Part shown: positions 1 through 64,000 of the stretch, in pieces
Numbering within the stretch: position 1 is the stretch's first letter
Layout of the letters: each line of letters opens with the position of its first letter
Made by a program: the position numbers and the translations under genes
Assembly: GCF_030717995.2 (NCBI RefSeq)
Contig: NZ_CP157744.1
Span: 1 to 64,000 of the forward strand
Origin: Methylomarinum sp. Ch1-1
GTDB lineage: Bacteria; Pseudomonadota; Gammaproteobacteria; Methylococcales; Methylomonadaceae
Length of the DNA stretch: 64,000 bases
Direction of reading: 5' to 3'
The notes under the pieces: generated by a model
Database searches by the model: none
What the model saw: only the letters and a program-made list of their open reading frames with translations
What the model was told of the DNA's origin: nothing

Positions 1-823
1 TGGTCGATCAAATTCTTAAACCAGAAAGCTTTTGTCGGTCAGTGTAATCATTACACTGACTAACGGCTGAAACCATCAGAGTGTATCAATCGATGAGTGT
101 AATGATTACACTCATTAAAAAATTGCGATTCTGTACCTTCAGACCGTCAGTGTAATGGTTACACTCGCGTCTATTGGTCGATCGAATTCCTAAGGTAAAG
201 CCTTTATAGCTGAGTGTAATCATTACACTGACTAACGGCTGAAACCATATAGCTTCTATTCGCAGAGTGTATCAATCGATGAGTGTAATGATTACACTCA
301 TTGAAAAACTGCGATCCTAATTCCTATTTTGCCAAGCATTTTGCGCCTTCAGACCGTCAGTGTAATGGTTACACTCCCGTTTATTGATCGATCAAATTCT
401 TAAACCAGAAAGCTTTTGTCGGTCAGTGTAATCATTACACTGACTAACGGCTGAAACCATCAGAGTGTATCAATCGATGAGTGTAATGATTACACTCATT
501 AAAAAATTGCGATTCTGTACCTTCAGACCGTCAGTGTAATGGTTACACTCCCGTTTATTGATCGATCAAATTCTTAAACCAGAAAGCTTTTGTCGGTCAG
601 TGTAATCATTACACTGACTAGCTTCTGCAACCATATATTTGCTACTTGCAGAGTGTATCAATCGATGAGTGTAATGGTTAGATCGGGGGGGGGGTAAATT
701 ACCAAATGAAATTTATCGAGCAATACTCTTTGATAAATAAGTGTAATGATTACACTAGCGAGGATGCCGCCCTTAAATTTCGACAAACGGCATAATTAGC
801 CAGGCGAGTGTAATGATTACACT
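1..823. repeat. Tandem array of 17-bp palindromes, candidate partition centromere
   Basis: Twelve intact copies of a palindrome of the form AGTGTAATCATTACACT (centre C, G or GG) start at 41, 96, 149, 213, 282, 359, 425, 480, 533, 599, 740 and 807. A thirteenth copy at 668 breaks off at 680. The palindromes sit in larger tandem units of about 174-209 bp beginning near 1, 175, 384 and 558. The array lies just downstream of a leftward parA-parB-RHH operon, the usual place for a centromere-like site. The tandem RHH protein at 1138-1602 or ParB is the obvious candidate ligand. Centromere function is inferred from position and architecture. Confidence 0.75.
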
Positions 824-946
824 CATTAATTCCATTAAAAATGGACACCAATTTATTTAAAACAACCCTCTAATTTGGATGAGTTGAGGTTATTTAATGT
901 ATGTATAATACAACATATAGTGTAAGCAATTGACTACATATTCAGT

Positions 947-1110
947 TGTGTAAGTCATCATCCATGATAACTAGATTCCGGCAATCCAGTCGCTAGAAAA
1001 AACCAATAGGGCGATGAGGATCGATGTCAACATCAAGGACGCGGTTGTGACCAGGGAAGGGATAGGTTCTTCCCCCGGACGTCGAAATGTTGATACCAGC
1101 AAGTGTATTC
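947..1110 (+). mobile_element. Degenerate mobile-element debris: MITE-like piece and TnpB fragment
   Basis: Bases about 949-1001 resemble the 117-bp MITE found intact at 32502-32618 (shared core catcatccatgataact, then a CTAGAAAAAA-type end). Immediately after, about 1012-1100 on the plus strand encodes a RIDVNIKDAVVT-like stretch. It matches the RuvC-I region of TnpB seen better preserved at 20985-21192 (GIDVGIKDVAVTSDG). No open frame survives. The same stretch holds two GAGTAC motifs (about 1109-1131) like those at 12.2 kb. Confidence 0.35.
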
Positions 1111-1137
1111 ATTGAGTACTCGGTGAGTACATAATTG

Positions 1138-1602
1138 CTATGTTGCGCTGTCCGAAAACGTACAAAATTCAAGCCTCTCAACAGTTATGCGTCTAATAAC
1201 AGCGGCCATGATAACAAGTGGTACAGATGGATCGATATAGTCCGGAGGTTCATGATTTGCTCCGAATAAGGCTGCACTAATTGATTCATGCCATGCGCGA
1301 CGCCATAAATCATTGGGCAATAAGATGGTATGTTGAGAATCTTTGTTACGAAGGCCTTCGCAATCAATAATCATTTGCTTACGATACGGAGTTCGCTCAT
1401 TATCTAGAAATAATTCCAAGGCTTCGATAATCCATTTCGTTTTTTCACGAAAGCCATAATCATTGAGTATCATTTGTTCTTGCATTGCCTTGGTTGACGC
1501 TTTCGGCAACTTAAATGTAACACGCGTGCAATCCTTTTTTTGTGGTGGCTCAGGAAGTTCAATTACACCGTCTAAGGAAGATGTATCAATACGCTTTTTC
1601 AT
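1138..1602 (-). CDS. Tandem ribbon-helix-helix DNA-binding protein, third gene of par operon
   Basis: A 154-residue protein whose ATG overlaps the parB stop by 4 bases, so it is translationally coupled as the third gene of the parA-parB operon. Residues about 27-68 have the pattern of an RHH fold: a short strand (TRVTFKLP), a helix (ASTKAMQEQM) and a second helix (REKTKWIIEALELFL). A second similar unit follows at about 89-148 (HTILLPNDLWRRAWHES, then VIMAAVIRRITVERLEF). Two RHH units in one chain would act as a pseudo-dimer on a palindrome, and the palindrome array lies directly downstream. Family not recognised by name; a centromere-binding or autoregulatory role is inferred. Confidence 0.6.
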   Translation of the reverse strand: MKKRIDTSSLDGVIELPEPPQKKDCTRVTFKLPKASTKAMQEQMILNDYGFREKTKWIIEALELFLDNERTPYRKQMIIDCEGLRNKDSQHTILLPNDLWRRAWHESISAALFGANHEPPDYIDPSVPLVIMAAVIRRITVERLEFCTFSDSAT

Positions 1603-2564
1603 TTGGATAACAGTTTAATCATATTATGCCAAGCTTGCTCAACCTCTGCTGGATTAGTCCAATCAAGATCTGATGGCAATTCCAAGTCCATAGACTGATT
1701 AACCGTTTCCATGATTTTTTTAATCGCCGAAAATTGGTTAACCTTCATTCGGCCAAGAAAAATTGAGGCTTTTTTGGGACTGTTACGCTTAGACTCTGGT
1801 ACTGGCTCAGCAGAGACCGTTTCCTCATCCTCAGAAGGCTCAGACTGCTTGGAAGCTAATTCTGGGAGAAACCCGCTAATAACTGCTTCACGAGCCTGAG
1901 CTAAGCTAACTTGATTATTGATAACAGCTTGATAGATCTCTTTATCGGCTCTGGCGATTTGAAGATATAAAAAACAAGTACGACGTGATTTTTTAATCGT
2001 TTTTTCAAGTTTTTCAGCTGTAATAGGGGTTTCATGAATCTTTTGATGAAACTCGTCAAGATCATGTATAGCTTTAATAATTTCACCTGGAGACAGTTCT
2101 TCTCTTTGTAAATTTTCAATTAAGGAAGTCGCTCTATCTTTGAATTGATCGGATTGTCTTGGTCTGACAAATGCACGAATTTGAGTTTCTTGAAGTAATA
2201 AATGAGCAAGATAACGTCGTTCACCAGCACGAACTTCATACTTGTCGTCATCATTAACAAAAACAATGATAGGATGGTAAAGGCCGTCATCCTTGATCGA
2301 TGCAGCCAGCTCTTTGATACTGATAAAAAATTGTGCTTTTTCTGAGTCAGAAGATTTTTCAAGGTCAATTTCATTGCGTGCATGCGCTATGATCTCGTTA
2401 ACACTGACTTTTCCGATGAAACGGGCATTATGTTGATCAAGGACTACAGAATCGACCGAAATATACATTAGAGAACCTTCGCCGCCCGGCTGGGTACGCG
2501 AAGCCTCGTCACTGATCATTCCAAAAATGTTGTCGTCTTTGATTCGAAGTTTTTTTGCAGCCAT
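1599..2564 (-). CDS. parB: ParB-family partition protein
   Basis: ParB/Spo0J-type centromere-binding protein, about 321 residues from the preferred start. It contains the ParB nuclease-like N-domain signature (IKDDGLYHPIIVFVNDDDKYEVRAGERRYLAHLLL), then LIENLQREELSPGEIIKAI and a central HTH region (KTIKKSRRTCFLYLQIARA). The C-terminus carries a charged linker and a small terminal domain. The ATG at 2564 (MAAKKLRIKDDN) is chosen because it begins 4 bases after the parA stop. A longer upstream reading (to 2666) lies inside parA and lacks ParB-like sequence. ParB would bind the array at 1-823 or another site and stimulate ParA ATPase for plasmid segregation. Confidence 0.85.
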   Translation of the reverse strand: MAAKKLRIKDDNIFGMISDEASRTQPGGEGSLMYISVDSVVLDQHNARFIGKVSVNEIIAHARNEIDLEKSSDSEKAQFFISIKELAASIKDDGLYHPIIVFVNDDDKYEVRAGERRYLAHLLLQETQIRAFVRPRQSDQFKDRATSLIENLQREELSPGEIIKAIHDLDEFHQKIHETPITAEKLEKTIKKSRRTCFLYLQIARADKEIYQAVINNQVSLAQAREAVISGFLPELASKQSEPSEDEETVSAEPVPESKRNSPKKASIFLGRMKVNQFSAIKKIMETVNQSMDLELPSDLDWTNPAEVEQAWHNMIKLLSK

Positions 2565-2568
2565 TTGC

Positions 2569-3450
2569 TTATCCAAAAACGCGCTTAAAAATCTCTTTAC
2601 ACACTTTGGTTGCTTCAAGTCGTAATGGATTTTTAGGAGGTAAATCAAAAATAGAATCAGCTTCAACGATCATACTTTCTTTATAACCGACCCGATCAGA
2701 CAGATAATACGGCAAGATATAAGACTTCAGCTTAGGATCGCGAGAAAGCTCGTGAAGATGCTCTTTATGTATAATTGTTTGCTTCCTAAATTTATTTGGC
2801 AATATCCCGGATATCTTCAGCTGATCATTTTTTGGACGAGATCCATTTAATGACTGTACTAAGCCAAACATACTGAGCAATCCTTCAATACTGGGGACCT
2901 CCATTTCAGACGGGATAACAACATTAGAAGAAGAGAAAAGTGCAGCCGAAGTCAAAGGGCCCTTTGAAGGACGAGTATCAATTAAGATTAGATCATAGGC
3001 GTCAATAACACCTTCGAGACGAACAAACTTATAAAGTCGGTTTAGGACTTTGGTAAATACATCTGATTGCGTAACCATCTCGACTTTCTGTAAGTCAGCT
3101 GAATGACCTGGTAATATTTCGATGGATTCGTGTCGCTTTGTTGGATAGACCACGGGAAAGTCACTAATCCATATGTCGGCCGCGGAACTTCGTCCTGAGG
3201 TCCATTCAGAATCATTTGGATCCCACTCAGGATGGATAGGGGGCACAAATTCATAAGTTTTATCAGTATTGATGTAATCCATTTCGACAAAACGTCGGGA
3301 AAGGTTGGTTTGTGGATCAAGATCAATAACCAATACTTTCATCTTTTGTCGGGCAGCATAGTCAGCAAGAAGCATGGTAGTAAAGCTTTTGCCTGTCCCG
3401 CCTTTATTGTTGGCAATAGTTAGTGTTCTTGCGTGTTTTTTCTGTGACAT
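2569..3450 (-). CDS. parA: ParA-family partition ATPase
   Basis: ParA/MinD-type ATPase of 293 residues with the deviant Walker A motif NNKGGTGKS at about residue 14-22, a Walker A' region VLVIDLDPQTNLS and Walker B LILIDTRPS. No N-terminal HTH domain precedes the Walker box, so it is a short-type ParA. It is the first gene of the leftward parA-parB-RHH operon. It would form ATP-dependent dimers on nucleoid DNA and move ParB-bound plasmid copies. The sequence upstream (3451-3677) is AT-rich and is the likely promoter region. Confidence 0.9.
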   Translation of the reverse strand: MSQKKHARTLTIANNKGGTGKSFTTMLLADYAARQKMKVLVIDLDPQTNLSRRFVEMDYINTDKTYEFVPPIHPEWDPNDSEWTSGRSSAADIWISDFPVVYPTKRHESIEILPGHSADLQKVEMVTQSDVFTKVLNRLYKFVRLEGVIDAYDLILIDTRPSKGPLTSAALFSSSNVVIPSEMEVPSIEGLLSMFGLVQSLNGSRPKNDQLKISGILPNKFRKQTIIHKEHLHELSRDPKLKSYILPYYLSDRVGYKESMIVEADSIFDLPPKNPLRLEATKVCKEIFKRVFG

Positions 3451-3677
3451 AGAGAAAAGTCTTGAAGTAGAAATGAAGCTTGTGTATCAATTTTGTAATA
3501 TTAAATTTTAAAAGTCAATAATTATAATAATAGATCATTGTAAGATGGATTTGTAAGAGTTACTAAAATTCATCAATCAAATTGCGTATTGAAACAAACA
3601 ACTTTTTGGAGGTGATAAAAAATGACGCATTAAATTACATCTTTTTTTAGCGTTATTTTTCAAGTCGAAAAGGCCAA

Positions 3678-3985
3678 ACGCACCACTATTTTTGCGAAAG
3701 CTTGTTTTGGGTATCCCAGCCCAATCAAGCGGCAAAAATTACGTGGCAACTATTGCCTTCGGCGGCCCCGATTCGTCCTGCGTCCGTGCCACTCCGCCAC
3801 ATCATCGTAAACTCGATGCGGGCTCCGTCGCACTCCCACAAATGACTTGACGCCGTGTCGGGAAGCCTTTTATTTTGTCTCCACCTTCGCTATCGCTACG
3901 ATTCCGACAAAACAACCGGCCCTACGGCTATCGGGGACTAAAAATCTTCACTTCGCTCACGCTCCGTTTCCAAGATTTTCTGCGA
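3678..3985 (+). repeat. Dispersed ~300-bp non-coding repeat, copy A
   Basis: About 300 bp nearly identical to copies at 13592-13889 and 20652-20964, all in the same orientation. Conserved landmarks run in order from CACTATTTTTGC through AAGCGGCAAAAATTACGTGG and GTGTCGGGAAGCC to CACTTCGCTCACGCTCCG. It is visibly richer in G+C than its AT-rich surroundings and has no consistent open frame. This copy has a few more substitutions at its left edge than B and C. Identity unknown; the stretch 3451-3677 before it holds no gene I can support. Confidence 0.85.
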
Positions 3986-4178
3986 ATGTAACTACAATGA
4001 CGGTTAGACGAAAGTTGGCTTGATCAGAATTTAACTGAACTACTTATGAGGACCGCTTTAATGCGTTAATCACAATCAAATAGACAAACAATATAAATAA
4101 TAAATATTTTTTAAAGAATAATATATATTTAAAGAACGGTGTATGTAGCTGATTTATAAGTATTTTTTATGACTTAAG

Positions 4179-4762
4179 GTGAAAGAAATTGATAAAGGTG
4201 AAAAAAATTGATAAGTCAAACGTGAAAAAAATTGTTAAACGTGAAAAAAATTGATACGAAAAGTGTAAAAAAATGATGCACCGGTGAAAACATTTGTTAC
4301 AGGGGTGAAAACAATTGATTTCTCTGGATCATAAGGCGCACACCGAAGGTGCTTTGTATTTGAGGTGAAAGAAATTGATAAAACCTGCACTGGGAAGCAA
4401 CTGGTGGTATGCGATTTGGCGCCCAAAGGTGAAAAGAATTGATAAAAGATCGGGCATGAAATGGCGTGATCCGATGGCGCTTTTGTATTTAAGGTGAAAG
4501 AAATTGATAAAACCTGCACTGGAAAGCAACTGGTGATATGCGATTTGGCGCCCAAAGGTGAAAAGAATTGATAAAAGATCGGGCCTGAAATGGCGTGATC
4601 CGATGGCGCTTTTGTATTTAAGGTGAAAGAAATTGATAAAACCTGCACTGGAAAGCAACTGATGATATGCGATTTGGCGCCCAAAGGTGAAAAGAATTGA
4701 TAAGCATACTCGCTGGTTCGTTAGTAAAAGAGGAGGAAATGTTAAGTGAAAAAAATTATATT
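4179..4762 (+). repeat. Iteron array 1, replication origin of rep1
   Basis: About fourteen direct repeats of a 17-bp iteron, consensus GTGAAARRAATTGATAA, start at 4179, 4198, 4222, 4241, 4263 (weak), 4284, 4305, 4365, 4429, 4494, 4558, 4623, 4687 and 4746 (weak). From 4365 the iterons are carried in a tandem macro-unit of 129 bp containing two iterons about 64 bp apart. The array lies 220 bp upstream of the Rep_3-type initiator at 4986, the classic arrangement of an iteron-controlled origin. Open frames across this array on the minus strand are repeat artefacts. Bases 4763-4985 are AT-rich with no gene; they may hold the rep promoter and melting region. Confidence 0.85.
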
Positions 4763-4985
4763 TCTTACCACTCAAGAAATTAAACAGGATAAAGATAGCT
4801 ATGACTTATTGTAGCTAAGTCAATTGATTTCAATCACTTAGAATTAATCACTTTATGCTATTTGCTGTCTTGATGAGTCTATGTAAAATCTTTTGACTGT
4901 TTCGCCTTGTAGTATTAAATTATAAGTACTAGCATGTTAGGTGACTGAATAGACTCCTTTATATAGACTCTGATACCGATTCTTA

Positions 4986-6269
4986 ATGAATTTGATAAAA
5001 AACACTGAATGGCAAATGCCAGAGAAGTTTGCCAAACATAGCGCGGCAATTTACGTCAAAGGCAAACTAAACTTGAGGCATCGCCAGGCTTACAATATCT
5101 TGTTGGCTTACGCACAAAAAAACGGCTTTGCTCAAGGCGATATCTATGAGATGAGTCTTAAGCTAATGCTTGAGGAGCTCGGATACACATCTAATAATCG
5201 AAAACACTTTATCAAGCTATTAACGGAATTGGCTGAAATCCCGGTAACCTTCAATGCCTTCGGAAATGATCGGAAGAACCAAGAAAAGTGGCGTGGTTTT
5301 ACAAGGCTTTTAGCAGATATTGCTTTTTCTAATACGAATCACATTCGCTATTCATTTCCGCCACAGCTTAACGAGTTACTCAAAAACCCATCGATTTACG
5401 CTTACATAAATATTTCTGTTCAGAATAACTTTAATACCAAGTATTCTTTGCCGTTGTACGAAATTTTTTCTGAATTGATTAAAAGCAGCGGTAGTGGAAG
5501 TTATACGTTAAACCTTAATCGGCTAAAGGACTTTTTCGTGCTCCCCCCAAGCTACGAAGAATATAAAGTCTTCAATCGAGCAGTCATCAAACCGAGCTTG
5601 AAGGAAATAAATGAATACACTGAGCTGAATGTTGAACTCAGCAAGACGATTAAAGAAAGTAAGCGAGTTTCTGGGTTAGTCTTCAATATTTCTTTGAAAC
5701 CAGGTGAAGAAAGGGTTGTTTCATTGCATCAGCTTGATGATATGGAAATCACACCTGAGATTACAAATGCATTTTTAATGTTGGAAGAGCGTCTTGGTGA
5801 ACGTAATAGCAAGGTCATTCAGCTTATAAAAAACTATCCAGTTCGACAGATTGTTGAAAATATTCAATATGTAGATGACATTAAGCAGCGTCGTGAGATG
5901 GAAGGCGGTGAGCCCATTACTGGCGGCTATTATGTTAATGCAGTTAAAAAAGATTATGCTGACAGCATGTTACAAAGAGCGCCGAGTACAAAGCCGGTTA
6001 TGCCAACACAATCTCATAAGAAGGCAGAATCTTCACAAAAAGAGATTCTTCACAAAATTATTGAGGAGCATGAGGACGAAGCAATTATGGATAGTTTGTC
6101 CCAGTTATTTAATGACCCGGACTTCAAGAATAAATCTCAAACTATGCGTTGGCCAAAACTAACGGAGGAGCGTTACCTGGTGTTTCTACAAACGCAAAAA
6201 GCGGATGTCAAAATACCCGTAGCTATGCGGGCCGAGGTTAGAAATCATTTGGTCCATGCGCTATTTTAA
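4986..6269 (+). CDS. rep: Rep_3-family plasmid replication initiator (replicon 1)
   Basis: 427-residue initiator with the two winged-helix pattern of RepA/RepB (Rep_3) proteins: KLNLRHRQAYNILLAYAQ near residues 26-43, then NNFNTKYSLPLYEIFSEL near 148-165 and LKDFFVLPPSYEEYKVFNRAVIKPSLKEINEYT near 181-213. A C-terminal tail beyond about residue 240 is lysine/glutamate-rich and longer than in minimal Rep_3 proteins. It would bind the iterons at 4179-4762 to open the origin. No strong ribosome-binding site precedes the ATG at 4986. It is only distantly similar to the second initiator at 21674, so the two replicons have different origins. Confidence 0.85.
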   Translation: MNLIKNTEWQMPEKFAKHSAAIYVKGKLNLRHRQAYNILLAYAQKNGFAQGDIYEMSLKLMLEELGYTSNNRKHFIKLLTELAEIPVTFNAFGNDRKNQEKWRGFTRLLADIAFSNTNHIRYSFPPQLNELLKNPSIYAYINISVQNNFNTKYSLPLYEIFSELIKSSGSGSYTLNLNRLKDFFVLPPSYEEYKVFNRAVIKPSLKEINEYTELNVELSKTIKESKRVSGLVFNISLKPGEERVVSLHQLDDMEITPEITNAFLMLEERLGERNSKVIQLIKNYPVRQIVENIQYVDDIKQRREMEGGEPITGGYYVNAVKKDYADSMLQRAPSTKPVMPTQSHKKAESSQKEILHKIIEEHEDEAIMDSLSQLFNDPDFKNKSQTMRWPKLTEERYLVFLQTQKADVKIPVAMRAEVRNHLVHALF

Positions 6270-6304
6270 TCCAGGTATAAATAGTGGGTGAGAAATTTTA
6301 CATA

Positions 6305-6400
6305 CAGCTTAACCCAAAGGTTCCTGTCTGGTCGCAATGAAGGATGCAGACACTTGAGTGAGAGACTGAGAGGATTGAGCGAATCGCTTTACTCAAGTGG
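6305..6400 (+). repeat. Degenerate copy of ~110-bp TnpB-end-like repeat
   Basis: Begins CAGCTTAACCCAAAGGTTCC and continues through GGTCGCAATGAAGGATGCAG and CACTTGAGTGAGAGACTGAG. It matches the repeats at 26894-27020 (inverted) and 46235-46334. At 46235 the same sequence follows a decayed tnpB, so this is probably a solitary right end of an IS200/IS605-type element. The rest of 6270-6456 holds nothing else I can support. Confidence 0.5.
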
Positions 6401-6456
6401 GTATCCGGAATAGCCCGAGGAATCCACCAATAAAAATTTATTGTGATTTGTGGAAA

Positions 6457-7818
6457 TCAGTCGAAATGCCCTTGTTCAAAGAGGTCGCATAACGTGGGAA
6501 TGTGCGGCCCAAAGTAGATTGTTTTTTCTTCTATAATGGTCTTATGTCGAACAGCTTGTTGAGTAGACTCCATTACTCGATTTGTTCTAGTAAAAACGTC
6601 ATCCGCTTTGTCTTTGCCCCGTTTCTTTTTGCGAATCGCTGTTTTGGCCGGTTGATTGGCTTCTTTGTCATAGAGCATTTTTGCTCGCACCACATCTAAA
6701 CTATATCCTCTTCCCATACGTTGTATATCTCTTGCTAATCGATTGATGGACTCAGTATAAGCATTGGTGACTTGATAATCAAAACCGTTAAGGATCTCCG
6801 GAAACCAGTTATACAGAGTTGTTATAAGCGGTTCAAAATGCGCCTTAGATTCAACCGGGATATTGGGCTCCCAGGCCAGCAACGCCCCTTTCGCTGTTTT
6901 TGAATCACAATCTTGATCAAAAATATCAAAAAAAGCTTCCTTGGTTTTATAAATAGCCCCTATTTCCGGGAATAAATTCGACCAATACTCAAGTTTTTCC
7001 GCTTCTTCGTTGGACAAATCCCGTTGACGTTTTAACAAGACAAACCGCTCATTTTTCAGTTTCAATCGATCTTTTTTGTCCAACGTCAACCGTATCGCTT
7101 TTCTTGCCTTTTCAATGGCCTCGTTCGCCATCCTGACCACATGAAGTTTATCGATGACAACTAGGCGCCCAGGTAACTCAGAATAAACGGAATCCCGATA
7201 AGGTTCCCACATATCCATCACAACGATTTCAATGGTGTCAGGTGCTTTGATGTTCTTAAAATACAGGGAAACATCCGATTTCTTTCTTGACGGTAAAAGA
7301 TCAAATACAGAATTCTTTTCGATATTGGTCAGAATGCAGCGGTAATTGCCCACTAATTTCAATTCATCAATACCTAAAACCCTAGGGGTTTGAAACGGCA
7401 TCGTTTCCGCCATGTGGCGAGCATAATCATCAAATACATGGCGAATTGTTTTTTCGTCCAGGCCGGTTTCCCGTGCAACCACGGCAAATGTATCACGCAT
7501 AGCGCGTTTCTGGATGTAGTCTTTGAGCCGAGCGGTCATTAACCGTTTATCGTCAATATCCGGCAGTGGCTCACGAAAAGTTTTACCACAAGAACGACAC
7601 TTATAACGTAACCGCTGGATTTTTAGAACTAATGGTTTACCCTGCATGGGCGTATCAAAAAACATTTGCTCGGTTTTATCGTGCGAGTAGAGTTTCTGAA
7701 ACAGGCAGTACGGGCAGGCTTGAGGTTTCAGTTTATTTTCAACGCCGATTTCTAAAAAACGCTCATGATCCGATGCCATCAAAACGCTAAAGTTTGACAG
7801 GTTAAGAAGATCATGCAT
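6457..7818 (-). CDS. ISL3-family transposase
   Basis: 453 residues with the ISL3 layout: an N-terminal zinc-ribbon (ACPYCLFQKLYSHDK, later YKCRSCGKTFREPLP), an HTH (VVARETGLDEKTIRHVFDDYA), then the DDE core with VLGIDELKL, VVMDMWEPYRDSV and VVIDKLHVVRMAN, and a glutamate region ITNAYTESINRLARDIQR. The protein is full length for the family. I could not find convincing terminal inverted repeats. Its ATG is only 9 bases after the stop of the specificity ORF at 7828, so any left IS end must lie inside or overlap that gene. It may be cotranscribed with the restriction genes. Confidence 0.8.
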   Translation of the reverse strand: MHDLLNLSNFSVLMASDHERFLEIGVENKLKPQACPYCLFQKLYSHDKTEQMFFDTPMQGKPLVLKIQRLRYKCRSCGKTFREPLPDIDDKRLMTARLKDYIQKRAMRDTFAVVARETGLDEKTIRHVFDDYARHMAETMPFQTPRVLGIDELKLVGNYRCILTNIEKNSVFDLLPSRKKSDVSLYFKNIKAPDTIEIVVMDMWEPYRDSVYSELPGRLVVIDKLHVVRMANEAIEKARKAIRLTLDKKDRLKLKNERFVLLKRQRDLSNEEAEKLEYWSNLFPEIGAIYKTKEAFFDIFDQDCDSKTAKGALLAWEPNIPVESKAHFEPLITTLYNWFPEILNGFDYQVTNAYTESINRLARDIQRMGRGYSLDVVRAKMLYDKEANQPAKTAIRKKKRGKDKADDVFTRTNRVMESTQQAVRHKTIIEEKTIYFGPHIPTLCDLFEQGHFD

Positions 7819-7827
7819 GATGGCTTC

Positions 7828-8931
7828 CTAGTTTTGAACAACGTATTTCGTTGCGGCCATCTTTTTATCCGCATACTCCACAACACCTTTGATCACCATT
7901 TTTTGTATTGCGGAAATAAAGGTTTCCATTGAAACTAACGCTGGCTTTTTGTTTTGAGCGGGGAGCTTCATTGTAAAAGCCAAACTTTGCGAGCTTCTCA
8001 GTTTCTTTCCATAAGAGAATTTTCCGAACAAGGATTTCTCCATTGATGTCGTAAAAAATAGCATTGCTTCTTTTGAATAATTTTTTTGGTCGCTCCAATA
8101 AACCCCTGTATCGTCTCCAGCACCAAAACTATAATTCCGGTAAAAAGCATTTCCAAAAATATCTATCGTTATCGAATTGTTAGGAAAACTTGCTACAGGG
8201 TTTGAAATGTAATTAACGACTCCCGTATTGGTAGTCCCCGCCATGACAAACGGAATCTCTCCGGGAAGCTGGTCGTCTTTTTTAAGTCTTCTGCCTTGAG
8301 CAATGTTATTGAAGATTGTTTGGTAGCTGAATTCACCCCAACTGAATTTCCCGTTTTCAAAATCATTCAAAGCCTGTTGTTCATCAGGGGTTAATGTGGT
8401 GTCTTTGAGACCAGCCACAGACAGATAGGCTTCCAGCTCCTCTAAACGCTCTGCTTCCAGCTCCGCTATAAAACTTTCCATGAAATCAAAGTCAATTCCG
8501 CCATTGTTAATGGGAAGCTTCATCGTGAAATCCAAGCTTTGTGAACTTCTCAATTTATTTCCATAAGAAAATTTCCCCGATAAAGATTTTTGCATGGATA
8601 TTGAGAAAAACAGCATCGCTTCTTTTGAATAATTTTCCTCATCACTCCAATACACCCCAGTATCATCGCCAGCGCCGAACGCATAATCCCGATAAAACGT
8701 ATTGCCAAAAATATCAATGGTAATTGAGTTTTTGGGGAAACTTGCTACAGGGTTTGAAATGTAATTAACGACTCCCGTATTGGTAGTCCCCGCCATGACA
8801 AACGGAATCTCTCCGGGAAGCTGGTCGTCTTTTTTAAGTCTTCTGCCTTGAGCAATGTTATTGAAGATCGTTTGGTAGCTGAATTCACCCCACTCAACAT
8901 TTTTTAGTTTTTCGTTAAGTGGGGATTCTAC
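7828..8931 (-). CDS. Restriction-modification specificity (S) module, no canonical start
   Basis: DNA-specificity domain protein in the HsdS/BcgIB style. It has two near-identical target-recognition units, each beginning WGEFSYQTIFNNIAQG and containing IPFVMAGTTNTGVVNYISNP, then ITIDIFGN and AGDDTGVYWSD. They are separated and followed by helical spacers (MESFIAELEAERLEELEAYL; METFISAIQKMVIKGVV). About 150 bp is nearly identical at DNA level between the halves (around 8190-8340 and 8740-8890). The frame is open from 8943, but no ATG, GTG or TTG precedes the first conserved unit; the first ATG (8796) lies inside it. The frame joins the upstream nuclease-methylase by a -1 shift at GGGAAAG (8937-8931). 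Two like units predict a symmetric bipartite target. Confidence 0.75.
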   Translation of the reverse strand, partial: VESPLNEKLKNVEWGEFSYQTIFNNIAQGRRLKKDDQLPGEIPFVMAGTTNTGVVNYISNPVASFPKNSITIDIFGNTFYRDYAFGAGDDTGVYWSDEENYSKEAMLFFSISMQKSLSGKFSYGNKLRSSQSLDFTMKLPINNGGIDFDFMESFIAELEAERLEELEAYLSVAGLKDTTLTPDEQQALNDFENGKFSWGEFSYQTIFNNIAQGRRLKKDDQLPGEIPFVMAGTTNTGVVNYISNPVASFPNNSITIDIFGNAFYRNYSFGAGDDTGVYWSDQKNYSKEAMLFFTTSMEKSLFGKFSYGKKLRSSQSLAFTMKLPAQNKKPALVSMETFISAIQKMVIKGVVEYADKKMAATKYVVQN

Positions 8932-10964
8932 TTTCCCGACTTTTCACCTTCACCCGCTTGTCGTTTGAGCAGGTTGGAAACTTCCCAGGCCAAATAATCA
9001 CCCACCGTTTTTTTGAAATCCTGCAAGGTCGGTTTGGTATCGATAGGGATGGACTGATTCCAGTCGGCGCCATTGTTCGGATCAATGGTGTTTTCGTAAT
9101 ATTCTGATTCGGTAAAAATGTTGAGCTTGGATTTACCAAAGCGCACCAGGCTAACCAGCTCTTCATATCGCGCTTTCGCTCGATCGGTATCTTTGAGGTT
9201 GTTACTGGCTTTTTTCCGGTTAGTGCGCGTGTAGCCATCGTTTGAAAAGTCGATAAATTTAACCCTTTCATCTGGATGGTGCGCTTCATTGACCTTAAAC
9301 ACATAGATATGTGTTTGTACGCTGGATTTGCCAATAAACAGGTCTATCGGCATTTTAATGCTGGCCAATAGCGTATTTTTCTTCAGAATTTTCTGGTTGA
9401 TGGTTTTCGCCTTGCCTGAGCCTGCAGAGCCTTGAATAATAATGGCGGCATAGCCTTTATCCATTAGTTTAAGTGCTTTTTTGACAAAATTCATGCCGTT
9501 ACCCTGGGCGGAATAGGGTGGATTGAGTATAAAGGCATCGGCCGGAAACTTTGCATTCGCTTTGCCAAAGTCATACTTGCCGTCAAAATCCTGTAAAGAG
9601 TCCTTGTTTAGAATGTTGGAGCTGCCATCACCCATTAAGATCATATTGAGAATGGCTAGCATATACACGCTGGATAATACCTCTAGGCCGAGCAACTGTT
9701 CAGCTTTTATCTTCGCCTCTTTTTGGGCAAGATCTTCAGGCGAAGCAATGCTGTTTTTAGCATCGTTCAACATTTCGTTCATTGCAGCAACGAGCAGGCC
9801 AGCGGAACCTGTGGCAAAGTCCCAGACATAGGAATCTTTATTGACCCGAGCCAGCTTTGCCAAAAGGGTGGCGATATAGGATGGCGTGAGCACGACATCA
9901 TTGAGTTTGTCCTGGGAAAAGCCCAGCCAGCCATACATTTCATTGAAGAGCTTGCCGGTAAAGTCGGTGGTCAAGCCGATTTTGTAGTAGATGCCCAAAT
10001 CATCAACGACTTTGACAAAAACCCGTTTTAACTGGCTTTCGCCATGGGTGACTTTGTTAATATTAGTGGTGGTCAGCGTGTTCTGAAGTGTTCTAAGAAT
10101 TAAATCGCGCTTTTCTTTCGGGATGTCCTTTTCATTCAAAAAGGCTTTTATCTTGCGGACGATAATATCGCCATCCGTATTACCTTCCTCGGTTGAGGAC
10201 TTTAAATCCGCTTTTTCAAGCGGAGCGACCTTGCCAGGAACTCCTAGTGTCGCAATTATCGAGGCGGCAACCAGATAAACGCGGTCGTTTTCCCCTAAGC
10301 CTTTTTCATTCTGATAAATATCGTTATTCAGCCTTACCAGGCTCGCATCGATTTCTTTTTCGCGTTGTTCTTTGAGTTTGTCGAGTTCTGCTTGCGACAG
10401 AGTTAAGGTTTTAACCTGCTCTATAAACGCATCAAAATGTGTCGGTGACAAAAAAGAAAAATCGGTAAAATCGCCGACTTTTTGACCGACGCCAAAATTG
10501 GATTTTGAAACGTAATAAACGCCGATCTCGTGCTGGATAGTGTTAGACTCATCTTTATAGCCCGTCATCCCAATGGCAATAATGTCGGTATAACTGGTGT
10601 GGTGTAGCAAGGCATTGGCGTAATGCACTGCGCCATTAACAGCAAATGAATTGATGTTTTTAAAATGAGATTCGTTTTTAGCCGTTCTGTTTTCGACCTT
10701 TCCGGCCGCATCGAGTTTGACAAGCTTATCTTTGTAGCCTTTGTACTCAATAAGTATAGGAAAGTAATCCAGATTTTTGTCTTGCAATAAGAGCTTTGCA
10801 TCGGGGCGATTGGCACCTGAGCCGCCGTTTTTGGTAAAGTAATCAGACAGGGCTTTGTCAATTTCAGCATTTAACGATTCTTGCTCTAACTTGTAATCCA
10901 GTTCGTAAGATTTAAGCCATCCGTTCGCCAGGTCTGCAATATTGGGTTCGATTGATTTTGCCAT
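8928..10964 (-). CDS. BcgI-like fused endonuclease and N6-adenine methyltransferase
   Basis: 678 residues. The N-terminal region carries a PD-(D/E)xK nuclease signature: D55 in RPDAKLLL and E73-Y-K75 in LIEYKG. Middle and C-terminal parts are an HsdM-type N6 methyltransferase: motif I DFATGSAGLL near residue 379 and catalytic motif NPPY near 480, followed by GNGMNFVKKALKLMDKGY and FIGKSSVQTHIYVF. Size and order match BcgIA-type subunits of type IIB/IIG enzymes, which cut and methylate with a separate or fused S part. The stop TAG at 8928-8930 follows the slippery heptamer G GGA AAG. Promoter lies in the divergent gap 10965-11039. Confidence 0.85.
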   Translation of the reverse strand: MAKSIEPNIADLANGWLKSYELDYKLEQESLNAEIDKALSDYFTKNGGSGANRPDAKLLLQDKNLDYFPILIEYKGYKDKLVKLDAAGKVENRTAKNESHFKNINSFAVNGAVHYANALLHHTSYTDIIAIGMTGYKDESNTIQHEIGVYYVSKSNFGVGQKVGDFTDFSFLSPTHFDAFIEQVKTLTLSQAELDKLKEQREKEIDASLVRLNNDIYQNEKGLGENDRVYLVAASIIATLGVPGKVAPLEKADLKSSTEEGNTDGDIIVRKIKAFLNEKDIPKEKRDLILRTLQNTLTTTNINKVTHGESQLKRVFVKVVDDLGIYYKIGLTTDFTGKLFNEMYGWLGFSQDKLNDVVLTPSYIATLLAKLARVNKDSYVWDFATGSAGLLVAAMNEMLNDAKNSIASPEDLAQKEAKIKAEQLLGLEVLSSVYMLAILNMILMGDGSSNILNKDSLQDFDGKYDFGKANAKFPADAFILNPPYSAQGNGMNFVKKALKLMDKGYAAIIIQGSAGSGKAKTINQKILKKNTLLASIKMPIDLFIGKSSVQTHIYVFKVNEAHHPDERVKFIDFSNDGYTRTNRKKASNNLKDTDRAKARYEELVSLVRFGKSKLNIFTESEYYENTIDPNNGADWNQSIPIDTKPTLQDFKKTVGDYLAWEVSNLLKRQAGEGEKSGK

Positions 10965-11031
10965 ATTCCACGCTCCATTCCGTTTTGTGTATAAATTATA
11001 GCATGGCGCATTCCACTATCCATTCCGTTTT
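10965..11031. promoter_or_regulatory. Divergent promoter region with two 22-bp direct repeats
   Basis: Two near-identical 22-bp repeats of the form ATTCCACKMTCCATTCCGTT sit at 10965-10986 and 11010-11031, 45 bp apart, between the leftward restriction gene and the rightward caspase-like gene. A third half-site, CCATTCCGG, lies at about 11073-11083 inside the reading frame of the second gene. Such paired repeats between divergent genes are typical operators. I infer a shared regulator, not identified here. Confidence 0.55.
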
Positions 11032-11039
11032 TGCAATAA

Positions 11040-12026
11040 ATGTCAACTTCCTTTCATGATAGAATTTCCTCGACCATTCCGGGAACCCAAAATTTATTAA
11101 TGAATTTTTTCTTAGATTTAACTCCGCAAGAGCAAGCCTTGATTGACAGCCTGCCAAAGCCTCCATACTCTGCAACCGTACAATCCACGAATGTTTGGAT
11201 TATTGAATGGTTATCTCCTGAAGAGAGAAGGACTGGCTATGAATTGCATTGTTGGATGGGAAAGCAACGACAGGGATGGTCGATCTACAATAGATGCGAT
11301 ACAAAAGCAGAAGTCTTACGCTCTATTAAGCGAGCGGCTTATAAGGCTCAACAAACGGGATTTATTCCAGTGCTTCACATTGAGGCTCACGGTGGCCCGA
11401 TAGGTATAATGCCATCAAGCAAAAGCATAGAGGAGTTCATCGCATGGGAAGAACTCACAAAACCGCTTCAGGATTTAAATGAAGCAACAAAATGTAACTT
11501 GATTTTTGTCGTGGCGGCATGCCTAGGACTTGCTGCAGTCCAAGTATTAACAAAAGGACCGCGAGCCCCAGCCGTTGCTTTAGTTGGCTCCGACGAAGAA
11601 GTTAATGAAAGCGATCTTTTGCATGGAATGCAAGAATTCTATCGATGTTTTAGAGATGATGATCTAATGCTTTCCGATATTGTAGAAAGCGCTTCGAGAG
11701 AAATGATTTCTGCTAACTTTTATATTGAGCCATTCGCGATACTTGCTTATGAATCTCTAGTAGAGCATTTAATAAGAGCAAGAAGACCTGCTGAACGCCA
11801 AATGAAGCTGGAGAAACTACGACAACGACTGCGCAATAAAACCAGTTTCTCAGATGAAGAAATAGAAAAACGTTTGGCTAAACTTCCTGAATCTCCCTTA
11901 TCAGAAAACTTGCAGAAAGCATGGGATTGCATGTTTATGATTGACCTTGATCCGAAAAATAAAGTTCGATTCGGACTTGATTGGGAAGAAATTGCAAGTC
12001 AAATATTTACCTGTTCACCTACTTAA
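11040..12026 (+). CDS. Caspase-like (CHAT-type) cysteine peptidase, stand-alone
   Basis: 328 residues. The pattern VLHIEAHGGPIGI (H117, G118) followed about 40 residues later by LIFVVAACLGLAAVQVL (C161) is the His-Gly/Cys dyad layout of caspase-fold peptidases (clan CD), as in CHAT proteins. Downstream, APAVALVGSDEEVNE fits the next core strand and loop. The C-terminal third is charged and helical. No fused sensor or effector domain and no signal peptide are seen. The ATG at 11040 lacks a clear Shine-Dalgarno; an alternative ATG is at 11100. It is divergent from the BcgI-like restriction operon, so a role in defence or regulated cell death is plausible but inferred. Confidence 0.65.
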   Translation: MSTSFHDRISSTIPGTQNLLMNFFLDLTPQEQALIDSLPKPPYSATVQSTNVWIIEWLSPEERRTGYELHCWMGKQRQGWSIYNRCDTKAEVLRSIKRAAYKAQQTGFIPVLHIEAHGGPIGIMPSSKSIEEFIAWEELTKPLQDLNEATKCNLIFVVAACLGLAAVQVLTKGPRAPAVALVGSDEEVNESDLLHGMQEFYRCFRDDDLMLSDIVESASREMISANFYIEPFAILAYESLVEHLIRARRPAERQMKLEKLRQRLRNKTSFSDEEIEKRLAKLPESPLSENLQKAWDCMFMIDLDPKNKVRFGLDWEEIASQIFTCSPT

Positions 12027-12045
12027 TAAGTTATAGGCTTACCAT

Positions 12046-12159
12046 TTAGGGAGAATGGGTACATATTGAGTATTCAACCTGTTTGATTAGAGTATTTATT
12101 TTAGAATCCGGGCGACTTTCATCCAAGGCATCGTTTAAATGATCAGTCGTTGTTGTCAT
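12046..12159 (-). CDS. Possible 37-residue small protein
   Basis: Short frame MTTTTDHLNDALDESRPDSK onward, ending in Pro. Its ATG (complement of 12157-12159) is preceded by a good ribosome-binding sequence GGAAGAG with 7-base spacing. It is predominantly polar and has no membrane segment. It runs convergently towards the caspase-like gene and its 3' half overlaps one GAGTATT motif. No family recognised; it could be chance. Confidence 0.3.
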   Translation of the reverse strand: MTTTTDHLNDALDESRPDSKINTLIKQVEYSICTHSP

Positions 12160-12198
12160 GTTATTGCTCTTCCGAACAGATTAAGCTGAGGATAAAAT

Positions 12199-12424
12199 AA
12201 GTACTCATTGAGTATGCATATAATACTGCATATTCAATGAGTATTCAATAAGTACTCATTGAATGTTCGGTTAGTACTCTATGAAGACTCAAGCTAAACT
12301 ATAGAAATACTCAACATATGTTAACAGCTTCAGGGCTAGGTGCTATTATGAAGCGGCAGGTAAACAATTGGATGTGTATATCATATATAATGAGTACCCA
12401 ATCCATATTCATAGAGTATTTGAG
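12199..12424. promoter_or_regulatory. GAGTACTC-type repeat cluster upstream of second par locus
   Basis: At least six sites resembling AGTACTCATTGAGTAT, direct or inverted, lie at about 12199-12217, 12231-12246, 12249-12266, 12271-12282, 12305-12316 and 12391-12424, directly ahead of the ParA/RHH pair at 12440-13413. ParG/omega-type RHH proteins bind such repeats both as operator and as centromere. Related motifs occur at 1109-1131, 12064-12078 and 19244-19300. Confidence 0.6.
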
Positions 12425-12439
12425 TTATGTGAGGTAACA

Positions 12440-13093
12440 GTGATATTTCTTATCGGCGGACAAAAGGGTGGAACCGGCAAAACCACAGTAGCGATCAATT
12501 TGGTTGCGCAGCTTGTCAACATGGGGAAAAAAGCAATATTAATTGATGCCGACAGACAAAGTTCGGCGACTCATTGGGCGGATTATCGTGAAGAAGATAG
12601 CACGTTGATGCCTATTAGATGCATTCAAAAGTTTGACAACATCAAAGGTACGGCAATTGAAATGAGCGAGCTGTATGACTATGTCATTATCGATACTGCC
12701 GGCCGAGACTCAAGGGAAATGCGAACAGGAATGTTTGCCGCTGACGCAGTGATACTACCATTTAGGGCCACTCAATTTGATTTGCTAACGCTCGAACATG
12801 TACAAGGGGTCCTGGAAGAAATTAGGGATGTGAATCCATCATTAGAAGCCCACGCGTTGCTAACACAAACTTCGACCAATTTTCGTGCGACGGATTTTAA
12901 AGAGGCTCAAGATATTTTTACCGATTTTCCGGATGTTTCATTAATGAACTCGGTTATCAAACACAGAATGATTTATCAGAATTCGTTAGCAGAGGGCAGG
13001 GCGGTAACAGAAATGCGCAGAACGGGCTCAAGTGGCGCATCGGCTAATCGCGAAATTAAGAAACTCACACAAGAGGTTTTATCGTGGCATTAA
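12440..13093 (+). CDS. ParA/ParF-type partition ATPase (second system)
   Basis: About 217 residues from the GTG at 12440, beginning MIFLIGGQKGGTGKTTVAIN. The deviant Walker A motif is QKGGTGKT, Walker A' is ILIDADRQSSATHW and Walker B is YVIIDTAGRDSREM. The GTG is chosen over an in-frame ATG at 12368 because GAGGT stands 5 bases upstream and the glycine-rich P-loop normally lies near the N-terminus in this small ParF/type Ib group. Its 3' end overlaps the next gene by 10 bases. It is not closely similar to ParA at 2569, so the element has two independent partition systems. Confidence 0.85.
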   Translation: MIFLIGGQKGGTGKTTVAINLVAQLVNMGKKAILIDADRQSSATHWADYREEDSTLMPIRCIQKFDNIKGTAIEMSELYDYVIIDTAGRDSREMRTGMFAADAVILPFRATQFDLLTLEHVQGVLEEIRDVNPSLEAHALLTQTSTNFRATDFKEAQDIFTDFPDVSLMNSVIKHRMIYQNSLAEGRAVTEMRRTGSSGASANREIKKLTQEVLSWH

Positions 13094-13413
13094 AACGAAT
13101 AAAAACAGCCGACAAAAAAACGCCTGAGTTAAGCGAAAAAGAAAAGCAGATCGCAGCCGCGGCAGATCCTGTTCCCGGTAAAAAGATAAAAGGTGTACCA
13201 AGGCACGCAGGGAATGAAATTGATTTACGCCCAAGTGCAACGCGATATTTCCCGGTCAACATGCGACTTAATGACTATGAATTATCCGTACTTGATCACC
13301 TTCAAGACAAATCCGGCCTTGATCGCCTTGGAGTTCTCCGGTTCATGATTCGGCACTTTGGTAAAAATGTCCCCAAAGCCGATGGCTTGCTGAATGATGT
13401 TTTGGATCAGTGA
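13084..13413 (+). CDS. ParG-like ribbon-helix-helix partner of ParA2
   Basis: 109 residues from a GTG with AGAGG 8 bases upstream, overlapping the ParA2 end. The N-terminal half is a mobile lysine-rich, low-complexity tail. Residues about 60-100 have an RHH-like pattern: YFPVNMRLNDYELSVLDHL then GLDRLGVLRFMIRHFGKN. This flexible tail plus C-terminal RHH is the layout of ParG-type centromere-binding proteins. The repeats at 12199-12424 are the likely binding sites. Confidence 0.65.
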   Translation: MALKRIKTADKKTPELSEKEKQIAAAADPVPGKKIKGVPRHAGNEIDLRPSATRYFPVNMRLNDYELSVLDHLQDKSGLDRLGVLRFMIRHFGKNVPKADGLLNDVLDQ

Positions 13414-13591
13414 TTCACGGCCTTGAATTAAGGGGGGGTGCCAATATGAATTGAATATTCACTAGCGATTCTAATTTTTGAGTCCAATAATTTTAGATAA
13501 ACCGCTTCACTTCTAGGGATTAGCGAAAATACAGTCTTGTCATTGGTTTTTGCTGTCTGCGATATTTTGGGTGTGCTCACTCCCATCGCTC

Positions 13592-13889
13592 AAGCGCGCC
13601 ACTATTTTTGCAAAAGCTTGTTTTGGGCACACTAGCCCAATCAAGCGGCAAAAATTACGTGGCAACTATTGCCTTCGGCGGCCCCGATTCGTCCTGCGTC
13701 CGTGCCACTCCGCCACATCATTGTAAACTCGATGCGGGCTCCGTCGCACTTCCACAAATGACTTGGCGCCGTGTCGGGAAGCCTTTTATTTTGTCTCCAC
13801 CTTCGCTATTGCTACGATTCCGACAAAACAACCGGCCCTACGCTATCGGGGACTAAAAATCTTCACTTCGCTCACGCTCCGTTTCCAAG
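13592..13889 (+). repeat. Dispersed ~300-bp non-coding repeat, copy B
   Basis: Same orientation and nearly the same sequence as 3678-3985 and 20652-20964, starting near GCGCGCCACTATTTTTGC and ending at CGCTCCGTTTCCAAG. Together with copy A it brackets the rep1/restriction/par2 segment; with copy C it brackets the dnaE segment. The flanks 13414-13591 and 13890-14160 show no gene I can support. Confidence 0.85.
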
Positions 13890-14173
13890 CTTTTTCAGCT
13901 AATGAGGCCGCAACTCCAAGTGTTGCAAAGGCGTGGGTTACTCCATGAAAAGGGCTAATTCGATGACCTTTTTCATTTACTGAAACGACTTCTGTATTAC
14001 CCCCCACTAAACTGTTCACTTCGCTCAGAAATATCCATTTATAAAACCAAACTTACAACATTTCTAATTATTATTTATTTTTGGCATACCTTGCAAATCA
14101 AAAGCAAGGCTGTAATTGCTCGAAAGTATTATAATTTGGTAATCTATATAAAATAAATAATTTGGAGTGTTGC

Positions 14174-17100
14174 ATGTCTAGTCAATTCGTTCATTTACGC
14201 CTACATACCGACTATTCGATGGTGGATGGTTTAATTAAAATTAAGCCGCTGATCAAAAGAGCGTCCGAAACGGGGATGCAAGCCATTGCGCTAACTGAGC
14301 ACAACAACCTGTTCTCATTAGTTAAGTTTTACAGGTTGGCTATGAATGAAGGAATTAAGCCCGTTATAGGCTCGGACGTTTTTATCTTTGATGAAAATAA
14401 TCGAGATGCTCCTTATCGAATTACACTGCTGGCGCAAAACAATGAGGGTTATATTAAGCTCTCAGAGTTATTATCTAAAGCCTATCAAGAAAACCAAATT
14501 AATGGATTACCCATGATTCGTAAAGAGTGGCTAGAAGGCCAAACGGATCATTTGATTGCTTTATCTGGCGCTATGGATGGAGAAATAGCAAGAGCGTTAG
14601 CAAAAAAAGATGAAGCATCGGTTGATCAATTAATTGCTAGATGGACTGATTTGTTTCCGGACCGATTTTATTTGGAGCTGCAACGCATTGGAAAACCAGG
14701 GGAAGAGCATTACATTGATCAAGCTTGCAAAGTGGCACAAAATTATAATTTGCCAGTTGTTGCAACGAATGATGTCAGATTCTTAAACAAAACAGATTTT
14801 GAGAACCACGAAGCCAGGGTTTGTATCAATCAAAAGGATGTGCTGTCAAATCCTTATCGAGAAAATAATTACACGTCACAACAATATCTTCGAACTGCAG
14901 ATGAAATGGTGGAGTTGTTCGCCGATATCCCATCAGCAATTGAAAATACTGTTGAGATCGCTCGCCGATGCACCTTAGATGTCACATTAGGGAAAAACTT
15001 CTTACCTGACTTTCCGGTACCTAAAGGAGTCTCATTATCCGAACATTTTGAAAATGAAGCGCGAAAGGGCTTGGCTGATCGGTTGCGTCTGCATCCGCCG
15101 ATAGGGCAGGGCACGATCGAGGAGAATACCCGTGTTTATGAAGAACGACTCCAGATGGAGCTTGATGTCATTAATCAAATGGGTTTCCCAGGTTATTTTA
15201 TGATTGTGGCAGACTTCATTCTGTGGGCAAAAAATAATCATATCCCAGTGGGTCCCGGTAGGGGTTCAGGTGCTGGGTCATTGGTCGCTTATTCATTAAA
15301 AATTACTGATCTGGATCCGATTGAATTTGATTTGCTATTCGAGCGGTTTTTGAATCCAGAACGGGTCTCCATGCCTGATTTTGATGTTGATTTCTGTATG
15401 GAGAGGCGTGACGAGGTAATCGATTATGTGGCTCAGCACTATGGCCGGGAGAAAGTGTCTCAAATCATTACTTATGGATCGATGGCCGCTAAAGCTGTAA
15501 TCCGTGACGTTGGCCGGGTTCAGGGATTGAATTACAGTTTTGTTGATCAAATAGCCAAATTGATCCCGTTTGAGGTAGGGATAACACTAGAACGAGCTCT
15601 CAAGGAAAGCGATGAATTAGGAAAGCGTTATCAGAACGAAAACGAAGTTAAAACTTTGATAGACATGGCGATGGCTTTGGAAGGTACCGTGCGAAATGCT
15701 GGGAAACATGCCGGAGGCGTGGTCATTGCGCCAACCAAATTGACCGATTTTGCCCCATTGTATTGCGATGATGAAGGCAACAATTTGGTTACTCAATACG
15801 ACAAAGATGATATTGAGGCAGTTGGCCTAGTGAAGTTTGATTTTTTAGGCTTGCGGACACTAACGATAATCGATTGGGCCTTGCAAACGATTAACAATAA
15901 GCAGGAAAAAAAGAAGGAACAACCGGTTGATATTTCGGTTATTCCAAAAGATGATGAATCGGTTTTTCAGCTGTTACAGAATGCAGAAACGACCGCGGTC
16001 TTTCAGCTGGAATCGCGAGGCATGAAGGAGCTTATCAAAAAGCTAAAGCCGGATTGTTTTGATGATATTATCGCTTTGGTTGCATTATTCAGGCCTGGGC
16101 CGCTTGAAGCCGGCATGGTCGACGACTACATTCGGGTAAAGCATGGAGCAAAGGCAGAATACTCCCATCCATTGCTTGAGCCAATCCTAAAACCAACAAA
16201 TGGCGTAATTTTATATCAAGAGCAGGTTATGGAAATTGCTCGAAAAATGGCAGGTTACACACTTGGTGGCGCCGATCTGCTACGTCGAGCAATGGGAAAG
16301 AAAAAGCCGGAGGAAATGGCTAAACAACGCACCGTGTTTACAGAAGGCGCTATCAAAAACGGGATCCCTGATGATATCGCAACACACACCTTTGACTTAA
16401 TGGAAAAGTTTGCAGGTTACGGTTTCAACAAAAGTCACTCGGCAGCTTATGCATTGATCGCCTATCAAACAGCCTGGTTAAAAAAGCATTACCCGGCAGA
16501 ATTTATGGCGGCGGTTTTATCGTCCGATATGGATAATACCGATAAGGTTGTATTTACATTGGAAGAATGCCATAGGATGCAATTAAAGGTAGTGCCGCCA
16601 AATATCAATTTATCGGAAATCATGTTCAGCGTAAACAATTATGGGGAAATTGTTTATGGGATTGGCGCCTTGAAAGGTGTGGGGGAGGCCGCAGTGGAAG
16701 AATTGCTGGCGCAACGCATGAGCGGTGGTGATTTCAAGGACTTATATGATTTGGTAAAGCGTGTTGATACCCGAAAAGTTAATAAACGCGTAATGGAAGC
16801 GCTTTGCAGAGCAGGTGCTCTAGATGTATTTGATTCCAATAGAGCGGCACATTTTGAGGAAATTCCCAACGCGCTTAAACTTGCTGAGCAACATAGGAAA
16901 ATTGTCAATTCAGGACAAAACGATATGTTTGGTTTTTCTGTTAGGCCTGAGAATGAATTCGAAGAAAAGCCGGGCTATATTAACAATGTTAAACCATGGG
17001 AGCATAGAGTCCGTCTGAATCAAGAGAAAAGTGTTCTTGGCCTATATCTCACAGGGCATCCTATTGATCAATTCTTGGCTGAAATCGATCAAGCGAGAGA

Positions 17101-17659
17101 TTTGCCGTTAGGCGAGTTGTTGGAAGAAGCTCAATCGTTAAAAAACGACAAGAAAAAGGTTGTGCTTGCTGGCCAGGTGATGGAGATCAGGACTAAACAA
17201 ACACGAGGGGGGCAAACAATGGCGTTTGTAACGATCGACGACAAGACCGGGCGGGCTGAGATAACGTGTTTTGGTCACACCTATGATCATTATATGGATC
17301 AGTTAGTAGAGGGAAATGTATTGGTGTTCAATAGCGAGCTCAGTCTGGATGACTATTCTGGCCGGCCCCGTGCTATTGCCAATCAAATCTCTGACTTAGA
17401 GGAAGTTCGTCTCCAGATAACGAAATCATTAGTGGTACGCTGGCATACCAACAACAGAATGAATCAATTGATTACAGAGTTAAAGGACTTGCTGGAGCCT
17501 CATATAGGCGGCAACTGCCCAGTGGTTGTTGAATACCAAAATAATAAGGCCAAATGCAAGGTTCAACTTGGATCAAATTGGAATGTGCGACCAGATAATG
17601 AGCTGAAGAATAAGCTTCAATCAAAAGAGGATGAATTTGATGCCTTTTTAAATCAGTGA
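14174..17659 (+). CDS. dnaE: DNA polymerase III alpha subunit, plasmid-borne
   Basis: About 1,161 residues, full length for DnaE1. Visible in order: PHP domain start (FVHLRLHTDYSMVDG, then IALTEHNNLFS), the polymerase core with GPGRGSGAGSLVAYSL, catalytic PDFDVDFC (D402 and D404 region, from MPDFDVDF at about residue 400) and the third acidic residue in LVKFDFLGLRT near 556. Fingers-type sequence GYGFNKSHSAAYALIAYQ, tandem HhH (GIGALKGVGEAAVEEL) and an OB-fold region (VVLAGQVMEIRTKQTRGGQ) follow. The ATG at 14174 has TTGGAG 7 bases upstream; the in-frame ATG 12 bases earlier does not. Plasmid-borne dnaE is uncommon; it may help replicate the element or act in repair. Confidence 0.95.
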   Translation: MSSQFVHLRLHTDYSMVDGLIKIKPLIKRASETGMQAIALTEHNNLFSLVKFYRLAMNEGIKPVIGSDVFIFDENNRDAPYRITLLAQNNEGYIKLSELLSKAYQENQINGLPMIRKEWLEGQTDHLIALSGAMDGEIARALAKKDEASVDQLIARWTDLFPDRFYLELQRIGKPGEEHYIDQACKVAQNYNLPVVATNDVRFLNKTDFENHEARVCINQKDVLSNPYRENNYTSQQYLRTADEMVELFADIPSAIENTVEIARRCTLDVTLGKNFLPDFPVPKGVSLSEHFENEARKGLADRLRLHPPIGQGTIEENTRVYEERLQMELDVINQMGFPGYFMIVADFILWAKNNHIPVGPGRGSGAGSLVAYSLKITDLDPIEFDLLFERFLNPERVSMPDFDVDFCMERRDEVIDYVAQHYGREKVSQIITYGSMAAKAVIRDVGRVQGLNYSFVDQIAKLIPFEVGITLERALKESDELGKRYQNENEVKTLIDMAMALEGTVRNAGKHAGGVVIAPTKLTDFAPLYCDDEGNNLVTQYDKDDIEAVGLVKFDFLGLRTLTIIDWALQTINNKQEKKKEQPVDISVIPKDDESVFQLLQNAETTAVFQLESRGMKELIKKLKPDCFDDIIALVALFRPGPLEAGMVDDYIRVKHGAKAEYSHPLLEPILKPTNGVILYQEQVMEIARKMAGYTLGGADLLRRAMGKKKPEEMAKQRTVFTEGAIKNGIPDDIATHTFDLMEKFAGYGFNKSHSAAYALIAYQTAWLKKHYPAEFMAAVLSSDMDNTDKVVFTLEECHRMQLKVVPPNINLSEIMFSVNNYGEIVYGIGALKGVGEAAVEELLAQRMSGGDFKDLYDLVKRVDTRKVNKRVMEALCRAGALDVFDSNRAAHFEEIPNALKLAEQHRKIVNSGQNDMFGFSVRPENEFEEKPGYINNVKPWEHRVRLNQEKSVLGLYLTGHPIDQFLAEIDQARDLPLGELLEEAQSLKNDKKKVVLAGQVMEIRTKQTRGGQTMAFVTIDDKTGRAEITCFGHTYDHYMDQLVEGNVLVFNSELSLDDYSGRPRAIANQISDLEEVRLQITKSLVVRWHTNNRMNQLITELKDLLEPHIGGNCPVVVEYQNNKAKCKVQLGSNWNVRPDNELKNKLQSKEDEFDAFLNQ

Positions 17660-17743
17660 GGCCGCAAAGAGAACTTAGTTGTTTGAAAAATAAATAATAA
17701 CTATATAGCATACCAAATAAATAAAATTTATCAGGTGATTAAA

Positions 17744-19204
17744 ATGAGTAAATCGGTCATTTATTTTAAGCAAAGTAATGTAGCGCTCGCCAGTGATCAT
17801 GTGTGGGAGCCAGATGTGATTGCAGATTGTTTCATTAAGGCCGCCGGCTCATCTTATAATAGAGGGATGAGTGGAAATTTCTTTTTGGAAAATGACGGTT
17901 GGTTATTTGTCAAATATGGTATGGACGACGGAGACCAAAACGAAATTGTCTATCGTTATGATGAATCTGAAGGGATGATAGGAATTGAAAACACCCTTAA
18001 TGGGTCCAATACTGAATTAAGTCTTCAGGACTTCATTAATAATTTCTCAGTCGAACCACGTTTGATCGTACTTCCTGCGGAACCAGAAATAAATCAAAAC
18101 GAAATTGGGGCTTATTACGAGATTGATGATCATGATGTGTTATTCGGAGTTAAAGGCGAAAGCAATGAGAGAGAGGTGGCACAACACTTTTTGAACGCCT
18201 TAGATTCGGAAAACGACAAAGGCTTTTTTAAGAGGTTTGTTGAAGCTAACATTGAAAACTCTGTATTCATTGCGTCAGGAAAGCATCAAAAAAATTCTAA
18301 TGCCATTTCCTGTCGCTATGATTCGGACCTGGATTATATAAATTACATGGAGCCCGCAAAAGAAGGGCAAGATAAAGGAAAAACATTTTTGGGTCGCATA
18401 GGTGATTTTATAAACAAAAACCTGGCCATTAACACGACGCAATACAACGGAAAAATTGTATCAATGCGTAAAGCACTTCGACTCATCAAGGATGAAGCGA
18501 ATGACGTGGAAAACGCATATATCAATCTTCCAATTGAAGACTCTGTTTTTAAGATGAGAGGGTTATGGAATCGTGTGAATGAGGTCCTTATCCATGCTGC
18601 TGAAAAACCAGACGCTCAATTCATTGAGGCGGTGAATGAGATACGAGAAAAAGTTCTCAGCCACTCGGTTGATTTCGCGCATGCTTATTTTGTGCCGATT
18701 AATGATCCGACCCCAATTACCCAGGAAGAGGTGGACAAGTGGAATCAGATTCACTATCCAACAATTAATGAAGCGCTTGAACAAATGTCTCTTGAAAAAG
18801 GTTTTGGCATAACGATTGAGGATAATGCAATTCGATTGATAGCCGATACAGAGCAAAATGAAAACCTTTATTTCACAAAAGAAAACATGGCCGGATTAGC
18901 CCATTATTTACGCCAATTTGGCAGCATTCCAAGGGTTTTTCTCTCCTCAATCAATTCTGATAAACAGCAAGTTGAGATCGAAATGAGAGGTCATAAGTTC
19001 TTGTTCGATTATGATGAAGAGGATGGAGAGATCAAATTAAGTCGTACTGAATATAACTGCGAAGCGCTAGCCATGGCCAATAAACACATTGGGCATGGAA
19101 AGTTCTATGAACCAGCGCTCAGGAACCATATTTCGACAATGTTAAAACGTGAAGCTAATTGTAATCCAGACCGGTTTTTCGAGTCGGAAATGTCGATGTC
19201 CTAA
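17744..19204 (+). CDS. Uncharacterised 486-residue plasmid protein, paralogue 1
   Basis: Not recognised. The start at 17744 is chosen because AGGTGAT lies 5 bases upstream. The protein is acidic, soluble and has no signal peptide or membrane segment. It is clearly paralogous to 23067-24542. Shared landmarks: YFKQSNVALAS versus HFEQSGLTFLS at the start, GMSGNFFLEND versus GIAGNFFLEND near residue 45, LSLQDFINNF versus LSLQGFIDKY, and VLSHSVDFAHAYF versus VLSHAETFAKAYK in the middle. The N-terminal ~110 residues look weakly repeated from about residue 125, suggesting a duplicated domain. It follows dnaE by 84 bases, with a TATGATACC-type motif between. Confidence 0.7.
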   Translation: MSKSVIYFKQSNVALASDHVWEPDVIADCFIKAAGSSYNRGMSGNFFLENDGWLFVKYGMDDGDQNEIVYRYDESEGMIGIENTLNGSNTELSLQDFINNFSVEPRLIVLPAEPEINQNEIGAYYEIDDHDVLFGVKGESNEREVAQHFLNALDSENDKGFFKRFVEANIENSVFIASGKHQKNSNAISCRYDSDLDYINYMEPAKEGQDKGKTFLGRIGDFINKNLAINTTQYNGKIVSMRKALRLIKDEANDVENAYINLPIEDSVFKMRGLWNRVNEVLIHAAEKPDAQFIEAVNEIREKVLSHSVDFAHAYFVPINDPTPITQEEVDKWNQIHYPTINEALEQMSLEKGFGITIEDNAIRLIADTEQNENLYFTKENMAGLAHYLRQFGSIPRVFLSSINSDKQQVEIEMRGHKFLFDYDEEDGEIKLSRTEYNCEALAMANKHIGHGKFYEPALRNHISTMLKREANCNPDRFFESEMSMS

Positions 19205-19243
19205 TTAAAATATGAGTAACAAAGGAGTATTTCATGTATACTT

Positions 19244-19300
19244 TATGAGTACTCATTTAATTAACATAAGATACTCAATATTTATTCATAGAATACTTGA
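19244..19300. promoter_or_regulatory. GAGTACTC-type sites upstream of 19323
   Basis: TATGAGTACTCATTT at 19244-19258 is an almost perfect palindrome, followed by AGATACTCAATATTTATTC and ATAGAATACTTG. They match the repeat cluster upstream of the second par locus and lie within 80 bases of the next start codon, so this gene may be under the same RHH regulator. Function inferred. Confidence 0.45.
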
Positions 19301-19322
19301 TAAGTGATTGAAAGGTGGCTTC

Positions 19323-19703
19323 ATGAAAGATCAAATAATAAACATTAAATTCTCAGAATTGGTAAATGTGCTGTTAGTATTAAACGATAAAACAAAGGGT
19401 CTTCCCGCAATAGTACAGCAAGGCATTATTGAGGAGACATTGGAGCAAGTAATCCAGAGATATCAGGCTCCTGATAATGGTAATCCAGGCGAGCAGTCGG
19501 AAACGGGGAAAAAATTCATAGAGCGCGTCGCAAGAATGAATTATGACGGAGAAGAGCGACCGGATCTTGATGAAGAAGGGGATGGGTTCATAATGGAAAA
19601 TGATAATGCTGTTTCAACTCTAAGCCAATTGATTATCGAAGCTAGAGCGTTAATCGGTGAGTCTGATGAAGCTTTCGAAAATAATGCCGGACCATCTTTT
19701 TGA
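19323..19703 (+). CDS. Acidic hypothetical protein
   Basis: 126 residues from the ATG at 19323, which has AAAGGTGG 5 bases upstream. The N-terminal half (IINIKFSELVNVLLVLNDK) is a helix-forming segment; the C-terminal half is very rich in Asp and Glu (YDGEERPDLDEEGDGF). No known motif. It is preceded by GAGTACTC-type sites and followed by a broken TnpB-end repeat and an IS5-type element. Confidence 0.6.
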   Translation: MKDQIINIKFSELVNVLLVLNDKTKGLPAIVQQGIIEETLEQVIQRYQAPDNGNPGEQSETGKKFIERVARMNYDGEERPDLDEEGDGFIMENDNAVSTLSQLIIEARALIGESDEAFENNAGPSF

Positions 19704-19714
19704 TATATTATAAT

Positions 19715-19765
19715 ACTTGGAAAAAACACTTAACGCCTTAGTAGATTGATCCCTTCAATCCACTA
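19715..19765 (-). repeat. Partial TnpB-end-like repeat broken by an IS
   Basis: The sequence CACTTAACGCCTTAGTAGAT followed by TGATCCCTTCAATCCACTA matches the start of the inverted repeat copy at 26894-27020. It stops exactly where the IS5-type element begins at 19766. The expected continuation is not present on the far side of the IS, so a deletion accompanied or followed insertion. Confidence 0.55.
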
Positions 19766-20617
19766 GGGGCTGTTGCCGTTTCACATAGGTAACCATAAAA
19801 AAGCGCAAGCCAAGGCCACAGAAGCTTCAAAATTTCGTTTGAGCTTGTCATATCGTGTAGCAATAGCTCTGAAATGTTTCAGTCTTGCAAACACATTTTC
19901 AACGAGGTGACGATATTTGTAGAGACACCAATCCATATCATCATTCCCTACGTTTGAATTCTTTTTTCTTGGAATGACAGGAACAGTTCCTTTGTCTTGA
20001 ATCTGAACACGTAGTGGTTCACTGTCATAGCCTTTGTCAGCAACGATATAGTCAGCTTTAGGCAGTTCAGCGACCAAGGTTGGCGCTTCTTTACAATCAT
20101 GAACTTCGCCACCCGTCACTGTAAAGTGGATGGGAAGACCACAGGCATCAACAGCCATATGAATTTTGGTTGTATTACCCGCAACAGATTTACCAATCGC
20201 CGATTCTTGCCCATAGGCCGCACCGCTACTATGCTGATGAGCTTTCACAATACTTCCATCAATAAATTCCCATTCCAAGTCAGGCTCAACTATCAGTTCG
20301 TTAAAAATACCCATCAGTTTTTCTTTACGAGACCATTCATTGAAGCGTTTATAAACAGCATTCCAGTTACCAAAGGCACTGGGTAGATCTCGCCAGGGAC
20401 AACCTACGCGCAAACGATAAAAAATCCCTTCGGTTGTTTGCCGAAGAAAGGGTTTGTCATATATCCCCATTTTCAACATAATCATCTTCAATTTTCCCCA
20501 GTGTTCATCCGTAAACATTTGTCGCGGCATAGTTTGCTTGTTTTTGGCTCAAAATAAACAAGTTATGAGGCGGAATTATTGAAATTCAAGGGTAAGTTAC
20601 AAAACGGCAACAGCCCC
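19766..20617 (-). mobile_element. IS5-family insertion sequence, complete
   Basis: 852-bp element with 16-bp terminal inverted repeats: GGGGCTGTTGCCGTTT at 19766-19781 and its complement at 20602-20617. It is flanked by the dinucleotide TA on both sides (19764-19765 and 20618-20619), consistent with a target duplication of IS5-type elements. It contains a single transposase gene on the minus strand. Confidence 0.85.
19781..20530 (-). CDS. IS5-family (IS427-like) transposase
   Basis: 249-residue DDE transposase. The N-terminal DUF4096-like part reads MPRQMFTDEHWGKLK through GCPWRDLPSAFGNWNAVYKRF. The catalytic residues lie in FIDGSIVKAHQ (first D), IVADKGYDSEPLR (second D) and RHLVENVFARLKHFRAIATR (E). 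It is carried as a single intact frame, shorter than the two-frame versions of the group, and fills most of the 852-bp IS. Confidence 0.9.
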   Translation of the reverse strand: MPRQMFTDEHWGKLKMIMLKMGIYDKPFLRQTTEGIFYRLRVGCPWRDLPSAFGNWNAVYKRFNEWSRKEKLMGIFNELIVEPDLEWEFIDGSIVKAHQHSSGAAYGQESAIGKSVAGNTTKIHMAVDACGLPIHFTVTGGEVHDCKEAPTLVAELPKADYIVADKGYDSEPLRVQIQDKGTVPVIPRKKNSNVGNDDMDWCLYKYRHLVENVFARLKHFRAIATRYDKLKRNFEASVALACAFLWLPM

Positions 20618-20651
20618 TAATGTCATAGCTCTGAATCAGCCAGGTGGTTAG

Positions 20652-20964
20652 CAAGCGCGCCACTATTTTTGCAAAAGCTTGTTTTGGGCATACTAGCCCA
20701 ATCAAGCGGCAAAAATTACGTGGCAACTATTGCCTTCGGCGGCCCCGATTCGTCCTGCGTCCGTGCCACTCCGCCACATCATCGTAAACTCGATGCGGGC
20801 TCCGTCGCACTTCCACAAGTGACTTGACGCCGTGTCGGGAAGCCTTTTATTTTGTCTCCACCTTCGCTATCGCTACGATTCCGACAAAACAACCGGCCCT
20901 ACGACTATCGGGGACTAAAAATCTTCACTTCGCTCACGCTCCGTTTCCAAGATTTTCTGCGTTT
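20652..20964 (+). repeat. Dispersed ~300-bp non-coding repeat, copy C
   Basis: Third copy of the repeat seen at 3678 and 13592, in the same orientation. At its right end it runs without a break into a decayed tnpB reading on the opposite strand (20985-21192). This may reveal a junction shared by the element's ancestors or a chance deletion join. Confidence 0.85.
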
Positions 20965-20984
20965 GCGCAAAAAGTCCTGGCGAC

Positions 20985-21192
20985 TATTGGCGATTTTTTC
21001 ATGCAATCTCGCCACCTTGAGCCGTTGTCGGCGCCAATGGTTAGAGCCTTTTTGCATGCAGGCCAACTTACGCTGGGCTCGCTTGAGCTTGCGGTGATAG
21101 CGGTAGCTGTACCTCGGTGCGCCGGTGAAAAACCCGTCGCTGGTCACCGCCACATCCTTGATGCCGACATCGATCCCAGCGGTTAGAAAAAA
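20985..21192 (-). pseudogene. TnpB (IS200/IS605 OrfB) internal fragment
   Basis: On the minus strand the frame reads GIDVGIKDVAVTSDGFFTG, then YRYHRKLKRAQRKLACMQKG and LKVARLHEKIANSRQDFLRK. This is the RuvC-I motif (GIDVG) and the following lysine-rich helices of TnpB. Both the N-terminal part and everything after KIANSRQDFL are missing, and the frame passes into the 300-bp repeat. Non-functional remnant. Confidence 0.8.
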
Positions 21193-21262
21193 CTAGATGA
21201 GCGGAAGGCACGCAATGTCGACACTTATCACAACTATTTCGGCAAGATTGAATGAGGTAAAA

Positions 21263-21600
21263 ATTATTGGAGCTATTACATTTCCGATACGGAACATTTA
21301 CCTGACTTCTAATTCAATTGAATTGGCGCAAAGCGCGTATTTACCCTTGTTTACTGTGTTTACTCTTGTTTTCAAGGTTATTTTTCGAATAAAAAACAAT
21401 AAGTTACAAGCTTAAATATTACGTTTCCGGTCCAAACTATTACGTTTCCGGTCCAAACTATTACGTTTCCGGTACAAACTATTACGTTTCCGGTACAAAC
21501 TATTACGTTTCCGGTACAAACTATTACGTTTCCGGTACAAACTATTACGTTTCCGGTACAAACTATTACGTTTCCGGTACAGCTATTACAAATCCGATCT
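21263..21600 (+). repeat. Iteron array 2, replication origin of rep2
   Basis: Eight exact copies of ACGTTTCCGG with period 21 bp start at 21421, 21442, 21463, 21484, 21505, 21526, 21547 and 21568; the full unit is TATTACGTTTCCGGTACAAAC with a C/A variation. Degenerate copies at about 21585-21600 (TATTACAAATCCGATC) and 21266-21284 (TATTACATTTCCGATACGG) border the array. It ends about 75 bases before the rep2 start, as expected of an iteron origin. A minus-strand frame across it (CTGNVIV repeated) is an artefact. Confidence 0.88.
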
Positions 21601-21673
21601 AAAAAAGAGATGTTGCTTAGCTGTTCTTGATGCATGTGGTATCATTATGTTAATAAATATAATTAATAACACC

Positions 21674-22624
21674 ATGTCAGACTTAACTATTTACAAAGAC
21701 AACAACGTCATTAACGCAAGTTATCGGCTTACGCTGAATGAGCAACGACTAATCTTAAGCTGCATTGGGAAAATTCAGTCCGATCAACCGATAGACGAGC
21801 AAATGCATTTCTCAATTTCCGTTGGTGAGTATGCCCAGCTGTTTAACATTACTCCAAAAAGAGCCTATTACGACTTAAGAGAAGTTGTAGAGAGGTTGTT
21901 TGATCGATTCATTGTGATCGATGCGAAATCGATTCCCGATTCGTTCAAGGAAAAAATCAAGATTTATGACGGAAAATTTAAAACACGCTGGATCAGCTAT
22001 ATTGCCTATAGCAACGATGAAAAAAAAGTTTCCATCGGATTTGCGCCCTTAATTGTTCCTTACCTGAGCCAGCTCAAGCGAGAATTTACGAAATACAGCT
22101 TAAAATACGTGGCGGGCATGACATCAACATATGCGATTCGGTTATATGAGATACTGGCCCAGCATCAATTTAGAAACAAAAAGGAAGTTGAGTTGACTCT
22201 CTGTGATCTCAGAGAAAAAATGCAGACCGATGGCAAACATAGTTTGTTTGGGAACTTAAACAATCGTGTTATTAAACCAGCAATAGAGCAAATTAATGAA
22301 CACTCAAATTTTAATGCCTCATATACAACACTAAAAAGCGGGCGAAAAGTAGTTGGAATATTGATTCGATTTGAATTCAAAGAAAATAGAAAACCTTTAA
22401 GAGTTGACAATACAGAGGATTTTATAGGCCAAAAGCATAGCGACTCAGAGCAAGATAAAAGTTATTCGTTTAATCATGATCGGAAAATTGATAGAAAAAG
22501 CTCAAAAAAGCCTGTGTCAAATAATGACTATGGTTGGATGCAAGAATTACGAGATGATATCGCACTTGGCTATGTGGTTGAGCCCGATCATGCACAGCTA
22601 AAAAGTGATTTTGGTGTCGATTAA
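21674..22624 (+). CDS. repB: Rep_3-family plasmid replication initiator (replicon 2)
   Basis: 316 residues from the preferred ATG at 21674 (MSDLTIYKDNNVINASY); an in-frame ATG at 21647 would add nine atypical residues. The pattern SYRLTLNEQRLILSCIGKI, KRAYYDLREVVERLFDRF and RFKT-like strands, then YAIRLYEILAQHQFR and KPAIEQINEHSNFNASYT, is the paired winged-helix fold of RepB/RepE-type initiators. It presumably binds the 21-bp iterons upstream. It is full length for the family and not close to rep1. The C-terminal 60 residues are polar and unstructured. Confidence 0.88.
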   Translation: MSDLTIYKDNNVINASYRLTLNEQRLILSCIGKIQSDQPIDEQMHFSISVGEYAQLFNITPKRAYYDLREVVERLFDRFIVIDAKSIPDSFKEKIKIYDGKFKTRWISYIAYSNDEKKVSIGFAPLIVPYLSQLKREFTKYSLKYVAGMTSTYAIRLYEILAQHQFRNKKEVELTLCDLREKMQTDGKHSLFGNLNNRVIKPAIEQINEHSNFNASYTTLKSGRKVVGILIRFEFKENRKPLRVDNTEDFIGQKHSDSEQDKSYSFNHDRKIDRKSSKKPVSNNDYGWMQELRDDIALGYVVEPDHAQLKSDFGVD

Positions 22625-22732
22625 AAAATAAGATATCAGGTGCTAAATTGCAGCATCTCGCAACAAAAAAGTTGTCTTAGGCGGTCTAAAAATGTGGTAA
22701 TGTTTGTAATATATGAATTTAAGGGAAAGAAT

Positions 22733-22981
22733 ATGGAGAGCAGATTAAGCCTGGTCGATATTGCTGAGTCGAGTGGTAGCGAAGGACTAGTTAAAGAGTT
22801 TCATCCTGAAAACAAAAAACAATACAAGGATATATGCTGGTCTTTAGCAATTGCTGGCATTGCATTTGATATTAATGGAAAAAGGATTGTTGCAAAATTT
22901 CTTGATGCGATCCATTTCTGTGGCTGGGCTAAAAGGAATTGTATTTTGCTCAAGGAGATGGCGCCGATAATCGAATCCTAG
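22733..22981 (+). CDS. Small hypothetical protein
   Basis: 82 residues from the ATG at 22733 (MESRLSLVDIAESSGS), preceded by AAGGGAA 6 bases upstream. A longer reading exists but its extra N-terminus looks non-coding. A weakly hydrophobic central stretch (ICWSLAIAGIAFDI) is present without a signal peptide. A TGGTAATG-type motif lies at 22691-22714. Family not recognised. Confidence 0.5.
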   Translation: MESRLSLVDIAESSGSEGLVKEFHPENKKQYKDICWSLAIAGIAFDINGKRIVAKFLDAIHFCGWAKRNCILLKEMAPIIES

Positions 22982-23066
22982 AGAAAAAAGCACTTACTTG
23001 TTTGAAATGGATTTTTCAAGTATATATGATACCCAATATTGTTTTTTATTTTTCTGAGTGTTGAAT

Positions 23067-24542
23067 ATGGGATATGCAATCGTTCATTTTGAGCAATCCG
23101 GCCTGACTTTTTTGAGTAATTATAATGGCGAACCCGAATTGATGGTCGACAAGTTTATTCAAGCTATTCAGTCTTCACAGAACAAGGGAATTGCTGGCAA
23201 TTTTTTTCTGGAAAATGATTATATCGACTCAGTCAAGCTAATGGAGCCTGGCTTTTACGGGGAGGATTATCGTTATCGTTATAGCGAATTCACTCAGATG
23301 TTGAGTATAGAAAAGGTGAATAGACAATCGGTTGAACGATTAAGTTTACAGGGTTTTATCGATAAATATGCTCGAGACCGGATTATCGCCAAGCCCCCGG
23401 TGGAACCGATTATTAATCCGGATTCGATTGGCACCTATGTGACGTTTGGCCAGCGAAATCTTTTAATTGGATTTAACGGGTATCGCGATGAAGAAGTGAT
23501 GGCTCGTTATTTTCTGGATGCAATAAGCGCTATGCCTGAATCGAATGAAAAAGATTTGATGGCCAGATTCGTGTGTGCGAACAGCGAAAAAGTTGTTTTA
23601 TTGCCGCCGGATAAATATTCTCCGGATCCGGACGTGATGGTTTGTCATTACGACACCGATCTGAACTGCTTGCATTTCATAGATCCTGTGGAAGAAAGCC
23701 CCTCGGAAGGCCGTGAATATGTTGGGACATTGGGCTCATTTATTAGCCTCAATTCTGGTGTCAAAACGACTGTTTACAAAAATAAGACAGCGACCCAGGA
23801 TCAAGCATTTGATCGTCTGAAACAAGACCTAAATAATGCGCTAAATGATCACCCAAAATTCGGTGTCGGAAACGCATCCTTCGCAATGGGTGAGTTGTGG
23901 CATCAAGTAAATCGAATGACGATTTATATGCGAGGCATTCCCAGCCCTGAATTAACAGCGTTAATGCAAGAGGCTCGTACATCGGTATTGTCGCATGCAG
24001 AAACTTTTGCCAAAGCCTATAAGTGGGATCAACAAAGCAATATTTCGCTGGAGGAGGCAACAAATAAATGGATCGCGACCTTTTATCATTCCGTTGATCG
24101 CACCCTGGAGGGCATGGCAAAAAACAAAGGACTGACCTTGCAAATTAAAGGTCAGTCAATTCATTTAATGAACGGGGATCAACTGGAAACAGAAACAGTT
24201 TTTTCAACAAAACAATTGGCTGATTTGGCGGATTATTTAAGTCAGTACGATGACCTACCATCGATACGAATCCGTAACACCGATATCGACTCGAGTGAAT
24301 GCATCTTCGATTTGAATTACAGCTATAACAACCTGCGAATGGATTACCGAATTGACGGTGAGCATATCGAAATCCTAGACAATAAAAAAAATGAAGAGGT
24401 TTTGGAGTGCATACATCAACAATCGATGAACAAAGGGCTTTATAAAAAAGAAATTCTAATCCGGCATCTCAACGACATATTAAATCAAACAGCGTTGTAC
24501 AGTCCGGAATTGTTTTATCAAGACAGCCCGGCAATGGGTTGA
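23067..24542 (+). CDS. Uncharacterised 491-residue plasmid protein, paralogue 2
   Basis: Not recognised. Start at 23067 (MGYAIVHFEQSG) aligns with the start of the paralogue at 17744 (MSKSVIYFKQSN). The two share overall length, the GNFFLEND motif, the LSLQxFI segment, an IGxYxxxxxxxLxGxxG second repeat, and VLSHxxxFAKAY. Divergence is moderate, so the duplication is old. The protein is acidic, with no membrane segment or catalytic motif I can name. It follows rep2, while the other copy follows dnaE; both are linked to replication genes. TATATATGATACCC at 23021-23034 is the probable promoter/operator. Confidence 0.7.
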   Translation: MGYAIVHFEQSGLTFLSNYNGEPELMVDKFIQAIQSSQNKGIAGNFFLENDYIDSVKLMEPGFYGEDYRYRYSEFTQMLSIEKVNRQSVERLSLQGFIDKYARDRIIAKPPVEPIINPDSIGTYVTFGQRNLLIGFNGYRDEEVMARYFLDAISAMPESNEKDLMARFVCANSEKVVLLPPDKYSPDPDVMVCHYDTDLNCLHFIDPVEESPSEGREYVGTLGSFISLNSGVKTTVYKNKTATQDQAFDRLKQDLNNALNDHPKFGVGNASFAMGELWHQVNRMTIYMRGIPSPELTALMQEARTSVLSHAETFAKAYKWDQQSNISLEEATNKWIATFYHSVDRTLEGMAKNKGLTLQIKGQSIHLMNGDQLETETVFSTKQLADLADYLSQYDDLPSIRIRNTDIDSSECIFDLNYSYNNLRMDYRIDGEHIEILDNKKNEEVLECIHQQSMNKGLYKKEILIRHLNDILNQTALYSPELFYQDSPAMG

Positions 24543-24818
24543 ATCAGTAATTGGAGAAGAATCGCGCGTATAAATATCGATTTTACCCTGACGCTGAACA
24601 AGAAGTCTCCAGCGTACCGTTGCAACAATGTCTTCGACACCAGCAAAGGGCGTTTCGGTTTGGTCGAGAACTGCCGGTCCAGTGCAAATGCGTATAATCA
24701 CTGGCGCATAACTGAACAGGGTAGGGCGGTCGCGCAATTACTAATATCACCCGAGCCTGCAGAAGAGGTTGACCACGATGACGAACCTGATGGCGAAACA
24801 AGTATGATGATGGAATAA
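24543..24818 (+). other. Start-less open frame with TnpB-like N-terminal piece in another frame
   Basis: Directly after the stop of the 491-residue gene, the same frame is open again for 91 codons (through FTLTLNKKSPAYRCNNVFDT, then NAYNHWRITEQGRAVAQLLI) and ends 3 bases before the next ATG. There is no ATG, GTG or TTG near its beginning, although GGAGAAGA at 24553-24560 looks like a ribosome-binding site. In another frame the first 50 bases read AYKYRFYPDAEQE, the typical N-terminus of TnpB. It is either a gene remnant truncated by an IS200/IS605 event or a small gene using a rare start. Confidence 0.4.
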
Positions 24819-24821
24819 ACA

Positions 24822-25388
24822 ATGAGCGCAACAGAGAATAATAAATCTGTACGATATTCACTGAATGCGAAGTCGACTTTTTCAATGCCGGCGTTGCTCA
24901 GTCCGGAGGCGGACTCGGTTAAGCGAAACATTGAGGCGGCAATCGGCCGTAATATCATTGAAGGGAGGTCGCCTCTACATTGGGACTCGCAAAATAATAC
25001 CTATCGGCTGGATTTTTGGGCGGTTCTTGGTAAATATGAGGCGATTCACCAGTTTAAATTTCGCCCGGATGAGCGAAAGATCGATATTGAATTGAACGGC
25101 GGCCGCGGGCGGCGAATACAATTGGTGATTAATGTGCCGGGTGAGATCGTCGGAAGCCTGTTCAATTCTGATAAGAAAGGCGGTGAGTCAGCCATTCAAT
25201 ATGGAGGGATATATTTTTCCTTGGAACCCGGTGAGCGGATTGCCAATTTGTTCGAATTAACGGATATGCTTAGCAAGGCCATTGTTATGGCCAGCAAAGA
25301 ATTAATTCCGTCTGACTATGTTGATTTGGAAAATCAGCTTGATGAGCCTAATGATGAGGATAACCAGTTCATGACGCCCTTGTGTTAA
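24822..25388 (+). CDS. Hypothetical protein
   Basis: 188 residues, starting 3 bases after the previous open frame. Contains a beta-rich stretch (YRLDFWAVLGKYEAIHQFKF, then RIQLVINVPGEIVGSLF) and an acidic C-terminus (LDEPNDEDNQF). No signal peptide or known motif; GKYE is not a P-loop. No family recognised. Confidence 0.55.
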   Translation: MSATENNKSVRYSLNAKSTFSMPALLSPEADSVKRNIEAAIGRNIIEGRSPLHWDSQNNTYRLDFWAVLGKYEAIHQFKFRPDERKIDIELNGGRGRRIQLVINVPGEIVGSLFNSDKKGGESAIQYGGIYFSLEPGERIANLFELTDMLSKAIVMASKELIPSDYVDLENQLDEPNDEDNQFMTPLC

Positions 25389-25476
25389 TAAGGTTGACTT
25401 TTGTTGAAATGAATAATAACTGATTGAAAATAAAACTGTTATACTAATTTTAATTAAAATCTAATTTTTTTGTATA

Positions 25477-26110
25477 AATGCAATATTTTAAGGAATTTAC
25501 GCCAGAGCAAGCTCGAATCTTTATCCGTCATTGGCACGCATTCCTTATTCGCCTACGAGGCCGCCGCAGGCGGTTGGTTTCACTCTGAGATTACTGCAAC
25601 GAGCGATATCGATTTTCTTTGGGATGCCAGAAAAAAACTGGTGTTTGCCGGCAACCATGAAAGGATTACAGCTATCGGGCGGTCAATAAAGATGGATTTT
25701 TTGTTGATTTGGTCAAGGCGGCTCCTAATTTTTGGGTCGAAGAAACAGACAGAATGTCTGAGAATGATGAGATTCGAGCCTCTGAAATTCAATCACTGAA
25801 ATGGTTGGTTTCGAGTCCTAAATTCTCGCAAGTGGTAATCGGGTATGATGGTTATCCGACTACATTGATTGCGCCGGATCCGCGGGCTTTCGCACTGCAT
25901 AAATATTGGCTTAGCCAGCAATTGGATCGGGATCCGATCAAAAAAGAGCGGGATCGACTACAGGCTATTTCTGTGGCAAAGCTTGTTATTCAGAAATTGC
26001 CTCAATACCCCTTTCAACCGTCAGATTTAAAGGCTTTTCCGGCCGAGGTTATCCGGGATGTTAGTCAACCTATTGATGATGATTTGCCTGATGTTTTTTT
26101 TACTCCCTAA
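25477..26110 (+). pseudogene. Nucleotidyltransferase-fold (GSU2403-like) gene, frameshifted
   Basis: Pieces of one protein are spread over several frames: MQYFKEFTPEQARIF from 25477, then VIGTHSLFAYEAAAGGWFHS and TATSDIDFLWDARKKLVFAG in a second frame, then NKDGFFVDLVKAAPNFWVEE and the C-terminal part (PDPRAFALHKYWLSQQLDRD, then KKERDRLQAISVAKLV) in a third. The GTHSLFAYEAA...DIDFLWD arrangement and DPRAF...DRDP block are those of GSU2403-type nucleotidyltransferase-fold proteins. At least two frameshifts or small deletions make it non-functional. Confidence 0.7.
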
Positions 26111-26152
26111 GCTATGTCACGTTTGATGTCAAAGAAGAAGATGGGTCTATCA

Positions 26153-26430
26153 AACTTTTTATCAATTGGTCGACCCGCGGCACACCAGCCAGCAATATCC
26201 GCGCTGTGGTCATGCCGCCCGGGAAAACCGTCGAACCCAAGCTGATTTCCAATGCGCCAGCTGCGGTTACTGGCATCATGCCGATGTCGTTGGCGCAAAA
26301 AACGTATTAACCCGAGGGCACAGGGGTGTTAGCCGGCTTAGCGCCGACAATACCCGTCGGGGGGGCTAGTCTGTGAAGTGAACACACGGGAATCCTCGTC
26401 CTTTTAGGGCGAGGAGGATGTCAAGCTCTT
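26153..26430 (+). pseudogene. TnpB C-terminal fragment and IS605-type right end
   Basis: Encodes a TnpB zinc-ribbon and RuvC-III region: DPRHTSQQYPRCGHAARENR then ADFQCASCGYWHHADVVGAK. The first ribbon cysteine has become Tyr (QQYPRC instead of the usual QQCPRC), a sign of decay. The right end follows at 26393-26414 as a hairpin (CCTCGTCC...GGGCGAGG), common at IS605-type ends. No N-terminal half is adjacent. Confidence 0.75.
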
Positions 26431-26443
26431 GATGAAACGAAGG

Positions 26444-26707
26444 CTAACTCTGACTGCTTTCCACGCAATTAACGCAACACTCTTTCAATCCATTGTATAT
26501 TAATAGCTTGCTATCTTCTTCGTTGTTTCCGTCATTTAAAAAATGACAATATCCGCTTAAGTTCTCAGGTTGGACTTCTCGCTTTTCCAAAAAAGGGCAA
26601 TGGACGATTATTGTTTTCCCCTCATTATGAGGATCGGGCTCAAATGAATAGCAAAGCGGTCCTTCCGGGATTTTATCGATCGAAGGTTGGTTGGTTTGAT
26701 CTGTCAT
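26444..26707 (-). CDS. Small Cys-containing hypothetical protein
   Basis: 87 residues with five cysteines (LCYSFE, VHCPFLE, GYCHFL, ECCVNCVES). The C-terminal ECCVNC may bind a metal. No signal peptide. AATGATACCATATT at 26807-26820, the common plasmid motif in reverse, lies about 100 bases upstream. Family not recognised. Confidence 0.5.
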   Translation of the reverse strand: MTDQTNQPSIDKIPEGPLCYSFEPDPHNEGKTIIVHCPFLEKREVQPENLSGYCHFLNDGNNEEDSKLLIYNGLKECCVNCVESSQS

Positions 26708-26893
26708 CTAATTTTTCTCGTATAAAATTGAAGCAAATTTTAATTGTGCCGCATGTTTTGCTCTAAAGATGCGATCGATCAAAACACACATTCATCTTAA
26801 TATAAGAATGATACCATATTAAAACAATTTATAATTTTTGAAAAATTCAATCGAATTTGTAAACTAAACCATATATCTGGATCAAAAGGAGAG

Positions 26894-27020
26894 CATTGGA
26901 ATAAACACTTAACGCCTGAGTAGATTGATCCCTTCAATCCACTCAGGCTCAGGCTCACACTCAAGTGTCTGCATGCTTCATTGCGACCAGGCAGAAACCG
27001 TTCGGTTAAGCTGCCTGTGG
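26894..27020 (-). repeat. Solitary TnpB-end-like repeat, inverted copy
   Basis: The complement reads from CAGGCAGCTTAACCGAACGG through CACTTGAGTG and GGATTGAAGGGATCAATCTA to GGCGTTAAGTGTTTATTCC. It matches 46235-46334, where the sequence follows a decayed tnpB, and 6305-6400. The repeat has several internal inverted segments and could encode a structured RNA. Nothing else is seen in 26708-27027. Confidence 0.65.
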
Positions 27021-27027
27021 ACTAACC

Positions 27028-27924
27028 TTATTCGGCAATGGCGCTAGTCCAGCATTTAGCCATTTTTTCACTGAGCAATGCTAGGTTGGTTGAAAGAGTG
27101 CCGTTGTTTTTAAACTTCTTGAGGTCTGCTCGGGTGAAATAGCCTATGAGCTCATCAGGTTCCGCATTGATTTCCCTCGGCAAGTGCCTGAGATTCCAAT
27201 TTAGCTCATTATCCGTCGGTACAAATCCAAGAATACCGCATGCGCTTTGGCGGCTGATTTTTGCAGCATCAAGAAAAGTTGCTAGTTGCTCTTGGGCGTT
27301 AAATAGACAGACGGCATAATTGGCAAGATTGACCAGTACCTGAAAAGGTTCAGATCTGAAATCCCCGGGTAATTCATAAATCTCATGCTTTTTGGTACCA
27401 GGTCGCTCAAAGGAAACACTTAAGCACTTTTCTTCTAATTGAAAACAAGAGGCTCCGAGTTTTGATTCGGATTTTGTTAACGATACAATGCCGCCACTAT
27501 AAATGCGATGAGCAACTAAACACTCCAACATAAACTGAAGGGTGTAGTCAAAATGTTTTGCTTTAGTGAAATTGTTAATCAACTGTTCTTTTGTTCGTCC
27601 GATTAATTTACCTGCCTCCTCGAGGGACAAACTGCTTCGTAGAAGCAAAGTCGTCAAATATGATTCACTTTGATTTTTTTGAGAAGCATCAGGGATGAGC
27701 CCAAAGGAGCTTTGTCCGCGACTAGCTAAGCTTTCCACGCAATATTGCAATGGATAGTAGTCTTTACTTTTGGATAAGTTGGTTTGCTCAGGCCATTGCT
27801 GTATGCTTAATGTTGTTTTTCCGAGTTTTTTTGCGATTTTATCAAAGTTCAGTCCGGTATTTTCAAGCAAGTCGCGAATATATTCCGAATTGCTGGTGCG
27901 ATTATCAATATTGGGCTTCATCAT
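27028..27924 (-). CDS. HTH-repeat protein, second gene of 989-aa operon
   Basis: 298 residues; the ATG overlaps the upstream stop by 4 bases, so it is coupled to the 989-residue gene. Three short HTH-like stretches recur: LLENTGLNFDKIAKKLGKTT, LLRSSLSLEEAGKLIGRTKE and FLDAAKISRQSACGILGFVP. The pattern resembles repeated small helix-turn-helix units, so DNA binding is likely. No enzyme motif, signal peptide or membrane segment. Family not recognised. Confidence 0.55.
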   Translation of the reverse strand: MMKPNIDNRTSNSEYIRDLLENTGLNFDKIAKKLGKTTLSIQQWPEQTNLSKSKDYYPLQYCVESLASRGQSSFGLIPDASQKNQSESYLTTLLLRSSLSLEEAGKLIGRTKEQLINNFTKAKHFDYTLQFMLECLVAHRIYSGGIVSLTKSESKLGASCFQLEEKCLSVSFERPGTKKHEIYELPGDFRSEPFQVLVNLANYAVCLFNAQEQLATFLDAAKISRQSACGILGFVPTDNELNWNLRHLPREINAEPDELIGYFTRADLKKFKNNGTLSTNLALLSEKMAKCWTSAIAE

Positions 27925-30890
27925 GATTTCAAAGAGTACAGGTATTGCTTGTTGACGGTAATCTTATTTATGTCGACCAGCCTATTTAGAGCGTCGAAGC
28001 ATTCTTGTCGATCGCCTTGGTTCTGAAGGACAAGGTAAACATCATTTACGTTTAATGCTTTGCTGGCCTTTTCCAGTAGAATCAATATGCTATCTTCAAG
28101 CGTGGCGGATGATTTAAGATCGTCTTCTATTAAGGCGAATAATGCCTCAGGTGAATTAGCGTCTTCTTCGCGAAGCGGCCGGCCTCGCTTTTTAGGTTTG
28201 GCTGCCGTTTTCTTTTTCTTGGCCGTCGCTTTTTCTGGCGGCGCCATATCACTGTCTTTGGTCGGCATCTCCGATGAGGCCTCTAATTGAGATGCTTTTT
28301 TACTCGTCTTTCCGGTAACTTTTTTTGCAGCCTTAAGAGGCTTAGCCGAATCTAAAGCCAATAGTGAATTAAGGCGATGTTTCTGTTGGGCACTCAAGCC
28401 AGTTAAAGCAAGCAAATGATTAAAAATCAGGTGATCCGGTAATAACTGAAATTGCTTAGCAGTTTTGGTTAAATCTTTCTGCAGCAACATTGTTATGCTG
28501 TTCCAATCGATATCCAAAAAAGTAAGGAATAAGGCGTTAAATTCTTTTTCAATGACTTTTATTGTAGCGGTTGATACGAGGTAACGAGCAGCAATCTTGT
28601 CCAGGCGCTCGGCGGAAGTCGTATTGCGCGCGGCATCATTTTCATAAAACCAATAATTATCGAAGATAGCGCGCTGATGGCCATGTAGGGTGTGACGAAA
28701 TAGCTTAAATCCTTGTGTTAAGTAGTCCATCAATTTCTTCAACTGCTTAAATCGCATGGCGCTAAGCGAAATACGCTGAAATCGGCTTACAGGGAGCTGT
28801 TTGAGTTGCGTAAAATGGTCGGAAAATACTTGCGAATGAATCATCAGCATATGCTGTTCCAGGGTTAATTCTTCAAAGCCTGCTACGTCGAGAATCATAT
28901 TTGATTTAGGCGTACTTAAATCTTCTGTAATCGGTCGACTAGAAAGAAAATCTCCTTGAATATGCCAATGGTTAATATTGGCGAGGTAAGTCATTAATGA
29001 TTTGTAAAAGGACAAGTGCCGCGAAATGTTAAAGAATGAATCGAGCTCCCACTTAACGCCAGACACATGAAGCTGTTTATGGGTTGCAGAAAAAAGTTGT
29101 TGAATTTGCTCTTCAGCAAGAGAGATATCGATGTCAGCAAATAGTTTTTCACTGAGCATAAAACCGTTTTGCCCATAATTGAAAATGACCTGGCCTTCAG
29201 TGATTAATTTTTTAACGCCTTGCTTCGCTTCAGCAATAGATAAACCGGTTAAATCGGTTAATGACTTGTAGTTAATGGCCGTTTCTTGTTTTTGTAATGC
29301 CGTTAAAATGCATTGTTCGGTTATTCCTGTGTAAGCAAACATTTGTTTGCTAGAGCGACTAGGTGCCGCTCGCTTGAAAAAAGCGGCAAAGGCCGCTTCG
29401 TGTTGATATTGTAAAAAGGTTGCACCATCATCGCGCCGACAAAGAAGACCATATCGCAGGCCAAAGCAATTGAGAAGATAGCGAAACTGATAAAAATCGA
29501 GTTTCGACAATCTGTCTTTTAAAGCCTCCCAGCATTTATGTAATGAGATTTCTGTAATACTATTGTATTCGCAGTATTCCTGTATTTGCTCCATTAAAGG
29601 TATAACTTCCAAAGGACCAAACGGGCTGAACTTAATGTGTTTGTATTGTGAAAGCCCACTAGAATACACTGCTTGGCTGGATAGTATATCCTTGGGCACA
29701 CTCTCTTTATTCAGCGGAGGAAGGTTTGGGTAGGTTCGATTATAATGTGAAACAAGCTCTTCCCACTCAAGGCCGCTTGGATAATTTTGCAATAGGTTAG
29801 CAATTGCAATAGGGGGGAGTGTGTTTGCCGAGACTATAGAAAAATCATTGATTATCAAATAATGGTCGCACAATTTTTTTGCAAGATGATTGGCAAAAAT
29901 GGGTGTCAAATCGTAATTCAAAACCAAATAGGCGTTGAGTTGAGCAATATTGACAGGTAATTTATTCCAACATAGAAAAGGTGTTAACCAACCTGGGTGA
30001 GGGATAACATCGTGTTTATCGGCAAGTGTCCCAGGCATGTGCTGGCAGATTAACTCAATCAGATAAGGCAAGCGAGATTTAAGAATAAAAAGAGCTGCTG
30101 TCTGAGGGAGAGAGGAAATAAGGTTTGCAGAAAAATAAGGAGTAATATAATCGCTCCAGTCTATGGTTTCTTCGCTATCGTGTAACTCTACTAAACGCTG
30201 GTTCAATCGTTGAATTAGGGCGTTGACACTTTCAAGGTCAAAGCAATAGCGAAACGCATAACTATCTTTAGATGCGGTGGTCGTTGTCAGCCCCCAATAC
30301 ATATTAAACAAAAGTTTTTCATGAAGACTCAGGCTTTCAACAAATTGTTGTAAGCGAAAGAATAAATGCTGATCGAGATCCTTGATTTTAACGTGCCCGG
30401 TATTATTAAGAAGGGAGGCCTCCATTTCCTGTTGCTTCATGTAGATACGTTGGCGTTCGGACACAGAATGAGTGCCGGCGATCTGTTTCTTTAACTTCTC
30501 CATGTCTGGATTAGCAGAAATGAGCATTGGGCTAGTGGCGCGCGCCGTTTGCTCCGGGAGAACGTTCGAGGACATCTGCTGATCTAGGGAATTCTTATTA
30601 AATTCGTACCACTCGTTTAGGTATTTCGGCAGGTTCTGCTTCAATTCACGAAAAAGATTAACTGATTTTTTGCCGATTCCTGGCGATTTTTCAAAAAGAG
30701 CCTCATCAAGATTAATCAGATTATTGACAATTGGTTCGCGCGGGTAGACACCGGTTTCATAGTTGATATTACGAATTTTTCGCACCACCATCCGAAATTT
30801 TTTAGGGATCGGCAATTGATCCAATGGCAGCGCAAGATATTTTTGAATATCAAGTGATGATTTTTTGTCCAGAGATAACTTGTTGCTCAT
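27921..30890 (-). CDS. Large putative DNA-binding protein with HhH, sigma4-like HTH and AT-hook
   Basis: 989 residues, first gene of a two-gene operon. Near residues 65-92, EALFEKSPGIGKKSVNLFRE resembles the helix-hairpin-helix of the RNA polymerase alpha C-terminal domain. Near 735-795, HQRAIFDNYWFYE followed by LDKIAARYLVSTATIKVIEK resembles sigma-70 region 4; a weaker similar start (LHEKLLFNMYWGL) is near 187. A winged-helix-like stretch (ILTALQKQETAINYKSLTDL) is near 525. A lysine/alanine-rich H1-like linker (about 845-905) ends in KKRGRPLRE, an AT-hook core. A plasmid transcription or nucleoid factor is possible; function unknown. Confidence 0.5.
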   Translation of the reverse strand: MSNKLSLDKKSSLDIQKYLALPLDQLPIPKKFRMVVRKIRNINYETGVYPREPIVNNLINLDEALFEKSPGIGKKSVNLFRELKQNLPKYLNEWYEFNKNSLDQQMSSNVLPEQTARATSPMLISANPDMEKLKKQIAGTHSVSERQRIYMKQQEMEASLLNNTGHVKIKDLDQHLFFRLQQFVESLSLHEKLLFNMYWGLTTTTASKDSYAFRYCFDLESVNALIQRLNQRLVELHDSEETIDWSDYITPYFSANLISSLPQTAALFILKSRLPYLIELICQHMPGTLADKHDVIPHPGWLTPFLCWNKLPVNIAQLNAYLVLNYDLTPIFANHLAKKLCDHYLIINDFSIVSANTLPPIAIANLLQNYPSGLEWEELVSHYNRTYPNLPPLNKESVPKDILSSQAVYSSGLSQYKHIKFSPFGPLEVIPLMEQIQEYCEYNSITEISLHKCWEALKDRLSKLDFYQFRYLLNCFGLRYGLLCRRDDGATFLQYQHEAAFAAFFKRAAPSRSSKQMFAYTGITEQCILTALQKQETAINYKSLTDLTGLSIAEAKQGVKKLITEGQVIFNYGQNGFMLSEKLFADIDISLAEEQIQQLFSATHKQLHVSGVKWELDSFFNISRHLSFYKSLMTYLANINHWHIQGDFLSSRPITEDLSTPKSNMILDVAGFEELTLEQHMLMIHSQVFSDHFTQLKQLPVSRFQRISLSAMRFKQLKKLMDYLTQGFKLFRHTLHGHQRAIFDNYWFYENDAARNTTSAERLDKIAARYLVSTATIKVIEKEFNALFLTFLDIDWNSITMLLQKDLTKTAKQFQLLPDHLIFNHLLALTGLSAQQKHRLNSLLALDSAKPLKAAKKVTGKTSKKASQLEASSEMPTKDSDMAPPEKATAKKKKTAAKPKKRGRPLREEDANSPEALFALIEDDLKSSATLEDSILILLEKASKALNVNDVYLVLQNQGDRQECFDALNRLVDINKITVNKQYLYSLKS

Positions 30891-31375
30891 CGCAATTTAA
30901 AGAAAAATAAAAAAAATATACATTTTAGAAAAAGCCTGGTCAATGGAAATTTGGAAAAAATCTAAATTATTAAGCAGTTATCTTGCAATAGCGTGGTTGG
31001 TTAAAAATTACAAAAACGGTAAGTCTTAAAGAAAATATGTGGTAATATATATTTAATATGAATACAGAAAAAGAAAATCGCATCGGGTTCTAGTTTTACA
31101 AGTTGTGTACTGGGAGCTTAATTTCTATTATTAAATAATAGAGCCTGATTGGGCCTCAATGGGAAAACCGGCGCCTCGCTCAGCCGTATGAAAAGAGCAG
31201 GCAATCCTGCCATCCCCCATTACAAGTGAGACATAATGACAAAAAGACCGGTTGTGCTTATTGGTTATAACGTCGGAAATACAAATCGATTGATGTAAAG
31301 GTATGCTAATTTATCGAATTGGTTATTCTCATCAATTTTTTATCTTAAGGTTCTGCAATGAAGTGAAAATAGATG
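30891..31375. other. Gene-free stretch with recurrent promoter-like motif
   Basis: No gene supported. TATGTGGTAATATATATTTA at about 31036-31055 is a strong instance of the motif recurring upstream of plasmid genes. A GCAGGCAATCCTGC inverted repeat lies near 31197-31210. The stretch near 30891-30960 probably carries the promoter of the leftward 989-residue gene. Confidence 0.5.
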
Positions 31376-31382
31376 TAAGTGC

Positions 31383-31901
31383 CTAGAAAAAAGTAAGATT
31401 GTATTCATTGCCAAATCCATTTCTGATTTTACCAATCTCCTCTTCAAGCTCATTTGGCTCCATTTGTTTAAACGGCAACCATTCATATTTCATTTTACGC
31501 CATAGCATTTCAATCCGATTCAATTCGGGTGAGTACGGCGGCAAAAAATAAAACTGCATACCTTTTTCTTTCAACAATTGCCAATAAGGTTCTAGTTTTT
31601 TACTCGTGTGAATAGAGGCATTGTCTAAAATCACTACGAGCGGTTTTCGAATGCCTTCTATCAGCGCCATCAAAAATGCGAAGAAAAACAATCCGTTTAC
31701 GCTTCGCCATAGTTTAGCTAACACCAATTTTCCCGATGACAACATAGCACCTATAAGATTTAAGCGTTGCCCCCGTTTTGCGGTGACACAATGCGTTTCC
31801 CCTTGTGCTGTCCAGGCTGAACGGTTAGGCGGTTGCGCGGCAAACCCGGCTTCATCCACATAGGCTAGCTCAACCTCTCCCTGTCGAGCCCGTTCGATCA
31901 A
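31383..31901 (-). CDS. IS630 transposase, DDE part (OrfB), left copy
   Basis: Catalytic half of the IS630 transposase: AYVDEAGFAAQPPNRSAW (first D), LVVILDNASIHTSKKLEP (second D) and FLPPYSPELNRIEMLWRKMK (E). It overlaps OrfA by 4 bases. A run of nine A residues on the coding strand, just before the OrfA C-terminus, allows a -1 shift (A AAA AAA) that would join OrfA directly to RDPERFEQARQDIEQL, extending OrfB N-terminally. Confidence 0.85.
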   Translation of the reverse strand: MIERARQGEVELAYVDEAGFAAQPPNRSAWTAQGETHCVTAKRGQRLNLIGAMLSSGKLVLAKLWRSVNGLFFFAFLMALIEGIRKPLVVILDNASIHTSKKLEPYWQLLKEKGMQFYFLPPYSPELNRIEMLWRKMKYEWLPFKQMEPNELEEEIGKIRNGFGNEYNLTFF

Positions 31902-32383
31902 TTGCTCAATGTCCTGTCGGGCTTGTTCGAACCTTTCGGGATCGCGTTTTTTTTTAAACTATACCGTGTGCGTTTCCAAATGAAACCCATTCGTTTCAAT
32001 TCGTTATGCAAGGTTTTATCACAGATATCCGCTGCGCCGCGTTCTTCCAGTCGGCTCAACAGGGCGCGTGACGTTAAGGCCTCTTGTTCAACCCAGGTTT
32101 TTAACAACTGCCGCTCTTCATCCGTTAGTTTATTCGGTGCACCGCTACGTGGTTGGTCCGGTAAACTGCAAAAGCCCTTCTTTTTCCAAAGCCGACGGCG
32201 TCTACGGATCGTTTCTTCATGATAGCCCTGTTGTTTGGCAACCTCTGAAACCGTCAGACCTTGACTGAGTAATTTAATGGTCATTGCCCGATCTCGTTCC
32301 CGCCAATCATGACCTTTTTTAATAATGTCATCCAACGTTTCACGTTCTGTCTCTGTCAGTTCTATGATCACGCGTATCGGCAT
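31898..32383 (-). CDS. IS630 transposase, HTH part (OrfA), left copy
   Basis: N-terminal DNA-binding half, starting MPIRVIIELTETERETL (preferred ATG at 32383; an in-frame ATG at 32446 lies in the terminal repeat). Contains two HTH units: LSQGLTVSEVAKQQGYHEET and a second winged part (LTSRALLSRLEERGAADICD). Frame 0 ends 22 codons after the A9 run that permits the -1 shift into OrfB. Confidence 0.85.
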   Translation of the reverse strand: MPIRVIIELTETERETLDDIIKKGHDWRERDRAMTIKLLSQGLTVSEVAKQQGYHEETIRRRRRLWKKKGFCSLPDQPRSGAPNKLTDEERQLLKTWVEQEALTSRALLSRLEERGAADICDKTLHNELKRMGFIWKRTRYSLKKNAIPKGSNKPDRTLSN

Positions 32384-32501
32384 ATCGTTTAAGTTCTCCG
32401 TGACAAAAAGCCATATTCTAACGCAACTAAACTTCTTTCGGAACACTTAAGTATAATAAGCAATTCTGAAATAATTAATTGCTAATTTCTGCTTCAAGGA
32501 A

Positions 32502-32618
32502 TAAGTGATTGGTAATAAGTAGGGTTGTATAAGCCATCATCCATGATAACTGGTTTCCGGCAGTCCATGCCGGAATGACGGAGAACCTAAGACCGTCTGA
32601 CTTTTTTCTAGGCACTTA
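32502..32618. mobile_element. 117-bp MITE with IS630-like ends, copy 1
   Basis: Ends TAAGTGATTGGTAATAAGT and (complement) TAAGTGCCTAGAAAAAAGT; the latter is the same as one end of the IS630 element next door. The interior has a palindromic core GGCAGTCCATGCCGG and no coding frame. A perfect inverted copy is at 35110-35226. It is probably mobilised in trans by the IS630 transposase. A degenerate relative lies at 949-1001. Confidence 0.8.
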
Positions 32619-32715
32619 ACAAAGAGTTATAGTATTGGTGTTTTTAGGAAAACTCTAAATGTAGAGTCGTGTGTGAAGAAATTTTGCATCATATTTACTG
32701 AAAAAAATAATTACC

Positions 32716-33519
32716 ATGATAAATAAACCTAAACTTTTTATTTTATGCATAATAGTGGTTTTATCCCAAGGATGTGCTACACATGAGCATATTAAGGTTA
32801 AGTATACAGCTGAAAAATTAACTAATAACGATTTAGTTAGAAAAAGTTATAAATTTGGAGCTGAACAAGAAGCTTCAGTTGGAGATACTGTTATTTATAT
32901 AGAAAATATATATAACTACGATATAAAGAATTTAGTTAAGGTTAATACATATGTGGCAAATGGTGATTTATCATTGTTTTTCCCTAACGGAAAGATTAAC
33001 TTTTTTAACGATACTCCATATTATTCAATTTATAAATATAAAAATATCAACTTAATACAGTCAAAAATTATTCCAAGAAATATTAGAGAAGAATGGGTGG
33101 TTTATCTGCCTGTTAATTCTGCTCAAAAAATAGTTGGTGACAACCTGTTTTACTCAAGACGCTATCGTTATCACTCAAATTTTTATAATAAAATTGTAGA
33201 ATTAGAGGATCATCCTAATTTCGAGTTTGATGTTTCCAGAGGGGGCCGTGTATTTAATTTTGTTGGAAAGACAATACGAACGATTGATAATTCAGACGTT
33301 GATATATTTAGACAAGAATTAACTTATATAGGAAAGTCAAATAACACTATAAAATTTCTCTATCGAGAGTATTATAAAAATAAAATAAGGGAAGCATTTA
33401 CTCACGAAGTTTCATATGATCTCGATGAGGATAATATTATAAGATATAAAACTATACGAATTGAGGTGTTAGATTCAACAAATGAAACTATAAAATATAA
33501 GGTTATTAGTGACAAATAA
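32716..33519 (+). CDS. Putative lipoprotein
   Basis: 267 residues with a lipoprotein signal: MINKPKLFILCIIVVLSQGC, lipobox LSQGC with Cys20, followed by polar sequence. The rest is beta-rich with many Asn, Tyr and Lys, and codon use is very AT-rich compared with backbone genes. No known domain. Lies inside the segment bracketed by inverted IS630 copies, so it is probably acquired cargo. Confidence 0.65.
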   Translation: MINKPKLFILCIIVVLSQGCATHEHIKVKYTAEKLTNNDLVRKSYKFGAEQEASVGDTVIYIENIYNYDIKNLVKVNTYVANGDLSLFFPNGKINFFNDTPYYSIYKYKNINLIQSKIIPRNIREEWVVYLPVNSAQKIVGDNLFYSRRYRYHSNFYNKIVELEDHPNFEFDVSRGGRVFNFVGKTIRTIDNSDVDIFRQELTYIGKSNNTIKFLYREYYKNKIREAFTHEVSYDLDEDNIIRYKTIRIEVLDSTNETIKYKVISDK

Positions 33520-33564
33520 TAAATCTAGTGTAAATATATTAGTTTTTTTGCGAAGCAATCGTAT

Positions 33565-34218
33565 CTAACGTTCCATAGGCTTCGGACAAGATATTGATAT
33601 TTTTTGGTTTAAGAACAAATCTTTTAACGCATTGTTAATATATACCTTCTTTGTCTCATCTAAAAATATAACTACTACACTTACAAGAGCAGCACACACA
33701 ATGGTGGGATTATACCAAGTATTAGCCCAATGATTATATCTATTTGTATCTCCACGATAATAAGGTCCTGTCCCCTTTAAATAAGCCGTTGTTTTTCCAT
33801 TTATTTCTGATGAAACAATATCTTGAACAGCATTGTAGGGTATTACTTCAAATAAAACATATTTTAGAGGCAAATCACTTGTAGATAGAAAGTCAATATC
33901 TACATCAACCCCGTTAACGATATTAGGTTGAGATGTTTTTATTTTTGTAATAATAAGCGGTAATTTTAGTTTATCTGCTTTTTCAATCTGCTTTGAATAT
34001 TTATTTATATTCTTCTTTCTGTTTTCTTTTATTAATGTCTTGTAGTCAGTTTTCTTTATTATTGTCTCATAGTTGGAGTTTTTCTTTTCCATAGAATAAG
34101 TAACGCTTCCATCTGGTGCTACATATTTGTAAACCCCAGCAAATGAATAAGAAAAATATATGCCAGAAATGGTTATCAATAATAATATTATTTTCATCTT
34201 AAAATTTATATTCATCAT
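33565..34218 (-). CDS. Secreted protein with DUF4124-like N-terminus
   Basis: 217 residues with a signal peptide (IILLLITISGIYFSYSFAG), then VYKYVAPDGSVTYSMEK, the short tyrosine-rich motif of DUF4124 proteins. The remaining ~150 residues (LPLKYVLFEVIPYNAVQDIV) match nothing I recognise. Likely periplasmic. Strongly AT-rich like its neighbour 32716, and convergent with it. Confidence 0.6.
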   Translation of the reverse strand: MMNINFKMKIILLLITISGIYFSYSFAGVYKYVAPDGSVTYSMEKKNSNYETIIKKTDYKTLIKENRKKNINKYSKQIEKADKLKLPLIITKIKTSQPNIVNGVDVDIDFLSTSDLPLKYVLFEVIPYNAVQDIVSSEINGKTTAYLKGTGPYYRGDTNRYNHWANTWYNPTIVCAALVSVVVIFLDETKKVYINNALKDLFLNQKISISCPKPMER

Positions 34219-34546
34219 TTATTAAATAATAACAGTTAAATAAATTATGTCTTTTATACTTACCTTAACTTCCAAAATATTGATAGATAAAAACTAACTG
34301 CGTCCTACGGATACGCTTATTAATTAAGTTGTCGGAAGTACCTTACGCCTTAAGTTTTATAGTCAGCACTAGGCCGATTTGTGATCTGTTATGAGGCGTC
34401 GCTGGGCCGCATTGCCACAAATTTGCTTTCCCGTTACCCAACATGCCATCGACGGCTTTTGATGGCCTAGATGGTCTCTAGAAGGATTTTCGTTCTGTCC
34501 ACGCGTGGACAAAAAACGCCAAATTTTCAGTAATATCACATAAATA
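34219..34546. other. Gene-free stretch with a perfect 16-bp palindrome
   Basis: No coding frame supported. TGTCCACGCGTGGACA at 34496-34511 is a perfect palindrome followed by AAAAAACG. It could be an operator or recombination site; no regulator can be tied to it. The middle part (about 34370-34480) is richer in G+C than its surroundings. Confidence 0.4.
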
Positions 34547-35321
34547 TTACCCTTTCGATTTTCCCTTTGTGTGTTTATGGACGGTTGATCTTTTCGCGTT
34601 CATAATGTCAGCAATCTCTCTTATCGTCAATCCATCATCTCTTAGTTCTTGAGCTTTATCCTTATCGAATGGTTTATTAACAAATAATTTTTTAAGGGCT
34701 AACCTTTCTTGTAATTGAGCTATTTGTCTATTTTTAATGACTAAATTGTTGTGATTTGATACTTGCTTAGCTAGTTGTCTCAGAGCACCTGTTATTGAGT
34801 TATTGTTAAGTATATCTCTTTTGCTATAGCTTTTATTTTTCTTCAGCTCTAATATTACTTCGTGTTCTTCATATTCGTTAAGAACACTCTCAAATAACTT
34901 AGTCGCTCTTTGTTTTGCTATATCTTTACGCCATTGGTCTGATTTCCCATGTTTTTCAGCGTATCGTTTAATAATTTTAGTTCCACTATCGCCAGTTTTC
35001 AAAACGATTTCTATCATAGAATTTAATTCATCCAAGGTTACCCTGGCTCTTTGTTTGTCTTCTTGATTATATTTTTGCTTTATTAATGTCAAATCTTGAA
35101 TTAGTTGTTTAAGTGCCTAGAAAAAAGTCAGACGGTCTTAGGTTCTCCGTCATTCCGGCATGGACTGCCGGAAACCAGTTATCATGGATGATGGCTTATA
35201 CAACCCTACTTATTACCAATCACTTATCTATTTCCTTTTTTTTATCTCTTGCATTTTTATGTAGCTTTCCAGCTTCATGTTTGAACTTGTAACGATCTTC
35301 ATTTATATTATTTGTTGCCAT
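34547..35321 (-). pseudogene. HTH DNA-binding gene split by a MITE
   Basis: The 5' part (35227-35321) encodes MATNNINEDRYKFKHEAGKL through DKKKEID. The 3' part (34547-35109) encodes QLIQDLTLIKQKYNQEDKQR through a C-terminal HTH (AQELRDDGLTIREIADIMNA then RSTVHKHTKG). Removing the 117-bp MITE at 35110-35226 with one TA copy restores a single frame across KEIDKQLIQDL, about 218 residues. With the MITE the 5' part stops at TGA inside it. An internal TTG could still allow a 181-residue C-terminal product. The HTH resembles those at the C-terminus of serine recombinases. Confidence 0.8.
35110..35226. mobile_element. 117-bp MITE with IS630-like ends, copy 2 (inserted in a gene)
   Basis: Inverted, perfectly matching copy of 32502-32618 with ends TAAGTGCCTAGAAAAAAGT and (complement) TAAGTGATTGGTAATAAGT. 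It interrupts the HTH gene at 34547-35321, and the reading frame is restored if it is removed leaving one TA, which demonstrates both its boundaries and its TA target duplication. Confidence 0.85.
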
Positions 35322-35345
35322 ATCTATTAACCATATTTAGAGCAT

Positions 35346-35381
35346 AAAAAAGCCCATAGTTGTTACACTATAGGCTTTATA
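35346..35381. terminator. Bidirectional terminator-like hairpin
   Basis: AAAAAAGCCCATAGT followed after TGTTAC by ACTATAGGCTTT forms an interrupted stem with A-rich and T-rich flanks, fitting a factor-independent terminator upstream of the split HTH gene. Confidence 0.5.
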
Positions 35382-35620
35382 TTTAGTTGTAATATTACTT
35401 ACTCAATATTTAACTTAGTTTCATTGTTTTCTCATTAGGTCTAAAAGTATCCATTCATTTAAGGCTAGTTACTGTAGTAAGCGGCTAGTTGAGGCAAAAA
35501 AATGTACTTCTTTTCATATGTCACGATCTTGTCACAACTACAAGAAGGTAGTAGACTGATCTATAGTTATAAACCAGCTTTAAATCAGGCTTTTTTCTTG
35601 GTTTTAAGGGTAAGTAGTTG

Positions 35621-35677
35621 GCTTCAGGTGCTAGTGGGGGCAACCCCGTGGAGGTTCAAGTCCTCTCCTCGGCACCA
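35621..35677 (+). tRNA. 3' half of tRNA-Leu(CAG), probable attachment-site remnant
   Basis: The segment starts in the anticodon loop (CTTCAGG, anticodon CAG). It has a long class-II variable arm (GTGGGGGCAACCCCGTGG region), a T-arm GGAGG TTCAAGT CCTCT, the acceptor 3' strand CCTCGGC, discriminator A and CCA (35675-35677). The matching 5' half (acceptor, D-arm, anticodon 5' strand) is absent upstream. Integrating elements commonly carry such 3' tRNA pieces as att sites. No tyrosine integrase is seen in this window. The surroundings (35382-35620 and 35678-36060) hold no gene I can support. Confidence 0.75.
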
Positions 35678-36060
35678 TTAAATCAAATCGTATCTTGGGT
35701 TCTATAGGCAGCTCATTTATAGCTTGAATGACCACCCCTTAGCCTCCTAACACCTCTAATCTTCCGAATAAAGCACCCGGGGCATTTCTCTCGACATTGA
35801 TTGTTCTATAACGCAATAAATTTCCGCCCTTGACACTGTGTTTCAGTATTGACCGGAATAATGGGCTGCGCATAAAAACTTCGAATATAGCCCGAAGATC
35901 TGCATCCGTCCTTTCCATAACAATCTATTAAACACTGATATTGACGCCCCGATCAGTACTGAGATCTTCTGAGTTCAATCTAAATTCGCTTTAGCGAACT
36001 GAATAAAGCCGCAGATGGAAGGCTCATAAAGACGGCTCGCCGACTCAATCGAATCGGCAC

Positions 36061-36477
36061 TTATTTTATTTCACGATCCGCTTCGTTAATGAGCTTGTCG
36101 TTAATGCTGGCAATCCGGCGCTGCATAAGGCCATTATCGGCGAATTCCCACAACTCGTTACCGTAAGATCTAAACCATTGCCCTGAATCGTCGTGCCATT
36201 CATAACGAAAAGTCACTGCAATACGGTTTCCGGCAAAACACCACAATTCTTTTTTTAAGCGATAATCAAGTTCCCTGTCCCATTTTCGAGTCAAGAATTC
36301 GATAATTTTTTCTCGACCTAAAAAGATTTCGGCCCGATTACGCCATTGACTGTCAACGGTATAAGCGCTAGCTACTTTTACCGGATCCTTAGTGTTCCAG
36401 GCATTTTCCGCCAACTGCACTTTTTCTCTGGCCGTTTCCTGCGTAAACGGCGGTAAAGGGGGTCTTGTTTCCGTCAT
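36061..36477 (-). CDS. NTF2-like protein (DUF1348-like)
   Basis: 138 residues: [60 protein letters not shown] and [20 protein letters not shown] are typical of the DUF1348 branch of the NTF2/SnoaL fold, a cone-shaped alpha+beta barrel of unknown cytoplasmic function. Complete for the family. Its base composition is closer to a chromosome-like average than the AT-rich lipoprotein cargo, so it may have arrived separately. Confidence 0.85.
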
Positions 36478-36702
36478 AATAGCCTCTCTCGGTTAGAACT
36501 ATCGTTGTTTGTAGATAATTGCAGACTGCATTCTTTCGTCCAATTGACGCCAAGCAGCAAAGCGAAATTAGAATTCTCGCCCCATACGATAAACTATCAC
36601 ATACTGATTTCATATGTGCCGTTGAATTTCTAAAGATAAGTGTTCCGAAAGAAGTTTAGTTGCGTTAGAATATGGCTTTTTGTCACGGAGAACTTAAACG
36701 AT

Positions 36703-37188
36703 ATGCCGATACGCGTGATCATAGAACTGACAGAGACAGAACGTGAAACGTTGGATGACATTATTAAAAAAGGTCATGATTGGCGGGAACGAGATCGGGC
36801 AATGACCATTAAATTACTCAGTCAAGGTCTGACGGTTTCAGAGGTTGCCAAACAACAGGGCTATCATGAAGAAACGATCCGTAGACGCCGTCGGCTTTGG
36901 AAAAAGAAGGGCTTTTGCAGTTTACCGGACCAACCACGTAGCGGTGCACCGAATAAACTAACGGATGAAGAGCGGCAGTTGTTAAAAACCTGGGTTGAAC
37001 AAGAGGCCTTAACGTCACGCGCCCTGTTGAGCCGACTGGAAGAACGCGGCGCAGCGGATATCTGTGATAAAACCTTGCATAACGAATTGAAACGAATGGG
37101 TTTCATTTGGAAACGCACACGGTATAGTTTAAAAAAAAACGCGATCCCGAAAGGTTCGAACAAGCCCGACAGGACATTGAGCAATTGA
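36703..37188 (+). CDS. IS630 transposase, HTH part (OrfA), right copy
   Basis: Same sequence as the OrfA of the left copy. Starts MPIRVIIELTETERETL and carries the HTH units. The nine-A run at 37131-37139 is the slippery site for joining to OrfB. Confidence 0.85.
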   Translation: MPIRVIIELTETERETLDDIIKKGHDWRERDRAMTIKLLSQGLTVSEVAKQQGYHEETIRRRRRLWKKKGFCSLPDQPRSGAPNKLTDEERQLLKTWVEQEALTSRALLSRLEERGAADICDKTLHNELKRMGFIWKRTRYSLKKNAIPKGSNKPDRTLSN

Positions 37189-37703
37189 TCGAACGGGCTC
37201 GACAGGGAGAGGTTGAGCTAGCCTATGTGGATGAAGCCGGGTTTGCCGCGCAACCGCCTAACCGTTCAGCCTGGACAGCACAAGGGGAAACGCATTGTGT
37301 CACCGCAAAACGGGGGCAACGCTTAAATCTTATAGGTGCTATGTTGTCATCGGGAAAATTGGTGTTAGCTAAACTATGGCGAAGCGTAAACGGATTGTTT
37401 TTCTTCGCATTTTTGATGGCGCTGATAGAAGGCATTCGAAAACCGCTCGTAGTGATTTTAGACAATGCCTCTATTCACACGAGTAAAAAACTAGAACCTT
37501 ATTGGCAATTGTTGAAAGAAAAAGGTATGCAGTTTTATTTTTTGCCGCCGTACTCACCCGAATTGAATCGGATTGAAATGCTATGGCGTAAAATGAAATA
37601 TGAATGGTTGCCGTTTAAACAAATGGAGCCAAATGAGCTTGAAGAGGAGATTGGTAAAATCAGAAATGGATTTGGCAATGAATACAATCTTACTTTTTTC
37701 TAG
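37185..37703 (+). CDS. IS630 transposase, DDE part (OrfB), right copy
   Basis: Same sequence as the left copy, with all three acidic residues present (AYVDEAGF, VILDNASIH, SPELNRIEMLW). Overlaps OrfA by 4 bases; a -1 shift at the A9 run makes one continuous transposase of about 340 residues. Confidence 0.85.
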   Translation: MIERARQGEVELAYVDEAGFAAQPPNRSAWTAQGETHCVTAKRGQRLNLIGAMLSSGKLVLAKLWRSVNGLFFFAFLMALIEGIRKPLVVILDNASIHTSKKLEPYWQLLKEKGMQFYFLPPYSPELNRIEMLWRKMKYEWLPFKQMEPNELEEEIGKIRNGFGNEYNLTFF

Positions 37704-37917
37704 GCACTTATCACTTCATAATGAATTATGGTCGCAAGAGAAGGTAGCCAATTGGATAGCTTTTAAAAAGACATAGCAGTATTACAATTAAATTTTCTTT
37801 CATGTATAACCGGTATTTTAGCTAATAGGTGCAGCAAGGTTTATAAGCACAATGCTTTATTTGAAAATAGAATCTATTAAATTATAATAGATATTATGCC
37901 CTTTTCTGGAGTCGGTT

Positions 37918-38805
37918 ATGCAGGAATTAATTGGTGAGTTAGGCGTTGATTTGGTTAATGCACTAGATCGCCTAAAACAATCACAAGAAGTCTTTTGCAA
38001 GCGTCTTATTGGCGAACAAGATTATCCTATTTGGTTACAACAGCTTTCCGAGGAGCCCCGTGAAGCAGTTGCTCAATTATTATGTGATTGGGAGTATCAT
38101 GATGGCGATGAACCAGGTAAAACGAATCAAACTATCGGTTTGATCGGATGTTCGCCCGATGCTTTAGATGCATTGGACGAACTTAATCAAGCTCGAAAAA
38201 ATGTTCATAATGTTTTACTGGCGATTGATCGCTTAGAAGCTGATCAACTTCCAAATTATAAGCAAATCCCGCGGGCATTAAGCAAAGAAGCCCTGACTCG
38301 TTTAGGCTATGCTAGGTTCAATCGTCGCCAAACATGCAGGCAGTTGGTTCAGGTGTCGGCCGAGAAGCATATCTTAGCGGCCAGCTTCTTTTGGAATTGC
38401 TACACCAAGACCGTTAAAATCACTATTGATCAGGCCCGGCAATTATTGGAACAATTGGTGTCTGGCGAAGGTATGCGCGCGGCCGAGGCGCAAATGGATT
38501 TAGAAAAACTGGCGAATCTTTCTCCAAAAGAAATGCTTGTTCGGGTTTATCCAGAAAGTCTTCATCAACGCGTAACATTAAGCTATATAAAGGACCTCTC
38601 TGATCAAGATGTCAAAACGGCCCAATATATGGCCCATAGTCCAATCTTCTACCCGGCGGCGCCGAATCAAGCATTGCCGGAGATCCGGCCTTTACCTGCT
38701 GGTCCAACTCGACGCTTAAGGAGGCGTAAAACGTCTTATGAGGATATGCCTTATTTATTTTCTATTAAGGCTCATCGTGTGCGTAACAGCATTCGCGGCA
38801 TATGA
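37918..38805 (+). CDS. Possible Tus-like replication terminator protein
   Basis: 295 residues, basic and helical at the N-terminus, with an arginine-rich C-terminus (TRRLRRRKTSYED). The central part (ARFNRRQTCRQLVQVSAEKH, then ASFFWNCYTKTVKITIDQAR and LLEQLV) has the spacing of the Tus region around [20 protein letters not shown] and LEKSL. The overall length is also close to Tus (309 residues). This similarity is by eye and weak. If right, the protein would bind Ter sites and arrest replication forks on the plasmid. First gene after the right IS630 copy, monocistronic. Confidence 0.35.
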   Translation: MQELIGELGVDLVNALDRLKQSQEVFCKRLIGEQDYPIWLQQLSEEPREAVAQLLCDWEYHDGDEPGKTNQTIGLIGCSPDALDALDELNQARKNVHNVLLAIDRLEADQLPNYKQIPRALSKEALTRLGYARFNRRQTCRQLVQVSAEKHILAASFFWNCYTKTVKITIDQARQLLEQLVSGEGMRAAEAQMDLEKLANLSPKEMLVRVYPESLHQRVTLSYIKDLSDQDVKTAQYMAHSPIFYPAAPNQALPEIRPLPAGPTRRLRRRKTSYEDMPYLFSIKAHRVRNSIRGI

Positions 38806-38887
38806 CTGAAGTCTTTTGTAAACATTAGAATAGAGGGGCTTGCTTTAATACTCGCATATAATGTGGTAGGATAATGCTTGAAAAATT

Positions 38888-39394
38888 ATGTGGTTTGGCT
38901 TGCACAATCCTGCCGTCCTAACTAATTCTATAACCATTAAATTATTGGTAATTAATTCAAGCCATCTTATTCTTATGCTGGATATAGCACGTCACTCAGT
39001 CAATTCTACTCAATCCAATACTTTTTTTCGTATTGCCTGTCATCAAGCCGCATTTTTACTTTTCGGCAAGAAGGTTGAAATCGACCAGTTAAATCGATTG
39101 CTTGTGTTGGCAAAGGCTAATCGCGAAGAATTATTGCATGATATCGCCAACAAACATGGTATGACTTTACCGGGGCATATTTATTTGCATTCGAATTGCG
39201 ATGACTTTGTCCGTGATTTTGAGCGAATCATTGCTGAATTTACCAGTGTGCTAGAAAAAGAAATTGGTATTGCTGTTTCTTATGCAAAAGAGAACGCTGA
39301 ATTAACGCTGCATAAGGCTCAAAGCGAAAATTATTACATGCCCAAACATCGTTGCGAACAATTGCAGAATATTATTGCTGCCGTTAACGCCTAA
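38888..39394 (+). CDS. Hypothetical protein
   Basis: 168 residues from the first ATG, or 139 from an internal ATG at 38975 (MLDIARHSVNST). The second is favoured because the first lies only about 14 bases after the promoter-like motif AATGTGGTAGGATAAT (38860-38875). Helical and charged, with His/Cys scattered. No recognised family. Confidence 0.5.
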   Translation: MWFGLHNPAVLTNSITIKLLVINSSHLILMLDIARHSVNSTQSNTFFRIACHQAAFLLFGKKVEIDQLNRLLVLAKANREELLHDIANKHGMTLPGHIYLHSNCDDFVRDFERIIAEFTSVLEKEIGIAVSYAKENAELTLHKAQSENYYMPKHRCEQLQNIIAAVNA

Positions 39395-39530
39395 CTCAAG
39401 TAGTGCAGACACATGATCTTCTGTCGTCCACTTATGTTTAGCTTATCAAAGCTTAAGTTTTGATTTAAACTAAACCCAGGCTTTTTAAAAAAGTCTTTTC
39501 ATCACTTGTTTTTTCACAGGAGCTTCTTCC

Positions 39531-39839
39531 ATGAGCGACATCCGTAAAAAAGACGACTTAGTTGTAGCCGTTCAAAATGTTTTGGCCTCACAGAACCTGC
39601 CTCGCAACTTACCAAAATCTGCAATCAATGAAACCATTCAGGCGGTTTTTGAGACCATTGCCAATACGTTGGGAAAAGGCGAGCGCGCATATATCCATGG
39701 ATTTGGCACTTTTGAGCCCACGGCGCGCGAGGAGCGCCAAGGTCGAAATCCAGCCACAGGTGAAGAAATCACAATTCCTGCCAGTCGCTCATGTCGATTC
39801 AAACCCAGTGAAACCTTAAAAAAAGCGTTAAACGGTTAA
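39531..39839 (+). CDS. HU/IHF-family DNA-bending protein
   Basis: 102 residues. Contains the HU signature GERAYIHGFGTFEPTAREER followed by GRNPATGEEITIPASRSCRF and KPSETLKKALNG. The N-terminal helices (KKDDLVVAVQNVLASQNLP) carry about ten extra residues relative to HU. AGGAG lies 8 bases before the ATG. It would act as a plasmid-encoded nucleoid protein, probably as a dimer. A factor-independent terminator follows directly. Confidence 0.92.
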   Translation: MSDIRKKDDLVVAVQNVLASQNLPRNLPKSAINETIQAVFETIANTLGKGERAYIHGFGTFEPTAREERQGRNPATGEEITIPASRSCRFKPSETLKKALNG

Positions 39840-39853
39840 TCACTAATTTTAAT

Positions 39854-39892
39854 ATCAATGATTTGCTTGTTCGGTGAGTCATTGATTTTTTA
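39854..39892 (+). terminator. Rho-independent terminator after HU gene
   Basis: ATCAATGA and TCATTGAT form an 8-bp stem with a 17-base loop, followed by TTTTT, 15 bases after the HU stop codon. Confidence 0.65.
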
Positions 39893-39905
39893 TATAAGGG
39901 GTCCA

Positions 39906-40001
39906 ATGACAAACAACCAAAACAATCTCGACACCTTGAAAACTGCATTTGCTTATAAGGCTATCCAGCAGCCTATTTCCTGCAAATACTTCAGCAGATG
40001 A
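39906..40001 (+). CDS. Possible 31-residue peptide or leader
   Basis: Short frame MTNNQNNLDTLKTAFAYKAI ending SRYF-like before TGA, with AAGGGG 7 bases upstream. It lies between the HU terminator and the next gene. It may be a leader peptide or chance. Confidence 0.25.
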   Translation: MTNNQNNLDTLKTAFAYKAIQQPISCKYFSR

Positions 40002-40037
40002 ACTCTCTAGCCGACCAACCATCAGGAGTGTCTCAAA

Positions 40038-40247
40038 ATGTCTAAAACTGTGAAAATAAAACGCGGTGTAACCGTGCAAACTGATTTTGGTGTCGGGCCG
40101 GTTGTAGCCATTACAAAAGACTGGCTGATCCATTTGGATGAAAAGGGCCGCGAGATCTGCGTTTATATTCCGGATCACACGATTAGTGTGCCTGCCGATA
40201 TCGACTCAATGGATGTCCCTGATAATGAATTGGAGTTAAGCTGTTAA
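40038..40247 (+). CDS. Small hypothetical protein
   Basis: 69 residues, beta-rich (VKIKRGVTVQTDFGVGPVVA then DWLIHLDEKGREICVYIPDH), consistent with a small SH3-like barrel. AGGAG lies 11 bases upstream. First of a compact rightward cluster of plasmid genes. Family not recognised. Confidence 0.6.
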   Translation: MSKTVKIKRGVTVQTDFGVGPVVAITKDWLIHLDEKGREICVYIPDHTISVPADIDSMDVPDNELELSC

Positions 40248-40278
40248 AACAATATCTATCCAATCAATACAGTATCCA

Positions 40279-41136
40279 ATGAAAGTTCTTAATAAAAAAC
40301 ATTACCCGAAGATTTCATCTGATGATATTTATATTGGCCGAGGCTCTCAACTAGGCAACCCCCACCAAATAGGACCGGACGGCGATCGTGACACGGTATT
40401 GGCGAGGTATGAACACTGGCTAAACGAGCAAATTGACAGCCGCAATCCGATTGTTATGAGTGCCTTGCTAAGTCTGCATGAGGACTCTCAACTATTGTGT
40501 TATTGCGCGCCATCCCCTTGTCACGGCGAGATTATCGATAGAATATGGCAGGAACGTATTAAGCCAATTCTGGATTCTCCTGAACGGAATCTGGCTTATG
40601 CCGGGATCGGTGCCCGGGCCACAGCAGATCCAACTCTGCGATTCATGCAAGCATTGGCCGGCCGGCTTGATGAATTAGGTTTTACACTGCGTAGCGGTGG
40701 CGCCGACGGCGCTGACAGCGCGTTTAATAAAGGCGCTTCGAACGCTGAAGTCTTCTTGCCATGGCCTGGCTTTAATAAGCAGAAAAGCGTTTATGACTCC
40801 CCCTCGCTTGAGGCATACCGGCTTGCCGCTTATTTTCATCCAGCATGGAAACGATTAAAGCCATCTGTCCAAAGTCTTATGGCTCGCAACTGCCATCAAG
40901 TGTTAGGCGCAAACTTACGATCGCCCAGTGATTTTGTGGTGTGCTGGACCTTAGACGGCGCCGAAACCCGTCAATCTCGAACCCAAGCGACCGGCGGGAC
41001 TGGATTGGCTATTGCCTTGGCGGATAGTTGTCGCATCCCGGTTTTTAACCTTAAGAATCCGGATGCCATGGCACGCCTAAAGACGCACATCGAGTCGCAT
41101 CCGGAATATCATCCCAAGCAAACTTTAGGAGGTTGA
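40279..41136 (+). CDS. DUF4326 - SLOG fusion protein
   Basis: 285 residues with two parts. Residues 1-100 look like DUF4326: DDIYIGRGSQLGNPHQIGPD, RYEHWLNEQID and the Cys pair LLCYCAPSPCHGEII. Residues ~108-275 are a Rossmann-like SLOG/LOG domain: AYAGIGARATADPTLRFMQA, LRSGGADGADSAFNKGA and TGGTGLAIALADSCRIPVFN. SLOG domains bind nucleotides or NAD/ADP-ribose derivatives and often serve as sensors in conflict systems. The fusion suggests nucleotide sensing or handling, not tested here. Confidence 0.75.
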   Translation: MKVLNKKHYPKISSDDIYIGRGSQLGNPHQIGPDGDRDTVLARYEHWLNEQIDSRNPIVMSALLSLHEDSQLLCYCAPSPCHGEIIDRIWQERIKPILDSPERNLAYAGIGARATADPTLRFMQALAGRLDELGFTLRSGGADGADSAFNKGASNAEVFLPWPGFNKQKSVYDSPSLEAYRLAAYFHPAWKRLKPSVQSLMARNCHQVLGANLRSPSDFVVCWTLDGAETRQSRTQATGGTGLAIALADSCRIPVFNLKNPDAMARLKTHIESHPEYHPKQTLGG

Positions 41137-41150
41137 TCGCTGCCTATATA

Positions 41151-41172
41151 TTAATGTGGTATCATATATATT
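41151..41172 (+). promoter_or_regulatory. Instance of recurrent plasmid motif
   Basis: TTAATGTGGTATCATATATA is the best single match to a motif that recurs in short gaps upstream of many genes here. Compare 22691, 23021, 31035, 38861, 44185, 46444, 47127, 51509 (reverse), 61299 and 26807. It overlaps a -10-like hexamer (TATCAT). Confidence 0.5.
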
Positions 41173-41438
41173 ATTATTGACAGCATGGCCGTTAATTCGG
41201 ATAATACAGTAAAACCTGTTAATTGTTTGAGTGGTTGGCAATTGACATCGGCAGTGATTTGACGCGCTGCGCATCGCATCAAAGGGCGAACAAAGTAGAT
41301 GGGCCAGACTGCGCAACCAAAAGAATACACACGGAGATTCAGTTTCAACGGTTAAACCCTGCCGCCTTGCTTATGCGGAAGTCAGTACTTAGCAGTCCAA
41401 ACAGGACCGCCAATTGTTTAACGAAGGTCAAGAAAAAT

Positions 41439-42512
41439 ATGAGTGACAACACAAAAATTGAATGGTCTGACGCCACTTGGAATCCAGCAACAGGATGCTC
41501 AAAAGTATCCGAAGCATGCCGGAACTGTTATGCCTTAAGAGATTGGGTGCGCATGGCCGCGAATCAAAATTCCGTTTACTACGATCGTCAATTTACAGAT
41601 GTAATGTGCCACCCTGAAAGATTGGATCAGCCTATTCGCTGGCAAAAGCCGCGTATGATCTTTGTTAACAGCATGTCCGATCTCTTTCATGAGGCGGTTC
41701 CGGACGAATTTATCGATCAGGTTTTTGCTGTCATGGCTATCGCGAATCAACATGTTTTTCAGATACTCACCAAGCGTCCTCTGCGCATGCGCGAGTATCT
41801 GACAAAACGGGCGGCCGGCGGTCGTTATATATGGCAAGCCGGCCAACAAATCAAAATGTCTCGAGGTCGAAGCAAGCCGGAAACCTCCTGGCCATTGCCT
41901 AATGTATGGCTCGGCGTCAGCATTGAGAATCAGCAGGCAGCCGATGAGCGTATTCCGTTACTCTTGTCGACGCCAGCCGCGGTTCGCTGGATTAGTGCTG
42001 AGCCCTTGCTTGGGCAGCTTGATTTAACCACTATCAGCGTCATTGACGGTGACCCATATTTTATCAATGCCTTACGCGGCGAGATGAGAATTACTGAATC
42101 AGCATCCCATGATCTTTCACCGGTTGAGTTTTTGAATAAATTGGATTGGGTGGTAGTCGGAGGGGAGTCTGGAGAAAATGCAAGGCCGATGCATCCTGAC
42201 TGGGTGAGATCGATTAAAGATCAGTGCAACGCGGCGAATATTCCGTTTCTTTTTAAACAGTGGGGCGAGTTTACAGAAATTGATGGGCCAGTTTGTCGCG
42301 GATCATTTTCAAGAAATCGAGAGCCTGGTGATTTTTACATGGATAGTGACGGAACAATTATACCGTTTAATGATGACCTCTCTAAACAAGGTGGTTCTAA
42401 CTTTCGTAGCGCATGGACAACATCAATTATGCGCCGAGTTGGAAAAAAATCAGCAGGACGCTTGCTTGATGGCAAGTTCTATGACAATTATCCGGACGCC
42501 CAAATAAATTAA
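41439..42512 (+). CDS. DUF5131 (phage Gp37/Gp68) family protein
   Basis: 357 residues from the ATG at 41439 (MSDNTKIEWSDATWNPATGC); the longer upstream reading is not conserved-looking. Signature features: TKIEWSDATWNPATGCSKVS, three clustered cysteines (CSKVSEACRNCYA), MIFVNSMSDLFHEAVPDEFI, FQILTKRP, PNVWLGVSIENQ and WVVVGGESGENARPMHPDWV. The Cys spacing near the N-terminus suggests a radical-SAM-like Fe-S site. Such genes are common in phages and plasmids; biochemical role unknown. Confidence 0.88.
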   Translation: MSDNTKIEWSDATWNPATGCSKVSEACRNCYALRDWVRMAANQNSVYYDRQFTDVMCHPERLDQPIRWQKPRMIFVNSMSDLFHEAVPDEFIDQVFAVMAIANQHVFQILTKRPLRMREYLTKRAAGGRYIWQAGQQIKMSRGRSKPETSWPLPNVWLGVSIENQQAADERIPLLLSTPAAVRWISAEPLLGQLDLTTISVIDGDPYFINALRGEMRITESASHDLSPVEFLNKLDWVVVGGESGENARPMHPDWVRSIKDQCNAANIPFLFKQWGEFTEIDGPVCRGSFSRNREPGDFYMDSDGTIIPFNDDLSKQGGSNFRSAWTTSIMRRVGKKSAGRLLDGKFYDNYPDAQIN

Positions 42513-42560
42513 ATTATTACGGAAAGCCGAAAAGATAGTTTTATTGAATCACTTGCGGAT

Positions 42561-42749
42561 TTGGTTATTGGTTACCTTATTAGTTTATTGTTTCAATTGA
42601 CAATCTTTTATTTTTATCAAGAAATTGATCTTCCCCAGCGAGACAACATGACAATCACCCTCTGGTTTACTATGTTGTCGCTGGGACGAAGTTACCTGGT
42701 TCGCCGTTACTTTAATCGAAAAGCCATGCTAGCTTCAATGAAATTATAA
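42561..42749 (+). CDS. Small membrane protein (DUF7220-like)
   Basis: The frame encodes two hydrophobic helices, DLVIGYLISLLFQLTIFYFY and NMTITLWFTMLSLGRSYLVR, ending RRYFNRKAM. This is the layout of small plasmid-borne DUF7220-type proteins, whose N-terminus usually carries a SxxESLAN-like segment. Here TESRKDSFIESLADL precedes the TTG at 42561 in frame back to the stop of the previous gene. The true start may therefore be an unusual codon (ATT) near 42513-42516. Confidence 0.55.
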   Translation: MVIGYLISLLFQLTIFYFYQEIDLPQRDNMTITLWFTMLSLGRSYLVRRYFNRKAMLASMKL

Positions 42750-42759
42750 GGAAATCCTG

Positions 42760-43077
42760 ATGACACTTACCTTAAAATCCAATGCTCGAACACAATCTAT
42801 TTTAGTGGCTTTAAAAGAGTGCTGCCGTCAATCCGTTGAGAAGCATGCCATGCTAAAAGCCTCCTATTTATCCCATGGTGATGCTGCAGCTGCCAATTTA
42901 GGCGCTTTTGTTCCCGAAATTTCTGAGCGAACCGGTATTCATCCGGACGCTTGCAGTCGATTGCTTAAAAAATTAGAAGCAGAGAAAAAAGCCATTTGTA
43001 AATCCACATCGGGCGGATCTACTCGCTGGTGGCCAGTTGGGTTTGCTCAAGAAATGCTGTGCTCGCCTGCAGCATGA
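42760..43077 (+). CDS. Winged-helix-like hypothetical protein
   Basis: 105 residues with AAGGAAA 7 bases upstream of the ATG. The centre (LGAFVPEISERTGIHPDACS then RLLKKLEAEKKAICKS) reads as an HTH with a wing (TSGGSTRWWPV). A DNA-binding role in plasmid regulation is likely; family not named. 10 bases after the small membrane protein. Confidence 0.55.
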   Translation: MTLTLKSNARTQSILVALKECCRQSVEKHAMLKASYLSHGDAAAANLGAFVPEISERTGIHPDACSRLLKKLEAEKKAICKSTSGGSTRWWPVGFAQEMLCSPAA

Positions 43078-43128
43078 TTATTTTAAAATAAGGCAAAACT
43101 GAAAAATTAATATTGGAGAGGAGAGGAT

Positions 43129-43377
43129 ATGAAGTATGACGTAGGCGAAGTTTTTGTGCCTGGACAAGTATGGGTCACTTCTCGGGGCGGCCTTTGGAAA
43201 ATATTGCGATATGAATACCGTAATAATGAAAAATTCGTATTGATGAGAGCTGGTGAAGAGGGGAGAGGACGTAAACAATATAGACCATGGGACAAAGTGG
43301 ATGGCTGGAGTATCTGGATTCATGCCGACGGTACGCCAACAGCGAATTGTGTAGCGAATCGCGAATCATATAAATAG
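43129..43377 (+). CDS. Small hypothetical protein
   Basis: 82 residues, basic and aromatic (WVTSRGGLWKILRYEYRNNE, then WDKVDGWSIWIHADGTPTAN), a likely small beta protein. GGAGAGGAG just upstream is a strong ribosome-binding site. Lies in the compact rightward cluster. Confidence 0.6.
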   Translation: MKYDVGEVFVPGQVWVTSRGGLWKILRYEYRNNEKFVLMRAGEEGRGRKQYRPWDKVDGWSIWIHADGTPTANCVANRESYK

Positions 43378-43403
43378 TGATTCGATTTACTAGTGAGGCA
43401 ACA

Positions 43404-43607
43404 ATGACGGACAATCAAGAATTTAAAAACGGTCTCGAACGCTTTTTAAATAAAGTCGAACTGAAAAAACAGGCTTTTAGAGAAGCTTGGATGAGAGAAC
43501 ACAAGAAAAACCCTAAGCATTTTCCGCTTGATATGCCAGATGGAAACGAAGGTTTGTGGTACGAATTTTTTTACAACTTCTTACTTCAGGAAGGCGACAC
43601 ACTTTAA
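43404..43607 (+). CDS. Small hypothetical protein
   Basis: 67 residues from the ATG at 43404 (MTDNQEFKNGLERFLNKVEL), with GAGG 6 bases upstream. This start is preferred to an in-frame ATG overlapping the previous stop. Helical and charged with a C-terminal aromatic cluster (LWYEFFYNFLLQEGD). Confidence 0.5.
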   Translation: MTDNQEFKNGLERFLNKVELKKQAFREAWMREHKKNPKHFPLDMPDGNEGLWYEFFYNFLLQEGDTL

Positions 43608-43619
43608 CAGGAGCTTGTG

Positions 43620-44141
43620 ATGACCACTAAAATTCGTAACCAAATTGTCTTAACGTCTGCCACTCATTACTTGGTTGACTCTCCCTGGCGATCGGTAGAT
43701 ACCCGTGTCTTTGTTGTTGCTGAAGGGGCTTGCAACGACAAGACCTTTGGCGCCATATTAAGCAATGATCCAGGCCTGCATTCGTCAGCGGATTTGTTTT
43801 CAGAAGAGCATATCCATTTCGACAAGGCAGAGTACCAATCGATTCGACGCGCACTAAAAAAAGCCAATGAGCAAAATAAGGTGATAGATCGTCGTGGTGA
43901 ATCCGTATCCGGTTATCACCCCAACCTGTATGAAAAACTGTACCGTCAGTTAGAAGAAAAATATTTGGGTCAAAAAGTATATCTGAATGTCTCATTTGAA
44001 GAAAAAGAGGCTGTGAAAGCACTGGGAGCCTGCTGGGATGGAGGTGCTCGACGATGGTTTGTTATGAGTAAGTCAGCCAACTTTGATCAGTTAACGAATT
44101 GGCTACCTGAAGAGTTCTGTAATCTTTTATCTTTGGCGTGA
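43620..44141 (+). CDS. DUF5710-containing protein
   Basis: 173 residues with AGGAG upstream. The C-terminal region KVYLNVSFEEKEAVKALGAC, then WDGGARRWFV, is the DUF5710 motif (YLNVPFxEKxxAKxLGAxWD), often found on TOPRIM/primase-like and plasmid proteins. The N-terminal half (TRVFVVAEGACNDKTFGAIL) is unassigned. Its role may be nucleic-acid related by family association. Confidence 0.75.
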   Translation: MTTKIRNQIVLTSATHYLVDSPWRSVDTRVFVVAEGACNDKTFGAILSNDPGLHSSADLFSEEHIHFDKAEYQSIRRALKKANEQNKVIDRRGESVSGYHPNLYEKLYRQLEEKYLGQKVYLNVSFEEKEAVKALGACWDGGARRWFVMSKSANFDQLTNWLPEEFCNLLSLA

Positions 44142-44228
44142 AGCGTTTAGTGTAAAAAACGGCTATCGTCGTTAATCATTTTTAAAATATATGTTGTAAT
44201 ATATTTATTTAAAAAATAGGAAAAATCA

Positions 44229-45143
44229 ATGTTTAAAAATATTGTTGCATTTTCAGCTGACAAGGATTTGGGGGTAACCTCTGAAGTCCTTAATGAAAAA
44301 TTAGCGGAGCACCCTTTTCGCGAGTGTGGTGCAATCGAGCCATCATCATCAGGCTGGGTAAAGCCATTGGGCAAAATTGGCGAGCTGACCCACGCTATTA
44401 ACGGGTATATTTTGTTTACCTTGCGAACCGATGAAAAAATCCTACCGACATCTGTAGTGAACGATATGCTAGCAGAAAAAGTTGAGGAGACCGAAGAGAA
44501 GGAAAATCGAAAATTATCTCGTAAGGAAAAGCAGTCGATGAAAGATGAAATTACCTTGGCATTGTTGCCCAAGGCCTTTGTCAAAACATCTCGAACGCAT
44601 GTCTATATTGATGTTCGCAAAAATATCATCGTAGTGAATGCCTCCAGCGCCAGCCGGGCCGAAGAGCTGATCAGTTATTTGCGTAAAACATTGGGTAGCT
44701 TACCGGTAACACCATTGCGGGTAAATGACACGCCGGAAGTCGTTATGACCAATTGGCTGCGGAGCAAAACACATCCAAACAACTTTATGATTGGTGAAGA
44801 CTGTGATCTTAAAGATATGGCGGAAGAGGGTGGCACCGTAAAAATTAAGGGGCTGGACCTGTTCTCAGAGCAGGTAGAAAATCACTTGGAAACCGGCAAA
44901 CAAGTGAACAAGCTTGCACTTACCTGGAAGGACTCGATTGATCTCATAATTAACGACCATTTGGAGTTAAAACGAATTAAGTTGCTCGACACCTTGTCAG
45001 ATCAGGCTTATGAAGCCAAAGATAATGCCGGTAATGCCGCGGCAGAATTTGATGCGGACTTCTCTATTTTTTCAAACGCGATCAGCGAGCTTCTCGATGC
45101 GGTTGCCGAGGCATTCGGCGGAATGGTTAAGGCTGCAGCATAA
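44229..45143 (+). CDS. rdgC: Recombination-associated protein RdgC
   Basis: 304 residues, full length. Typical RdgC sequence: MFKNIVAFSADKD at the start, FRECGAIEPSSSGWVKPLG, GYILFTLRTDEKILPTSVVN, KAFVKTSRTHVYIDVRKNII, EELISYLRKTLGSLPVTPLR and VNKLALTWKDSIDLIINDHL. RdgC forms a ring dimer on duplex DNA and restrains RecA. Here it could protect plasmid forks or regulate recombination between the many repeats. Preceded by TATGTTGTAATATATTTA (44189-44206), the recurrent motif. Confidence 0.95.
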   Translation: MFKNIVAFSADKDLGVTSEVLNEKLAEHPFRECGAIEPSSSGWVKPLGKIGELTHAINGYILFTLRTDEKILPTSVVNDMLAEKVEETEEKENRKLSRKEKQSMKDEITLALLPKAFVKTSRTHVYIDVRKNIIVVNASSASRAEELISYLRKTLGSLPVTPLRVNDTPEVVMTNWLRSKTHPNNFMIGEDCDLKDMAEEGGTVKIKGLDLFSEQVENHLETGKQVNKLALTWKDSIDLIINDHLELKRIKLLDTLSDQAYEAKDNAGNAAAEFDADFSIFSNAISELLDAVAEAFGGMVKAAA

Positions 45144-45190
45144 AAGTTCAGTGTCATTCCAGAGCCCGGTAATCCTGCCGGTCAAAAAAA

Positions 45191-45300
45191 CCATGCCGAC
45201 AGCATGTCGGCATGGACACCAGGCGTTTAATGAGCGCATCGCAATCTGACCTGATTCTTTGAAGATAAGCACGGATGCTTATCGACCCGCCGGTGACGTT
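45191..45300 (+). repeat. Palindrome and 42-bp repeat after rdgC
   Basis: CCATGCCGACA and TGTCGGCATGG form an 11-bp perfect stem at 45191-45215. A 42-bp segment at 45259-45300 with its own hairpin (GATAAGCACGGATGCTTATC) recurs at 48466-48507 after another rightward gene. They may terminate or stabilise transcripts. The rest of 45301-45430 shows nothing supported. Confidence 0.55.
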
Positions 45301-45438
45301 GCGTGTTCTGGTTAAAATCTTTCAAATAGACCGATTTTTAACGGAACCCAGAGCACTCAAGGCATGGAGCCAATTGAATTCGCGTAAACACTTAATTTGC
45401 ATGCGTTAATGTGATTTAATAGTTACATAATACAACAG

Positions 45439-45510
45439 AGATCGTACAAATTCCGATTTTACCCGACTCGCAATCAAATCGAACAGTTGAGTCGTGAACA
45501 TGGTGCTTGT
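45439..45510 (+). pseudogene. TnpB N-terminal fragment
   Basis: Frame RSYKFRFYPTRNQIEQLSRE then HGACRL and a stop: the standard TnpB beginning (YKFRFYP...). The central part is missing; a small gene (45602-45838) stands in its place before the C-terminal piece at 45857. Confidence 0.7.
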
Positions 45511-45601
45511 CGGCTTGATTAACTCGTTGGGCAATTCTGGAGGATAACGGGCAAGCGTAGCGGCGCGAGGTACGAGCGTCCGAATTAAATAGGAGTATAA
45601 A

Positions 45602-45838
45602 ATGAGATTGACGCGGCGACAATTGCAAACAGCACTCAATAGACTGGCAAAGGCAAACTCCGAAGCGCAACGGCAGCGCGCACTGATTTATGACCACTGC
45701 GTGGAGGTTTACGGCGCAGGCCCTGGCGACCTGGACAATGACGCATTCATTGACGCTGTGGACGGTGGATGCGGTGAGGCGCATGGCATGACGGTCGATG
45801 AGTTTGAGCGATCGATGAAAGACTGTTCGGAGCGCTAA
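45602..45838 (+). CDS. Small hypothetical protein inside tnpB debris
   Basis: 78 residues with TAGGAG 8 bases upstream. Arginine-rich helical N-terminus (RLTRRQLQTALNRLAKANSE) and an acidic C-terminus (DLDNDAFIDAVDGGCGEAHG). Higher G+C than neighbours. A hairpin (CGCCCCGCATAACCGGGCG) follows the stop. Located between the N- and C-terminal fragments of a decayed tnpB, so it was probably brought in by recombination. Confidence 0.5.
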   Translation: MRLTRRQLQTALNRLAKANSEAQRQRALIYDHCVEVYGAGPGDLDNDAFIDAVDGGCGEAHGMTVDEFERSMKDCSER

Positions 45839-45856
45839 CGCCCCGCATAACCGGGC

Positions 45857-46170
45857 GGCGGTAGCCACCATCAACATTTTGTGTCTGGAAGTCCTGAATG
45901 TGGCCGGAATGCTGAAAAACCGCCGGCTGGCCCGGGCCATCGCCGATGTCGGCTTGCACAAACTAAAAACGTACCTTGAGCACAAAGCGCAATGGTATGC
46001 GAGAGAGACCCGGGTCATCGATCGCTGGTTTCCCTCGACAAAAACCTGTTCGGCGTGCTGAAAACAGCACACCATGCCATTGCACAAACGGGTTATGAAA
46101 TGTGATTGCGGTCTCGAAATGGATCGAGATCAGAATGCTGCCATCAACATTTTGCCGGCTGGGTTAGCCG
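45857..46170 (+). pseudogene. TnpB C-terminal fragment with internal stop
   Basis: Reads LEVLNVAGMLKNRRLARAIA, then HKAQWYARETRVIDRWFPST, KTCSAC and an in-frame TGA. It continues after the stop as KCDCGLEMDRDQNAAINIL, the second zinc-ribbon pair and RuvC-III motif. This covers the RuvC-II to end portion of TnpB. The stop at 46058-46060 and the missing centre mean it is inactive. Confidence 0.85.
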
Positions 46171-46234
46171 GATGTGGGCGACAAACTGCTCCTGCGTTTG
46201 CTGCATTCGCGGCGTCCTGCCGCTTAGCGACACA

Positions 46235-46334
46235 CCCACAGGCAGCTTAACCGAACGGTTCCTGCCTGTGAGTGAGAGCCTGAGTGGATTGAAGGGATCA
46301 GTCTACTAAAGGCGTTAAGTGTTTATTCCAATGT
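46235..46334 (+). repeat. Right-end repeat of the TnpB element
   Basis: Follows the tnpB 3' end: CCCACAGGCAGCTTAACCGA through GAGTGAGAGCCTGAGTGGAT to GGCGTTAAGTGTTTATTCC. Because the omega/reRNA of TnpB systems is transcribed from the 3' end of tnpB into the right end, this may be the RNA scaffold. Solitary relatives lie at 6305-6400, 19715-19765 and 26894-27020. Confidence 0.6.
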
Positions 46335-46355
46335 GAGCAGAAAGCGATGGAAAGA

Positions 46356-46387
46356 TAAAAAAAATCCGGAAAACAAGTTTCCGGATT
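46356..46387 (-). terminator. Strong factor-independent terminator, leftward
   Basis: AATCCGGAAA and TTTCCGGATT form a 10-bp perfect stem with a 5-base loop. Read on the minus strand it is followed by TTTTTTT, so it would stop transcription coming from the right. Confidence 0.7.
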
Positions 46388-46496
46388 AACGCATCAACAA
46401 CAAGGAGGCAAGGAGGAAGGGCTAATGAGAAAAAATACTATAAGCATATGATACCAAATTTTAAAAAATAAAGTAACTTTATAAAACAAGAGATTT

Positions 46497-46676
46497 ATGG
46501 ACACCAAACAGATAGAAAATGAATTTAATGCCGCAATTAACTTTGCGCTTGATGAAGCAGGTTTTGACGGCCTTTTATTTCTTCGATTATGGCGTGAAGG
46601 CGCTTGGGATGCAATTGAAAAGGATTTTCCTGAATTTAAGATTTCAGATGCCCTTAAAAACCCTTGGGCACAGTAA
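46497..46676 (+). CDS. Small hypothetical protein (59 residues)
   Basis: Frame MDTKQIENEFNAAINFALDE, GLLFLRLWREGAWDAIEKDF, ending NPWAQ. Composition and the WREGxWxAIEKDFPEF pattern look like a real protein, unlike the overlapping frame at 46519. CATATGATACCAAAT (46445-46459), the recurrent motif in reverse, is about 40 bases upstream. Family unknown. Confidence 0.55.
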   Translation: MDTKQIENEFNAAINFALDEAGFDGLLFLRLWREGAWDAIEKDFPEFKISDALKNPWAQ

Positions 46677-46802
46677 CACACGCAACCTCGAAGATACTAT
46701 ATTGGCGGCATTAGGTCGACGCGATTAAGTTTTTATGCGAAAAAGCATGATTATTTTAAATTTGATATAATCAAAATATGTTCCCACATTTATAAAATAA
46801 TC

Positions 46803-47090
46803 ATGTTTAAAGCTGGTGATACAGTAAAGTCAAATCAACCAAATCTCCTTCAAGATTTACGGTTTGTAATTCTAGAAATCGAGTCAGATACACAAACCGC
46901 TAGTATCCAGGTAGCCAAAGGGTACGGCACTTTTATAAAGGAAAAGGGGCGTATAGTCGAACAATTACCAGTTTATGATCCTATTCCGCTTTCTGTACTT
47001 GCACCAGCAAGAATTGATCTAGACTGGAAAACTGAATGTATCTCTAGGTTTTCAAGAAATCTGAAAATTCTATTTTTAAAAATAATATAA
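46803..47090 (+). CDS. Small hypothetical protein
   Basis: 95 residues, beta-rich start (FKAGDTVKSNQPNLLQDLRF then VILEIESDTQTASIQVAKGY), resembling small KOW/SH3-like folds. GATATAATCAAAATATG upstream may be its promoter. Not recognised. Confidence 0.5.
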   Translation: MFKAGDTVKSNQPNLLQDLRFVILEIESDTQTASIQVAKGYGTFIKEKGRIVEQLPVYDPIPLSVLAPARIDLDWKTECISRFSRNLKILFLKII

Positions 47091-47168
47091 TGAACAAGGT
47101 TGAATGAAGCGGCGAGATTTTTTAAACTATGTTGTATCATATTCAATTATAATATTTTAAAGGCAATT

Positions 47169-47563
47169 ATGAAAAACTCTATTTTATCTTTTATTATATT
47201 TTTTTGCTGGGACTAGATGTCGCGGTGGCCGGCGACTCCACCACTATGGCGCCGCTCGGTGTAACACCTAACTTTCAAACCGGCGGGGTTGATCGATCGG
47301 GAAGGGCCTGGGCTGGGTATAAAGGATTGGAAGGACGATCACTTTCGTCTAGTGGAACAAATGGAGCATATTATAATTTATATTGCTGGGCTTATGTCGA
47401 CTCTAACGGCGTTCCTTTTATAAGATCAAGATCTGTACTCAGAACCGCTAACGCCCAGGATAGCGGATGGAAAAAAGGCGAGCTTACAACAGCAGGGATA
47501 AACACCTGCACTGTTACACCAGCAGGTCTATCGGGTTCATATGTTACAAGTAAAAAATGGTGA
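47169..47563 (+). pseudogene. Secreted protein gene, out of frame at a T7 run
   Basis: The ATG at 47169 (AAAGGCAATT upstream as ribosome site) begins a signal peptide MKNSILSFIIFF, then hits TAG after the run of seven T residues at 47199-47205. A -1 shift at the run continues LLGLDVAVAGDSTTMAPLGV, with a cleavage-like AVAGD, and the open frame runs on to 47563 (GRAWAGYKGLEGRSLSSSGT). With the shift it is a complete ~130-residue exported protein. May be a pseudogene, a phase-variable gene or a sequencing error. Confidence 0.65.
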
Positions 47564-47787
47564 TGTTCTTATAAGATGTTCTCATAAAATGTCTTATGAA
47601 ATTTTCCGCGTTGCTTGTCGGCATTATCAACGATACAGATTGCCACCCATTGGAGATTACAGGAAGTCGCTCAGCCTCTCCGCACGGATTATCTCATGAT
47701 TTTTCCACCGCACAATGATGGTAGTTTTTTTCTGCATCTGATCTACGATTCTGCTTTAATACCTTTTTTAGAAAATACTAGATAGTT

Positions 47788-48438
47788 ATGGGTGAAGCCA
47801 AAAACAAGGCTAAACGATTTGTGGCCAGTATTCAGAAATTGAACGACCTTGATCTCTCGGACGTTGTATCCGCCATGCAAAAGTTAGCAATAGCTTCTTC
47901 GGCACAATTTTGTGGCGATTGCTATGTGCATGCCGGATTGTGCCAAGCCTTACTCAAGGAGCTAGGTGTCGAAACCGAATTATGTGTCGGGTTTGCCGCC
48001 TGGCGTGTTGGAGAGGGAAACAGCGATGTCATTGTTCATGGGCTAATCCGTGAAAATTCTCCTCAAGCTATCGACTATATGAAGCTCAACGATCCTCGCG
48101 CAATTCCTTATCATGCTTGGTTGGAGTGCGGATATTGGCTTATCGATTTTACCACTTACCAATTAGAGGAAAAGGCGGCTCGGCTTGATGCAATGGATGG
48201 CGGCCATACTGACGTAGACTGGCAGCCGGATTATCTAATAATTGAGAAAAAATCAATTTCTCAGCTTAAGGATGTGATTCAAACGACAACCGGAACCTAT
48301 TGGTATGAGCGCGTTATGCCGCTGGAAAAACGCATAAAAGCATTAGCCGGGTCCATTGACCAGGAAGATCTTGAGAATCTAAAATTGATATACGAGCATA
48401 AGGATATTCACGTAGTTGGACCGTGCGGAGCAATTTAG
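47788..48438 (+). CDS. Transglutaminase-like/papain-fold protein
   Basis: 216 residues. Cys45 in CGDCYVHAGLCQALLKELG, His109 in AIPYHAWLECGYW and Asp120 in LIDFTTYQ have the order and spacing of the Cys-His-Asp triad of transglutaminase-like cysteine peptidases. GVETELCVGFAAW between them fits the central strand. No signal peptide, so cytoplasmic. Substrate unknown. 47564-47787 upstream shows no convincing gene. Confidence 0.6.
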   Translation: MGEAKNKAKRFVASIQKLNDLDLSDVVSAMQKLAIASSAQFCGDCYVHAGLCQALLKELGVETELCVGFAAWRVGEGNSDVIVHGLIRENSPQAIDYMKLNDPRAIPYHAWLECGYWLIDFTTYQLEEKAARLDAMDGGHTDVDWQPDYLIIEKKSISQLKDVIQTTTGTYWYERVMPLEKRIKALAGSIDQEDLENLKLIYEHKDIHVVGPCGAI

Positions 48439-48465
48439 AGGGACAATTTAGATTCTTCTTCGTCG

Positions 48466-48507
48466 AAGATAAACACGGACGCTTATTGACTCGCCGACGA
48501 CGTGCGG
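48466..48507 (+). repeat. 42-bp hairpin repeat, second copy
   Basis: GAAGATAAACACGGACGCTT and ATTGACTCGCCGACGACGT match 45259-45300 with about seven changes. Both follow rightward genes by 30-120 bases. Confidence 0.5.
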
Positions 48508-48536
48508 ATTGAATCGATCAGCCTACTCATTGTCGA

Positions 48537-50333
48537 TCAGGCCAATACTGGTGACTCATCCTCTTCCTCGTCAAGCATCGAAAATAAATCAATTTGTTCA
48601 GTCGTGCCAATATCGGCCGGAGCCAGCTCCTCACTCACTGATGAGTTTTCTTCAGTTTGTTCAACTAATGACAATAAGTACTCTCGCTTGATATTAGGGC
48701 CGGCAATACCCATTCGCTCTTTAAAATAAGTCCGTTGGAGAATGTTATCATGGATATTGACTTGCTGAGGAGAGAGCGAAACGACTCCCATTTGGACCCA
48801 CCAGAGATAACCGCGGGTTAGTCCAACATTATCCTTTGAATTATTGTGCATCTCCATCATGCGATCTATCTCGAATTCAAGTGCGAGATAGGCGCCTTCC
48901 AAATCCACATCAAAAGTGGATTCAGTTTCTACATCCATGACAATCTTACCGTTTTTCAGGGTTCGCGTCCCCATACAGCCGCCGGCACTATCCGGATCAT
49001 TAACCATCTCCAAGATAGGATTACGTAAACCCAATATTGACCCATATTGTTGATCCCAATATTTGCCGACATACAAATAACGGCTCGCCGGCATTGGTGA
49101 TCTGGGATATTCTGGGATTTCCGGAACTGCATAGCGTATGCCGTTTTCAACGATATCGATATATTCTTTAATCGCTTGAAAAGGTTTATGCATTCCTTGC
49201 AAGCTCCATAAGCAGTCAATCGCGACCAAAGCCTGGATTGATACTAATTCAAGCCGCGGACCGCTTAACCCGGCTTTATAGGAAGACTCTCGTTCGTCGG
49301 CATCGATACTTAATGCGTATCGTAATAGCTCAAGACACATAGCCGGTGAATAGACATCAGGCCGAATGGCAATCATGCCGTCATCGTCGATGGTCCGGCC
49401 GATGCATTGTCGTCGCCCAAAATCCCATTGAGTATTGACGATGAACTCACGTAGTTTATTCGCGCCAGCCATATATCCATAGCGTTTAGGATCGCCTTCA
49501 AGCATCGCCGTTAAAGATTTATCGTTTTTTACAGCAACACAAGTAACACATCCAGTTCTAGCGCCACAGCTATCCCCGCGAGCTTTTTTCGCGCCTTCCG
49601 TAATTGCATCAGAAACAACGGCACAACTAGTACCTCCGCTATCCGCATATATTCTTCGCAGATCCTCGAAATCAGAATAAGATGGTTGTAGTCCGGAACG
49701 AACCAAACCAATCCACTCCCAAACGTCATCCGTATCCCAGTCCGCGATTGCCGAAAAGACCAGATCGCCGTTTTTATTGCGCACAGGGTATTCATGACTA
49801 TCCCCTCGCTGGGCCATTTTGATGGAACGCTCGGTTGACTCCGAATAACGCGTGCCCACCAAGGTCACTATTTCTTGTTTAGTTTGATCACCTACCTGTT
49901 TCATCAGTTTTTTTCGAAGCCTTGCCATAGGCAAAACTTTCCAATCAACCGCGCAATCATGATTTGATTGAGGAAAGGAGGGTAGAGCCCGGCCACCAAT
50001 AATGCGAACAGCCCAGGATGCATTCAACGTTGGGCTGGCAACATAATAATCTAGATGAATTCCGTGTTTTCCAGAAAAACCAATGATTTTTTCAGACTCT
50101 TGGCGGGCATATACCGTTATTTCAGGATTTTCGACACCGGTATCGCCATTAGTTACAAGAATGTATGGTTCAGCACCTTTTTTCTTTGCTGATGCAGCAG
50201 CAGCTAAGGTCAGATCGATCAAAGCCGATGAGTCTTTGCCACCGGACCAGGCAACCGAAACAGGGGTTTCTTGTAAAAAGAGTTCTTCAATTCGCTTAAA
50301 GCTGGCGCGGTGCTTTTCATTGTGAAAATTCAA
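48537..50333 (-). CDS. DndC-like PP-loop ATPase/PAPS-reductase family protein
   Basis: 598 residues. Near residue 28, SVAWSGGKDSSALIDLTLAA is a PP-loop (SGGKDS) of the adenylyl/PAPS reductase superfamily. VTNGDTGVENPEITVYARQE and HDCAVDWKVLPMARLRKKL follow as in DndC. A later cysteine cluster (SCGARTGCVTCVAV near 255-268) would hold an Fe-S cluster as in DndC, which mediates DNA phosphorothioation. No dndA, B, D or E is present in the window. The C-terminal 200 residues are specific. It is the last gene of a leftward operon. Confidence 0.75.
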   Translation of the reverse strand: MNFHNEKHRASFKRIEELFLQETPVSVAWSGGKDSSALIDLTLAAAASAKKKGAEPYILVTNGDTGVENPEITVYARQESEKIIGFSGKHGIHLDYYVASPTLNASWAVRIIGGRALPSFPQSNHDCAVDWKVLPMARLRKKLMKQVGDQTKQEIVTLVGTRYSESTERSIKMAQRGDSHEYPVRNKNGDLVFSAIADWDTDDVWEWIGLVRSGLQPSYSDFEDLRRIYADSGGTSCAVVSDAITEGAKKARGDSCGARTGCVTCVAVKNDKSLTAMLEGDPKRYGYMAGANKLREFIVNTQWDFGRRQCIGRTIDDDGMIAIRPDVYSPAMCLELLRYALSIDADERESSYKAGLSGPRLELVSIQALVAIDCLWSLQGMHKPFQAIKEYIDIVENGIRYAVPEIPEYPRSPMPASRYLYVGKYWDQQYGSILGLRNPILEMVNDPDSAGGCMGTRTLKNGKIVMDVETESTFDVDLEGAYLALEFEIDRMMEMHNNSKDNVGLTRGYLWWVQMGVVSLSPQQVNIHDNILQRTYFKERMGIAGPNIKREYLLSLVEQTEENSSVSEELAPADIGTTEQIDLFSMLDEEEDESPVLA

Positions 50334-50407
50334 TATTTACGCTCCGAATTACTGGGTATCAGGTCGATTAATAGTGACAAATGCATCACGACTTAATGAC
50401 TTACTAA

Positions 50408-51475
50408 TCAGGCGCTAAGTCGCGAATCCATCTCAAACCCGCTTAGAAAATCTTCAGTCGGCAACTCACTAGGGGAGGTTATAGCGGAGAACATCTCCCC
50501 TGTAACCACAGGAATATTTTCTTCGGCGTAATGTTCAGCATGGGCGCCAGCCATTTCAGGCGAGTCGGCGGCGATAGCCACCATAATGGTTTCAAACGGC
50601 GTATTGGTGTCCTCATGTGAAAAAATACCGATTTCACATTCATACAGACAGAGAGAGTCATCAGACAATATATCTTCTAAGGCATCTTCCAAATTTAACA
50701 AATCAAGCGGTTGATATTGATATTTATGTTTTAGATTCCAAGCGTTCACATAATCCGTCCAATGAAAGGTATCAGGGGCTGCTCGATTAATGACCCGCTC
50801 TAGGTAATTCCGCGCTACCAGTGAATCCTTAAAAGCGTCCAATACTTCTGGAATTTCGTAATAAAGCGGCTCCCTTGTTCCAAACACCGCTTTGATTGTT
50901 GAGGCAACTGGCTTAATTTGATGTTTTGAATCACCTCGTTCAAATAGTTTTTTTGCGAATTCCTGCCAATCACTATCAGCCTTGTCATCGGAAAGGGTTG
51001 CTTCATCATCGAACACGCCTATTTCTAAGCCGGCATAAGAAAGGGAGACCTTGGATTGATTGGTTCGCTCAATACTCAAAAGCTTTGGATTGAATGACAA
51101 ATATCGCGAAGGCGGATCATAAGGAGCTATTGGATCGCCGGCCTTCTCAGACATCACTGTTTCGTTTTGCTTAGTCGGATGCAGCGTGCCAGCGATAGCA
51201 CCAAGCCAATATTCCAGGTTTCCTTTTTGTTTGGGAAAGCAATTGAGCATCGCATGCTCACGACTACATGTTCTTACGGAAAGCCATCCTAGCGAATAAG
51301 CGGAGTCAGTTTGAAATGATGTGGGTTTGCCATGTAATAACTGATCAGGCTCAACACCTATTGCATTAGCAACTTGATGTATTGTTCCATCACTCCATCC
51401 CAGGATCGCAAGCATGGCGTTCAAACGATTATTCGATGAAGCATCTATTTGTAGTTGATGCGGCAATTTAGTCAT
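50408..51475 (-). CDS. Hypothetical protein upstream of DndC-like gene
   Basis: 355 residues; no family recognised. N-terminus suggests an HTH-like helix set (RLNAMLAILGWSDGTIHQVA then NAIGVEPDQLLHG). The C-terminus (YECEIGIFSHEDTNTPFETI, then VAIAADSPEMAGAHAEHYAE) is a separate alpha+beta module. It lies 74 bases upstream of the DndC-like gene in the same orientation, and its start is preceded by CATGTTGTAATATA (51511-51524 on the minus strand), the recurrent plasmid motif. Confidence 0.55.
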   Translation of the reverse strand: MTKLPHQLQIDASSNNRLNAMLAILGWSDGTIHQVANAIGVEPDQLLHGKPTSFQTDSAYSLGWLSVRTCSREHAMLNCFPKQKGNLEYWLGAIAGTLHPTKQNETVMSEKAGDPIAPYDPPSRYLSFNPKLLSIERTNQSKVSLSYAGLEIGVFDDEATLSDDKADSDWQEFAKKLFERGDSKHQIKPVASTIKAVFGTREPLYYEIPEVLDAFKDSLVARNYLERVINRAAPDTFHWTDYVNAWNLKHKYQYQPLDLLNLEDALEDILSDDSLCLYECEIGIFSHEDTNTPFETIMVAIAADSPEMAGAHAEHYAEENIPVVTGEMFSAITSPSELPTEDFLSGFEMDSRLSA

Positions 51476-51566
51476 AGGAATGCCTCTTTTAAAAAAAACT
51501 TTTATAATTATATATTACAACATGTTTATATTTGCAATTTAAGTGAAAAATAGCACTTACGAATAA

Positions 51567-51878
51567 CTATCCGCGCATTACTTGGTCAGGTTCATCATCA
51601 AGCTCAGGTTGCGATTTCAAGTCTCTCAATCCTTTTTTATATCCCCAGCCTGTCCAATAATTTTCAACTAGCCTCACAATCCGTTCAGCCAATTCTTGGC
51701 TATCTTTTTCCAATTCCCTTAACGGAATCTCCTGTTCAAAGTATTGGCGCTCCTTTCTTTTAATGAACACCCACGCTTTATCAACATCAAGCTCTAAACG
51801 GACAATCTTGTATTCAGGCTTTAAGTTTTTTACGGCGTCTTGTACCTGAACATAATAAGGAATATATTTTTCACTCAT
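51567..51878 (-). CDS. Small hypothetical protein
   Basis: 103 residues, KYIPYYVQVQDAVKNLKPEY, DKAWVFIKRKERQYFEQEIP, ending in an acidic tail (LDDEPDQVMRG). Twelve bases downstream of the exonuclease 3' half, so originally in the same operon. Not recognised. Confidence 0.5.
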   Translation of the reverse strand: MSEKYIPYYVQVQDAVKNLKPEYKIVRLELDVDKAWVFIKRKERQYFEQEIPLRELEKDSQELAERIVRLVENYWTGWGYKKGLRDLKSQPELDDEPDQVMRG

Positions 51879-51890
51879 ATAACTTCAGTT

Positions 51891-52538
51891 TTAAATAGGT
51901 GAGCAAGTCAGTTCACTTTGTTGAAGATTCATTTCCATCAAAGCGACACGAAGGTCTAGGTAGCTGATCCCTGGGTTATCCGGTAATTTTTGTAAGTAAT
52001 TGAAAATCGGTTTCAATAAATACTGGTCGTTCTGTGAATTTTTTTTCTCGCCGGTTTTCTCAATCGCTTCATCAAGGTAATGCATTATCCAGTCATGGGC
52101 CTCAGGCTTTTTGAAATGATCATGCTTAATCGATTGAGTGGACAACAACTCTGCTAAATCGAAACTCAGTTGTGAGACATCTAATCCAAGTTTATGTGCC
52201 AGCCGCTCCTCTGATATAAGCAGAGTAGAGTGATCATTCAAAAAATTGATGATTTTAAGTAGCCGATCAGCTTTTTCTTTTTCCGGTCGAATCAAAACTT
52301 TCTTTTTGGATTTTCCGCCAAATCCGCTTCTCATCGCGCTATTTTTACCGCGCTCAATTTCTGCATGTACAGAACGCAAACCATGTTGTGAAATAATAGC
52401 CTCAAGCAGCATTGCAGTATGGACCACATCATTCAGCGCCCTGTGAGCGTCTCCTTCTGGGGTAATTCCGTACCGCTCAATAAAATCACTTAATGCACCT
52501 CTATTAAGGCCATTAACTCGACGAGCAATGGTCATGAC
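51891..52538 (-). pseudogene. DnaQ-like exonuclease gene, 3' half (split by Tn3 element)
   Basis: Encodes VMTIARRVNGLNRGALSDFI and the Exo III motif GDAHRALNDVVHTAMLLEAI, followed by a winged-helix-like C-terminus (LISEERLAHKLGLDVSQLSF). The 5' half is at 60717-61159. Removing the transposon and one ATGAC copy joins NKMDV to MTIARR in frame, giving a protein of about 361 residues. The first ATG in this half could still drive a catalytically incomplete product. Confidence 0.85.
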
Positions 52539-52808
52539 GGACTAGCGGGAGCATTTGAACAGAAACTTACGGTTTCAACAAAATCCGGCTATGCAAAGTT
52601 TCTCTAAAGCGGCCGCTGACAATGATTCATTTCGAACAGGCTGGCCATCAGGTCCCGACCCATGGCTGTCATCGGCATCAAATCCCTAAACGTCAAAGGA
52701 CCAGCAGTAAGCGGACAGTCAATTCCAGGTAAAATGGGCTTTGTTGCCACGAAGCCGACTTTGAAAAAGAGAACTCTTTTTCCGGTTCCTAATTCTGTTT
52801 TCTCTTCT

Positions 52809-53468
52809 TCAAGATAAATCCAAAAGATTAATGACATTCATCTTAATGGCTAGGCGAGTCAACTCGATATCACTGGTAACGCCAAGTTTTCGCTTGATCA
52901 TATAATGGCTGTTCGATACGGTTTTAGGGCTGATGTTGAGTGTTTGAGCAATATCAGCTGTTGACCGGGCATCGACTAACATACGCAGAATATCGAATTC
53001 TCGTACTGTTAATTCTTGCAGCGCGATACTGTCGCCGCCTAATTTTTCCAGGGCCAAGGCTTGTGCAATGTCGGTGCTCAACGTGATTCGCCCTGCATAG
53101 ACATCATGGATAGCCCGAATCAAAACATCCGGCGCACTGCTCTTGGTGACATAACCTAGCGCACCTGCCCTGATTGCCTGAACAGCAAAGCTTGGATTCT
53201 GGTGCATGCTGAATACCAGGATCTTCGCATCCGGGTATCGTTGTTTAATACGAACAATAGCTTCCAACCCCCCTTGGCCGGGCATTGAAATATCCATAAC
53301 AGCTATCTCAGGGTTGCAATCCTTAAAACATGAATAGGCCTCTGCTCCATCAGCTGCTTCAGCAACCACTTCCATTCCTGGTTGCTTCTCTAACAGTGAG
53401 CGATAGCCTTCACGCACAACCGCATGATCATCAACCAGCAAAATTCTGATACTTTTCGAGTCTGTCAT
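52809..53468 (-). CDS. NarL/FixJ-family response regulator (MoxX-like)
   Basis: About 219 residues from the ATG at 53468, which overlaps the kinase stop (ATGA). Receiver domain: ILLVDDHAVVREGYRSLLEK, phosphoacceptor Asp in EIAVMDISMPGQGG, VFSMH and YVTKSS. LuxR-type HTH: LTVREFDILRMLVDARSTAD, IAQTLNISPKTVSNSHYMIK. Partner of the HisKA_3 kinase encoded just upstream. The association with a MoxY-like kinase suggests a methylotrophy-type regulator, by inference. Confidence 0.88.
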   Translation of the reverse strand: MTDSKSIRILLVDDHAVVREGYRSLLEKQPGMEVVAEAADGAEAYSCFKDCNPEIAVMDISMPGQGGLEAIVRIKQRYPDAKILVFSMHQNPSFAVQAIRAGALGYVTKSSAPDVLIRAIHDVYAGRITLSTDIAQALALEKLGGDSIALQELTVREFDILRMLVDARSTADIAQTLNISPKTVSNSHYMIKRKLGVTSDIELTRLAIKMNVINLLDLS

Positions 53469-54886
53469 ATCTGTGTCCCTGAAAGCGGCTGAACCGGAAG
53501 CCAAACATGGACGGCAAGCCCGCTGGGATTACCCGTTTTTAATGTCAACCGGCCTCCAAGTGCGGTGACACGCTCACGTATACCGAGCAGGCCAATTCCG
53601 GGGCCGTCTTCAAACGGCAGCTTCTTGGCTTTACCATCATCTTCGATAATGAGTTCAATGGTTGTGATTGAACTATTCTCGGAGACTGTCCGGAGTGTTA
53701 CTTTCGCATGGTTAGCGGCTGAGTGTTTGGACACATTGGTCAGACATTCCTGAACAATACGAAAAATAGTAACGGGAATAGGTTCGGGTAACCGGTCAAG
53801 ATCGCCATGAACAGCAAGGTTATAATGAGTCTTGCCGCCACTGCTGGCATTCCAGCCAGCCACCAGGCTTTTTAAACTGACTGTAAGACCCAGTTCATCA
53901 ATGTCAGAAGGGCGTAAGCGCAATAATAATCCACGTATCGATTCCATCATATGATGGACAATACGACTGATTTTTTTCCCTTCCGGAACCAGTTCCGGGC
54001 ATTCATTTTCTGCGGTTTGTGAAATGGAAGCAGCGACCGCATTGATCGCAGCCAGGCATTGACCAAACTCATCATGCAGCTCTCGAGCCAGGTAACGGCG
54101 CTCTTCCTCCTGAATATTCATCAGCTTTATTGCTAATTTCTTACGCTCGGACAGGAGCTGTTCCAGACTTGCCGCCAGTTGATTGATGGCCTTTCCGGTT
54201 CGCTGCCATTCATCTAACTCGAAAACGGGTAGCCGAAGAGACAATTCACCCTTTTCCATTTTCTCCAAGCCTGCAACGATCATCTGTGCCGGATGTAAAG
54301 CTCGACTCAAGGCGAAGTAAACCAGCAAGCAAAGGGCCAGAGTGGAGCTGGCAGATAAGCCCATTAAGCCACGGATGTTCTGCCAGGCGTTTGCTATTTC
54401 CATCTCAGCGCTGGGCGCAACGATAACAGAACCATGAATCCGCCCCTTGAATTCTACTGGTCGCACCACCTCCAGGCCGGGATGGAAAGCCCATTGGTAA
54501 AAGCTTTCAAACCACATTGGCCAGCTTCGTGACGTTATTTTAGCGCCATGGCAAATGTTGCGCCTGAGACTGTTATCCGCTGATAAGTAACTGATACAAA
54601 TGCCGGACGCGGGACTGGTCTCTTTCCATAAATTAAAATCAGGGAAACGTTCCGGTTGACCAAAACCCGCATCGATACGCATCAATTGAAGTTCCAATTG
54701 CTTATCGATTGACTCAGCCGTTACTTGTGTATCGCGAATTGCTTGTTGATCAGCTTGATAAAGCACATAGGCTGCTGTTGCAATCAGGCAAGCGACAGCA
54801 ATAAGAACAATACGTAAGAGGAGGTGAAATTTTAGATTCATGGTAAGCGCAAGCTTCAGTGAGATACTTTGCCGACGATTCAGCAT
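53465..54886 (-). CDS. HisKA_3 sensor histidine kinase (MoxY-like)
   Basis: 473 residues, or 458 from the internal ATG at 54841 (MNLKFHLLLRIVLIAVACLI). Two membrane helices enclose a ~140-residue periplasmic domain (RIDAGFGQPERFPDFNLWKE, then GLEVVRPVEFKGRIHGSVIV), resembling LapD/MoxY sensor domains. Then HAMP (RLPVFELDEWQRTGKAINQL), HisKA_3 with His in EEERRYLARELHDEFGQCLA, and HATPase (IVQECLTNVSKHSAANHA, GPGIGLLGIRERVTALGGRL). Cognate regulator follows. The signal sensed is unknown. Confidence 0.85.
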   Translation of the reverse strand: MLNRRQSISLKLALTMNLKFHLLLRIVLIAVACLIATAAYVLYQADQQAIRDTQVTAESIDKQLELQLMRIDAGFGQPERFPDFNLWKETSPASGICISYLSADNSLRRNICHGAKITSRSWPMWFESFYQWAFHPGLEVVRPVEFKGRIHGSVIVAPSAEMEIANAWQNIRGLMGLSASSTLALCLLVYFALSRALHPAQMIVAGLEKMEKGELSLRLPVFELDEWQRTGKAINQLAASLEQLLSERKKLAIKLMNIQEEERRYLARELHDEFGQCLAAINAVAASISQTAENECPELVPEGKKISRIVHHMMESIRGLLLRLRPSDIDELGLTVSLKSLVAGWNASSGGKTHYNLAVHGDLDRLPEPIPVTIFRIVQECLTNVSKHSAANHAKVTLRTVSENSSITTIELIIEDDGKAKKLPFEDGPGIGLLGIRERVTALGGRLTLKTGNPSGLAVHVWLPVQPLSGTQI

Positions 54887-55110
54887 CGGAAATTATTCAT
54901 TTTTTAAATCATTTTAAGCCTGAATTCCGAGACTGGAATAGGGGTCGCAGGAAGGCCGGGCAAATTGCCCGACTTTTGCGGGCAAATATAAGGTTACGGA
55001 CTTACATTGACTCGCTACTCTAACGACTATAAAACGAATATGATGAAACAATTAATAATAATGGTGTTACCGATGACATTTTTTTCAACGAGATACAGTG
55101 TACTTTTATT

Positions 55111-56070
55111 ATGAACCCTAGAAACAATACAGGATTACGTCACCTGTTTGGCGTATTATTTTTATGCCTGTTCAGTGTTGGCGTATTTGCTGAAACCAGC
55201 ATCGCTATATTGGATTTTGAATTAAAGGATTTAACTCTGGCGCCTCGAATACCTGCTGAAATCGAAAGAACGGCGGGCATAAAGGCTATGCTAGAAGGTG
55301 AATTAAAAAGAGCGGGCTATAAAATCATTGCTGTTGATTTGGATGCTCAACGTGAGGCCAACGCCGGTTTTGGGTATCTTTTTGACCACAATGATATTGC
55401 CGCAGAACTGGCTAACAAAGCCGGAGCTGAGTATGTATTGGTTGGCAGACTGCATAAACCCAGTTTTTTATTCGCATATATTATGGGTCATTTAGTCAGG
55501 GCTAGTGACGGCCAATTAATTGGTAATTACATTTCGGAGACAAAAGGCGGCGATAAAAAATTAACGCTAAAAGGTGTCGAAGATCTTGCCGTTAAAATTG
55601 ACAAGGATTTAGATAAAATCTATACGCCGCCGCCACCGTCTAGGAAAGTCGGTCTCTCCGATACCTCTGCAGCGGCAGAAGCACCATCCGAGAAGCCGCA
55701 CACCCTTGCCTTTGGCGATGCACAGCTCAAGTGGGGTTCATGCCCACCACTCTTTCCAAAAGGGTGCGAGATCGCCGTCCTTCACGGCGACCTTGCCAAA
55801 CCCAACGCGGACGTGTTCCTCAAGGTGCCGGCGAACTACGCTATTCCGACCCATTGGCACTCTTCAGCTGAACGCATGGTCCTTGTTTCTGGAGAACTTC
55901 GCATCGAATATACTGGACACAGCCCGTCAGTTCTCAAGCCCGGCACTTACGCATACGGGCCGATTAAAGCTCCGCACAAGGCTTCATGCACCGACTCCGG
56001 GCCGTGCGTCCTTTTCATTGCATTCGAAGATCCCGTTGATGCCCACTTAGCCGAGGACTCTCAGAAGTAA
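55111..56070 (+). CDS. DUF2380-like protein fused to a cupin
   Basis: 319 residues with a signal peptide (HLFGVLFLCLFSVGVFAET). Residues 28-175 resemble DUF2380: SIAILDFELKDLTLAPRIPA, NAGFGYLFDHNDIAAELANK and YVLVGRLHKPSFLFAYIMGH. Residues ~200-310 are a ChrR-like cupin: FLKVPANYAIPTHWHSSAER, MVLVSGELRIEYTG and LKPGTYAYGPIKAPHKASC, with metal-binding His. A short Pro-rich linker (PPPPSRK) joins them. Likely periplasmic, possibly tied to the sensor kinase. The base composition of the cupin part is richer in G+C, suggesting a recent fusion. Confidence 0.7.
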   Translation: MNPRNNTGLRHLFGVLFLCLFSVGVFAETSIAILDFELKDLTLAPRIPAEIERTAGIKAMLEGELKRAGYKIIAVDLDAQREANAGFGYLFDHNDIAAELANKAGAEYVLVGRLHKPSFLFAYIMGHLVRASDGQLIGNYISETKGGDKKLTLKGVEDLAVKIDKDLDKIYTPPPPSRKVGLSDTSAAAEAPSEKPHTLAFGDAQLKWGSCPPLFPKGCEIAVLHGDLAKPNADVFLKVPANYAIPTHWHSSAERMVLVSGELRIEYTGHSPSVLKPGTYAYGPIKAPHKASCTDSGPCVLFIAFEDPVDAHLAEDSQK

Positions 56071-56080
56071 AAGGTAGTCT

Positions 56081-56743
56081 ATGAAAGTCTCGGAAGCTTT
56101 AGCAAAGCGTAAATCCACGCGTGCTTTTCTAAACAAAACTGTCGAGGTAGAGAAAATAAAACGTATTTTAAATGCCGCCAAACAGGCTCCTTCCGGTGTA
56201 AATACCCAGCCTTGGCAAGTTGCCGTGGTTATGGGTGAAAAAAAGACACTCTTGGAGCAACGTTTGGAAAATGCATATCGAAGCGGCATAAAAGAGAAAA
56301 TGGATTATCAATATTATCCGTGTGAATGGCATGAGCCTTATAAGACAAGACGTAAGGCTTGCGGCCTCCAGCTTTATACCGCACTCGAAATCAGTCGAGA
56401 TGACAAAGAAAAACAGATAGAGCAATGGGTTGCAAATTACAGGGCATTTGATGCGCCTATCATGCTTCTTTTCTTTATGGATTCCGATATGGCAACAGGC
56501 TCATTTTTGGATTATGGCATGTTTTTGCAATCAGTCATGCTGGCAGCCATTGAAGAAGGGTTGGCAACTTGCCCGCAAGCGGCATTGGCTGAATATCCGA
56601 AGATCATCAAAGAAACACTGGGGTATCCTGACAAGGTTATTCTCATTTGCGGTATGGCAATGGGCTATGAAGATCATCATGCCCCTGTAAATAACTATCG
56701 AACGACGCGCGAGGAAATTGACACGTTTTCCCGTTTCTTTTAA
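56081..56743 (+). CDS. Nitroreductase-family flavoprotein
   Basis: 220 residues. KRKSTRAFLNKTVEVEKIKR, LNAAKQAPSGVNTQPWQVAV, YGMFLQSVMLAAIEEGLATC and CGMAMGYEDHHAPVNNYRTT are the FMN-binding and core motifs of NfsB/NfnB-like reductases. Starts 10 bases after the cupin-fusion stop with AAGGTAG as ribosome site, so cotranscribed. It would reduce nitro- or quinone-like compounds with NAD(P)H; substrate unknown. Confidence 0.88.
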   Translation: MKVSEALAKRKSTRAFLNKTVEVEKIKRILNAAKQAPSGVNTQPWQVAVVMGEKKTLLEQRLENAYRSGIKEKMDYQYYPCEWHEPYKTRRKACGLQLYTALEISRDDKEKQIEQWVANYRAFDAPIMLLFFMDSDMATGSFLDYGMFLQSVMLAAIEEGLATCPQAALAEYPKIIKETLGYPDKVILICGMAMGYEDHHAPVNNYRTTREEIDTFSRFF

Positions 56744-56869
56744 ATGTATTTAGCTTTAGTCATTCGACCGTCGAGGCCGTCAGGGCCGACTGCTTCCGGT
56801 CAGTAAACATCATTTCCAGCGGCTGCTTTGGAATTGAAAAAAGTGCCAGGTTTGATCAAGAATATACAC

Positions 56870-59806
56870 TCACTCTTCTTCAATAAAATAAGTTCCGTTC
56901 GGAAGTACGTGCTTGTACGGCAATAGGGAAATATGAGCCAGTGTTTCGTCGTCCACTAGTTCCCCTTGGTTTCTCAATCCTTCGACGATATCGCTAATTC
57001 TGGACGTATTCCAGTACAAGATCGCATTTGACACCAAGCTCAGGCAACTTGCCTTGTTCATGATCTCTTCGTAATCACCGGTGGTAAATTCACCTTGGTT
57101 GGCAAAGAAAACCCATCGTGGCAACTTATGCCGGTATTCCCCTTTGTTGAGTTGTAATTGCACGGTTCGGCGAAGGGGCTTGTCCGTGACATACCGCAGG
57201 ATATATTCAGTTTTAATGATCCGCCCCAGATTGGTAAAAGCCCTCGAAAGCCGGTCTGCCGGAAAACTGTTGGTTAGGCGCTGGACAATTACATGCGCCG
57301 GAGCCGTTCGCTCCTTCAGAGATTGGGCAACATGGATCATCGCTTCCCACTGCTCTTCGACAATATCAATATCGGCTGTTTTGTTAAGCAAGGGGTTGAA
57401 GATGCCGTGATTAACGTTTCGATCTACTTTGTAGAGCTGTTGATCTTTTAGGTCGCGAATTCTGGGCATGAAGTAATAACCCAGCAGGTAGCACAAGGCG
57501 AACACGATTTCGGTATAGCCGTGGGTGTCCGTCGTGTGCTCCCGGATTTTCAGGATAGAGTTGTTTTCCAGTAAGCCATCCAAGACGTACAACGCTTCTC
57601 TGGGGCTACAGGATATAGCCTTGGTGCTGTACACGGCATATTGGTCGGACACATGGGTATATATTCCGATCGCTTTCTCATAATAGCCGTAGTACCTGGG
57701 ATAATAAGAGGCTAGCAGACTGTCTGCCCTGATCTTGAAACGCTGAGCATCGGATGACGATAACGTACCCGAGCCATGAATATCGCTAAATGGCAACTGA
57801 TGATGCTGATTAACAATTTCGGCACTGGCATTTTTGTTGGTTTCCTCACGCACATAAAATTGTAAGACGTGTCTCAACATATCCACGGTAACACCTTTGA
57901 CACTGGCGCTCATGGCGACCACACCCAGATTGGTTGCTTGTGAGATCATCGCGGCAATCAGGGTTTTGTAAAAATTTGCCGGTCTGGACTGGTGTTGCTG
58001 TAGGGGAATAAAGTGTCGGCTAAACCCCGTTTGCTGATCCACTTCCATCAGCAACTGCTCAATTCGAATAGGTGGCAGACTGGCATCAATGACTTTCTGC
58101 AGCTTGATGACGGCATCGGGAATTTCGGCTTTGTCGTCTTTTTTCAGCTTCAACTTACCATCCTTGATTTCTGCAAACGTATCTGGGCCAAAGCATTTTT
58201 CAGCTTTACCAACGGCCTGATGGAATTGCAATGTCAGTGTTGATTTAACGGCATCCTGATAAGGTTGCTGAAGTGCTTCGTACGAAGCCTCTCGGTTGGC
58301 TTGCCAGTGGCGCTCATCCAGCATAAGACCCCAGAACGACACATGCTGCTTACTTTGCGGCAGATACAAATCGCCAGAGCGAAGCGCCTCTTTCATGGCT
58401 ATCGCAAGCCCCAGTTCCCAGGCATTGCGCTTGATATGGCCGTCCTTATCCTTGTATGAGCGGCGAAGCTCTTGCGGCATAAATCCTGTCGGGGCATTAT
58501 CGGGAATCTTCTTGAGAATACCGGCATCCAACTGACGGACAAGGTTAATCACATTCATTAACGGCTCTGTGCCGGATTTTACGGCAAACGGCAACTGAAT
58601 AAATTCGGCAAAATATTTGCGTAAGCTGGGGTAACGCCCCAACAAAATATCGCCATACCCGCGCTCTTCCAGCCGCTTGAAGCTATGCAGATCGGTAATG
58701 GATTCCAGCAACTGTTTCTCGCTAACCTGTTGCCATAGATCGGTTTTATGCAGGGGTTTGTCGTCCGGCCAATCGATAATTAACTGGGTGGTATCGAGTA
58801 CCGTATCAATGGCTTTTTTCTGACGCTTACGAAACTCACGGTGTTTCATTTCATGAATGTGCTTCGCTTTTCGTAGCATGTCCATGATGAACTGGTCGTG
58901 CATCTTGACCAGGGAATCCAGTAAACCCTTACGGGTTTCCAGAAGAAAACAGGCCATCATGGCATAGCGTTTGGGTTCCTTGAAACGCTTGATGTCTCTT
59001 GCGTTGTAGCGGACGGCGAGTTTGTAAAGATAATCGATAAAAGCGGGATCGACGCACTGTGCTTCAAGTTTACCAATACCTGTCTCTTCAAGTGTCCGGT
59101 ATCGCTCCAGGTAACTTTGGATGGACGAGATCGAGGCTGACGGCGGATATTCTTTTAGCAGGTAAAATAGTGAACGTTGGTCACCGGCTTGTACGACCAA
59201 TAGGTTATCAATAGCTGTTCTCAGTTCGGGTGTAAGCCTGTCACACAAAACTTCAAATAACTGTTCGTGCGTTTCGGCGCAGACGCTGATAACCAGACGC
59301 TCTAACACACTGGCTCCAGGCAATACGACACGCTCGGCCAATAGATAGCGTTCGGCCCGTAAGAATAGCTCGTCGGGCAGATTTGCTTGCAAAGCTTGTT
59401 GCTCCAACCATTTTTGCAATCGAGCCTGGGCTTCATCGTCGTATTTGGAAAAACCCAGATAATTCAGAATATTTTTTCGGTACTCAGAAAATGTCGCTTC
59501 ACGATCCGGTGTTGGTACCGTAAGCGAAGGCGGCAAACCCAATTGGTTATTGAGGTAGTTGACAATACGGGGTGAAAGGCCGTTGACCTCGGCCAGAAAG
59601 CGGCCATACAAGCGTAACGCGCTTAACTGGATGGCAATGAATATCCGGGAATTTTTTCGGTATTTGCTGATTTCCTTTTTGTCAGCATCGGAAAGTGTCC
59701 AGTCCCTGGCCATTTCTTCATCTGAGAAATCCTGTGGCAGCTTGATTGACTGGTAACGTTGCCGTTGGTTTAGGAACCCTTCATTGGTAGTCATCGTTAA
59801 CTGCAC
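56870..59806 (-). CDS. tnpA: Tn3-family transposase
   Basis: 978 residues, full length for TnpA of Tn3. The N-terminal DUF4158 region (FLNQRQRYQSIKLPQDFSDE) is followed by the catalytic part: AMSASVKGVTVDMLRHVL, GSGTLSSSDAQRFKIRADSL, HVSDQYAVYSTKAISCSPRE, YVLDGLLEN, HTTDTHGYTEIVFALCYLLG and the C-terminal AILYWNTSRISDIVEGLR. Divergent from tnpR with a res-like gap between. It recognises the 38-bp ends and moves the element by cointegrate formation. Confidence 0.95.
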   Translation of the reverse strand: MQLTMTTNEGFLNQRQRYQSIKLPQDFSDEEMARDWTLSDADKKEISKYRKNSRIFIAIQLSALRLYGRFLAEVNGLSPRIVNYLNNQLGLPPSLTVPTPDREATFSEYRKNILNYLGFSKYDDEAQARLQKWLEQQALQANLPDELFLRAERYLLAERVVLPGASVLERLVISVCAETHEQLFEVLCDRLTPELRTAIDNLLVVQAGDQRSLFYLLKEYPPSASISSIQSYLERYRTLEETGIGKLEAQCVDPAFIDYLYKLAVRYNARDIKRFKEPKRYAMMACFLLETRKGLLDSLVKMHDQFIMDMLRKAKHIHEMKHREFRKRQKKAIDTVLDTTQLIIDWPDDKPLHKTDLWQQVSEKQLLESITDLHSFKRLEERGYGDILLGRYPSLRKYFAEFIQLPFAVKSGTEPLMNVINLVRQLDAGILKKIPDNAPTGFMPQELRRSYKDKDGHIKRNAWELGLAIAMKEALRSGDLYLPQSKQHVSFWGLMLDERHWQANREASYEALQQPYQDAVKSTLTLQFHQAVGKAEKCFGPDTFAEIKDGKLKLKKDDKAEIPDAVIKLQKVIDASLPPIRIEQLLMEVDQQTGFSRHFIPLQQHQSRPANFYKTLIAAMISQATNLGVVAMSASVKGVTVDMLRHVLQFYVREETNKNASAEIVNQHHQLPFSDIHGSGTLSSSDAQRFKIRADSLLASYYPRYYGYYEKAIGIYTHVSDQYAVYSTKAISCSPREALYVLDGLLENNSILKIREHTTDTHGYTEIVFALCYLLGYYFMPRIRDLKDQQLYKVDRNVNHGIFNPLLNKTADIDIVEEQWEAMIHVAQSLKERTAPAHVIVQRLTNSFPADRLSRAFTNLGRIIKTEYILRYVTDKPLRRTVQLQLNKGEYRHKLPRWVFFANQGEFTTGDYEEIMNKASCLSLVSNAILYWNTSRISDIVEGLRNQGELVDDETLAHISLLPYKHVLPNGTYFIEEE

Positions 59807-60057
59807 TCGCTGATTTGTACAAATTTCTTCAAGAAACGGGCGATAATTAGAATTCCTGGAAAGGCGGGTTCTGATTTTGAAATAACACCTATCACAAATG
59901 CTAGATTACGATTTCGGCTTCTATAACTGTGCATTTGAATCTTGCTCTAGCTGCACATACAAATAAAGCGCTATTTTGTGCATTTGTAATTGAATTACAA
60001 TAAATGCACAGCTTATAATCTGCACACATTCTATATGCACAAAACAGCCAAAACAAC
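59807..60057. promoter_or_regulatory. res-like region between tnpA and tnpR
   Basis: The 251-base gap holds several TGTGCATTTG/TGCACA half-sites near 59930-60040 in direct and inverted order (CTGTGCATTTGAATC, TTGTGCATTTGTAATTG, AATGCACAGCTTATAA, TATGCACAAAAC). Such arrays are the subsites bound by serine resolvases, and the divergent promoters lie here too. Confidence 0.65.
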
Positions 60058-60618
60058 ATGACTTCATCAAAAATCGGCTATTGCCGAGTATCCACAACGG
60101 AGCAAAATATGGCGGCCCAGTTGGAATTACTTAACAAGGCGGGTTGCCATGAGATTTTCAAGGAAAAAGTATCAGGAAGTAATGCTGATCGTCCCGAGTT
60201 AAAAATGTTACTGGCTTACATTCGTAAAGGCGATACCGTTACGGTGACAAAACTTGATCGGTTAGCACGATCAACCAAGGATTTGTTGAACATAGCCGAA
60301 GCGATAAAAAAGAAAGGCGCTGACTTTGAAGTCCTCAACATTAATTTAGACACTAAATCTCCAACCGGGCAATTGATGCTTACCATGCTGGCCGCTATTG
60401 CTGAATTTGAAAGAGGCATTATGTTGGAACGCCAAAGGGAAGGCATTGATATTGCTAAAGCGGATGGAAAATATAAAGGACGTAAGCCGATTAATGAAGC
60501 CAAGCTACAACAAGTGCAAAAGCTGGTCGACAGTGGCACAAGCGTTAGTAAAGCGGTTTCTGATGTAGGTATCGGTCGGCGTACTTATTATAAAGCTATT
60601 GAAGAAGGCCGGATTTAA
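60058..60618 (+). CDS. tnpR: Serine resolvase of the Tn3 element
   Basis: 186 residues. Catalytic serine in IGYCRVSTTEQNMAAQLELL (S12 region), then DTVTVTKLDRLARSTKDLLN, SPTGQLMLTMLAAIAEFERG, and the long E-helix with a C-terminal HTH (GTSVSKAVSDVGIGRRTYYK). Resolves cointegrates at the adjacent res sites. Confidence 0.93.
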   Translation: MTSSKIGYCRVSTTEQNMAAQLELLNKAGCHEIFKEKVSGSNADRPELKMLLAYIRKGDTVTVTKLDRLARSTKDLLNIAEAIKKKGADFEVLNINLDTKSPTGQLMLTMLAAIAEFERGIMLERQREGIDIAKADGKYKGRKPINEAKLQQVQKLVDSGTSVSKAVSDVGIGRRTYYKAIEEGRI

Positions 60619-60716
60619 CTCCGGTTTTTATTGGAGATCAGGGCACAAACTTACGGTTATGAATTGGAAACTGATGGCGAAACCGTAAGTTTCTGTTCAA
60701 ATGCTCCCGCTAGTCC

Positions 60717-61159
60717 ATGACATCCATTTTATTGTCGAAATTACCGGGTGCCAACCCATAACGTTCGTTTTGGTCTTGGATTGCCGGAATATCAAATATC
60801 GTTGAATTAAACCCAGACACCAAATGTTTTGCCGAAAAATTTAAACAGGCTTCCGCCCAAAGGGCATGCCAATTAGACTTATCGTTGACCATGGCCTGGG
60901 TGACGCCAGTGATCTCAGTTGATGATGGAGTAATAAGATTTTCAGGATTTACTAAAGATGTTGCTGAAAATACTCGCCCGTCCCTTAAAATGTGTAGACA
61001 GCCAATTTCACAAATACCAAAATTGGGCCTCCCTAAAAAATCAGTTGTTTCCAAATCGATAAAACTGATAATGCGACCCTGCTCCCTGGCCAATGCCGTG
61101 ATATTCGGCAATTTAATTCTCGTTGGAGTAAGCAAAGACTTCCAATGATCAACCGACAT
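60717..61159 (-). pseudogene. DnaQ-like exonuclease gene, 5' half (split by Tn3 element)
   Basis: Encodes MSVDHWKSLLTPTRIK onward with Exo I motif ISFIDLETTDFLGRPNFGIC, and Exo II in HLVSGFNSTIFDIPAIQDQN. It ends at NKMDVMD inside the transposon end. The catalytic DEDD residues are divided between this half and 51891-52538. Confidence 0.85.
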
Positions 61160-61343
61160 TTTTTTCTCCGGTCTATTGTTATTAATTCGTCACGGTCTTA
61201 TCGATACACACAATTGACACCATGATTTATTTTGAAACAAACGTTGATAAAAAATTTGTGAAAGACAAATGATTGACATCATTTTATGAGTTAATAAAAT
61301 ATATGGTAATATGTAATTATAAAATTATCAATTTTTGCTAAAC

Positions 61344-63338
61344 ATGCGTATTTTTGAATTTCATCAGTCAACACATCAAAGCACCACCTTAGGGCGCATG
61401 AAAGGGCTAGGTATCGACGGATTCCATGAGTTACCCCTGTTGTTCCCGCGAAAATACCAAGATGTCAGACGTCAGCATGTCAGTACCGATTTTTCGAAAT
61501 TGCAGCATCGCCTAGGAGAAAAGGTATTTATAGGGTGCAAATTAGTTGGCCAGCCCTTAGTCAAATTCGATGCAGTAAAAAAGCTTTCCACCACTGATTT
61601 TACTATTTCCGATCGCCATGGCTTTTATGTAAATTGCCGTTTATTTGGCGGTTCGCGTGACTTCATTACAAAACTAAAAGCTAGGCCGGTCTTCTGTCTT
61701 CAAGTTACCGTTGATGATTTTCGCGGGAACCTTCAGTTTAAAAGCATTAACTGGGTGGACATGAAGTGGGTTGGACGCATCATGCCAATTTACCCCGGAA
61801 AAACGAAGTATATTTCGCCAGACACCGTTCGTGAAAAAATGCTGGATATGATGGATATGGCTATTCCCCAGTGCCTAGATTATTTACACAAGCAATTTTT
61901 CATCAAAACCCAGGATGATGAAATTCGTCTGCTGAAATCAGTTGGAAGCAATCAAAAAACGTTGCTCGACTTAATCAAGCAGCTGCATCTTCCTCCTACA
62001 ATAGAGCAAGGCGAAATGGCACAAACGATTTGGCGACGCTTGGCAGCCAAATACTTGCTGGACACAGCGGAAAAGAGTATTGCTCAAAAGACAGTGAAAA
62101 AGTCAGCCATTGATATTTCAAACGCACTACTTCAGCAAGTTATATCTGAAATGCCGTCTAAGTATCGGTTAACCTATGATCAGGAAGTGGCTACACGAGA
62201 CATTATTGATGATATTCGAAGCGCTCGTCCTATGAATCGATTACTCAGCGGCGATGTAGGCACCGGAAAATCAATTCCTATTTCGATAGCCGCCGCTGCC
62301 ATAGCTCGGGCAGGCAAAAATGCCGTAATTTTAATGCCGAATGAAAGCTTAGCTGAGCAATTACGCCGCGATATTGCCGAATGGTGGCCAGACACTGATC
62401 CCAAGCTGGTTGGCGGCAGCATAAAAGGTTTGCCGGATAGCAGAATTTTGGTTGGAACTACTGCACTAAATCACCGAATAAAAAAAGACTATTTGGTCGA
62501 TTTACTAATTATAGATGAACAGCACAAGCATAGCTCTGCGCAACGATTAAAATTGGCTCGGCGTTACACGAATGTTTTAGAAGCATCGGCCACACCAATC
62601 CCTATGATAATGGGTAGAGTAAAATTTACCGGTATGGAAATATCAGTACTGCGAGAGGCATATATTGATAAAACGATCCACACTCATCTAACAGAAGGAA
62701 ACCCTGAAGATAAGCAAGGTATGTTCATGCATATCCGAGATATTGTCGCTCAAGGCTCCCAAGCCCTGATTATTTATCCGCTAGCGGATACTAAAGATGA
62801 GGAAAAGGAAAAGAAATCTGCAGAAAAAGCTTTTTCTGCTTGGGAGAAATTCTTCCCCGGGCGTGTACGATTTATGCACGGCCGACTAAAAACAGAAAAC
62901 AAATTAGCCAGCATAGACGCCTTAAAAAAAGGGGATGCTGACATTTTATGTAGCACAACCGCGGTTGAAGTTGGTCTCAATATTCCTAAACTGAGGGCAT
63001 TGGTCATTGTAAATGCGGACCGTCTTGGACTCAATCAAATCCACCAGTTACGCGGACGGTTGGCTCGCAATGGCGGAGAAGGGCATTGCTACCTCTATAC
63101 CCCTGATCCGATCTCAGATAAAGCACGGGATCGCCTTAAGTTTCTTGAGCAATGTAATGATGGTTTTGAGATTGCGGAGCAAGATATGCGTATGCGAGGT
63201 TTTGGGGAATTACATAAAAATTCAGATACTCAGACCGGCTGGGATGAAACTTTTTTGCCCAACCAATCCATTACGATTGAAGATGTAGATTGGTTCTTGT
63301 CTCAAAATCCAACTGATGAGCCTGCAATGACGTATTGA
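61344..63338 (+). CDS. RecG-like superfamily 2 helicase
   Basis: 664 residues from the ATG at 61344 (MRIFEFHQSTHQSTTLGRMK). N-terminal wedge/OB-like part (HELPLLFPRKYQDVRRQHVS, then CLQVTVDDFRGNLQF). Helicase motifs: Walker A LLSGDVGTGKS, motif II LLIIDEQHKHS, motif III EASATPIPMIMG, motif V ILCSTTAVEVGLNIP and motif VI HQLRGRLARNGGEGHCYLY. Similar in layout to RecG (DEQH box, LRGRxGR), but the wedge is shorter and the P-loop ends in Ser rather than Thr. A plasmid fork-remodelling helicase is likely. TATATGGTAATATGTAATTA at 61300-61319 is the upstream motif. Confidence 0.85.
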   Translation: MRIFEFHQSTHQSTTLGRMKGLGIDGFHELPLLFPRKYQDVRRQHVSTDFSKLQHRLGEKVFIGCKLVGQPLVKFDAVKKLSTTDFTISDRHGFYVNCRLFGGSRDFITKLKARPVFCLQVTVDDFRGNLQFKSINWVDMKWVGRIMPIYPGKTKYISPDTVREKMLDMMDMAIPQCLDYLHKQFFIKTQDDEIRLLKSVGSNQKTLLDLIKQLHLPPTIEQGEMAQTIWRRLAAKYLLDTAEKSIAQKTVKKSAIDISNALLQQVISEMPSKYRLTYDQEVATRDIIDDIRSARPMNRLLSGDVGTGKSIPISIAAAAIARAGKNAVILMPNESLAEQLRRDIAEWWPDTDPKLVGGSIKGLPDSRILVGTTALNHRIKKDYLVDLLIIDEQHKHSSAQRLKLARRYTNVLEASATPIPMIMGRVKFTGMEISVLREAYIDKTIHTHLTEGNPEDKQGMFMHIRDIVAQGSQALIIYPLADTKDEEKEKKSAEKAFSAWEKFFPGRVRFMHGRLKTENKLASIDALKKGDADILCSTTAVEVGLNIPKLRALVIVNADRLGLNQIHQLRGRLARNGGEGHCYLYTPDPISDKARDRLKFLEQCNDGFEIAEQDMRMRGFGELHKNSDTQTGWDETFLPNQSITIEDVDWFLSQNPTDEPAMTY

Positions 63339-63470
63339 GCATCCACTAGTCGAGTATGGTGGCGACAATTTTGCAGCCGATTAATATAGAAATATTTTAT
63401 TTAACATATATAGTTAACAACATATATATATTAACTTATAATTTTAATTAATTATAAAGGAAATACTGTT

Positions 63471-64000
63471 ATGTTAAAGAAAAAATGGCGTCGTCGCCCA
63501 CTCTCAAAGACTTGTAATGCCTGGTCAAAACAACAAGGCTTCAATGACTTGCTTTCAGTATTGATTGCCGGCCGCTTTTCCGACCCTGAAATTCTTGAAA
63601 AAGCATTGCTCTCAACGAACAAAGATTTGGATCTACCTGATTCTCTGCCGGATATTAGCAAGGCGGCCGAACGAGTAGCCGACGCGATTGAACAGGGCGA
63701 AATTATTGCGCTCGAAACTGATCATGATGCCGATGGCATTACCTCTCACGCGGTATTGCATGAGGTAATAACAACCTATTTTAATTACCCTTCTGAAAAT
63801 CTGCTGTCATTTATTGGCCATCGTCTTAAAGAAGGTTATGGCTTGTCCGATTCATTAGCTCAACGAATTTTAGTCAATCCAATCAAGCCGGCTCTGATTA
63901 TTACAGCTGACAATGGTTCATCTGATGAGCCGCGTATTGCCCTATTAAAGCGACACGGGATCGATACAATCGTTACCGACCATCATGAAATTCCTGATGA
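63471..64000 (+). CDS. RecJ-like single-strand DNA exonuclease, truncated by window end
   Basis: First 176 codons only. DHH-family motifs: IIALETDHDADGITSHAVLH (DHDADG, motif I), PALIITADNGSSDEP (motif II) and IVTDHHEIPD (DHH, motif III). AAAGGA lies about 9 bases upstream of the ATG. RecJ digests 5' single strands. With the RecG-like helicase 132 bases upstream it could process plasmid forks. The C-terminal half lies outside this window. Confidence 0.85.
   Translation, partial: MLKKKWRRRPLSKTCNAWSKQQGFNDLLSVLIAGRFSDPEILEKALLSTNKDLDLPDSLPDISKAAERVADAIEQGEIIALETDHDADGITSHAVLHEVITTYFNYPSENLLSFIGHRLKEGYGLSDSLAQRILVNPIKPALIITADNGSSDEPRIALLKRHGIDTIVTDHHEIPD

Follow-up and report, generated by a model that had tools for sequence, protein, structure and literature searches.

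The window, i.e., the whole 64,000-nucleotide stretch of DNA that was analyzed, carries on its minus strand a gene for a methylase with a nuclease-like N-terminus (RM), followed by a specificity (S) reading frame that is shifted by -1 relative to it. The contig is plasmid-like, with Rep3 and ParA genes present. The features of the locus are:

8928..10964, minus strand: RM gene, 678-aa frame-0 product ending ...GEKSGK, with a nuclease-like N-terminus and an N6-adenine DNA methylase
8945..8950, minus strand: SD-like AAGGTG shortly before the slip site, a putative stimulator, weak in the window copy
8931..8937, minus strand: slippery heptamer G GGA AAG, read ..G GGA AAG in frame 0 and GGG AAA G.. 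in frame -1
8928..8930, minus strand: frame-0 stop TAG, adjoining the heptamer and ending the RM-only product
8913..8924, minus strand: stem-loop 5' arm CCCCACTTAACG, 12-bp stem, 6 nt past the heptamer
8888..8899, minus strand: stem-loop 3' arm TGTTGAGTGGGG, pairing with the 5' arm of the 12-bp stem
7828..8943, minus strand: S reading frame, -1 versus RM, with no ordinary start codon before the first conserved unit
8422..8934, minus strand: S unit 1 (N-terminal conserved segment and TRD1), domain 2-172, counted in the -1 frame from the heptamer onward
7870..8382, minus strand: S unit 2 (central conserved segment and TRD2), domain 186-356 of the -1 frame

The methylase part of RM matches Pfam N6_Mtase with 80.5 bits; the nuclease part reaches 21.5 bits with Pfam VRR_NUC, under the cut-off of 23.8, and is otherwise seen via a PADLOC whole-protein model alone. 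An earlier, sequence-only reading of this DNA had called the system BcgI-type, which holds for the architecture; by sequence, RM comes nearest to PADLOC REase_MTase_IIG PDLC03616 (799.6 bits). S is a type I-like module with two TRDs, in which Pfam Methylase_S is found in two stretches. Unit 2 is 71% identical to unit 1, and at the DNA level the two form a 300-nt direct repeat with 83% identity. Foldseek searches with an AlphaFold model of S (mean pLDDT 91) retrieved 1ydx (E 4.1e-17, TMq 0.60) and the type IIB enzyme BsaXI (8w0p_C, E 4.1e-8, TMq 0.38). Sequence searches of the PDB returned nothing at E<=0.01.

The 3' end of RM reads TCG GGA AAG TAG, so that the heptamer (8937-8931) stands directly before the stop (8930-8928), as the sequence-only reading had claimed. 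This TAG separates RM from S, and R, M, and S are therefore not in one uninterrupted frame. The S frame is open from 8943, past a TGA at 8946-8944, to a TAG at 7830-7828; when it is entered from the heptamer, GTA at 8931 is the first -1 codon past GGG AAA. Ahead of the first conserved unit, WGEFSYQ, the S frame of the window holds no ATG, GTG, or TTG, which bears out the same reading, and the earliest ordinary start is an ATG at 8796, about 48 codons in and within TRD1. The ordinary start of a separately started S polypeptide is thus missing here. The rare ATT start that had been offered as an alternative has no candidate codon, since the window lacks an in-frame ATT ahead of WGEFSYQ, and neither ATT nor any other near-cognate start occupies a conserved position.

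To compare the junction among homologues, we used 87 loci whose RM match scored at least 600 bits, 82 of them distinct after removal of 5 duplicates; relatives on genome contigs were taken in as the top 80 out of 295. Of the 82 distinct loci, 79 carry GGG AAA R in frame, 78 of them near the stop and L059 behind an upstream frame break. The homologues, whose alignment the earlier reading had proposed, share the heptamer beyond chance. The loci that bear the heptamer fall under 10 phylum names, and their settings include the plasmid-like contig of the window, an Acinetobacter plasmid, E. coli prophages, viral forms, and genome contigs. A near-identity search of plasmids with the window system gave no match, a class-wide genome sample at E<=1e-100 matched only its own genome (1/369), and a pattern scan of viral contigs returned a single stretch, on the contig of the already-known L122.

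Among the 78 loci, the stop directly following the heptamer is TAG in 46 and TAA in 29, and L023, L027, and L058 keep the heptamer with the stop one to four codons further on. The codon before GGA is NNG in 78/78, and 27 have the variant G GGA AAA. In the codon-column analysis we included 75 full-length RM genes (three of the 78 were left out for an interrupted RM) and 672 well-filled columns. Met and Trp columns aside, the third base is identical in at least 99% of these rows, which were pre-selected for carrying the heptamer, in just two of the 672 columns, and both are heptamer codons: NNG in 72/72 filled rows (Leu 55, Ser 10, Pro 3, and others) and GGA in 75/75. By comparison, a single codon reaches at most 65% in the other 35 invariant Gly columns of RM. 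Nucleotide-level conservation beyond the need of the protein is thus seen at the heptamer codons.

This distribution bears on the view that S is a pseudogene, or that the site represents an ancestral RM-S fusion with a one-base mutation, in a phase-variable state, or wrongly assembled. In three of seven E. coli regions (L134, L138, L140), RefSeq does annotate the opening part of S as a pseudogene, with the remark "missing N-terminus and C-terminus". Moreover, S is truly broken in some loci (L002, L015, L025, L042, L055, and L019, which has a stop between the TRDs), which implies that RM can persist without an intact S. However, the two-unit S reads open in 80 of the 86 frameshift loci (near-copies counted), the other six being broken or cut by the record end, and a site common to 79/82 distinct loci makes untenable, for the family, the assembly error or mutation that the sequence-only reading had kept as alternatives. 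With only three G and three A in a row, the site lacks the run length that phase variation needs, and transcriptional slippage was rejected on the same ground. We regard this whole group of explanations as having practically no chance of being correct.

The stem-loop of the window folds with -18.5 kcal/mol (z -5.1). Covariation was analyzed in 72 of the 78 loci, leaving out L020, L058, L077, L080, and L081, which have another stem or register, and L074, which is too short. Stem cells are paired in 95.7%, compared with 93.6% after shuffling (0/500 as high) and at most 51.7% when the stem is slid; 30 cells have changed on both sides versus 4.6 +- 3.5 in shuffled sets (0/500), and four stem pairs show such both-side changes versus 1.7 (11/500). 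The innermost pair is weak and unpaired in 30/72 loci. The junction thus contains a downstream RNA structure with compensatory changes at a short, 6-nt spacing. L020, L077, and L081 have an unrelated S N-terminus and a different stem at the same place (-24.9, -25.5, and -29.7 kcal/mol; z -6.4 to -7.0). The hairpins that accompany A AAA AAG stand out less than the main stem, with z -3.3 in L123 (2/200 shuffles as good), z -2.6 in L136 (3/200), and z -1.95 in L126 (7/200), where another fold is preferred. Upstream, at -18..-7, at least 5 of 6 positions match AGGAGG in 31/78 loci versus 1.3% of windows within the same RM genes, and the match is below 5 of 6 in 47/78. Rfam gave no match at the gathering threshold over the 64-kb window; at E<=10, the 401-base stretch around the junction gave a single match, mir-722 on the other strand (E 6.2), which was rejected as due to chance. 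The stem-loop, the SD-like element, and the one-TRD exceptions described below are additional to what the sequence-only reading had observed.

The -1 frame is open over +6..+66 in 71/71 loci, a count for which seven loci were dropped, of which L002 and L015 do contain stops there. In the same stretch, frame 0 past its stop has stops in 51/71 and frame +1 in 69/71. From the upstream stop to the first W of S, the -1 frame has no ATG, GTG, or TTG in 34 of the 78 loci, the window included; the other 44 have such codons at varying places. The ordinary start in homologues that might have overturned the earlier claim is therefore not found at a conserved place among the 78.

Ribosomes might instead terminate at the TAG and begin anew at a non-standard start, an overlapping GTA or ATA, making S a separate chain, similar to operons with ATGA overlaps. 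The -1 codon overlapping the stop does occupy the position of an ATGA overlap start, the Lactobacillaceae systems L112-L114 (40% identical) begin S with an ordinary ATG in an 8-nt overlap, and L133, one unverified fecal phage clone, has an ATG at the junction. Such reinitiation leaves unexplained the fixed GGG AAA upstream, its retention in the three loci with a displaced stop, and the replacement of the heptamer by A AAA AAG, and GTA is not known to us as an efficient start codon. We consider it very improbable. The -1 frameshift is favored because the heptamer is conserved, the open -1 frame has no start, the hairpin is conserved, and the site is absent only from in-frame fusions with one TRD. 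On this comparative basis, the signal itself appears near certain, and we assign a probability of roughly 0.93 to the RM/S junction being a programmed -1 ribosomal frameshift signal. The occurrence of slippage, its rate, and its being the sole route to S are what we infer.

The site-less homologues are four, and all of them are in-frame RM-S fusions whose S has one TRD (4/4). They occupy four different positions in the RM tree, the placement of L129, which has a long branch, being unsure. L036 retains TTA GGA AAA, which is translated straight through.

The following course of events would account for these data. Ribosomes ending RM would meet G GGA AAG with the stop as the next codon, and would be held at the slip site by the 12-bp stem that follows after 6 nt; many homologues add the SD-like sequence upstream as a second hold. 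A fraction would terminate and release RM, a putative nuclease and methylase without a target reader. The remaining ribosomes would slip by -1, with tRNA-Gly moving from GGA to GGG and tRNA-Lys from AAG to AAA, and translate the two-TRD S module into a single RM-S chain. The proposal that one gene gives both RM and RM-S is supported by comparison. Among the host tRNAs (46 matches) there is one tRNA-Lys (UUU) and no tRNA-Gly with CCC. One RM-S and one free RM would form (RM)2S, the same layout as A2B in BcgI and M2S in type I enzymes. The low abundance of the fusion assumed in the sequence-only reading is only an inference. RM-S may be a substantial fraction of the product because PMC4066793 places G_GG.A_AA.G among the top three heptamers for efficiency in E. 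coli when stimulators are present. The E. coli prophage and viral forms have either this heptamer or A AAA AAG, both among those three; G GGA AAA is termed inefficient in E. coli in one place of that text.

We find it fairly likely that the ratio of free RM to RM-S serves the (RM)2S stoichiometry. A real frameshift could also have the purpose of limiting the restriction-competent enzyme, so that a mobile R-M system can establish itself safely. The location on a plasmid-like contig (Rep3, ParA), an Acinetobacter plasmid, and E. coli prophages would suit such a dosage role, as would the expectation that RM lacking S should not recognize a target. A role in dosage only does not predict the halved S in all four frameshift-less relatives, and we hold it to be the purpose with a considerably lower probability. 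An engineered EcoKI M-S fusion provides arguments in both directions: in the part of PMC3510504 that describes it, cleavage in vitro required the addition of extra M, whereas the fusion worked in vivo without added M, and a free catalytic chain may thus not be strictly needed, which speaks against the ratio role.

If the frameshift reading is correct, a -1 frameshift is conserved across phyla in a mobile defense system, on plasmids, prophages, and genome contigs of ten phylum names. To our knowledge, cellular bacterial -1 frameshifts with such conservation are few (dnaX, copA). It would have a clear rationale in the subunit ratio, with the four in-frame relatives, each with S halved, as natural controls, and would account for database records in which S is labeled a pseudogene or given an internal start. 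It would also offer a testable route by which an R-M enzyme sets its own composition, and the cell would hold a fixed proportion of enzyme that has a target reader and enzyme that lacks it.

The full-text literature contained, among the matches listed, no paper on RM/S frameshifting, with subscription journals and REBASE outside the scope of the search. The passages on restriction and on heptamers in PMC3711429 (GeneTack), PMC4066793, and PMC5009743 contain no matching case. In PMC3850674, a -1 shift was considered for a C-REase fusion, and no product was seen. The IS3-family -1 frameshifts (IS911/IS3), as treated in sections of PMC4066793, resemble the junction in having an X XXA AAG heptamer, a downstream structure, and an SD-like stimulator. 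These elements and dnaX concern other genes, whereas here both products would be parts of one R-M enzyme. The dnaX -1 frameshift has the same three components.

Like BcgI (type IIB; A = RM, B = S), the system has a methylase and a putative nuclease in one chain, and a type I-like S module. S of BcgI is a separate subunit (PMC3510504), and the enzyme assembles as A2B (PMC4027205); here, S has no start and would be joined to RM by frameshifting. In the distant relatives phi-42 L131 and L112-L114, S is separate, as in BcgI. The artificial EcoKI M-S fusion (Type IMS) likewise joins M to a two-TRD S, but there two genes, each with its own start, were fused by engineering away the change of frame, whereas here one gene would give both forms. 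As in the single-chain type IIB enzymes TstI and AloI, the frameshift product would carry R, M, and S on one polypeptide. According to PMC4027205, TstI forms a homotetramer of single chains, with the domains at 1:1:1, whereas here chains with and without S are both encoded. We favor, with reasonable though not strong confidence, a widespread and distinct R-M class intermediate between BcgI with its two chains and TstI with one, in which the -1 frameshift would fix RM:RM-S so that (RM)(RM-S) assembles, and in which 1:1 would be enough and the frameshift discarded once S is halved to one TRD.

On the minus strand of the window, the restriction-methylation (RM) gene and its specificity (S) module are arranged as follows.

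10964-8928, minus strand: RM gene, 678 codons
8943 (frame opens) to 7828 (stop), minus strand: S module, 3' of RM and in the -1 frame relative to it

The sequence-only reading held that a start-less S is fused to RM through a perfect -1 slippery heptamer, and the arrangement in the window fits: the final RM codons are TCG GGA AAG TAG, with the heptamer directly before the stop, and ATG, GTG and TTG are all missing from the -1 frame ahead of WGEFSYQ. The earliest ordinary start in the S frame is the ATG at 8796, the use of which would delete the first conserved unit. We consider it very likely (probability about 0.93) that a -1 frameshift signal operates at the RM/S junction.

RM contains an N6_Mtase domain and a below-cut-off match to VRR_NUC, and scores 799.6 bits against PADLOC REase_MTase_IIG. 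In S, two stretches match Methylase_S, and there is also a match to PADLOC Specificity_II. The AlphaFold model of S (65-row alignment, mean pLDDT 91) is built of two repeats: helix 8-14 and strand 18-22, whose codons come directly after the slip site, have counterparts at 186-196 and 202-206. Foldseek neighbours of S include type I S subunits (1ydx, E 4.1e-17, TMq 0.60) and, from the type IIB enzyme BsaXI, the S-like chain C (8w0p_C, E 4.1e-8, TMq 0.38). The two target-reading units (TRDs) correspond to a 300-nt direct repeat (7960-8259 and 8512-8811, minus strand, 83%) and are 71% identical in protein, a value that does not exceed 37% in any of the 79 further two-unit S modules compared; the window S is predicted to have a palindromic bipartite target.

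The contig is plasmid-like, with a Rep3 initiator and ParA in the neighbourhood of RM/S. Tandem arrays of GTGAAAAAAATTGATAAA-like units at 4179-4703, ahead of the Rep3 gene, a 129-bp unit with 97% matches among them, are probably replication iterons. An ISL3-family transposase gene on the same strand (6457-7818, minus) starts 9 nt past the S stop. Two 32-nt direct repeats (10965-10996 and 11010-11041, 81% alike), possible operator sites, separate the RM start from a divergent gene (11040-12026) that matched nothing in Pfam, NCBIfam or PADLOC.

The window copy, the best 80 of 295 genome_contigs relatives and six strong loci from relatives gave 87 loci, 82 of them distinct (individual copies of the junction carry L numbers). 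Several same-group genomes with the RM/S system, matched through identical junctions, are methanotroph records, which makes a methanotrophic gammaproteobacterium the probable host. GGG AAA R stands in frame near the RM stop in 78 of the 82 distinct loci (GGGAAAG 51, GGGAAAA 27). The stop follows the heptamer directly in 75 of the 78 (TAG 46, TAA 29), and is delayed by one codon in L023 and L027 and by four in L058. In 75 full-length RM genes, preselected for the heptamer (which dropped only 4 of 82 loci, among them L059, which does have it behind an upstream frame break) and excluding the interrupted RM genes of L029, L063 and L072, two heptamer codons were the only ones outside Met/Trp columns with a third base at least 99% identical among 672 well-filled columns. 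These are NNG, present in all 72 filled rows (Leu 55, Ser 10, Pro 3, others), and GGA, present in all 75; in the remaining 35 invariant Gly columns, any single codon reached at most 65%.

In 34 of the 78 loci, including the window, the -1 frame from its upstream stop to the first W of S lacks ATG, GTG and TTG; the other 44 contain such codons at differing positions. Between +6 and +66 this frame is open in all 71 loci compared (L002, L015, L020, L058, L077, L080 and L081 were dropped, and L002 and L015 do contain stops). Over the same stretch, stops occur in frame 0, past its own stop, in 51 loci and in frame +1 in 69. Third positions of the -1 frame in the loop region are more variable than second positions, as expected if these codons are translated.

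A stem lies 6 nt after the window heptamer (-18.5 kcal/mol, z -5.1), equalled by 0 of 200 shuffles; at least 11 of its 12 pairs are kept in 71 of 78 loci and 10 in two. Across 72 aligned loci (without L020, L058, L077, L080, L081 and the short L074), 95.7% of cells are paired, compared with 93.6% in shuffles (0/500 as high) and at most 51.7% with the arms slid. Cells changed on both sides number 30 versus 4.6 +- 3.5 in shuffles (0/500), and four pairs show such changes versus 1.7 expected (11/500); the innermost pair fails to form in 30 of the 72 loci. L058 and L080 have the usual stem in a shifted register. L020, L077 and L081 combine a different S N-terminus with a wholly different stem at the same position (-24.9, -25.5 and -29.7 kcal/mol; z -6.4 to -7.0), which argues that structure is maintained though sequence differs. 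Upstream, 31 of 78 loci have an SD-like match of at least 5/6, a level reached by 1.3% of windows taken within the same genes; in the window copy it is weak.

The same junction occurs on viral contigs, in Escherichia phage PhiR12_3 and on an Acinetobacter plasmid (L111). Matches were found in 29 of 5,426 complete E. coli genomes; in the seven regions read, L134, L138 and L140 carry G GGA AAG TAA, and L135 (with IS1 within the S region), L136, L137 and L139 carry A AAA AAG one codon ahead of TAA; viral contigs L123 and L126 belong to this second kind. The A AAA AAG stems are less striking than the G GGA AAG ones: -18.1 kcal/mol in L123 (2/200 shuffles as good), -17.6 in L136 (3/200), and another fold preferred in L126 (7/200). 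In RefSeq the first part of S in L134, L138 and L140 bears a pseudogene label ('missing N-terminus and C-terminus'); nevertheless, the -1 frame is open there for 391 to 399 codons. A junction covariance model, run on 200 related genomes, matched 7, exactly those that have full-length RM. In L126 (5590-5640) and L123 (5515-5580), the central spacer that separates the TRDs of S holds short tandem repeats, which might change the distance between the target halves. At the junction of one unverified phage clone of fecal origin (L133:4099-4108) the sequence is GGGAAAATGA, making the post-heptamer -1 codon ATG.

In L036, L045 and L067 (3 of 82 loci) and viral contig L129, the site is absent and a single frame continues from RM into S, with exactly one Methylase_S unit in every case. 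S longer than 60 aa is present at 86 frameshift loci, 74 of them from the 78 and 12 from plasmids, viruses and E. coli (near-copies, for instance L124/L130/L138, are counted). This leaves out L002 and L015, in which S breaks off immediately, as well as L009 and L074, which lie at record ends. Of the 86, 80 have two units. The other six (L019, L025, L042, L055, L076, L111) are broken or cut by the record end. L036 reads TTA GGA AAA at the former heptamer position. The in-frame copies fall at four places in the RM tree, L129 on a long branch of unsure placement. As we read the sequences, the retained TRD would be the second in L036 and the first in the other three.

The 46 host tRNA matches include one tRNA-Lys (anticodon UUU), so that re-pairing on AAA after AAG would fall to a single tRNA-Lys, and no tRNA-Gly with a CCC anticodon. 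Frameshifting would yield RM and RM-S together and thereby supply (RM)2S, and a shift rate of one half would make the two equal in amount. A fusion with a single TRD could reach the content of (RM)2S by dimerising, as the four in-frame exceptions suggest. We favour, with some reserve, the view that the frameshift serves the subunit ratio. Passages of PMC4027205 describe BcgI as A2B and TstI as a 1:1:1 homotetramer. For an engineered EcoKI M-S fusion, passages of PMC3510504 report that cleavage in vitro required added M and that the fusion was active in vivo without it, which the authors credit to proteolysis or occasional stops.

Passages of PMC4066793 give C_CC.A_AA.G, G_GG.A_AA.G and A_AA.A_AA.G as the most efficient E. 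coli heptamers with stimulators, and G_GG.A_AA.A as inefficient in E. coli. Among the matches listed from the full text of open PMC papers, none described a frameshift that joins RM to S. In 40%-identical Lactobacillaceae systems, S begins at an ATG with an 8-nt overlap, unlike the start-less S described here. The mechanism class, -1 frameshifting, is already known, whereas its use in RM/S, its conservation and its link to the halving of S appear to be new.
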